Assembly (NCBI GenBank): GCA_002633115.1
Contig: NWBJ01000125.1
Coordinates: 1 to 32,467 of the forward strand
Length of the DNA: 32,467 nt
Direction of reading: 5' to 3'
Origin: Muribaculaceae bacterium Zag1
GTDB lineage: Bacteria; Bacteroidota; Bacteroidia; Bacteroidales; Muribaculaceae
The notes beneath the pieces were generated by a model. The model saw nothing but the letters and a program-made list of their open reading frames with translations, did no database searches and was not told where the DNA came from. A program made the position numbers and the translations under genes. Shown piece after piece: positions 1-32,467 of this stretch (positions are counted from its first letter, which is position 1; each line of letters opens with the position of its first letter).

Positions 1-101
1 ATGTACTTCATCGCCCAGTCAAACCGTATCAGCTTCTTGTCGTCCGTTACCTTCGGCTTCTTCGCCCTTTCTCTCTTGGGCTTCTTTTCGCTCTCTTCCA
101 T
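1..101 (-). CDS. PD-(D/E)XK nuclease family transposase, N-terminal fragment (runs off window)
   Basis: Reading leftward from an ATG at 101, 33 codons are open to the window edge. The start MEESEKKPKRERAKKPK is strongly basic and is followed by LIRFDWAMKY. That opening is typical of the Rpn/PD-(D/E)XK nuclease family transposase proteins that are multicopy in Bacteroidales; in these the catalytic D and E/Q-K residues lie further downstream, outside this window. Family membership is known-family inference from about 15 residues only. The six-copy hairpin array lies directly upstream, in its promoter or leader region. Confidence 0.6.
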   Translation of the reverse strand, partial: MEESEKKPKRERAKKPKVTDDKKLIRFDWAMKY

Positions 102-174
102 GATATCAAGTATTAAAATGTTTCAGTTGCAAAGATAAGGTTTTTTCTTCAAATCAGAAAATCTGGTGTAGAGA

Positions 175-420
175 AACGTGTTAACGAAATGGGGTTTTCG
201 CTAACACGTCAATAAAAACGTGTTAACGAAATGGGGTTTTCGCTAACATGTCAAGAAAAACGTGTTAACGAAAAGGGGGTTTCGCTAACATGTCAAGAAA
301 AACGTGTTAACGAAATGGGGTTTTCGCTAACACGTCAAGAAAAACGTGTTAACGAAATGGGGTTTTCGCTAACACGTCAATAAAAACGTGTTAACGAAAT
401 GGGCTTTTCGCTAACACGTT
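175..420. repeat. Six tandem 42-bp hairpin repeats
   Basis: Units start at 175, 217, 259, 301, 343 and 385, an exact 42-bp period; the sixth is cut short at about 420. Each unit is itself an inverted repeat: left arm ACGTGTTAACGAAA, a G-rich loop, right arm TTTCGCTAACACGT. Read as minus-strand RNA the arms form 14 pairs with one G-U wobble. Read as plus-strand RNA the same position is an A-C mismatch, so the minus strand folds better. Units 2 and 3 have a C-to-T change in the right arm; unit 3 changes the loop edge but keeps the stem. The array fills the space between the end of the caspase operon and the transposase start. It could act as transcription-stop hairpins, a protein target, or a nuclease/transposase recognition array; none of these is shown. 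Confidence 0.9.
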
Positions 421-441
421 TTTTAGGATGGGTATGAAAAT

Positions 442-1758
442 TTAGCGGAGAGTCTTAGAGCGCCAGGTGTCGAGGACTGAGGAGGAGGGGAGAACGGTCG
501 GAGTCTGAGGTTGGCTGTTGACAGCTGAGCGACGACGCACCTGCTGGATTACATAGTCGGCCAGTTCACCGTAGGTGACCTTTCCGGAGGTTTCTTGCAG
601 CTTTTTAAGCAAGAAATAGGTGAACATGCCATGGCCCTGTTCAGCGTAAGCATGGGCAGTCTCAGTGCCTTGCGAAGCACTGAATGCTATCACTGAGCCA
701 AGTGGTTCTTCATCGCGGGCTGCGACTACTATACCGCGCTCACCTTGCGCGAGGAGTTCGCCTTCGCGGTTGGTACCGCTGAAGCAGGCATCAAGGAACA
801 CTGCGATATTGTCAGACTTGATTTTGCCTAATCTCGAGTATATGCCTTGCAATGAGAAACCCGTAGAGGCCGCATTGGCAGTAGCGTCGACAGGCATCAA
901 GTAGGGAGCCTTGTCTGAATCGTTAGGTATGCCGTGGCCAGCGTAGTAGAATATGATCTTGGCATCGCCATCGTAGGCTTGGCCCACATTGGAAATCCAA
1001 TCCATCTCCGACTTCATGTGGTTGTAGGTGGCGTTTTCGCGGATATGGATGTTTTCAGATGGGATGCCGAGAGTCATCTGGCAATAGTTTCGGAATGAGC
1101 GCCCATCGCTTAGGGCATAATCTACGCTCGACATGTTGTCGTACTTCTCGTTGGCGATGATTACCACGAAGGTGTTGGCGTTGTCAGTCGGATTGTGGGG
1201 CACATCGATGTCGACATCGGAAATCACAATTTCGCGTTTCTCCACCTCACGCTTGATTACCTCGATAGGCTGACTATATGTGAGGTTCACATTCTTGCTT
1301 TCGGTGAACAGGTTCTCGCCCGAATAGTCGAGCACCGATGGCAAACACAGATTCTTCAGATTCTTGCACCAACCGAAGGCCCGCTTCCCTATCGATTTCA
1401 CCGAACCAGGGATTTGCACATCCACCACGGCTGAGCGGAAGAATGCGTACTCGTCAATCTCAGTGACGGTAGTCGGAATCTCCACATACAGTAGGTTCTC
1501 ATAGCCAGCGAATGCACACCGTCCTATCTTGGTGATGGTGTACTGGTCGCCGTAGACGGTGACAGCAGATGGTATTTGTAGAGTGGTGTTTTTGTTCCAC
1601 TTCTCCAGTTTGCGATGCTGCATGATGGGGTACTTATGCTCATCGGGAGTGAACGTGTCATCATATATCTCAGCCGTCATATCGGCCTGATTACACCGCA
1701 CACTAAATGGCGTGGCACCAATGCGCAGCACCGACTGCGCCTTATGTGCCCATGGCAC
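442..1758 (-). CDS. Secreted leucine-rich-repeat caspase-like peptidase (C14), 5' end frameshifted
   Basis: Body of about 430 residues. Residues about 65-160 are BspA-type LRR_5 repeats (IGRCAFAGYENLLYVEIP, then IDEYAF and IGKRAFGWCKNL). Residues about 195-430 are a caspase/metacaspase fold: strand TFVVIIANEKY, the catalytic His in YYAGHG (about His275) and the catalytic Cys in LDACFSG (about Cys325), so both dyad residues are present. The open frame begins only at a GTG (1758) and lacks an export signal. A perfect signal peptide sits just upstream in another frame (1742-1795), so the gene probably started at 1795, 21 nt after the upstream stop. It is the last gene of a four-gene minus-strand operon. 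Families of this kind cleave after basic or acidic residues; the substrate is unknown. Either a broken or phase-variable gene, or an assembly error at a hairpin. Confidence 0.85.
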   Translation of the reverse strand: MPWAHKAQSVLRIGATPFSVRCNQADMTAEIYDDTFTPDEHKYPIMQHRKLEKWNKNTTLQIPSAVTVYGDQYTITKIGRCAFAGYENLLYVEIPTTVTEIDEYAFFRSAVVDVQIPGSVKSIGKRAFGWCKNLKNLCLPSVLDYSGENLFTESKNVNLTYSQPIEVIKREVEKREIVISDVDIDVPHNPTDNANTFVVIIANEKYDNMSSVDYALSDGRSFRNYCQMTLGIPSENIHIRENATYNHMKSEMDWISNVGQAYDGDAKIIFYYAGHGIPNDSDKAPYLMPVDATANAASTGFSLQGIYSRLGKIKSDNIAVFLDACFSGTNREGELLAQGERGIVVAARDEEPLGSVIAFSASQGTETAHAYAEQGHGMFTYFLLKKLQETSGKVTYGELADYVIQQVRRRSAVNSQPQTPTVLPSSSVLDTWRSKTLR

Positions 1759-1768
1759 ATAAGGCGCA
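1736..1768. repeat. Perfect 15-bp inverted repeat with 3-nt loop
   Basis: The left arm TGCGCCTTATGTGCC (1736-1750) and right arm GGCACATAAGGCGCA (1754-1768) are exact reverse complements, separated by CAT. It covers the frame break between the caspase signal peptide and the mature protein. Confidence 0.95.
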
Positions 1769-1795
1769 AAGTACCAATATCGATATATTTTTCAT
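1742..1795 (-). other. Out-of-frame signal peptide of the caspase gene
   Basis: An ATG at 1795 opens MKNISILVLCALCAMGT and then meets TAA at 1742-1744. This is a textbook signal peptide: Lys near the start, then a hydrophobic core. The caspase body in the neighbouring frame continues as AHKAQSVLRIG, a plausible cleavage zone. A single-nucleotide change inside the inverted repeat at 1736-1768 would join the two. The start lies 21 nt after the preceding operon gene's stop, as expected for the true start codon. Confidence 0.75.
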
Positions 1796-1816
1796 ATCTT
1801 CAGGGTGAATTTAATA

Positions 1817-2908
1817 TCAAAGAGCCTGAAAGGCAGCATATCCGTAGTCTATGCTGACTCTAATATGAAGTTGACCACCGGGCCAATCTGGACAGGTCCA
1901 GCATCCTTTGCCATATCCAGACGTATAAGGCCTAAAGTAGATGTTCCAAGCTCTAAAACTTTTGATGGTGTCGTAAGATATTTCGATTGCAGTGTCATCT
2001 TCTTGAGCGCCTATTGAATAGTATTCCCAGTTGCCTGGGTGATAATAAAATCTAAAGCAGAACTCGCCCTCTGGAATATAGAAGTCACCCTCGTATATCC
2101 TATTCTCTGATTGGATAAGAGGCAGGTTCCATTCTTCATCTCCATCTATATTCCATCCTTGAGGAGTTCCTACCAACCAGATTTGGGATGGGGCATAATC
2201 CTCAAAATTCCATTGATAGGTATAGACATCGGACGTAAATTCGAGATTTGTGGATCGCAATACGAACTTAAAATAGTATTCATAAAGAATTCCTTGAGTA
2301 AAGGGAAGGGAAGTCGAGTTTGAATAAATCTCTTGCTCAGTGAAAGTATCGCTTTCATTCACCTCACGATACATTAAATATACATAGAATTTATCAAAAA
2401 AAGAATCAGGGATATTTAAATAGGCATAACCATATACATCATCAATAAGGATCTGTCCGCTAGGATTGAATTCGCTCATTGTCACTTTCTGGCTTGCCAC
2501 ACAGACAACGGGACCTGGACAATAATCTAGATCAGTTTGAAGCCATACCCAAACATAATAAGTTTCTCCAGGTATAAGACCGTTATAATTTATAGATGTC
2601 CCATCTGATGAGAAATCGTCCACGTAATCTCCTGATTCATGAAGCCGATCATAAAATTCAGCGGTCTCACCAAGTGTCACTTTGAATTCGGGATTGGTGG
2701 TTATGGCATATAGATAGAAACCCACATCCCCAGTGTAACCAGAAATCTGTGGCTGGATATTTATCGTGAAGCAGTCAGTCTCGGTGACGGTTAGGGATAG
2801 GGATGTTGTTGGTGGTGTTCCATCATCTTCAGAACAGCCGCCCACAAAGCAGCTAATGATGGCTGCAAGAAATAGAGGTAAAAATTTTTTCATCGCTTGA
2901 GATTTCAT
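1817..2908 (-). CDS. Surface lipoprotein with SusE/SusF-like C-terminal domain
   Basis: 363 residues. After a hydrophobic stretch the lipobox FVGGC marks the lipidated Cys, followed by SEDDG, an acidic run of the sort seen on Bacteroidota surface-exported lipoproteins. The more usual signal-peptide start would be the second Met (position 2893, MKKFLPLF). Residues about 35-140 look like an Ig/Fn3-type beta-sandwich with a Y-V-W-V strand. The C-terminal part (IWLVGTPQGWN, then YEGDFYIPEGEFCFRFYY) resembles starch-binding SusE/SusF-type domains, suggesting glycan binding; this is inference from pattern. The gene is visibly more A+T-rich than its neighbours. It lies 6 nt after the barrel-like gene and 21 nt before the caspase signal-peptide start, so it is co-transcribed. 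Confidence 0.75.
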   Translation of the reverse strand: MKSQAMKKFLPLFLAAIISCFVGGCSEDDGTPPTTSLSLTVTETDCFTINIQPQISGYTGDVGFYLYAITTNPEFKVTLGETAEFYDRLHESGDYVDDFSSDGTSINYNGLIPGETYYVWVWLQTDLDYCPGPVVCVASQKVTMSEFNPSGQILIDDVYGYAYLNIPDSFFDKFYVYLMYREVNESDTFTEQEIYSNSTSLPFTQGILYEYYFKFVLRSTNLEFTSDVYTYQWNFEDYAPSQIWLVGTPQGWNIDGDEEWNLPLIQSENRIYEGDFYIPEGEFCFRFYYHPGNWEYYSIGAQEDDTAIEISYDTIKSFRAWNIYFRPYTSGYGKGCWTCPDWPGGQLHIRVSIDYGYAAFQAL

Positions 2909-2914
2909 TGTTGG

Positions 2915-3490
2915 TTAGAAATTATAAGTTAGGCCCACGCCACATTCTGCACCCACGCCTATATGTACCTTATCGCCTGAAAAGCTTTTGCTATAGCACG
3001 TGCCCACGGCTTTGGCTTCAATTTGCAGGGAGAGAAAATGGGTGAGACGGACATCCACACCAATGCCCGTATTGGCGAAGATGCAATTGCGGGTAATCAG
3101 ATTGTCAACGTTCTCGCCCTCCATAGGTACCGAGCCGTAGCCAGCGCCGAAGATGTAATAGGCACGTGTGCGACAAGGCTTTGAGAAGAATACGTGCATA
3201 TCAAGGCTTACCTCAGTTAGCGACTTATCAAATCCGACAAGCAGGGTTCCAGCCAAGGCCAAGCGCACATGGTCGCTGGTGTTTAACATCAGGCGCACTT
3301 TGCCGCCAGGCATCAGCTTGCCCTCGGCAGAGTAATCGTCTCGCACGATTCCATCATTGAGATAGTCAGGGCCGTAAAAATAGTAACGACCAGTGCCCTC
3401 AATGCCCACTTGGACCATGCCCTTTTGGGCATAGAGCGAGGCAGAGGCGGTAATGGCCATCAACAGAAGTAATAGTTTTTTGAATGTCAT
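2915..3490 (-). CDS. Small outer-membrane-barrel-like protein, function unknown
   Basis: 191 residues. MTFKKLLLLLMAITASASLYAQ is a clear signal peptide ending at AQ. The mature part has alternating hydrophobic/polar strands, with several Gly-aromatic turns (GRYYFYG, YYIFGAGYG) and a C-terminal GVGLTYNF ending in Phe. That pattern fits an eight-stranded outer-membrane beta-barrel. There is no catalytic motif. It is second in the four-gene operon, after a 79-nt gap filled with low-complexity CTTATG and TTTTATGG runs. Its place between a secreted DUF4384-type protein and a lipoprotein suggests it anchors or ports the others at the outer membrane; that role is inference. Confidence 0.65.
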   Translation of the reverse strand: MTFKKLLLLLMAITASASLYAQKGMVQVGIEGTGRYYFYGPDYLNDGIVRDDYSAEGKLMPGGKVRLMLNTSDHVRLALAGTLLVGFDKSLTEVSLDMHVFFSKPCRTRAYYIFGAGYGSVPMEGENVDNLITRNCIFANTGIGVDVRLTHFLSLQIEAKAVGTCYSKSFSGDKVHIGVGAECGVGLTYNF

Positions 3491-3569
3491 AGGTAAGTAT
3501 TTGGTTTTTAGTTTTTGACTTATGGCTTCTAAGTCCTTATGTTTCTTATGTCCTTATGGTTTTATGGTT

Positions 3570-4484
3570 TTATGGCATCACGAAGATGGGGTGGACGCGG
3601 AGCTGCATCTGTGGATCACGCTTGCGGTTGCGACTGAGCCATTTCTGAAAGTCGCGATAAGTGAGCTGACGAGGGAAATCGAGTTCTGTTACATCCTTCT
3701 CATCGCTTTGGGCATCCGAGGCGCGACTGAAATGATTGGGAGAAAAGATAACATACAGTTGTCCCATCTCTGTCTGGTCGCCCGAGGCGGTGAGTCGATA
3801 AGCATCAACGATTGAGGATACTTCCTGCGGTACTTTCTCTGGCGCAAAGAGGTAATAATCAGTGTCAGCCCCTACGCTGAAAGCCTCATCCTTCTGCCTA
3901 CGATAGGGCAGCAGGCGATATACGTTTTGGCTACCAACATCGAGCATATACACAGTGAGCCACCCGTCAACTGGTGACGAGAAGTGCATATACATGTAAT
4001 CCAGATTTCTGAATTGGTCTGAGACCATCTTCTTGTCGGGTAGATTTCTCAGCACATTGACTTGAAGGTCTATAGGGGTATAAGCTGATTCACGGATTAC
4101 GCCTCGAGTAGTCACAGACACTACCAAAAGCCCTTGATCATAGGTGATTTCATATTTTGGTTCTTTTGTAGTCTCAATCCACTCGCCGCGCACCTCGCTG
4201 CCTCCGATAGACAAGAAATTTAGCTTGTCGGCACTGTAAGTGATGGATTCAGTCTGGTCGACATAGGTGCCAAACTCGTTGGCGATGGCTTGGATTTGAG
4301 CGCGCTCAAGTGCTATCATCTTGGCCTCGTCGACCGACTGGCTCGGGGCTGCATGATAGGTGTAGGCGGCATCAACAGTGCGAGTCTGCTGTGCCGAAAC
4401 AACGAAAGTCACAAAAGCAATAAGGAACGCAAGGAGCGACAGGCGCATTATCAGTCTCATCAAGGCAATGCCGCGCCCTGGCAT
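3570..4484 (-). CDS. Secreted DUF4384-domain protein, first gene of caspase operon
   Basis: About 304 residues. The start is uncertain: ATG at 4484, or the internal Met codons at 4460 or 4448, all giving a signal peptide (LSLLAFLIAFVTFVVSAQQ). Residues about 40-90 (AKMIALERAQIQAIANEFGT) resemble the N-terminal helix-strand unit found in secreted LPP20/FlgT-like proteins. Residues about 165-265 contain MHFSSPVDGWLTVYMLD, then NVYRLLPYR and YLFAPEKV. This matches the DUF4384 pattern, which in many bacteria is fused to or encoded beside caspase-like peptidases. That association supports a joint function with the caspase encoded three genes downstream. The domain's biochemical role is not known. 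The gene begins shortly beyond the candidate 6S RNA locus, with little room for its own promoter. Confidence 0.7.
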   Translation of the reverse strand: MPGRGIALMRLIMRLSLLAFLIAFVTFVVSAQQTRTVDAAYTYHAAPSQSVDEAKMIALERAQIQAIANEFGTYVDQTESITYSADKLNFLSIGGSEVRGEWIETTKEPKYEITYDQGLLVVSVTTRGVIRESAYTPIDLQVNVLRNLPDKKMVSDQFRNLDYMYMHFSSPVDGWLTVYMLDVGSQNVYRLLPYRRQKDEAFSVGADTDYYLFAPEKVPQEVSSIVDAYRLTASGDQTEMGQLYVIFSPNHFSRASDAQSDEKDVTELDFPRQLTYRDFQKWLSRNRKRDPQMQLRVHPIFVMP

Positions 4485-4511
4485 CAAGTAAGAGATTTAT
4501 AAAAAGAAAAA

Positions 4512-4600
4512 GCGTGGGTCGCTGTTACAGTTGCTTGTACTGCTATCTGAGGCCTTCGCATTGCCTAACCCATCAGTACAAGCAACGCAGAAGCCCACGC
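4512..4600. repeat. Long inverted repeat overlapping one end of the candidate 6S RNA
   Basis: 4512-4518 (GCGTGGG) pairs with 4594-4600 (CCCACGC), and 4531-4542 (TTGCTTGTACTG) pairs with 4574-4585 (CAGTACAAGCAA), 19 pairs in all. On the minus strand the outer stem is followed at once by a T-rich run (4511 down to 4501), so it would work as an intrinsic terminator. On the plus strand it makes the promoter region the reverse complement of the RNA's own bubble strand. The 12-bp stem cannot coexist with the 6S closing stem, giving two exclusive folds. Confidence 0.7.
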
Positions 4601-4719
4601 AAGATATGGAATCAACCCTTGCGGGCCTCCACGGTCCGCAAGGGGATATGCGCATATCACGCAGTCATCTACTGTTGCAATTGTCTTGGATGGGTTGAAA
4701 GTTGCGAAGTTTCAGATAG
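4543..4719. ncRNA. ssrS: Candidate 6S RNA (rod with central bubble); strand not settled
   Basis: Complementary segments nest perfectly: 4543-4550/4712-4719 (8 bp), 4554-4560/4703-4709 (7 bp), 4567-4574/4689-4696 (8 bp), 4578-4581/4681-4684 (4 bp), 4582-4586/4674-4678 (5 bp). Then comes an unpaired bubble of about 16 and 15 nt (4587-4602 and 4659-4673), an inner stem 4603-4608/4653-4658, and an apical 9-bp stem 4616-4624/4636-4644. A long closing stem, one symmetric central bubble and a total near 180 nt is the 6S RNA design, the RNA that traps housekeeping RNA polymerase. Plus strand: the 5' end TCTGAG, two bases, then TTCGCA resembles the E. coli 6S 5' end, and a TACAGTTG box (4526-4533) fits a -7 element. 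Minus strand: a T-run follows a stable stem at 4501-4518. I lean slightly to plus. Confidence 0.5.
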
Positions 4720-4908
4720 CCAAAACAAAGCGCAGTAAACGCCTTTCTTATGTTAATTTTCCCACCCGCCCAGCTTCTGCATGCAAAAGTGAGTTGAGGA
4801 TGAGACTGATTTGCAAGAGCTCTCTCCTCCAAATCATACGGCAAATTTATTAATTATTCTCAAATCTACAAAATTTTTAACATCTTATAGATAAAGTTTT
4901 ATGCGTAG

Positions 4909-5874
4909 TCAGCGCCGGGGGCCTATGTAGGGCACTTCCTCGAGGGGAGAGGTGGGGTGCCCTTGCTCATCAATCAGGCAGGCGAGCACTATGGGGAGCT
5001 CCTCCTCTTCTCCAAAACCTTCGTCATCGGCTGGCGAGTAGTGGTAACTGCGGATGGTCCAGGTAAGCCTGGCTTGGCCGTGGGCGTATTCGCTGATGTC
5101 GATATTAGGGGCATCCATATCCCAGTCCGGACATTCTCGCTTAATCCATCCCATCACCTTGGGTTGGATGTCGCTGGGAGAACAGAATAGGGCTTTGCCC
5201 GCGGCATTGGCCAGCAAGTAGGTCTTTTGCCGCTTGGTGTCGATAAGGGCTGTGGCTCGCTTTTGTCGCAAAAGCAGAATATGCTCCGCGAGGCGCTTCT
5301 TTTGGCTTTCTTTGGCAGTAGCGGCATAGGTCATGGCCTCAGTGTAGACGGTGAGGTCTAATTCGTTTTCTCTTTGCCATTCGAGCCATCTCTCTTCGAT
5401 GGCAGGGGCGCAGGCAGCTACTCTCTCCTCAAAGAAGGCCAAGGAGCGCTGAATCCACTCGTTGCCTTGCGTCAGTTCCCTAATTTCTTTGGCAGAAGTC
5501 GCCCCGAGCTCTATCTTGTCGCTTTCGAGCGGCACATGCTCAGGGAGGGAGAGGCTGAAGAGAAATGAGAGTTGGCAAGCGTAGCTATTATTGGCCCAAT
5601 TGTCTTTTGTGTAGAATTCCATCTTCACTCTCAGTGGACTGAGGGCCCTGATCAGCTTTGGGTCGGAATTGTAATAGATATGAGTAAAGTCACCAACTTG
5701 GATCTGATACTCTCCGACTGGGACGTTTGGGAGGGCTTCTGTCTCTGCAATGCTTTCCACCCATCTTACGCGGGGCGCGCCGATATGCTGCAGCCCGTAT
5801 TCAGCCAGGCCCCATGCTGCCATAGTGATGAGGCGCTCAGCCGCCTCCATCCGTTCTTTCCCAAGCAGAATCAT
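4909..5874 (-). CDS. Hypothetical protein, 321 residues
   Basis: Not recognised. The protein starts MILLGKERMEAAERLITMAAWG at an ATG with no signal peptide, so it is probably cytoplasmic. The middle (residues about 120-225) is helical and charge-rich, with EERWLEWQRENELD and ESQKKRLAEHILLLRQKRA suggesting a coiled coil. The C-terminal part has Trp/Tyr-rich strands and an acidic loop (DDEGFGEEEELP). No catalytic motif is evident. It is a single gene with its own promoter box upstream (5908-5939) and A+T-rich flanks on both sides. It may be accessory DNA: it lies between a decayed ATPase gene and the 6S-like locus. Confidence 0.75.
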   Translation of the reverse strand: MILLGKERMEAAERLITMAAWGLAEYGLQHIGAPRVRWVESIAETEALPNVPVGEYQIQVGDFTHIYYNSDPKLIRALSPLRVKMEFYTKDNWANNSYACQLSFLFSLSLPEHVPLESDKIELGATSAKEIRELTQGNEWIQRSLAFFEERVAACAPAIEERWLEWQRENELDLTVYTEAMTYAATAKESQKKRLAEHILLLRQKRATALIDTKRQKTYLLANAAGKALFCSPSDIQPKVMGWIKRECPDWDMDAPNIDISEYAHGQARLTWTIRSYHYSPADDEGFGEEEELPIVLACLIDEQGHPTSPLEEVPYIGPRR

Positions 5875-5907
5875 ATTGAGATATACTTATTCATTTTACC
5901 TCATCTG

Positions 5908-5939
5908 CAAAGGTAAGGATAATTTCACTAAATGTCAAA
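5908..5939 (-). promoter_or_regulatory. Bacteroidota-type promoter for the 321-residue gene
   Basis: On the minus strand TTTG (5936-5939) is followed, after 20 bp, by TACCTTTG (5908-5915), a full match to the -33/-7 consensus TTTG and TAnnTTTG. The start codon is at 5874, leaving a leader of about 25-30 nt. Confidence 0.7.
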
Positions 5940-5958
5940 TCTTTTTGGATTATGACTG

Positions 5959-6385
5959 TCAGAATAGGTCATTGATCTTGGTGGCGAAAAAGTCTTCTAA
6001 TGAGAGGCCACCCGTGCCAACCACAAATGATTGACGAGGAGAATATCGTTTCTTGAACTCTGGAAGGCCTGAGTTCATGCCGCGCCTCCCACTCTTCACC
6101 TTGATGGCCACGCATTCTCCTTGACGCTCAATCGCGAAGTCTATCTCCAAGTCCTTTTCGCGCCAATATTTGAGTTGGCATCCTGCCTCATCGCATTGGT
6201 TTATGAGGTGGGCCCCAACAGCGGATTCCACCTGTCGACCCCATTCTACTGGGTCGAGACGTTGACCATCAAAACTTTTAAGGTAGACTTGCCTACTTGG
6301 CGAGGTCCCACCAGGACTTGTATCTGTCGACGCGTTCGCTGATGCGAGCCATCATGGTATGGTATTGGAATCTGCGGTATTCCAT
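5959..6385 (-). pseudogene. Decayed AAA ATPase / DUF4143 gene
   Basis: From an ATG at 6385 the reading MEYRRFQYHTMMARISERVDR runs into a stop. One base lost after AGA restores QVLVGPRQVGKST, a Walker A motif of the AAA_14 ATPases that carry a C-terminal DUF4143 domain. A second frame jump then joins directly to the family's C-terminus: FDGQRLDPVEWGRQVESAVG, HLINQC, a DFAIE motif, then KSGRRG. The piece totals about 140 codons, against the usual 380-400, so about 250 codons are missing between Walker A and the C-terminal domain, in addition to frameshifts. The last 90 residues remain open (6231 to 5959). Surely non-functional as an ATPase. Three phased repeats survive upstream of the old start. 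Confidence 0.85.
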
Positions 6386-6430
6386 GTTGTTGTTAATCAA
6401 TGACTTTACTTAAATTATCAATTTATGAGA

Positions 6431-6487
6431 AATAAATTCTCAATTACTAACAAATAAATTCTCAATTCATTGAGAATAAATTCTCAA
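6431..6487. repeat. Three 13-bp direct repeats at exact 22-bp spacing
   Basis: AATAAATTCTCAA occurs at 6431, 6453 and 6475. The third copy is part of a palindrome, TTGAGAAT-AA-ATTCTCAA (about 6470-6487), and the first follows TATGAGA, giving a weaker dyad. The 22-bp period is about two helical turns, as expected for cooperative protein binding on one DNA face. The repeats lie 46-102 bp upstream of the start of the decayed ATPase gene and probably formed its operator. The rest of 6386-6720 is A+T-rich and holds no gene. Confidence 0.8.
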
Positions 6488-6594
6488 ATCACTGGGCAAA
6501 GATACTCAATTTAATTCCTACCTCAAAATCTAGAATTAAATTTTTAAAGTCATTTTAATGGCCTATATTTTTATCCTGGAAAAGTCTTAATAAA

Positions 6595-6675
6595 AATCAC
6601 AATAGGATGTGATTTCGTTTGTTTTTGTGGAGAAAATTTTCTAATTTCGCATCAAAATCACAATGTATAGTGATT
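6595..6675 (+). promoter_or_regulatory. Promoter-like box bracketed by two identical dyads
   Basis: Two 20-bp dyads share AATCAC and GTGATT arms: 6595-6614 (AATCACA, 6 bp, TGTGATT) and 6656-6675 (AATCAC, 8 bp, GTGATT). Between them TTTG (6618-6621), 20 bp, then TAATTTCG (6642-6649) matches the Bacteroidota promoter with one mismatch. It points rightward, but no plus-strand gene follows before 8149, so it is either an orphan or only a binding-site pair. Confidence 0.4.
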
Positions 6676-6721
6676 TCTAAATTACCTCTCAAATCCTAAC
6701 GTGTAATAAAAGTAATGTGGG

Positions 6722-6847
6722 CTACAGGTTGAGGACAAGGCGCAGGCCATTCTCGGAAGCGCGATAGGAATCATGCATTGAGGCGCGATAGGATACTCGA
6801 GCCTTTTTGGGACTATCCATAAACGAGCCGCCGCGCATGAGACGGTT
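6722..6847 (-). pseudogene. C-terminal remnant of a formylglycine-generating-enzyme (SUMF1) family protein
   Basis: About 41 codons end at TAG (6722-6724): MRGGSF, then ARVSYRASMHDSYRASE, then NGLRLVLNL. The order RGGS(W/F), RVS(Y/N)R, N-G-(F/L)-R-L-V is the C-terminal signature of the SUMF1/FGE-sulfatase domain, whose members either activate sulfatases or act as structural domains of lipoproteins. There is no start codon or N-terminal domain, since the upstream neighbour ends at 6871, so this is a fragment. Interpretation rests on the motif alone. It is 27 nt from the next gene's stop and is not translated independently as far as can be seen. Confidence 0.7.
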
Positions 6848-6870
6848 AAACAAAAATCTAAGAGCGGAGA

Positions 6871-7968
6871 TTATCTGTCAAAGTCAAGTTTGTTTTCTGA
6901 ATCATCGGTTCTCCATTCCATCCAGCGGGATGAGCCAGTGGCCTTGCCTTTCTCCTCAGAGCCAGTAGTGTAGATATCAAGCCAGTCATAGCCGCACCGG
7001 GGGCATGTATAGGTGTCGATATGCTCGGTAGTGTGGCGCGTCACATGATGCTCAGTCTGGTAGCTCCCAGCTACCACCTGACCCTTGGCGTGGATGCCCG
7101 GTCCGCCAAGGCCCTTAAACCAGTCGGTAGTTTTGGATGTGCTGCTCTCTCGGAAGGCTTTGCTAAGCGAAGCATCCATGCAGTGGCAGATTGGACAGCG
7201 GCGCAGACGCACTTGCTTAAAAGAGCTCAACGTAGCCACTAAGGCCGCATAAACGATGATAGCTGTGGTAAGCCACCACATCCACCCCGACACATTGGCA
7301 TAATTGAATCGCCAAGCCAGAATGAATACCCCCAGGAAATACTCGCCTGTCAGGATTTTGAACGTCAACGGATTTGCCGTATAGAAGACTTTGCCAAACA
7401 GCTTGAGATACGCTATGAATGCCACTGCCAGAAAGGCCACCGAGATGACGGCAGTGATGGCTGCTATCGTTATGGATTCTTCTCCAATCCGAGTCATAGA
7501 CACTTGGGCGCTGAAAGCAAAAATCCATACCAGCGCTATGGCCAATGCCACTACGGCATAGAGGGCATTGTTGATTATGCGGCCAGTGTGATACAGGAAG
7601 TTGCGGTCGTTGCGCTGGTAGTCTTCGTCAAGGCCTGATCGCTGGATGCACCAGGCCGAGTAAATTGCAGTGCATGTCCACCAGAGCATGGTAATGCCGA
7701 GCACTGCCTGGTCGAGCCATGTGGCTTCATATTCTTTCGTTACCTCGGGCGCGAAGAATGGGGTAATAATCAATGCGATTGAGGCCACCACCCCAATCAA
7801 CGCAAGAATTGGCGTGGGGCGCTCGGCCTTATTGTAATATTTGCCCAATAGGTATATAACGGCACCCACCGCGAGAGAACCAATCAATAGGGTGATAATG
7901 GCACCCACTTTGCCGAGTGCCGCGATTCCTAGCACTGCATCCACATACTTTTGGCTTAAAGTTTCCAT
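6871..7968 (-). CDS. Polytopic membrane protein with C-terminal zinc ribbon
   Basis: 365 residues. Hydrophobic segments lie at about 20-40, 55-75, 85-105, 135-155, 165-190, 205-222 and 228-248, so about seven membrane spans. The cytoplasmic tail contains CPICHC (about 258-263) and CPRCGYDW (about 325-332), two Cys knuckles of a zinc ribbon. They are separated by a His/Thr-rich insert (TEHHVTRHTTEHIDTYT). The family is not recognised; similar 'zinc-ribbon plus membrane' proteins are found in accessory regions. The start METLSQKY follows a plausible promoter (8000-8028). It is divergent from the 8149 gene, the two promoters lying back to back. Confidence 0.75.
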   Translation of the reverse strand: METLSQKYVDAVLGIAALGKVGAIITLLIGSLAVGAVIYLLGKYYNKAERPTPILALIGVVASIALIITPFFAPEVTKEYEATWLDQAVLGITMLWWTCTAIYSAWCIQRSGLDEDYQRNDRNFLYHTGRIINNALYAVVALAIALVWIFAFSAQVSMTRIGEESITIAAITAVISVAFLAVAFIAYLKLFGKVFYTANPLTFKILTGEYFLGVFILAWRFNYANVSGWMWWLTTAIIVYAALVATLSSFKQVRLRRCPICHCMDASLSKAFRESSTSKTTDWFKGLGGPGIHAKGQVVAGSYQTEHHVTRHTTEHIDTYTCPRCGYDWLDIYTTGSEEKGKATGSSRWMEWRTDDSENKLDFDR

Positions 7969-7999
7969 AGGTTAATAAGAGGAGTTTGTTATCAATTCG

Positions 8000-8028
8000 C
8001 AAATGTAATGCTTTTTCTCCAAAACAAA
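8000..8028 (-). promoter_or_regulatory. Probable promoter of the zinc-ribbon membrane gene
   Basis: Minus-strand TACATTTG (8000-8007) is a full TAnnTTTG match. A TTTG lies 17 bp upstream (8025-8028), slightly closer than the usual 19-21 bp. The start codon is at 7968. Confidence 0.45.
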
Positions 8029-8078
8029 AAATCTGGGAATGAAAAATGTGCGGTTATCCCTCTGATTGTGTTAACGAG

Positions 8079-8110
8079 TTTGGAAATATGGAATAAAATG
8101 TGTAGATTTG
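8079..8110 (+). promoter_or_regulatory. Promoter of the 176-residue membrane protein gene
   Basis: TTTG (8079-8082), 20 bp, TAGATTTG (8103-8110): both elements match the Bacteroidota consensus. Transcription should start near 8116, about 30 nt before the ATG at 8149. Confidence 0.7.
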
Positions 8111-8148
8111 CAAGGAAAATCTACACATTTTGATTTGTAGGAAAGATT

Positions 8149-8679
8149 ATGCGTATTATTAGAGAGATGGGCAAATATTGGATGTTGGTGGTGGCTGCGG
8201 CGCTGGCGGTGGCTGCTATTGTTGTGACATTGGAGCAGAAAAGCACCCGCAGGGCGCATCAACAGAGCATAGCCAGCCTGATGGCTCAGGCCGATTCGCT
8301 CAACGCCGCCGGCAATGTCGAGCAGGCATTGGCAGCCTACGCCCAGGTGCGCCAGCAATACTACCCAGCCCTGGGACGCGATGCCGCTAATATCGCCGAT
8401 GATTATGGGCGAGCCGATGGCCAGCTCAGCGCTATGCTCATTAAGAGTCGGGGATTCGCTTACCACGAGATGCGAGAGAGTATTGACGACATCCGTCAGA
8501 AACAAGCGCAACTCTTGGCTAAGGATCGCAGGATGGACACTTGGAGGGTCGCTCTGGCTGTGGCGGCGACAATATTGATAGTGATATACATGATAAGGAG
8601 GGAGGGGAAGATGGAGGAACCAACCCTAGAAGAGGAGGAAGAACCCAGGCTGCTCCATGCCGACAAAAAGGAGGCGTAA
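8149..8679 (+). CDS. Small two-span membrane protein with helical periplasmic domain
   Basis: 176 residues. A membrane segment at about 8-27 (KYWMLVVAAALAVAAIVVTL) is followed by an Ala/Gln-rich helical region (residues 30-125). Its ADSLNAAGNVEQALAAYAQV reads like one TPR-type helix pair. A second span lies at about 131-148 (VALAVAATILIVIYMIRR), and the tail is acidic then Lys-containing. The function is not recognised; a TPR-like domain held between two spans suggests a protein-interaction or scaffold role. It has its own promoter at 8079-8110 and a palindromic terminator starting 26 nt after the stop, so it is monocistronic. Confidence 0.7.
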   Translation: MRIIREMGKYWMLVVAAALAVAAIVVTLEQKSTRRAHQQSIASLMAQADSLNAAGNVEQALAAYAQVRQQYYPALGRDAANIADDYGRADGQLSAMLIKSRGFAYHEMRESIDDIRQKQAQLLAKDRRMDTWRVALAVAATILIVIYMIRREGKMEEPTLEEEEEPRLLHADKKEA

Positions 8680-8704
8680 GGTCAAATTTACCCCCGAAAA
8701 CCAA

Positions 8705-8742
8705 CCAAAAAAGTACCACAAAATTTTGTGGTACTTTTTTGG
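8705..8742. terminator. Perfect 38-bp palindromic bidirectional terminator
   Basis: The two 19-bp halves are exact reverse complements meeting at AAAA/TTTT (centre 8723/8724). The stem contains GTACCAC/GTGGTAC and is flanked by A6 on the left and T6 on the right, so a U-tract follows the hairpin in either direction. It closes the 8149 gene and insulates the PUL. Confidence 0.85.
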
Positions 8743-8825
8743 TGTTTTAGTAAACTATTGAAAATAAACTAATTAACAAAATTTGGTGTCACTCGATTAG
8801 AAGAAACCTATTAAGGGGTGAAAAA

Positions 8826-8858
8826 GTTGGAAAAAGGGGTGTCGAAGTGGTAATTTTG
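8826..8858 (+). promoter_or_regulatory. PUL promoter upstream of the discoidin-type lipoprotein
   Basis: GTTG (8826-8829) is followed by 21 bp and TAATTTTG (8851-8858), a full TAnnTTTG -7 element. The first PUL gene starts at 8926, leaving an A-rich leader of about 60 nt. The stretch 8743-8825 holds nothing else recognisable. The PUL activator would be expected to bind just upstream. Confidence 0.6.
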
Positions 8859-8925
8859 CAACAAATCCTTAAAAACGGATAACATTTCAAAACATTCTAT
8901 AATCGCAAAATTACCTTAAATTACG

Positions 8926-10149
8926 ATGAAAGTTTCAATCTTGAAATCCGCAATTCTGTTGATGGCTTGCTCGGCGAGCTGGGCCCTCACATCGTGCGGC
9001 GATGAAGCCGAAGGTCGCATCGAGATCGATGATGCGGCTCCGGCCAAGGTGACTGATGTGCAAGCTACGGCTGGTCCCGGCGAGCTGTATCTGTCGTGGA
9101 CAAATCCGTCAAGTTCGAGCTACATGTACACCAAGCTCGTCTACCTCAACTCGCGCGGCGAGGAGCGAAAGGTCTACGTATCCAAGGACCACGCCGACGC
9201 CTCGGGCCGCATGACCACCACCCTGAGCGGCTTTGCCAGCACCGACCCAGTGACCGTGTCGCTCTATGCTTGCTCGGTGCGCGGCAACAGCACCGACCCA
9301 GTGCAAATCTCCTATTCTCCCGGCGCTCCGGCTTTTGCCGCTGTGGCCGAATCAGTGACCATCGAGCCCGCTTACGGCGGCGCAATGATCAGCTACTCCA
9401 ACACCACTACCGGCACCGTATATCTGAGTGTGGAGTATCAAGGCCAAACTACAGCTGAGGCTGCTGGTGAGATTTCGCTTACCGTAGCTGGCGAGACCTC
9501 AGAGAGCCAATTCATCGCCTTTAATTATGATGAGAACTCATTTATCAATGGCGAGGCCACCAAGGTGACTGTCTACGGCAAAGACGTAGAGGACAATTCA
9601 TCCGACCCATTCACATTTACAGTTACTCCCAAGCGCGTTGTCGCTCTTGACAAGACCGTGATGTCATTCCCCGGATATGACGACAGCAGCAACGATGCCC
9701 AGACTGGCTATTCATCGCAAGAGGCTGGCGGCGAGGGCGCTACCCCCAACGGTCGTGTAATCGCTATGCTTGACGACAATCTCTCGACATTCTGGCACAC
9801 GGCTTGGAAGACCTCATCGGCTTATCCTCATTTCTTCATCCTCGACTTGGGCCAAGATGCCAATGTGGTGAATCTCGACCTGCGCCGCCGCACCGGCAAC
9901 TCGGGCACCATGAAGGGTCTCACCATCTATGCTTGCACTGAGGCTGATGCCACTGGCGGCAGCGATGGCTGGGGTTGGGTTGACCAAGGTTGGCACTCAT
10001 TTGACCCGACTATCAACAACACCCAGCGCTTTCTGCTTGAGACCGCTCCCGAGACTACCCGCTATATCAAGTGCTATTTTGCTACTGATGACGCCAACGG
10101 CAACTACGTGATGATCTCCAATCTGGAGGTATACGTCCCTGCTGAGTGA
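8926..10149 (+). CDS. SusE-position surface lipoprotein with Fn3-like domains and C-terminal discoidin domain
   Basis: 407 residues. The signal peptide ends at a lipobox (LTSC, Cys24) followed by GDEAEGR. Residues about 38-130 (APAKVTDVQATAGPGELYLS, then KLVYLN) and 131-240 are beta-sandwich units of the DUF4959/DUF5126 type. Residues about 265-405 form an F5/8-type-C (discoidin) domain: NGRVIAMLDDNLSTFWHTAW, HFFILDLGQ, VVNLDLRRRTG, TTRYIKCYF. Proteins of this design are glycan-binding surface partners of SusC/SusD. Here it precedes susC, whereas SusE-type genes usually follow susD. It is the first gene after the PUL promoter, with a 78-nt gap to susC. Confidence 0.85.
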   Translation: MKVSILKSAILLMACSASWALTSCGDEAEGRIEIDDAAPAKVTDVQATAGPGELYLSWTNPSSSSYMYTKLVYLNSRGEERKVYVSKDHADASGRMTTTLSGFASTDPVTVSLYACSVRGNSTDPVQISYSPGAPAFAAVAESVTIEPAYGGAMISYSNTTTGTVYLSVEYQGQTTAEAAGEISLTVAGETSESQFIAFNYDENSFINGEATKVTVYGKDVEDNSSDPFTFTVTPKRVVALDKTVMSFPGYDDSSNDAQTGYSSQEAGGEGATPNGRVIAMLDDNLSTFWHTAWKTSSAYPHFFILDLGQDANVVNLDLRRRTGNSGTMKGLTIYACTEADATGGSDGWGWVDQGWHSFDPTINNTQRFLLETAPETTRYIKCYFATDDANGNYVMISNLEVYVPAE

Positions 10150-10227
10150 ATAACTAATAGTGAATAGTGAATAACGGAGCGATGATGTGTCCCTACGCTA
10201 TTAAAACATTCTGAATTTAATCAACGC

Positions 10228-13200
10228 ATGAAAAAGATAATTATAGCAGCCGCAATGGCGGCAGCCAGCCTAAGTTATGCCCCAGAGGCAGCTATGGCCC
10301 AGACAGCAGCCCACGCGCCAGCCAATACGGTGAAGGTGACTGTGCTCGACGAGCAAGGCGAACCCCTGATTGGCGCCGCAGTCAAAGTGAAAGGTGAAAA
10401 GACCGCAGTGACCACCGACCTTGACGGCCAGTGCTACCTGCCCTCCTCGGCCGAGGTGCTTGAGATTTCCTATATCGGATACAAGCCCGCAACAGTGCAA
10501 GTGGCCGGACAAAAAGAAGTGCAAGTGGAGATGCAGCCCACCAGCAACACGCTCGACGAGATGGTTGTCGTGGGTTATACCACAGCCAAGAAAGAGTCGC
10601 TGACCAGCGCAATCACCCAGATCAAGGGCGATGATGTGTACAAAGGTCGCGGCAACACCAACACCACAGTGGCTCTGCAAGGCGCAGTGGCTGGCTTGAC
10701 AGTTACCCGTACCAGTACTCGACCCGGTAACGAAGGCGCCAGCATCCAAATCCGTGGTGATGTGTCAATCAACGGCTCTGAGCCTCTGATCCTTATCGAT
10801 GGCGTGTCGGCCTCGCTCGATGAGTTCAACGGTCTCAACGGCAACGATATCGAGAGCATCTCGGTGCTGAAGGACGCCTCAGCTGCTATCTACGGTGCTC
10901 GTTCGGCTGGCGGTGTGATCCTCGTCACCACCAAGCGCGGCAAGGAAGGCAAAGCTACAGTGACATATAGCGGCAGCTACAGCCGTACTATCAAGGGTAT
11001 CCAAACCCCTATCACCAACAACCAAGAGTGGCTGCAGATGTTCTACGAGGCTCAGTACAACGATGCCGCAGCCGGCAACTCCAGCCTCTCGACCCCCGAG
11101 GAGATACACAATGCTATCAACTGGTGGGTATTTTCGGGCGATGTGAGCGGCGTCACCGACGATGGCACCACCCTGGTGGGCGAATCGATGTGGAATGCCC
11201 TGATGGCTGGCGAGCCGTTCACCGTGACCAAGGGCAACAAGGTGCAGCGCTTTGTGCCGGGCAACTCATTCCTCGACTATCTGTATGACGATGCCGACTC
11301 GTGGAAGCACGACGTATCAGTATCGGGCGGCGGTAAGAATTTCAACTATCGCGCATCCCTATTCTATAGCGACAGCAATTCGCAACTTGCTATCGCCGAG
11401 GATAGTGAGAAGAAATATGGCGGCCGCATCAACGCTGGCATCCAAGTCAACGACCATCTCAATATCGAGACCGGCGTATCCTACGAGCAACGCAAAATCA
11501 CCTCGCCCTCGCAAGGCGTAGGCCAAGGCTGGATGGACCAATGGTTTTGGGCCTTTGAGAACGAAAACGGCGATCCCTATGATACCTTCAACGGCGCTCG
11601 CAACCCTGTAGGTCTGCTCAAGAATGGCGGTCAGGACAAGGTCCTCTACACTACCCTGCGCGCCACTGGCCAAGCCACTTACGATTTCGGCTCTTGGGTA
11701 CCAGGACTGAAACTGCGCGGCAACGCATCCTATAGGGAGTTGGGTCGAGATGAGACGCTTGAAAAAAATCCTGTGTACTGGTACGACTGGGTCGGTACTC
11801 TGATGGGCAGCGCCACCAAGCCCGGTTCGCTCGAGGAGAGTCGCAAAACCTGGAAGAATTACACCCTCGGCGGCTTCCTGCTCTACAATCGCCAGTTTGC
11901 CGATGTGCACAATGTAGATGTGATGCTCGGTGTGACTGCAGAACGCGAAGATTACAAGGTGGTGACTGCATCGCGCAACAATGGTCCTCTCTACGAGGGC
12001 TCGGGTCTGGTTGACCTCAATGTATGGAACAGCGGCACAAACAATGGCGCCAGCGGCGGTCAAACCCAATGGGGACTTGTATCTTACGTAGGCGACCTGC
12101 GTTACAACTACGCTCAGCGCTATCTGGTAGAATTCCTGATGCGTCGCGACGGTAGCTCAAAGCTCTCAAAGAGCCAGCGCTGGAAGAATTTCTGGTCAAT
12201 CTCGGGCGGCTGGGTCATCAGCAACGAATCATTCATGCGTCCCTTCTCGCCTTTCCTCACCAACCTGAAAGTTCGCTATAACTATGGTAAGACCGGTAAC
12301 GTAAGCGGCATCAACGACTACGAGCGTTATGCCTCGGTTGCCAGCGGCTCAGTGCTCTTTGGCAACGCAATGCAGACCTCGCTCTGGCTCAACGGCATGA
12401 CCTCTGACTCGCGCACATGGGAGACCATCAACACCCACAATGCCGGCGTTGACTTCGGTTTCTTCAACCAGCGACTGACTGGATCGTTCGACTGGTTTGA
12501 CAAGACAAACGAAGGCATGTTTATCGAGGTGGTTTACCCATCAGTGCTTGGAGCTGACGCTCCCAAGACCAACAATGGCAAGCTCCGCACTCGCGGCTGG
12601 GAAGTTGAGCTTACCTGGCGCGACCATATCGGCGACTTCAACTATTATGTAGGCGGCCAGCTCTCTGACGCTTGGACCAAGCTGCTCGAACTCACCAACA
12701 ATGAGAATGTGCCCAATCCCGGCACTAACACCAACCGCATCGTTGGCAAGCCCCTCAATTCAATCTATGTGTACCAGACCGATGGCGTATTCCAGACCCA
12801 AGAAGAGGTTGACGCCTACTATGAGATGTACTACTGGAATGCCGACCACTCTGGCCCCAAGGCCAACAATATACTCCCGGCTCCAGCCACCGATGGCACA
12901 TATCGTCTGCGCGTAGGCGCTCGCAAGCTGGTTGACCTCAACGGCGACGGCGCTATCACCACCGACGACCTCTATTATGCCGGCGACAAGTCGCCCCGCC
13001 TCACCTTTGGCTTTAAGCTCGGCTTTGACTGGAAGGGCTTTGATGTTGGCGCATTCTTCCAAGGCGTATGGAAACAGACCCTGCTGCGCTCGGGCAACTT
13101 CTACGCACCTTTCGTAGTCAACTACACCTCGCAGAACAGGACCTTCCTCGGTAAGACTTGGAGCGAAGACAATCCAACCAACGACTATTGCATCCTGTCG

Positions 13201-13479
13201 AGAGATAACAATTTCAACAAGTTCAACTACGAAAACAAGGATGTCTCTGTCACCAACAACCGCTATATCCGCCTCAAGAACCTCGTTGTCGGCTACACGC
13301 TGCCCCAGGCAGTGACGCGCCACGTAGGCGTGGAGAAATTCCGCGTATATTTCTCGGGCGACGACCTCTGGGAGTGGACCAAAGTCAAGGACGGCTACGA
13401 TCCTGAGTACGGCGAGGCCTCAAACAATACCTTCCCCTTCTCGCGCTTGCTCACCTTTGGCGTAGAACTGACATTCTAA
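10228..13479 (+). CDS. susC: SusC-like TonB-dependent outer-membrane glycan transporter
   Basis: 1083 residues, the usual length for SusC. The signal peptide ends near AMAQT. Residues about 33-108 are a carboxypeptidase-regulatory-like domain (VKVTVLDEQGEPLIGAAVKV, VTTDLDGQCYL, ISYIGYKPATV). The plug follows: LDEMVVVGYTTAKKESLTSA, ALQGAVAGL, IQIRG, PLILIDGV, IESISVLKDASAAIYGARSA, GVILVTTK. The rest is the 22-stranded barrel ending FGVELTF with a terminal aromatic. It imports oligosaccharides released at the surface, opened by the SusD lid and powered by TonB. It is followed after 111 nt by susD, the invariant pair order. Confidence 0.97.
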   Translation: MKKIIIAAAMAAASLSYAPEAAMAQTAAHAPANTVKVTVLDEQGEPLIGAAVKVKGEKTAVTTDLDGQCYLPSSAEVLEISYIGYKPATVQVAGQKEVQVEMQPTSNTLDEMVVVGYTTAKKESLTSAITQIKGDDVYKGRGNTNTTVALQGAVAGLTVTRTSTRPGNEGASIQIRGDVSINGSEPLILIDGVSASLDEFNGLNGNDIESISVLKDASAAIYGARSAGGVILVTTKRGKEGKATVTYSGSYSRTIKGIQTPITNNQEWLQMFYEAQYNDAAAGNSSLSTPEEIHNAINWWVFSGDVSGVTDDGTTLVGESMWNALMAGEPFTVTKGNKVQRFVPGNSFLDYLYDDADSWKHDVSVSGGGKNFNYRASLFYSDSNSQLAIAEDSEKKYGGRINAGIQVNDHLNIETGVSYEQRKITSPSQGVGQGWMDQWFWAFENENGDPYDTFNGARNPVGLLKNGGQDKVLYTTLRATGQATYDFGSWVPGLKLRGNASYRELGRDETLEKNPVYWYDWVGTLMGSATKPGSLEESRKTWKNYTLGGFLLYNRQFADVHNVDVMLGVTAEREDYKVVTASRNNGPLYEGSGLVDLNVWNSGTNNGASGGQTQWGLVSYVGDLRYNYAQRYLVEFLMRRDGSSKLSKSQRWKNFWSISGGWVISNESFMRPFSPFLTNLKVRYNYGKTGNVSGINDYERYASVASGSVLFGNAMQTSLWLNGMTSDSRTWETINTHNAGVDFGFFNQRLTGSFDWFDKTNEGMFIEVVYPSVLGADAPKTNNGKLRTRGWEVELTWRDHIGDFNYYVGGQLSDAWTKLLELTNNENVPNPGTNTNRIVGKPLNSIYVYQTDGVFQTQEEVDAYYEMYYWNADHSGPKANNILPAPATDGTYRLRVGARKLVDLNGDGAITTDDLYYAGDKSPRLTFGFKLGFDWKGFDVGAFFQGVWKQTLLRSGNFYAPFVVNYTSQNRTFLGKTWSEDNPTNDYCILSRDNNFNKFNYENKDVSVTNNRYIRLKNLVVGYTLPQAVTRHVGVEKFRVYFSGDDLWEWTKVKDGYDPEYGEASNNTFPFSRLLTFGVELTF

Positions 13480-13590
13480 AGGGTTTTTGGCCTTAGGTTT
13501 TTGGTTTTTGGAAACATTACCAAAAGATCTGCTAAAGGCCAGATATGAATAATCAATTGATAAATATTTCCATACAAAAGGATATTCACA

Positions 13591-15597
13591 ATGAAACGCT
13601 ATATCAACATATTCGCTATCGGCGCTCTGGCCGCTGCGGCCACCGGATGCTCTGACTTCCTCGAGCTGGAGCCGAAATCGAGCGGCACCGAGGCTATCTT
13701 CTTCCAGAATGCCGACCAGTTTGAGCAAGCAGCCAACGCTTGCTACGACTTCACCGGTTGGAAATCCTCCTACTGGTGGATGGACGGTGGCACAGACTTG
13801 TCAGGATTCACCTCGACTGGCGGTGGCACTACTGTAGAGACAGATGAGGACAACTGGAACTATGAAAACATCCGCACCTGCTGCATCTTGCTGAGCAAGG
13901 CTGAGCAGTATGCCAATCCCGACGAGATTTCCGCATCGGTAGGCACAGCTTACTTCTTCCGCGCTTGGGATCATTTCCGTATGCTGCAGAAATACGGCGG
14001 CATTCCAATTGTCGACCATGTGCTTGATGTCAATGATGAGGTCATCTATGGCCCGCGTAATAGCCGCTACGAGGTGATCAACTTCATCATCAGCGACTTG
14101 CAGAAGGCTATCGAGCTGCTGCCTAAGGAGAGCGCTATCGCATCGGCCGACAAGGGCAAGGTGAGCAAAGAGGGCGCTCAGGGATTCCTGGCCCGCGTAT
14201 GCCTCTATGAGGCCACTTGGGAGAAATATGTGCCATCAATCGGTTACGACCTTGATGGCGACGGCCAGAGCCAAGGTGCTGGCTCGGCCAAGCCCGACGG
14301 TTATCCCTCTGTCACCGAACTCCTGACTCTGGCTCGCGACAACGCCAAGGCTGTGATCAACGAGGCTGAGACCGGTACCTTCCAGCTTTGGAACGAATGC
14401 GATTCGCTTAGTTACTATTATCTGTTCAACCTCGACGATGGCGAGGGCAACTTGGCCAACTACATGGGCGTTGGAAAGAGCTCTAACAAAGAGTTTATCC
14501 TCAAGAAACCCTACGACTACACACTGCAGCGCGGCGGAATCAACATCGGCCACGTGGTTGCTACTTGGCAGGGCTTCAATTTCAGTTCGATTTTTGCCGA
14601 CCAATTCGTATGCCGCAACGGTCTGCCTATCCGCGTGAGCTACACAGGCAGCATGAATGATGCCCAAGACAATCCCGAATTTGGCGGCTGGGAGACCTAC
14701 ATGGGCGAATATTACAATCGCGACTACCGTTTCATAGGTTCTACTTGTCCTCCCGACCGCGTGAGCTGGGGCTGCCGTCCAGAATATCTGGTCGCTCTCT
14801 CCGAGCTTGGCAATCCCTACCCCGAGGCTTATACTCCAGCAGCTACCGACTATTACGACGCTTCCGACCCGATTCACACCACTTATCCCCACCAAGTGCT
14901 CTACAATCCAGTAATTGGCCAAAACTCGACTCACAATAGCTACTGGGGCCGCAAATACCTGATTGAGGGCGAAGGGCGCAGCACCACCTACACCGAATCA
15001 GCTGATTTCCCAATTATGCGTCTTGCCGAAATCCACTGCATCTATGCCGAGGCTGTATGCGAACTGGGCAACGGTACCATCTCAGACGGCGACCTCGATT
15101 TCTCAATCAACAAGAATCGTGCTCGCGCCGGCGTGGCTCCCCTCACCAACTCATTGATTAGCAATGTATGGGACTGCACATATTTCAACCACGAGACTGG
15201 CCGTACCGAGTGCCACAAGATGACCATGCTCGATGAGATTCGCCGCGAGCGCGCTTGCGAGCTGTTTGCCGAGGGATTCCGCATGGACGACCTCAAGCGC
15301 TGGGGCATTGCCCACATCAACCTCAAGGGCCAGAAGCTGGGCCGTCGCATCCTCGGCACCGCTTACACCACCCACTATGTCAACCAGATGGAGTTCTCCG
15401 GCACACCTTGCTACGACCCCGACACTCGCCCGTTGCTCTACGGTATCTTCACCGAGAATGCCTCTGACCCCGACTATGGACGCGCCATCGCCAACCTGGC
15501 AGCCAATACCTTCTATACCCAGAAAGATTATCTCGACCCGCTGCCTCTGGATCAGATTCGCCTCAATCCCCAGCTCAAGCAGAATCCAGGCTGGTAA
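13591..15597 (+). CDS. susD: SusD-like surface glycan-binding lipoprotein
   Basis: 668 residues. Signal peptide with lipobox ATGC (Cys20), then SDFLELEPKSS, the near-invariant SusD opening. TPR-type helices follow, including VGTAYFFRAWDHFRMLQKYG with the conserved LY/FRAW and YGGIP motifs. The C-terminal RagB/SusD domain contains LDEIRRERACELFAEGFRMD and DLKRWG, both family signatures. It is somewhat longer than the usual 500-600 residues, with extra loops around 330-460. It is the lid of the SusC transporter. The stop is doubled (TAATAA) and followed by a short repeat, then a strong terminator at 15702. Confidence 0.96.
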   Translation: MKRYINIFAIGALAAAATGCSDFLELEPKSSGTEAIFFQNADQFEQAANACYDFTGWKSSYWWMDGGTDLSGFTSTGGGTTVETDEDNWNYENIRTCCILLSKAEQYANPDEISASVGTAYFFRAWDHFRMLQKYGGIPIVDHVLDVNDEVIYGPRNSRYEVINFIISDLQKAIELLPKESAIASADKGKVSKEGAQGFLARVCLYEATWEKYVPSIGYDLDGDGQSQGAGSAKPDGYPSVTELLTLARDNAKAVINEAETGTFQLWNECDSLSYYYLFNLDDGEGNLANYMGVGKSSNKEFILKKPYDYTLQRGGINIGHVVATWQGFNFSSIFADQFVCRNGLPIRVSYTGSMNDAQDNPEFGGWETYMGEYYNRDYRFIGSTCPPDRVSWGCRPEYLVALSELGNPYPEAYTPAATDYYDASDPIHTTYPHQVLYNPVIGQNSTHNSYWGRKYLIEGEGRSTTYTESADFPIMRLAEIHCIYAEAVCELGNGTISDGDLDFSINKNRARAGVAPLTNSLISNVWDCTYFNHETGRTECHKMTMLDEIRRERACELFAEGFRMDDLKRWGIAHINLKGQKLGRRILGTAYTTHYVNQMEFSGTPCYDPDTRPLLYGIFTENASDPDYGRAIANLAANTFYTQKDYLDPLPLDQIRLNPQLKQNPGW

Positions 15598-15600
15598 TAA

Positions 15601-15635
15601 GGATAAGGTATAAGTTATAAGTGATAAGGTGAGCC
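15601..15635. repeat. Post-stop repeat, copy 1 (GGATAAGGTATAAG family)
   Basis: Immediately after the susD stop. About 35 bp are nearly the same as 19857-19891, which immediately follows the regulator's stop: the shared core GGATAAGGTATAAG, then ATAAGTGAT and AGGTG with only a few differences. Function unknown. Confidence 0.7.
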
Positions 15636-15701
15636 TCTTTGGCTTGACTCATAACTTTTGATATGGATTTAAAGGATTAGTTTTAGGTAAGTTAGCAGTG
15701 A

Positions 15702-15737
15702 GGGACCGGACATCGGTCCGGTCCCTCTTTTTATTTT
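15702..15737 (+). terminator. Intrinsic terminator between susD and the enzyme genes
   Basis: GGGACCGGAC (15702-15711) and GTCCGGTCCC (15716-15725) are exact complements around a 4-nt loop, followed by TCTTTTTATTTT. It is a very stable stem with a U-tract. No strong promoter is visible between it and the GH88 start, so it may act as an attenuator giving more SusCD than enzyme. Confidence 0.85.
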
Positions 15738-15754
15738 AAAACCAAAATTAAGAC

Positions 15755-17071
15755 ATGACCACCTCCCACTACCTGATGTTATTGGCAACAGCCTCGCTCG
15801 CCATTGGCATTGGCTGCTCTACTCAACGAGAAGCGCAGCCCCAAATCGATGTCGAGCAAGAAATCAGCTACTGCCGTGACAAGATTATGCAATCGCTCAG
15901 CGAATTGGCCGATTCCGACGGGGTGATTGACTATACTCAGGCGCCTCGCAATATATGCGGCACCGACACGCGCTGGGCTTGCCGTCCGGCTTGCGCTGAA
16001 GAGTGGTGTGGCGGATTTTGGCCTGGCATCCTCTGGTACGCCTACCAAGCCACTGGCGACAACGAGATTGCCTATCAGGCCGATAAGTACACACGTGCCC
16101 TGCAGGTCATCACCGAGCAGCCGGTGCTCGACCATGACCTCGGTTTCTTATTCTTCTGCAGCTATGGCAATGGCTATCGCCTGACGGGCAATCCCGACTA
16201 CAAGCGCCAGCTGCTTACCGCTGCCGACTCTCTCGCTACCCTCTATAATCCCGCCGTTGGCACCTTGCTCGCCTGGCCGCGCCATGTGGCTGACTACGGT
16301 GGCCACAATACTATCATGGACACCATGATCAATCTTGAGCTGCTTTTCTGGGCAGCAAAGAATGGCGGCGATTATCGCCTCTACGACATGGCTGTGGCGC
16401 ATGCCGATACCACGATGCGCTATCAGTTCCGTCCTGACTATACCAGCTACCATGTGGCTGTCTATGACCCGGTGACTGGCAAATTCCTCAGATGCTGTAC
16501 CCACCAGGGATATTCTGACGATAGCATGTGGGCGCGCGGCCAGGCCTGGGCCATCTATGGCTACACGATGGTATACCGTGAGACCCATGAGCCGCGATTC
16601 CTCGACTTTGCCGAGCATGTCACCGATGCCTATCTCGAGCGCTTGCCCGATGATATGGTGCCGTACTGGGATTTCAACGATCCGGCCATACCCGATGCTC
16701 CGCGCGATGCCTCGGCTGCTTGCGTGGTTGCCTCGGCCCTGCTCGAGCTTAAGGATTATGTCGATGCGCCTGAGCGCGACCGATATCGCGATGCGGCTGT
16801 CGAGATGCTCAAGAGTCTGTGCTCTGACCGATACAAGGCTGGAAGCCAAAATTCGGCATTCCTGCTCCACTCTACGGGTCATCATCCGGCTGGATCGGAA
16901 ATCGACGCGTCGATTGTCTACGCCGACTACTACTTCCTCGAGGCCCTCGAGCGCATGGAGCGCGACCAGCATCACTCGGTCAATTTGGCAAAAAAAATAG
17001 GCCTTTTCCCGTCTTTTTCAAATTTTATTAGTAACTTTACAAAAATTTCTCACCGACGATTCTCGCCATGA
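15755..17071 (+). CDS. GH88 unsaturated glucuronyl hydrolase lipoprotein
   Basis: 438 residues. Lipobox GIGC (Cys21) puts it on a membrane. The body is an alpha/alpha-barrel of family GH88: WCGGFWPGILWYAYQATGD (about 84-102), HDLGF (127-131, with the catalytic-type Asp128), YRLTG, HNTIMDTMINLELLFWA (second key Asp189), then GYSDDSMWARGQAWAIYGY. GH88 enzymes remove the 4,5-unsaturated uronic acid left by polysaccharide lyases, which fits the heparinase-type lyase encoded downstream. The last 30 residues (from about 408, after RMERDQHH) look unlike the family, are A+T-rich in DNA and may be read-through of a former intergenic region. The stop overlaps the next gene's start as ATGA (17068-17071). 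Confidence 0.92.
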   Translation: MTTSHYLMLLATASLAIGIGCSTQREAQPQIDVEQEISYCRDKIMQSLSELADSDGVIDYTQAPRNICGTDTRWACRPACAEEWCGGFWPGILWYAYQATGDNEIAYQADKYTRALQVITEQPVLDHDLGFLFFCSYGNGYRLTGNPDYKRQLLTAADSLATLYNPAVGTLLAWPRHVADYGGHNTIMDTMINLELLFWAAKNGGDYRLYDMAVAHADTTMRYQFRPDYTSYHVAVYDPVTGKFLRCCTHQGYSDDSMWARGQAWAIYGYTMVYRETHEPRFLDFAEHVTDAYLERLPDDMVPYWDFNDPAIPDAPRDASAACVVASALLELKDYVDAPERDRYRDAAVEMLKSLCSDRYKAGSQNSAFLLHSTGHHPAGSEIDASIVYADYYFLEALERMERDQHHSVNLAKKIGLFPSFSNFISNFTKISHRRFSP

Positions 17072-19476
17072 AGCTGATCATTTGTCGCAAACGTTTGGCT
17101 CTGTTGTTGATAGTGGTCCTGAGCGCAGTCTTGGGAGCCGGTGCTGTGTGCGTTGGTCCCCACACTTCGCTGCAGGGCCTTACACCCCTCGAGGGTTTGT
17201 CTGATTTGTTGGTGAATGTTATTCATCGTGATTCAGCGGGGTATGTTTGGATTGGTACGAGCGAGGCTGTAGATCGGTATGACGGAAACGCGGTAAAGAC
17301 CTACCCGATGCCGGGTCAGAATGAGAGGTTGAAGCGCGTCAACGCCTTGGCTACTGCCATCGACGGCAATCTGTATGTTGGCAACGGCGAGGGCCTGTGG
17401 GTGCTTGGCCCCAATAGCCAAGCATTGGTGAGAACGGCTGAGAGCCAGATACAATGTCCCGTCAAGGCTCTGTTGGCCGTTGCCAATCAGCTATATATCG
17501 CTTCTGACCATGGCCTGTATGTGCTTAACTTGGCTGATGGCAGCATAGAGCATTTCTATCCCGCTGGTTCGGCTCTGCCGGCAACCAATCGCCTTAACGG
17601 CATCGCTGCTGGGCCTGATGGCAGCATCTGGCTCTCGGCCGCCGGAGCGGTGCACCAGTTTGACCCCGAGCAAAAGCAATTTCACACCTATCCCTATTCA
17701 GGTAAGGCATCGCTTACCAGCATAGCCTTGGCGGGCAATGTGCCATATATAGCCTCTAATGGCGAAGGCATAATGCGCTTGGATTCTGTTGAGCAGAAAA
17801 TTGTGCATTACGTCAATTGCGGTAACAATATCATTTCGGCCGTCATTGCTGATGGCGATAGCCTGCTGTATGTCAGCACCGATGGCCAAGGCATCAGATT
17901 TATCTCCATACCAGAGGGCGAGACTGTTTGCTCTATCAGTCATAGCCCTCAGAGCCAACCCAGGCTCAGATCCAACTCAGTATATTCTCTTTTGGTTGAT
18001 GCCGAGGGGCTGATGTGGGTTGGGTACTACCAGGATGGTCTTGACTATACTCTGCCTCACCGCGACCTGTTTGAGGTATATTCTGTGCCAGGGCTTATCG
18101 ATACCCAGGGCATGACAGTGAGAGCATTCTACAATGATGGACCCGTCAAAGTGATTGGCACTCGCGAAGGCCTCTATTATGTCGACGAGGAGCGTGCAGT
18201 GTGCCGGAAATTCTCTGTGCCGGAGATTCAGTCAAATATGATATTCGCTATCGAGAAATACGGCGACGACTATTGGATTGGCACTTATGGCGGCGGTCTC
18301 TATGTGCTCGATGGCGACGGGCGCACTATGCGTCCGATAGATATCCGTGGGCGCCTCAATGAGGAGGGTTCGGTGTTTTGCCTGAGCCAGGATGCCAAGG
18401 GCCATATATGGGTAGGCACCAGCCAGGGGGTGTTCCATTTCAACGGCAATAAGCTGTTGGATCATTTCACCCATGACAATTCGCGTTTGCCTGCTGGCAA
18501 TGTCTACAACATATTTTTTGACTCTAATGGCACTGGCTGGATTTGCGCCGAGGAGGGACTCTGCATCTGGGATGGCTTTTCGCTGCGCGACGATGTGTTT
18601 CGTCCCGATTTTCCCGACAAGGAGAAATTTCGCGACATCTACGAATCGGCCGACCATCACCTGTATTTCATGCCCGACCGTGGCGAAATCCTCAGGACCA
18701 ACCTTGCCCTGACCGAGATGAGCCGCTTCAAGCCTCAGGGACTGCATGGCTCCTATAATGGCGCTTTTGTGATTGAGGATAATGCCGGAGGCATCTGGTA
18801 TGGCACCAGCAATGGACTGAGCCGCTGCGAGGGTGAAGACACATTCTGGCGATTCAACAATGTTGATGGGTTGCCCAATCCGTCGTTTACGCTCTGCAAG
18901 CCTATCAAGGACGAGAATGGTGATTTGTGGATGGGCAACAACAATGGCTTGATTCTATTCCGCAACTCCAGCCTCTCGGCTCTCGAGCACAATTCGCGTC
19001 CAGTCAAGGTGACGGATGTGATGTCGGGGCGCACCTCGATACCTTTTGCTGTCGACCATGGGTTTGCGCTCAGCAATGAGCAGCGAAATGTGACGTTCAG
19101 CGTCTCTGACTTCTCCTTTTCCTCGGTAGCCGATCATGCTTATGAGTGCCGTCTTGACGGTGTGGATGACGGTTGGCAATTTCTTGGCAATCATTCTCGC
19201 GCCAGTTATTACGACTTAAAGCCGGGCAAGTACACATTCAGGGTGAGGCGCATAGGCGAACCCGCCTCAGAGACCTCTCTTGCCTTCAAGGTCAAAGGTC
19301 CATGGTGGGGTTGGATCGTTTTTGTCGGTTTGGCAATCTTGCTGGCAGGCGTGGCTTACTGGGTGGTGAAAAAGAAGCCATGGGGCATATTGAGGCTCAG
19401 CCTGATGCTCCTGAATCCTCAGAAGATGTCGCATCGGAAGACACGCAAACTGAAGAAAACGAGGCCCAAGAGGTGA
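17068..19476 (+). CDS. SusR-like PUL regulator, sensor part (propeller, Y_Y_Y, membrane span); C-terminus frameshifted
   Basis: The authentic part is residues 1 to about 767. Residues 1-26 are a signal anchor (LALLLIVVLSAVLGAGAVCV). About 45-640 is a two-component-regulator propeller (Reg_prop) with repeated motifs such as GYVWIGTSEAVDRYDG, YWIGTYGGGLYVLDGDG, HIWVGTSQGVFHF and LWMGNNNGLILF. About 660-735 is a Y_Y_Y domain ending YYDLKPGKYTFRVR. A single span GWIVFVGLAILLAGVAYW follows. At 19368-19374 (GAAAAAG) the frame is lost: the last 35 codons here are spurious and the true continuation lies in the -1 frame. Periplasmic sensing of the PUL's oligosaccharide is inferred from the family. It overlaps the GH88 stop, so it is co-transcribed inside the PUL. 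Confidence 0.9.
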   Translation: MKLIICRKRLALLLIVVLSAVLGAGAVCVGPHTSLQGLTPLEGLSDLLVNVIHRDSAGYVWIGTSEAVDRYDGNAVKTYPMPGQNERLKRVNALATAIDGNLYVGNGEGLWVLGPNSQALVRTAESQIQCPVKALLAVANQLYIASDHGLYVLNLADGSIEHFYPAGSALPATNRLNGIAAGPDGSIWLSAAGAVHQFDPEQKQFHTYPYSGKASLTSIALAGNVPYIASNGEGIMRLDSVEQKIVHYVNCGNNIISAVIADGDSLLYVSTDGQGIRFISIPEGETVCSISHSPQSQPRLRSNSVYSLLVDAEGLMWVGYYQDGLDYTLPHRDLFEVYSVPGLIDTQGMTVRAFYNDGPVKVIGTREGLYYVDEERAVCRKFSVPEIQSNMIFAIEKYGDDYWIGTYGGGLYVLDGDGRTMRPIDIRGRLNEEGSVFCLSQDAKGHIWVGTSQGVFHFNGNKLLDHFTHDNSRLPAGNVYNIFFDSNGTGWICAEEGLCIWDGFSLRDDVFRPDFPDKEKFRDIYESADHHLYFMPDRGEILRTNLALTEMSRFKPQGLHGSYNGAFVIEDNAGGIWYGTSNGLSRCEGEDTFWRFNNVDGLPNPSFTLCKPIKDENGDLWMGNNNGLILFRNSSLSALEHNSRPVKVTDVMSGRTSIPFAVDHGFALSNEQRNVTFSVSDFSFSSVADHAYECRLDGVDDGWQFLGNHSRASYYDLKPGKYTFRVRRIGEPASETSLAFKVKGPWWGWIVFVGLAILLAGVAYWVVKKKPWGILRLSLMLLNPQKMSHRKTRKLKKTRPKR

Positions 19477-19856
19477 GCGAAGTGAAATACCGCGGCAACA
19501 AGTACACCACCGAGCAATGTCAGGAGATGGAAGAGCGTCTCAACAAGCTGATGGCCGAAGAGAAACTTTATGTAAATCCTGACCTCACAGTGGGTATGCT
19601 CGCCGCTAAGCTCGATCTGTCGTCCCACGCCTTGTCGTACCTTTTCAATCAATACATGGATACCAGTTTCTATGAGTACGTCAATCGCTTGCGCGTAGAA
19701 ATGGTGAAAGATATGATTGACCGGGGCGAGGCTGCAACTTATACCATAGGCGCGATGGGGGAGATGTGCGGATTCCGCTCAAAGACCTCATATCTGCGCT
19801 CATTCAAAAAGGAACTCGGTGTCACACCAAAAGAATACATCAAAAAACAAAAATAA
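19368..19856 (+). pseudogene. Regulator C-terminal part: linker and AraC-type DNA-binding domain in the -1 frame
   Basis: In the -1 frame after AAAAAG the reading goes through an acidic linker (PDAPESSEDVASEDTQTEEN). It then reaches an AraC/HTH_18 domain: LTVGMLAAKLDLSSHALSYL, FNQYMDTSFYEYVNRLRVEM, then TYTIGAMGEMCGFRSKTSYL and FKKELGVTPKEYI, ending at TAA 19856. No histidine kinase or receiver domain lies between the span and the helix-turn-helix, so the whole protein (about 929 residues) has a SusR-like one-component design, not a hybrid two-component one. An internal ATG (19383) lies in the linker and could start a free DNA-binding fragment. The break may be a mutation, an assembly error in the A-run, or recoding. 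Confidence 0.85.
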
Positions 19857-19891
19857 GGATAAGGTATAAGGGATAAGTGATTAGGTGGGCT
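19857..19891. repeat. Post-stop repeat, copy 2 (GGATAAGGTATAAG family)
   Basis: Begins directly after the regulator's TAA and is a near copy of 15601-15635, the segment that follows the susD stop. Confidence 0.7.
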
Positions 19892-19930
19892 GACGCAGAA
19901 TTATGGTAATTGATTAAAAACGATATTGAT

Positions 19931-21409
19931 ATGAAGAGATTTCTGATTATAACTATGGTGGCTGGCGCGCTGGCGGCGCAGGCGCAAAAATTTGAGGTGG
20001 TGACCTCGACAGATGGGAATTATTTCCAACAGTCAAAGGCCTCGCTTTCGGGTTCGCCAAAAGGCAAATTGGTTGAGGCTGTGACTGACGCGCCCGAATT
20101 TCAGCATTGGGGCATGACATTTAATGAACTCGACTGGGACGCTCTGCAGATGCTTCCGGCCGAAGCCCAGGCCGAGGTTGCTGCCAATATCTTCGCACCC
20201 GATGGCCAACTGCGTATGACTATGGGGCGCATTTCGCCCGGAGCCAACGACTATGCCCGTTCATGGTACAGCTGCGATGAGGTGCCTGGCGATTTCGAGC
20301 TTCGCTATTTCAATATCGACCGCGACAAGGAGGCCATTATTCCGTTTATCCATCTGGCTCAGACTTTTTGCCCAGAGATGGAATTTTGGATTTCACCTTG
20401 GTCACCCCCATCATGGATGAAAATCAATCATGACTATCCAGTGCTCAGCAGCGAGTATAATCGTCAAGACCCGCGCCAGGACTATATGCTCTATGGCAAC
20501 GATGGCCGCGATGTCGACCCGGACGAAATGAAGCTCACCGGACCTCGGGATGGGCAATTTCCCAAGCGTCTTGCCACTACCGACTATTTCATCCAAGATC
20601 CGCGCTATCTCAGCGCTTACGCTCAATATTTCTGCCGCTTTATCGATGCCTATCAGGCCGAGGGCATTCCTGTCAAGAGGGTAATGTACCAGAACGAGGC
20701 CTACTCTTATACTCCTTATCCGGGCTGCGCCTGGACTGCTCCGTCAATCATCAGATTTAATCGCGACTATTTGGCTCCTGCGCTGCGGGCAAGCCACCCT
20801 GAGGTTGAACTATGGCTTGGCACATTCAATACTAATCGCCTCGACCATGTAGAGCAACTCACTGCCGATGCCGGACTGATGCAAGCTGTGTCAGGCATGG
20901 GATTCCAGTGGGAGGGCCGTGACATACTGCCCACCATACGTCAGGCAAATCCCGAGATTGGCTACATGTGTTCTGAGAGTGAGTGCGGCTGGGGCTCATT
21001 TGACTGGGCTGGAGCCGAGCACACCTTTGAGTTGATCAATCATTATCTGGGCAATGGGTGCAACCGCTATAATTTCTGGAACGTGATTCTTACCGACAGT
21101 GGCGAATCGCCTTGGGGCTGGAAACAGAATGCATTGATCCGAGTGGATTCCGCTACGGGCCAGCACACCTACACGCCTGAGTATTACGCAGTGCGCCACT
21201 ATGCGCAATATGTGCCGCAAGGGTCGCGTGTCGTGGGTCGTCTGGCTGGCAATGTGCCGGTTACATCATTTGATACTCCTAATGGCAAAGTGGTGGTGGC
21301 TGCCAATCTCACCGATGAGAAGACTCAAGTGTCAGTGCCAATGGGCAAGCGTTACCTCAATCTCACCCTCGCCCCCCACTCCTTCCTCACCGCCTCAGAG
21401 CGCCCCTAA
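19931..21409 (+). CDS. GH30-family glycoside hydrolase
   Basis: 492 residues from the ATG at 19931. A longer in-frame TTG start at 19910 would spoil the signal peptide (MKRFLIITMVAGALAAQAQ). The (beta/alpha)8 body shows RMTMGRISPGANDYA, FWISPWSPPSWMK, and the acid/base Glu in YQNEAYSYTPYPGCAW (about Glu256). The nucleophile Glu is in MCSESECGWG (Glu349 or 351). A short beta-domain closes the C-terminus (GNVPVTSFDTPNGKVVVAAN). GH30 includes beta-glucosidases, beta-1,6-glucanases, beta-xylosidases, beta-fucosidases and glucuronoxylanases. The YPGCAW context is not enough for me to choose a subfamily. Probably periplasmic. Third enzyme-side gene of the PUL. Confidence 0.88.
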   Translation: MKRFLIITMVAGALAAQAQKFEVVTSTDGNYFQQSKASLSGSPKGKLVEAVTDAPEFQHWGMTFNELDWDALQMLPAEAQAEVAANIFAPDGQLRMTMGRISPGANDYARSWYSCDEVPGDFELRYFNIDRDKEAIIPFIHLAQTFCPEMEFWISPWSPPSWMKINHDYPVLSSEYNRQDPRQDYMLYGNDGRDVDPDEMKLTGPRDGQFPKRLATTDYFIQDPRYLSAYAQYFCRFIDAYQAEGIPVKRVMYQNEAYSYTPYPGCAWTAPSIIRFNRDYLAPALRASHPEVELWLGTFNTNRLDHVEQLTADAGLMQAVSGMGFQWEGRDILPTIRQANPEIGYMCSESECGWGSFDWAGAEHTFELINHYLGNGCNRYNFWNVILTDSGESPWGWKQNALIRVDSATGQHTYTPEYYAVRHYAQYVPQGSRVVGRLAGNVPVTSFDTPNGKVVVAANLTDEKTQVSVPMGKRYLNLTLAPHSFLTASERP

Positions 21410-21410
21410 C

Positions 21411-21446
21411 AATTTTTCATTTTTCATTCTTCATTTTTCATTTAAC
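21411..21446. repeat. ATGAAAAAT-type intergenic repeat (inverted copy)
   Basis: Fills the 39-nt gap between the GH30 and GH28-like genes. The reverse complement reads ATGAAAAATGAAGAATG and so on, and shares about 22 bp with the junction repeat at 27502-27524, in the opposite orientation. Confidence 0.7.
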
Positions 21447-21448
21447 TC

Positions 21449-22876
21449 ATGAGATCTTTCATAGCCGCCATCGCGGCCATGGCTATGGCCATACCAGCCC
21501 AATCCAAAATTGTCACCTATCCTGCTGGCCAGGGGGTTGAGACGCTTGATGATTTCACTGTAAGAATCCGTCCGCAGGATAGGGACGAATGGCAAGAAAT
21601 TGCCGTATATCCGGTCAAGGTAGACCGTGTGGCTGATGCTCGCCACAATGTTGAGATTGCCTCGATGGCTTATCTTGACGCTGATGAACCGATTTTTGTC
21701 GAGGTGACAGCCAACCGCACCGATGCTGTTGAATCTTGCCGCGTGCGTCCCCTATCCTACGGCATCAATGCCGAGACTGAGGGCCAGACTGTGACCTTTG
21801 CTGTCGAGCGCCCACAAAATCTGTCGGTCGAGGTCAACGGCGACATATTCCACAATCTGCATCTGTTTGTCAATCCTCTTGACCAGAATCGTCCAGCCAA
21901 GATCAACAAGAAAAATAAAAATCTAATCTATTTCGCTCCGGGTGTGCATCAGCTTGATGGTGACACGATGCGAATTGCATCTGGTCAAACTGTATACATT
22001 GATGGTGGTGCCCGAGTTGTTGGTCAGCTGATAGTGGATGGCGAGAAGGACGTGAAGATATTTGGCCGAGGCGAAGTGCATCCTGAGGGCCGAGGCGAAG
22101 GCATTTATATCAAGCGTTCTAAGAATGTCGAAGTGGATGGTGTGATTGTTACTCAATGCCCCGTGGGCGAGAGCGACAGCGTAAAGGTGACCAATGTGAA
22201 GTCAATCAGCAGTTATGGCTGGGGCGACGGTCTGAATGTGTTCGCATCGTCAAATGTTTATTACAGCGACTGCTTCTGCCGCAACAGCGATGACTGCTCT
22301 ACGGTCTACGCTACTCGCAAGGGGTTTCAGGGCGGTTGCGCCAATATCTTGATGGAGAACAGCACTCTGTGGGCCGATGTGGCTCATCCGATTATGATCG
22401 GCTTGCATGGCAATCCTGAGAATCCCGATATTATCGAAAATGTGACTTATCGCAATCTCGACATCCTGGACCAGGCTGAGTATCAGATTGACTATCAAGG
22501 TTGCTTTGGCATCAGCTGCGGAGACAACAATCTGGTGCGCAATGTGACATTTGAGGATATTCGCGTTGAGGATTTCCGCAAAGGCCAACTTGTCAATATC
22601 CGCCTATTCTACAACAAGAAATATTGCGCGGCTCCGGGCATAGGGATTGAGAATGTGTTGTTCCGCAATGTGGAATACACTGGCAATAATGCCACGATGT
22701 CGGTGATTTGCGGTTATGACGAATCGCGCAAGGTAAAAAACGTTGTCTTTGACAATTTGGTGATCAATGGCGAGCATATCTATGACGACATGCCCCAGAA
22801 ACCCAAATGGTACAAAACCAGCGACTTCGCCAACATGTTCATCGGCGAGCACGTCGAAGGAGTAACTTTTAAGTAA
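21449..22876 (+). CDS. Right-handed beta-helix glycoside hydrolase, GH28/GH49-like (clan GH-N)
   Basis: 475 residues. The signal peptide is MRSFIAAIAAMAMAIPAQS. Residues about 20-150 form an N-terminal beta-sandwich. The beta-helix starts at LIYFAPGVHQLDGD and IASGQTVYIDGGARVVGQL. Rungs repeat as KNVEVDGVIVTQ, SSNVYYSDCFCRNSDDC, ENVTYRNLDILDQ, VRNVTFEDIRVEDF, KNVVFDNLVING. The acidic positions in GWGDGLNVF (Asp260) and NSDDCSTVY (Asp281, Asp282) parallel the NTDG and DDC motifs of GH28. The usual GHG and RIK motifs are not obvious, so activity may differ from polygalacturonase. A role in cutting a uronic-acid or galactose-rich backbone fits the PUL but is inference. Confidence 0.75.
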   Translation: MRSFIAAIAAMAMAIPAQSKIVTYPAGQGVETLDDFTVRIRPQDRDEWQEIAVYPVKVDRVADARHNVEIASMAYLDADEPIFVEVTANRTDAVESCRVRPLSYGINAETEGQTVTFAVERPQNLSVEVNGDIFHNLHLFVNPLDQNRPAKINKKNKNLIYFAPGVHQLDGDTMRIASGQTVYIDGGARVVGQLIVDGEKDVKIFGRGEVHPEGRGEGIYIKRSKNVEVDGVIVTQCPVGESDSVKVTNVKSISSYGWGDGLNVFASSNVYYSDCFCRNSDDCSTVYATRKGFQGGCANILMENSTLWADVAHPIMIGLHGNPENPDIIENVTYRNLDILDQAEYQIDYQGCFGISCGDNNLVRNVTFEDIRVEDFRKGQLVNIRLFYNKKYCAAPGIGIENVLFRNVEYTGNNATMSVICGYDESRKVKNVVFDNLVINGEHIYDDMPQKPKWYKTSDFANMFIGEHVEGVTFK

Positions 22877-22927
22877 TAAGTAAGGAGTAATAAGTAATGA
22901 GTGGAAATTACCTTAATTGGGCGAATT

Positions 22928-23008
22928 CCCTCAAGGCTACCCCGTAGGGGTTGTTTCAACTAGCTAAATAACGAATCCCCTCAAGGCTACCCCGTAGGGG
23001 TTGTTTCA
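22928..23008. repeat. Two 31-bp hairpin repeats just upstream of the lyase gene
   Basis: Copies at 22928-22958 and 22978-23008, a 50-bp period. Each contains CTACCCCGTAGGGGTTGTTT with an ACCCC/GGGGT hairpin. They are the reverse complement, with one mismatch, of the units at 25250-25380 beyond the lyase gene. The second copy ends 6 nt before the lyase ATG. Confidence 0.9.
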
Positions 23009-23014
23009 CAAATC

Positions 23015-25252
23015 ATGAAAAATTGGATAATTACAATCTTATCTATTTTGGCATTTACGGCCAATGCGCAAACGATCAAACATCCGTCGCTGCTGTTTAC
23101 GCCTGATAGGGTGAAGGCCGCCATGAAGCGCTGTGACACCGACACGGCCCAGGCGTCGGCTTGGCACTCGATTCTCGAACGCGCTGATGCCGAATTGGAG
23201 CGCAGCGACGTGCGCTCCCTCCAATACCCGGCTCTCGCCTACCAAGCCACTGGCGAGCGCAAATACGCCAACAAGGTAGTAGATATACTCAAGTCCACCG
23301 CCAAGGTCGATTCCTGGGCCGATGCCGAGATGATGATGCGCAACCCCGCCTGGCGCAGCGAACTCCAAATGGCGCATCGCGCCTTCCAACTCGCTGTAGG
23401 GTATGATGCGGTCTACGACTGCCTCACCCCTACCGAGCGCAAGGAGATAGCGCAAGGCTTGTGGTGCTTGGCAGTCGAGCCGTTGCTCGGCGACTGGATA
23501 TTGGAACCAACGCGCATCCACTCGCTCAACTCGATGGGCCATAATTGGTGGAGCTCCTGCGTGGGCATGGGCGGCTTGTTGGCCCTCGCCATCAGCAATG
23601 AGTTGCCCGAGGCTCGCGAGGCCGCGCAGAGGGCCGTAGAATTGCTCCCTGAATGGTTCGACTTCGCAGGCGACCAAGTGCAGCGCAAGTCGCGCAGCTT
23701 CGACCGCGATGGCGGCATGTATGAGAGCATCAACTATGCCAGCTTTGGCATCACCGAGGCGTTGCTGCTGCGCATGGCGTGGCTCAATTCCCACCCCGGA
23801 GCCAAGCTCGAATCTCTGCCGCAGATGGCTCAGTTGAGCGATTTCTTTTGCCACGTGGCCTATCCGCGCACGGGCATGCTCTACAGCATCAACTTTGGCG
23901 ACAGCCATAAGAATGTCACTGGCGAGAGTTCGATGCTTCTGGCTTATGCCATGGGCGAGGAAAATCCCAACACCCTATGGTATGTCAATCAGTTGGAGCC
24001 CGGTCAGCACTGGGAGGGTTTTCCGCGCCACTATCCTATGGGATTTCTGTATACTCCTGACTTGAACAAAGCGCCTGTTACCCCTACTCTGCCCAAGGAG
24101 CAACTGTGGGAAGATTTCGGTTGGGCCACTATGCGTGATTCGTGGGCGCCAGATGCCACGATGTTGGCGGTAAAATGTGGTGCCACGTGGAACCATGCCC
24201 ATGCCGATGCCGCCTCATTAATTCTTTTTCATAAAGGAGTTGACATTATAAAGGACGCTGGCAATTGCAGCTATGGCAAGCCAGAATACCGCAATTATTT
24301 CTTCCAGAGCGATGCCCACAATGTTGTGAAATTCAACGGCAAGGGCCAAAGCGCCTATCAGCAATATCATGGCACTTTATTGCCGGGGTCGCTCAGCGGC
24401 ATAGTGGCTGGCGACCGTATGCGATATCTTATGGCTGATGCCACTGGGCCAACTGCTGACAATTTCGCTCGCAATCAGCGCCACTATCTGTGGGTGGGCA
24501 GCGTGTTGCTCGTCATAGATGATCTGAAGACGCACGAGGCTGGCCAATTTGAGTGGTTGTGGCATCCCGGAGGCGAAACTCGCAAGGTTGGGGGAGACCT
24601 GGTGGTCACCAATGGCGATGCCTCGGCAATTATCCGTCCTCTGTATCCTCAGCCTTTGGCCCCGAGCAATTATGTGCATGACTATCCCGAGATGTTATAT
24701 TGGGATGTTTTGCAAGGGCCGACCGAGGATCTCCGTGGCACTGAGGATTATTATTCGCTCAAACTGCCCGGGCAGCATGACCGCATTAAGGCAGTCACAG
24801 CGATTATCCTCAAGGACAGTCCCGACCAACGCGACCTGCCCACAATCGAGAAGCGTGAAGGCAAGGATTGGATTGGTCTGCGCATCACTGAGGGTGGCAA
24901 GGTCACCGATGTTTACATCAATCAGCTTGCTGATGGGCGGTTGATGCATCTCAATTCTTGGATTGAGGCTGACGGTTGGAGCACCGATGCCTACCTTCTG
25001 GCCATCTCGCCCGATGAGCAGCTCATCGTCTATGGCAGCGCCCTCCGTCGCGACGGCCTAACTCATTTCTCTTCCCTCTCCAAGCTCAACCTCCTCGCCG
25101 AGCGCTCCGGTACCGCCCTCTCCCTCCACGCCACCGGGCAGCCTCGCCTCCATTTCTCCCTCTGTCCCTCCTCCCGCCCCTCAACCCTCACCCTCAATGG
25201 CACCCCCACCCCCATCACCCTCTCCGATGGCCTAATAACTATCAAAAAATGA
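23015..25252 (+). CDS. Heparinase II/III-type polysaccharide lyase
   Basis: 745 residues. Signal peptide MKNWIITILSILAFTANAQ. An (alpha/alpha) toroid covers residues about 25-330: LQMAHRAFQLAVGYDAVYD, HNWWSSCVGMGGLLALAI, and DGGMYESINYASFGI with the catalytic-type Tyr (about 241). The heparinase II/III beta-sandwich follows with WNHAHADAAS (about 392-401, metal/substrate His), DAGNCSYGKPEYRNYFFQSD and HNVVKFNG. Such enzymes cut uronic-acid polysaccharides by beta-elimination and leave unsaturated ends, the substrate of the GH88 protein here. The PL family number cannot be fixed from sequence by eye; PL33- or PL35-like are candidates. The gene is bracketed tightly by inverted repeats, and its TGA stop lies inside the downstream repeat. 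Confidence 0.87.
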   Translation: MKNWIITILSILAFTANAQTIKHPSLLFTPDRVKAAMKRCDTDTAQASAWHSILERADAELERSDVRSLQYPALAYQATGERKYANKVVDILKSTAKVDSWADAEMMMRNPAWRSELQMAHRAFQLAVGYDAVYDCLTPTERKEIAQGLWCLAVEPLLGDWILEPTRIHSLNSMGHNWWSSCVGMGGLLALAISNELPEAREAAQRAVELLPEWFDFAGDQVQRKSRSFDRDGGMYESINYASFGITEALLLRMAWLNSHPGAKLESLPQMAQLSDFFCHVAYPRTGMLYSINFGDSHKNVTGESSMLLAYAMGEENPNTLWYVNQLEPGQHWEGFPRHYPMGFLYTPDLNKAPVTPTLPKEQLWEDFGWATMRDSWAPDATMLAVKCGATWNHAHADAASLILFHKGVDIIKDAGNCSYGKPEYRNYFFQSDAHNVVKFNGKGQSAYQQYHGTLLPGSLSGIVAGDRMRYLMADATGPTADNFARNQRHYLWVGSVLLVIDDLKTHEAGQFEWLWHPGGETRKVGGDLVVTNGDASAIIRPLYPQPLAPSNYVHDYPEMLYWDVLQGPTEDLRGTEDYYSLKLPGQHDRIKAVTAIILKDSPDQRDLPTIEKREGKDWIGLRITEGGKVTDVYINQLADGRLMHLNSWIEADGWSTDAYLLAISPDEQLIVYGSALRRDGLTHFSSLSKLNLLAERSGTALSLHATGQPRLHFSLCPSSRPSTLTLNGTPTPITLSDGLITIKK

Positions 25253-25380
25253 AACAACCCCTACGGGGTAGCATTGAGGGGATCGCCTCAGAGCTAGATG
25301 AAACAACCCCTACGGGGTAGCATTGAGGGGATCGCCTCAGGGCTAGAGGAAACAACCCCTACGGGGTAGCATTGAGGGGG
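25250..25380. repeat. Three 49-bp-period hairpin repeats downstream of the lyase gene
   Basis: Units begin at 25250/51, 25299/300 and 25348/49. The core GAAACAACCCCTACGGGG continues as TAGCATTGAGGGG, with a CCCC/GGGG hairpin and a conserved 17-18-bp linker containing CGCCTCAG and GCTAGA. The orientation is inverted relative to 22928-23008. The first unit supplies the lyase stop codon (TGA 25250-25252). The linkers are conserved, so this is not a CRISPR array. Confidence 0.9.
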
Positions 25381-25384
25381 ACTT

Positions 25385-25510
25385 ATGGTCAGTAGGGTGG
25401 ATGCCCTCCACAGAGGGCCCAAAGGGCCCGTGCTAGCCGTAACCCGGCATGACCGTAGGGAATGCCGGGACAGGAGAGCTGATCCCGCCCACAGAACCCC
25501 CAAAGGGGGC
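25385..25510. other. Hairpin-dense G+C-rich intergenic segment
   Basis: No gene is seen. Three perfect hairpins lie in a row: GGGCCC-AAA-GGGCCC (25415-25429), CCCGGCAT with ATGCCGGG (25443-25450 and 25462-25469), and CCCCC-AAA-GGGGG (25497-25509). Together with the three preceding repeat units, about 260 bp between the lyase and GH97 genes is almost continuously hairpin-forming. It could stall transcription, stabilise mRNA ends, or be a REP-like element cluster. Confidence 0.7.
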
Positions 25511-25543
25511 GATTTAATATGGAAAATCTATAATATTCAATTC

Positions 25544-25551
25544 TATATTTG
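25544..25551 (+). promoter_or_regulatory. -7 promoter element ahead of the GH97 gene
   Basis: TATATTTG matches TAnnTTTG exactly and lies in A+T-rich DNA after the hairpin cluster, 22 nt before the GH97 ATG (25573). No clear TTTG is seen 19-21 bp upstream, so the promoter is weak or activator-dependent. Confidence 0.4.
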
Positions 25552-25572
25552 AATTATAAATATCTATTGATA

Positions 25573-27468
25573 ATGAATAAGTTAATAAAATATTTTACTA
25601 TATTTTTGGTTGTATTGCCTGCTTTGGGTTATGCTGCTGGTGATAGGGCTACAGAATTGACGATCCAGTCGCCATCGGGTGACTGTCAGGCGCGGTTTTG
25701 GAAGGAGGGGAAGGTGCTGAGATATGAGGTGAAATACAAAAAACAGGAGGCGGTGCTGCCATCGAGGGCTGGGCTGCAGCTTGACAATTGGGCCTGGGAG
25801 ATGGCTCTCGGTAAGCGGGATTTGGAGCAGCCAGATTGCTGGATGGATCTGCTCCAAGTCGATAGCGTGACAGTCAATCCAGCCGTTGATGAGACTTGGC
25901 AACCGCTGTATGGCGAACGCAGCACAGTTATGAATTGCTATAACAGCGCCACGCTGCATCTGAGCCGCCATGACAATAGCGATTACCGGTTGGATGTCGA
26001 GGTAAGAGCCTACAACCAGGGAGTGGCGTTCCGGTATTTCTTCCCGGAACATCCGGCAGCGATTTTTCATAAGGTGACCCAGGATCTCACCGACTATTCC
26101 CTACCCCACGGCACCATGGCTTGGAGCCAACGATGGGCCCAAGCCACCCACGATTACACGCCCATTGACAGCATCACAGTGCCAGTTGAGCGCCCGCTGA
26201 CTATGCAATTGCCCAGCGGCGCCTGGGTGGCTCTGCTCGATGCAGATGTCGATGACTGGTGCTTGACAAAATTTGTTGCCGACTCCGAGGCGCCATCGAC
26301 CCTCCACTCAGTGATGTACAGCCCTGTTGACCTCGTGACCTATTGCGCCACGCCGTGGCGAGTGATAATGCTTGCCGACAGCCCAGGACAGCTATTGGAG
26401 AATAACGACATCGTGCTCAATCTGAATCCGCGCTGCGAGATAGAAGACACCTCCTGGATCAAGCCTGGCAAAATCATGCGCTGTACCCAGCTCACTACTG
26501 AGGCTGGAAAAGAAGTGATTGATTTTTGCGCCAAGAATAATTTCCAATACATGCTCTACGACTGGAAATGGTACGAGCCCTGCACCAGCCACGACGGCGA
26601 TGCCACCCAGGTGATCGATGCCATCGATATGCCCGAGGTAGCACAGTATGGCCGGGAGCATGGCGTGGGCGTGTGGCTGTACGTCAATCAGCATGCGCTG
26701 ATGAAGCAGCAGCGCCAACTCTTCCCCTTGCTTCGCGATTGGGGCATCGTGGGCGTAAAGTCCGGATTTGTGCAATACGCCTCGCATCGCTGGGCCACCT
26801 GGCTGCACGACATGGTGCGCCTTGCCGCCGACAATCAATTGATGATGAATATTCACGATGAATTCAGACCATCGGGATTTTCGCGCACCTACCCCAACCT
26901 GCTTACCCAGGAGGGCATCTGCGGCAATGAGGAATGGCCCGATGCCGACCACGACTGTACCCTACCCTTTACCCGCATGCTATGCGGTGCTGCCGACTAT
27001 ACGATTTGCTATTACGACCCGCGCTTAAAAAATACCCACGGCCACCAATTGGCGGCATCACTGGTGTATTACAGTCCGCTGCTGACAGTGCTGTGGTACG
27101 ACACGCCGAGCCGCTGCCACGGCGAACCAGAGATGGAATGGTTCGCAGAGCTTCCTACAGTCTGGGACGACACCCGAGTGCTCTCAGGCTACCCTGGTCA
27201 ACCGGTTGTAATGGCTCGCCGCAAGGGCGATGACTGGTGGCTGGCAGCCATGGGCAACAACCAGGCCTCGCTACAGACCGTAAATCTGGGCTTTCTCAGT
27301 CCGGACAAAGAATATTGTGTGACATTATACTCTGATGATGAAAACGCGTCTACGGCCACTAAAATTAGCCTCAGCGAGCGCACAGTCACCTCGGATGACA
27401 CCCTCACCCTCCCGCTACAACCTCGCGGAGGAGCAGCCGCCAAAATCAGAATGAAAAGTGAAAAATGA
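25573..27468 (+). CDS. GH97 glycoside hydrolase, SusB-like by active-site pattern
   Basis: 631 residues from the ATG at 25573; an earlier in-frame TTG at 25549 overlaps the -7 box and is unlikely. Signal peptide MNKLIKYFTIFLVVLPALGYA. An N-terminal GH97 beta-sandwich (about 28-270) is followed by a (beta/alpha)8 barrel: YMLYDWKWYEP, GVGVWLYVNQHALM, WGIVGVKSGFV, MNIHDEFRPSGFSRTYPNLL, TQEGICGNEEWP, LPFTRMLCGAADYT. Then comes a C-terminal beta-domain. In retaining GH97 alpha-galactosidases the barrel strand reads VKVDF with an Asp nucleophile; here it is VKSGF, as in the inverting SusB group, so an inverting alpha-glycosidase is expected. The position matching the SusB base region HEATRPTG reads HDEFRPSG. 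The last codons and stop lie in a simple repeat. Confidence 0.9.
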   Translation: MNKLIKYFTIFLVVLPALGYAAGDRATELTIQSPSGDCQARFWKEGKVLRYEVKYKKQEAVLPSRAGLQLDNWAWEMALGKRDLEQPDCWMDLLQVDSVTVNPAVDETWQPLYGERSTVMNCYNSATLHLSRHDNSDYRLDVEVRAYNQGVAFRYFFPEHPAAIFHKVTQDLTDYSLPHGTMAWSQRWAQATHDYTPIDSITVPVERPLTMQLPSGAWVALLDADVDDWCLTKFVADSEAPSTLHSVMYSPVDLVTYCATPWRVIMLADSPGQLLENNDIVLNLNPRCEIEDTSWIKPGKIMRCTQLTTEAGKEVIDFCAKNNFQYMLYDWKWYEPCTSHDGDATQVIDAIDMPEVAQYGREHGVGVWLYVNQHALMKQQRQLFPLLRDWGIVGVKSGFVQYASHRWATWLHDMVRLAADNQLMMNIHDEFRPSGFSRTYPNLLTQEGICGNEEWPDADHDCTLPFTRMLCGAADYTICYYDPRLKNTHGHQLAASLVYYSPLLTVLWYDTPSRCHGEPEMEWFAELPTVWDDTRVLSGYPGQPVVMARRKGDDWWLAAMGNNQASLQTVNLGFLSPDKEYCVTLYSDDENASTATKISLSERTVTSDDTLTLPLQPRGGAAAKIRMKSEK

Positions 27469-27531
27469 AAAATGAAAAATATCCCCGGTGGGGAATGAAA
27501 AGTGAAAAATGAAGAATGAAAAATATTTGAT
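27452..27531. repeat. ATGAAAAAT-type repeat at the GH97-GH43 junction
   Basis: ATGAAAAGTGAAAAATGA occurs at 27452 and again at about 27495, separated by more ATGAAAAAT copies and a CCCC-GGT-GGGG mini-hairpin (27483-27493). The first copy encodes the last residues (MKSEK) and stop of the GH97 gene. The second supplies the start codon and MKNEK of the GH43 gene. Confidence 0.8.
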
Positions 27532-29140
27532 GGCGGTGGCCATGGTGGTCTTGGCGGTGGGCCAGGGCAGGGCGCTGGAATATACCAATCCGATCATTCA
27601 TGCTGATTATAGCGACCCGGATGCGTGTCGGTGGGGAGAAGCGTATTATATGACCGCCTCGAGTTTTAATTGCGCGCCGGGATTGCCAATTCTCAAAAGC
27701 GAGGACTTGGTGAATTGGCAAATCGTCAATTACGCCCTCGATGCGGTGCCTCCGCTCGACTATTACGATGCCGCTCCGCGCCACGGCAAGGGAGTGTGGG
27801 CCCCGAGCATACGCGAGCACGATGGCGAAATGTATATCTACTGGGGCGACCCGGATTTCGGCATCTATATGGTCAAGACCGCCGACCCCGAGGGCCAGTG
27901 GGAAGAGCCAGTGTTGGTGGTGCCGGGCCGAGGCATGATCGACCCGTGCCCATTGTGGGACGATGACGGGCGCGTATGGCTCGTAAACGGCTGGGCTGGA
28001 AGCCGCGCCGGATTCAACAGCGTACTGACGATGCGCGAACTATCAGCCGATGGCACTCGCGCTATCTCTCAGCCTGTGATGGTATATGACGGCAACGACG
28101 GAGTGAACCATACCGTCGAAGGTCCGAAGCTGTACAAGCGCGGTGGCTATTACTATATCTTCGCGCCAGCTGGCGGCGTAGCCACCGGTTGGCAGTTGGC
28201 AATGCGGTCTAAGGATATTCTTGGCCCTTACGAGAGCAAAATAGTGATGGCTCAGGGCGACAGCCCTATCAACGGCCCCCACCAGGGCGCTTGGGTCGAG
28301 ACCGAGCAGGGCGAGGACTGGTTTATCCATTTCCAAGACAAGGGCGCTTATGGCCGAGTACTGCATCTGCAACCTATGGCGTGGCATGACGGTTGGCCAG
28401 TGATAGGCATCGACGCCGATGGCGATGGCTGCGGCGAGCCGGTGACAAAGCATGCCTTCCCTACTCTCCCAAAGGCTCAGAAACAACAGAAAGTCAACAT
28501 CATAGACAATTTCGACACTCCGCGTCTCGGCCTCGACTGGGAGTGGCATGCCAATTATCACCAAGAATACGGATTCCCCACCCCGATGGGATTTTTCCGC
28601 CTCTACAGCCATCAGCTAAGTCCCGACTTTGTGAATATGTGGGAAGTGCCAAATATGCTGCTGCAGAAATATCCAGCCGAGAAATTCACCGCTACGGCAA
28701 AAGTCAAGATGGGGGCCAAAGGCGACGACTCTGGCAGCCGCGCCGGTCTGATATCAATGGGCTGGGACTATTGCGCATTAGTGTTGGAAAAAGACGGCGA
28801 GGATTTCGCCATCAAGCGCATCACTTGCGTTGATGCCGAGCAGGGCAATCCCGAGAGGGTGGAAACCATAGCCACCCTACCCGCCTCGCGCATCTACGAG
28901 GCTGGCGCACAGCCCAATTATGAGCGCGACCTGTGGCTGCGCATGGATGTTCGGCCCGGGGCCATTGCGCAATTCAGCTACAGCACAGATGGCAAAAAAT
29001 TTATCCCTGCCGGCGAGCCATTCCAGGCTCGGGCAGGGAAATGGATAGGGGCCAAGGTCGGCTTGGTAGCCACATCGCCCCAAGGCTGCCCCAAGGCGTG
29101 GCTCGACATCGACCAATTCACGCTGCAAGAACGTCAGTAG
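27509..29140 (+). CDS. GH43-family beta-xylosidase/alpha-L-arabinofuranosidase-like enzyme with C-terminal beta-sandwich
   Basis: 543 residues. Signal peptide MKNEKYLMAVAMVVLAVGQGRA, or a start at 27530. A five-bladed propeller has the three GH43 acids: general base Asp36 in YSDPDACRW, pKa-setting Asp145 in GRGMIDPCPLW, and acid Glu204 in HTVEGPKLYKR. Also present are VWAPSIREHDGEMYIYW and NGPHQGAWVET. Residues about 330-540 are the GH43 C-terminal beta-sandwich (DUF1349/GH43_C2 type: RLGLDWEWHANY, FTATAKVKMGAKGDDSGSRAGL). The two-domain layout suits GH43_12-like subfamilies, which act on xylosides, arabinosides or galactosides; the substrate is not certain. Last PUL gene; its stop overlaps the converging lipoprotein gene by 7 nt. 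Confidence 0.9.
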   Translation: MKNEKYLMAVAMVVLAVGQGRALEYTNPIIHADYSDPDACRWGEAYYMTASSFNCAPGLPILKSEDLVNWQIVNYALDAVPPLDYYDAAPRHGKGVWAPSIREHDGEMYIYWGDPDFGIYMVKTADPEGQWEEPVLVVPGRGMIDPCPLWDDDGRVWLVNGWAGSRAGFNSVLTMRELSADGTRAISQPVMVYDGNDGVNHTVEGPKLYKRGGYYYIFAPAGGVATGWQLAMRSKDILGPYESKIVMAQGDSPINGPHQGAWVETEQGEDWFIHFQDKGAYGRVLHLQPMAWHDGWPVIGIDADGDGCGEPVTKHAFPTLPKAQKQQKVNIIDNFDTPRLGLDWEWHANYHQEYGFPTPMGFFRLYSHQLSPDFVNMWEVPNMLLQKYPAEKFTATAKVKMGAKGDDSGSRAGLISMGWDYCALVLEKDGEDFAIKRITCVDAEQGNPERVETIATLPASRIYEAGAQPNYERDLWLRMDVRPGAIAQFSYSTDGKKFIPAGEPFQARAGKWIGAKVGLVATSPQGCPKAWLDIDQFTLQERQ

Positions 29141-31128
29141 TTGGTCTTGAATCCGCCCGTGTTGAGATAGTTGTTGCTGTTGGTGGTGCCATAGCCGCCA
29201 TAGCCATAGCCTCCGTATTCGTCTTCTTCCTCTTCATCGTCGGTCGGCCGCTTCTCGCCATCCTTCAGTTTAGGCTTGTTCTTCTTGATGTCGTAGGGCT
29301 TCTGCAGGTCGATGGCTACCTCGTAGATGTTCCAATCTTGCGCTATGTCCCAATTCTTCTTGAGGTTGATTTTCTTGGGATAATAGTACACCTCCTCGGG
29401 TTGGATCGAATCGAGCAGTCCGGTGTCCCATACGCCGTTGTCGTTGGCATCGAGGAATAGTCGAGCATACACCGTGCCAGGCTTCTGGAATGGGAAGTAG
29501 GCTTGACCCTCTACCACCGGTGCTATGGCTATCACCTTGTCGCTCTTGTCGAGCAACTCTACCATTGCCGGGATAGTGTCAAGTCCGATTACATTGAATA
29601 GCAGGTTGGCGTACTCTTCGGCCTTCTTGACCGTAAACTCATGGTTGACAGTATTGTTCCACTCGCCGTAGATATTGGTGATAGCCGCCGAGTCTACGGT
29701 GAGTTTGTATCTTTCGCCCTCAGCCCAATTGACATACATGCGCCTGTGGGTCAGCGGCTGCAGCGAGTCGATTTCGAAATACACGTCTGGCACCGGGATC
29801 CACAGGGTGTCTTCCTTGATGGCCAGATGCACCCCCTCGTCGATCAGCGTGTCGATGGGCTGCGAGGCTTTGAAGATTAGGGGCAGGTTAAGCTCCTGGT
29901 TGGTGCCGGTGACTGCCGAGAATTGCATAAAAGTGGGCTGGGGAACGGGTGGGGGAAGCGTGTCGTTTTCCTCATCCTCTTTTTTCTTTTTCTTCTTCTC
30001 TTCTTTCACCTTAGGCTCTTTCCAGAAAAATTTCAGGGTGTCGGCCTTCCATGTCAGTTGGTCGGCTGTGTCGGTGCGCAGATACTTGACCGACAGGTAC
30101 AGTGAGTCCATGGCCAGGACCGTGGTGTCGCGTATCCAATATTCGAGCGAGTCGCGGGTAGGGTTGGGGTGGAGCAGGGCCCAGTCGATGGCATTGGCGC
30201 CCTCCAATGGGCCTTTGGCTATTGTAATCTCGGGCAGCGAGTCGGATGGCGCGGCCATCTGCAGGGTGATGCGCCTGCGCTCGGGGCGAGCATAATCCTT
30301 GAGATATTGGGATTGATAACCCTCGTTGAACCAGCACAATAGCAGGTCGTTGGGGAAATAAGCCGTGCCGGCTCTTTGCACCAGCGAGTCTTGGTTGAGC
30401 CAAGAGCGCAGGGTGTCGGTGACGGTGATGGGCTCAGTCCAGGGCGAGACGGTGACATCGTAGAATGCCACATCCTCAGAGCGGTCCCATTTGTAGTCGC
30501 GGTTCAGGTCGTTGAGAGCGTAAATGCGATATTCGCCGGGCTTGAGGTTGTGGATGGTGAATTGTCCCAGCTGGTTGGTGCGGGCTACGCGCTCAAAGGG
30601 TAGGGTGCGCACTGCGGTGTCTGACAGGTTGCTGTATATTCCCACCAGTATGCTCTGGGCTGGCTCGAGGGTGCGTGCCTCGACCACCATGCCGCTGATG
30701 CGCAGGGTGTCGATCGAGTCGCCAGTCGAGAATGCGGTGGTGAATCCGTCGAGGATGTTGCCCTCGTTGAGATCCTTGATTGCATCGCCAAAGTCGATGG
30801 TGTAGGTCATATTGGGGATAAGGCTGTCCTTAAGTTCGACAGTGACGTGGCGCCCATTGGAGCTTACCGACGGGTTGGTCTTTTGCACTGGCGATACGAT
30901 GACCTTGTTGAATGCGTCTTGCAGCTGTATGTTCTCGTTGAATATGATGTCAATTTTCTGCTTGTCGACATTTTTGGCCTCGGGGGCCGGATTTGACGAC
31001 ACGAAGACTGGCGGCTCAGTGTCCTTTGGCCCACCCTGGGGGCGGCCCACGCTGGCGCAAGCAGCCAAGCCCATTGCCAATATGGCAATGAGCAACCAAT
31101 GCAGCGATGATTTCTTACTCACTTTCAT
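29134..31128 (-). CDS. Conserved Ig-like domain lipoprotein of Bacteroidota
   Basis: 664 residues. Lipobox LAAC (about Cys24), then SVGRPQGGPKDTEPPVF, a hallmark opening of this widespread Bacteroidota family. Residues about 38-140 are a bacterial Ig (Ig_5/SbsA-like) domain: SSNPAPEAKNVDKQKIDIIF and MTYTIDFGDAIKDLNEGN. Repeated beta-sandwich units follow, e.g. GQFTIHNLKPGEYRIYALND and ARLFLDANDNGVWD. A Lys/Glu-rich run (VKEEKKKKKKEDEEN, about residue 375) and an acidic, Gly/Tyr-rich tail (DEYGGYGYGGYG) are low-complexity. Function unknown; probably an envelope protein on the periplasmic face or surface. Its ATG overlaps the antitoxin stop (TAATG), so it is translationally coupled to the toxin-antitoxin pair. 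Confidence 0.88.
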   Translation of the reverse strand: MKVSKKSSLHWLLIAILAMGLAACASVGRPQGGPKDTEPPVFVSSNPAPEAKNVDKQKIDIIFNENIQLQDAFNKVIVSPVQKTNPSVSSNGRHVTVELKDSLIPNMTYTIDFGDAIKDLNEGNILDGFTTAFSTGDSIDTLRISGMVVEARTLEPAQSILVGIYSNLSDTAVRTLPFERVARTNQLGQFTIHNLKPGEYRIYALNDLNRDYKWDRSEDVAFYDVTVSPWTEPITVTDTLRSWLNQDSLVQRAGTAYFPNDLLLCWFNEGYQSQYLKDYARPERRRITLQMAAPSDSLPEITIAKGPLEGANAIDWALLHPNPTRDSLEYWIRDTTVLAMDSLYLSVKYLRTDTADQLTWKADTLKFFWKEPKVKEEKKKKKKEDEENDTLPPPVPQPTFMQFSAVTGTNQELNLPLIFKASQPIDTLIDEGVHLAIKEDTLWIPVPDVYFEIDSLQPLTHRRMYVNWAEGERYKLTVDSAAITNIYGEWNNTVNHEFTVKKAEEYANLLFNVIGLDTIPAMVELLDKSDKVIAIAPVVEGQAYFPFQKPGTVYARLFLDANDNGVWDTGLLDSIQPEEVYYYPKKINLKKNWDIAQDWNIYEVAIDLQKPYDIKKNKPKLKDGEKRPTDDEEEEDEYGGYGYGGYGTTNSNNYLNTGGFKTNY

Positions 31129-31448
31129 TATGCTGGCAAAGTAGGAGCTGGCCGTAGTTCAATCACCATGCCCATGGCAGCAGCCATTCTGTATAGAGTC
31201 GCTACTGTAGGTACAATCAGACCTCTCTCGACTTTGGAGATATAGCCTTTGTCTGCCCCTATGCGTTTCCCCAATTCTGCTTGTGTCAAGTGAACGCTTT
31301 TACGAGCATCCAAAAGTATTTGGGCATTATATTCTTCCCAAGCTTTTTCTATGCTTGAATCCCTCTCTTTCGAGCCTTCAGGACCTAAACAATCATCTAA
31401 ATAGGCATCTACATCATAGAGGTCCTTTTGTATTTCTTTTAGTTTCAT
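31128..31448 (-). CDS. higA: XRE-family antitoxin (HigA-like)
   Basis: 106 residues. The N-terminal 45 residues are acidic and helical, probably the toxin-binding part (DVDAYLDDCLGPEGSKERDS). Residues about 50-95 are a Cro/C1-type helix-turn-helix: LTQAELGKRIGADKGYISKV, ERGLIVPTVATLYRMAAAMG. This order (toxin gene first, antitoxin second) is the HigBA arrangement. Its start lies 35 nt inside the toxin gene, and its TAA shares one base with the ATG of the lipoprotein gene. It should repress the promoter at 31763-31794 together with the toxin. The DNA is more A+T-rich than the flanking genes. Confidence 0.88.
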   Translation of the reverse strand: MKLKEIQKDLYDVDAYLDDCLGPEGSKERDSSIEKAWEEYNAQILLDARKSVHLTQAELGKRIGADKGYISKVERGLIVPTVATLYRMAAAMGMVIELRPAPTLPA

Positions 31449-31758
31449 AATATTCTTGCTTTAATTTTATTGCTTTGTTAATTTCGGAATTAGGTGTCTT
31501 CTGGGTCTTTTTCTTGAAACAATTAAATAGGATTACAATATCCTTTCCGTCATAAATAAATAACAGACGTATCTCTATGTTTGCACATGTCACTCTGAAT
31601 TCATATATCTCATCCTTTAGGAATTTGATGTAGTGACTAGGAATTTTATCCTCTACTTTAAACAGAGCCAAAGCTCTTGTCACTTTATCTCTTTCGGCTG
31701 TAGATAGAGAAGACATGAAATCTTCAAAATATTTCTTATATGCCCTGATTTTTCTCAT
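31414..31758 (-). CDS. higB: RelE/HigB-type toxin (Gp49-like)
   Basis: 114 residues. Sequence features fit the RelE/ParE superfamily: a helix pair (YFEDFMSSLSTAERDKVTRAL), then VEDKIPSHYIKFLKDEIYEFRV and the strand run IEIRLLFIYDGKDIVILFNCF, ending KKKTQKTPNSEINKAIKLKQEY. The FKKKTQKTP(N/E)SEI segment is typical of the Gp49-like HigB group, whose members cleave ribosome-bound mRNA. The Lys/Arg/Tyr residues that would carry catalysis are present in the strands, but the exact residues are uncertain. The start codon lies only 4 nt after a perfect -7 box, so the mRNA may be nearly leaderless. Confidence 0.88.
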   Translation of the reverse strand: MRKIRAYKKYFEDFMSSLSTAERDKVTRALALFKVEDKIPSHYIKFLKDEIYEFRVTCANIEIRLLFIYDGKDIVILFNCFKKKTQKTPNSEINKAIKLKQEYYETKRNTKGPL

Positions 31759-31762
31759 GGTG

Positions 31763-31799
31763 CAAAGTTAGTAAAAGTTATAATAATTTACAACTTTTA
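31763..31799 (-). promoter_or_regulatory. Toxin-antitoxin promoter with overlapping operator
   Basis: Minus strand: TTG (31791-31793), 20 bp, TAACTTTG (31763-31770), matching the consensus. Eight-bp perfect arms TAAAAGTT (31772-31779) and AACTTTTA (31792-31799), 12 bp apart, sit between and over the promoter elements, as expected for an autorepression operator bound by the XRE antitoxin. Confidence 0.7.
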
Positions 31800-31812
31800 T
31801 CTATCTTTTCCT

Positions 31813-31844
31813 ATAAAAAATCCACCTGCCCAAAGGAGGTGGAT
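31813..31844 (-). terminator. Intrinsic terminator of the flavin reductase gene
   Basis: Minus strand: ATCCACCT, a 9-nt loop, AGGTGGAT (31820-31844), followed by a T-run read from the A-tract at 31815-31820. It starts 14 nt after the stop codon of the flavin reductase-rubredoxin gene and shields the toxin-antitoxin promoter. Confidence 0.85.
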
Positions 31845-31857
31845 AGGTAAAGTAGCT

Positions 31858-32467
31858 TTATTGGTCGAGGGGCACAAAGTCGGAGGCGGGATGGAGGCAC
31901 CAGGGGCAGGTGAAGTCTGGCGGCAGTGGGTCGCCCTCGTAGATGTAGCCGCACACAGTGCACACCCAGCCTTTCTTTTTCTGCGGCGCGGGCTTGGGCT
32001 TGATGTTTTCTTGATAGAAGGCGTAGGTCACTGAGCGCTCATCGGGGGCGAGTATCTCGGCATCGGTGACATCGGCGATGAACATTGTGTGGGTGCCCAG
32101 GTCAATCTCCTCGGCCACCTTGGCGCTGATGTAGGCGTTGGTCTGCTCGGGCAGATAGATTAGGCCGTTGTCCGAGCGCGCCACGGTTACGCCCACCATC
32201 TTGTCCTCCTGGTGGCCGCTGACGAATCCCCAGTGCTTGAATGTGTCCATCTTGGCCAATTCGCTGAGAATCGACACATTGAACAGGCCGGTGGCCTTGA
32301 TCATGTCGTGGGTGAGGTGCTGCTTGTTGACGGTGACACTGATGCGCAGCGGGGTATCGGTCACTTGCTGCACTGTGTTGACGATGCAGCCGTTGTCTTT
32401 TCCGTCCTGTCGAGCCGTGAGCACAAACAGCCCATAGCTCAACTTATAGTTAAAGCGAAATAGATTG
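31858..32467 (-). CDS. Flavin reductase (FMN-binding split barrel) fused to rubredoxin, 5' end outside window
   Basis: The reading frame is open to the right edge; upstream of the TTG at 32442 the residues NLFRFNYK continue in frame, so the true start lies beyond 32467. About 150 residues form the flavin-reductase-like split barrel (YGLFVLTARQDGKDNGCIVN, VTDTPLRISVTVNKQHLTHD, GLFNVSILSELA). After a Lys/Pro linker (KPKPAPQKKK) comes a complete rubredoxin domain with both iron-binding Cys pairs, CTVCGYIYEG and CPWC. Such fusions, common in anaerobes, pass electrons from NAD(P)H/FMN to iron centres and are linked to oxygen and peroxide defence. It is followed by its own terminator. Confidence 0.92.
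   Translation of the reverse strand, partial: NLFRFNYKLSYGLFVLTARQDGKDNGCIVNTVQQVTDTPLRISVTVNKQHLTHDMIKATGLFNVSILSELAKMDTFKHWGFVSGHQEDKMVGVTVARSDNGLIYLPEQTNAYISAKVAEEIDLGTHTMFIADVTDAEILAPDERSVTYAFYQENIKPKPAPQKKKGWVCTVCGYIYEGDPLPPDFTCPWCLHPASDFVPLDQ

Follow-up and report, generated by a model that had tools for sequence, protein, structure and literature searches.

A caspase-like peptidase gene of Muribaculaceae bacterium Zag1 with its signal-peptide-like start out of frame at a perfect hairpin

In a draft assembly of Muribaculaceae bacterium Zag1 (137 contigs), the last gene of a minus-strand run combines a caspase-like reading frame with a signal-peptide-like start that lies one base out of frame, the two meeting within a perfect inverted repeat. 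This arrangement raises the question of whether the locus records a mutation templated by the hairpin, an error in the assembled sequence, an ordinary indel, a reversible switch of export or simply a gene that starts further downstream. We addressed this question by analysis of the 32,467-nt stretch that makes up positions 1 to 32,467 of contig NWBJ01000125.1 (hereafter, the window), its relatives and further parts of the genome. The features concerned are the following.

442..1758, minus strand: caspase-like body ORF, 438 amino acids, with LRR_5 and Peptidase_C14 domains and a GTG start (domain profile search)
1736..1750, minus strand: second hairpin arm, containing the stop of the short ORF; presumptive place of the frame change
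1742..1795, minus strand: short ORF from ATG to TAA, 17 codons, an out-of-frame signal-peptide-like segment (ORF translation)
1751..1753, no strand: loop of 3 nt (inverted-repeat search)
1754..1768, minus strand: first hairpin arm in the direction of the gene, hydrophobic core in the ATG frame (inverted-repeat search)
1817..2908, minus strand: lipoprotein-like gene (by eye), 363 amino acids, upstream of the caspase; no Pfam, NCBIfam or PADLOC match at E 0.001
2915..3490, minus strand: outer-membrane beta-barrel-like gene, 191 amino acids, upstream; OMP_b-brl match below the curated cut-off
3570..4487, minus strand: upstream gene resembling (by eye) the first gene of the homologous runs; no Pfam, NCBIfam or PADLOC match at E 0.001

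The displaced signal peptide and its caspase-like body

Translation from the ATG at 1795, which lies 21 nt beyond the stop of the preceding lipoprotein-like gene, yields MKNISILVLCALCAMGT and terminates at 1744-1742, within the second arm. The GTG at 1758 that opens the body ORF is itself inside the hairpin and lies 37 nt past this ATG, and hence one base out of frame with it, whereas in the body frame a stop at 1794-1792 overlaps the ATG; the signal-peptide-like segment and the C14 body thus occupy different frames. An inverted-repeat search of positions 1600-2000 identified the 15-nt arms, 1736-1750 and 1754-1768 on the minus strand, as 100% complementary with 3 nt between them, and neither a repeat tract nor an invertible segment was seen at the site; the base runs beside the break do not exceed 3. 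The preliminary description, which placed a one-nucleotide shift between signal peptide and caspase body in perfect 15-bp arms around a 3-nt loop, is thereby confirmed. In the ATG frame, the first arm encodes the hydrophobic core, and from the A-Q site on the body frame is required; the frame change is therefore presumably confined to the loop or the second arm of this 33-nt hairpin, in a gene of ~1.35 kb. The palindrome itself accounts for the stable RNA fold predicted for 140 nt of the region (-55 kcal/mol, z -4.1).

Within the body, H275 and C325, which we take to be the catalytic pair of the C14 domain, are invariant across five aligned sequences, namely the window body and its four nearest two-domain homologues: L050 (genome G109, 48% identity), L077 (G417, 46%), L002 (contig C114 of the same genome, 43%) and L011 (the congener G014, 42%). 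All four homologues open with a hydrophobic, export-like segment that ends at an invariant Gln, equivalent to residue 8 of the window body, and thus where the short ORF of the window would end. By a crude hydrophobicity rule, such a start is present in 31 of the 33 scorable caspase loci and missing from the other two (51 caspase-domain loci were scored, of which 18 run off their locus; the 31 positives include some near-copies, such as L082 and L083, and at least one, L068, that looks false). The preliminary description had allowed that all homologues might start at the GTG without a signal peptide; in the relatives, export-like segments in fact begin the frame. These comparisons suggest that a signal peptide was very probably intended upstream of the caspase body, and that the enzyme is probably an exported caspase-like peptidase.

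A screen of 373 well-scoring genes from the same genome points in the same direction. An in-frame export-like start was found in 171 of these genes, and the remaining 202 yielded four out-of-frame candidates, among which the window's alone leads straight to an A-Q site (by eye); the screen was not exhaustive, as it missed the case at L089 9769-10494 discussed below. In a control genome (G044), none of 222 genes had an out-of-frame export-like start. A genome-wide habit of signal-peptide breakage was considered and rejected, given that the candidates amount to 4 of 373 including the window's, with two spurious by eye and the last, at L162 3757-5556, a doubtful case.

In the gene neighborhood, a similar first gene and a beta-barrel-like gene lie directly upstream of the caspase in all four nearest homologues (by eye). 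The lipoprotein-like gene is 5' of the caspase in the window and 3' of it in L002 and L011 only (by eye). Downstream of the caspase, at 177-418, are six tandem 42-nt units, each consisting of a hairpin followed by T-rich sequence in the gene direction; four of the six are listed as terminator-like, and the 32-nt core of the unit does not occur elsewhere in the genome at up to 3 mismatches. At 5959-6231, a fragment matching the end of DUF4143 is probably a gene remnant.

Searches for closer relatives in 49 genus, 397 family and 393 order genomes (overlapping sets, of which the family and order sets were sampled and searched at stricter E-value limits) gave a best full-length identity of 48%, and one match to the caspase domain alone reached 52% (G623). 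A short-peptide-pattern scan for close relatives in an 84,980-species collection returned two loci, both matching the repeat part only; 18 plasmid records matched, none over 80% of the query, viral contigs gave no match, and the eight sequences of solved structures that matched did so in the repeat region. One 'caspase' model of PADLOC hits residues 216-381 (E 5e-12), and a caspase model of EACC1 type from NCBIfam scores far below its cut-off (60 vs 140 bits); neither match shows an anti-phage role.

Several other identities for the hairpin were rejected. It is not a repeated element, as the exact arm occurs only at its own two places in the genome and 13 further places carry 2 mismatches, giving 15 arm-like places in all against 67 for a reversed-pattern control. 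Nor is it an intrinsic terminator, 1736-1768 being absent from the terminator listing and lacking a stem followed by a T-run, and the window contains no known RNA family at gathering score. Programmed ribosomal frameshifting would need a +1 (or -2) shift, and no slippery site was seen by eye. Our literature search found no hairpin-broken signal peptide of a caspase-like family, which does not prove absence.

Perfect hairpins and frame breaks elsewhere in the genome

The hairpin is not explained by chance composition: when 394 kb of this genome was simulated three times with a first-order Markov model, no arm exceeded 11 bp (loops 0-10). Across 755,173 bases (~552 kb called coding, window included), perfect hairpins whose arms reach 11 bp or more number 72 outside called genes and 8 within them, the window's falling among the 72 because the gene caller started the caspase downstream. 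Five of the eight in-gene hairpins have arms of at least 12 bp, against 0.36 expected from independent bases, although one of these five (L089 10457) straddles a start codon and another (L091 15166) would be outside genes under a different start choice. In 400 kb of the control genome G044, 22 hairpins lie outside genes and one inside, with none of 12 bp or more inside. Were the window's hairpin classed as in-gene, only that of L089 (17 bp) would exceed it in arm length. Thus, long perfect hairpins between genes are common in this genome, and the oddity of the window's is its position in what should be the 5' end of a coding region. The excess of perfect hairpins inside genes merits a wider count. 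Five of the eight in-gene hairpins lie within ~105 nt of a called gene start, as the window's would, a small number with uncertain start calls (at least that of L091 15166).

Comparison with the congener G014 was feasible for five of the eight in-gene hairpins, of which four are identical there and one differs at two bases; genes can therefore harbor perfect hairpins of some age, in which a later ordinary indel would look no different. A 14-bp perfect hairpin at L097 19744-19777, in frame and unchanged in G014, lies inside a gene presumably of an M16-type peptidase-like protein. In the 5' ends of the four nearest caspase homologues, hairpins of 7 bp or more are absent from three, and L077 has one of 8 bp. 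A 25-bp perfect inverted repeat at L091 18180-18235 carries a 6-N scaffold gap exactly at its loop, one of four N-gaps in 426 kb, so at least one hairpin troubled this assembly.

Frame breaks, too, are not confined to the caspase gene. From 6.7 kb on, most of the window has a counterpart in G014, spread over three contigs and mostly at 88-94% identity, with ~21.4-25.5 kb as the exception; for 1-6.7 kb only short G014 matches are listed, and the best G014 match to the caspase protein has 42% identity. In three stretches aligned to G014, 59,992 bases in all, a script marked 14 length differences not divisible by three. Four of them lie in DNA not called as genes, and two coincide with the called start of a gene (L089 1154 and 19019). 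By our own reading, three break a gene in the present genome (window 19382, L089 10457 and L097 609), each in or beside a single-base run, three concern the G014 copy (window 14513 and 19757, L089 10840), and two shift only the C-terminus (window 16997, L097 18592). The break near 19382 divides an AraC-type regulator (17068-19856), leaving Reg_prop and Y_Y_Y in one frame and HTH_18 in another; G014 has a single 933-codon ORF across this point, with a difference of its own further on. In the gene at L089 9769-10494, a second signal-peptide-like start is displaced by one base, and the G014 copy is in frame; the start codon is spanned by a 17-bp hairpin that does not differ between the two species, and the break is at a short T-run adjoining this hairpin. 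Gene-breaking differences thus amount to about one per 20 kb in both assemblies, a rate that suits short-run errors as well as real mutation, and one frame break can bear little weight. The segment 6723-8055 has the opposite orientation in G014 relative to a neighboring segment, and comparable reversals at L093 15104-16787 and L091 11167-11955 suggest that small inversions may be frequent.

Origin of the frame break

Tentatively, we regard a hairpin-templated (quasi-palindrome) mutation in the signal peptide as the best single reading of the locus. Sequencing or assembly error follows closely, and both are live; the likelihoods given here, for these and for the other readings, are judgements. 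The proposed course of events would begin with a caspase-like peptidase gene whose product was exported and comprised a signal peptide, BspA-type repeats and a C14 domain; a shorter, imperfect inverted repeat would have lain across the end of the signal peptide. At this repeat, the polymerase would have switched strands and copied the first arm into the second, which would have made the hairpin perfect and altered the length by a number of bases not divisible by three. As a result, there would be no single exported product: the ATG at 1795 would yield a 17-codon peptide, and initiation at the GTG an enzyme that lacks the signal peptide. We infer the template switch, its direction, its recency and the loss of export, and the event so envisaged is a mutation rather than a demonstrated switch.

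The composition of the second arm is indirect evidence consistent with this course of events. In the body frame it reads Ala-His-Lys-Ala-Gln, whereas a script that picked out A-Q-type signal peptides in 398 called genes of this genome returned 55, of which 2 have K or H immediately ahead of the A and 7 a charged residue or H at either of the two positions preceding it. Given the rarity of His-Lys before Ala-Gln, the second arm looks foreign or copied and the first native, which fits template switching from the first arm. Moreover, the body is open and retains its His and Cys, so the break should be young or not real. The perfect 15-nt arms are those expected at a site mutated in this manner, and an origin by template switching, as the preliminary description had it, is consistent with the data; its claim of an exact fit was too strong, because no relative shows an imperfect ancestral palindrome and, with full-length identities of 48% at best, none is close enough for the ancestor to be read. 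The perfecting of quasi-palindromes by template switching is described for E. coli in the parts consulted of one source (PMC7202029) and treated as a route to perfect stems in those of another (PMC8794818), with sections of two more providing background on bacterial inverted repeats and hotspots linked to hairpins (PMC9234803; PMC10434271). The mutational mechanism is already known, and a new kind of system is not needed.

Under the closest competitor, which we consider a serious contender of only somewhat lower probability, the true gene is in frame and the assembled sequence misreads or wrongly fills the hairpin or a short run. The draft state of the assembly, the three gene breaks in or beside base runs, the N-gap exactly at the loop of the 25-bp hairpin and the undecayed caspase body all agree with such an error. 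However, the caspase break, unlike those three, adjoins no base run longer than 3, and the unusual end of the signal peptide spans several residues of the second arm, for which a one-base slip alone would be insufficient. We consider it unlikely that an ordinary one-base indel, a plain loss-of-export mutation unrelated to template switching, struck an older, already perfect hairpin: perfect in-gene hairpins shared by both species, such as that at L097 19744-19777, give this account its basis, but for the indel to fall inside 33 nt of ~1.35 kb would be a coincidence.

The preliminary description further proposed an on/off switch for export of the peptidase, and this proposal is unsupported. Reversible phase variation, in which hairpin-driven length changes turn export on and off, would agree with the location of the break in a signal peptide and with the second signal-peptide gene, at L089 9769-10494, whose frame is broken here but intact in G014. 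Nevertheless, we hold it to be quite improbable, as no alternative state came to light, template switching would perfect the palindrome with no simple way back, and other one-base breaks occur in the same assembly, that of L089 being a short T-run beside an unchanged hairpin. Still less probable is the fuller version, a heritable hairpin-templated switch that toggles surface export of the peptidase while the non-exported form acts inside the cell. Equally improbable is a cytosolic protein starting at GTG 1758 or later, with the short ORF as a chance occurrence or leader peptide: from the stop at 1794-1792 to position 1758 the body frame offers no ATG, GTG or TTG, the hairpin would become one of many between genes and two of the 33 scorable loci lack an export-like start by the crude test, but the export-like segments at the same place in all four homologues, the position of the ATG close behind the preceding gene and the direct run of this candidate alone, of four from 202 genes, to the A-Q site argue against such a start.

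If the hairpin-templated mutation is real, the locus is a natural example of the disabling of peptidase export by this route and an easy site at which to look for mixed populations. If the break is an error, hairpins and short runs can yield false pseudogenes in draft assemblies of this kind.

Comparison with known systems

Phase-variable surface genes are switched by repeat tracts or invertible segments. The window shares with them a frame change near a signal peptide and differs in having neither kind of element at the site. With bacterial metacaspases and caspase homologues (Peptidase_C14), it shares the C14 domain with conserved His and Cys, whereas the BspA-type repeats before this domain and the out-of-frame 5' end set it apart; according to the portion consulted of one study, some members of this family have an N-terminal helix that may be a signal peptide (PMC3501461). 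The nearest counterparts in gene context are the paralogue from the same genome (L002) and its G014 counterpart (L011), which align with the caspase over its full length and likewise have the first gene and the beta-barrel-like gene upstream and a lipoprotein-like gene alongside (by eye); unlike in the window, the latter gene follows the caspase and the export segment is in frame, at 42-43% identity.

The template-switch model of quasi-palindrome mutation is reportedly due to Ripley in 1982. Such mutations have been studied with the E. coli thyA hotspot and lacZ reporters, according to the part consulted of a source on the subject (PMC7202029). Although the imperfect ancestor of the window's hairpin is not seen and is deduced from a single sequence, the locus resembles these cases: a bacterial gene contains a perfect inverted repeat, and within this repeat the reading frame changes.
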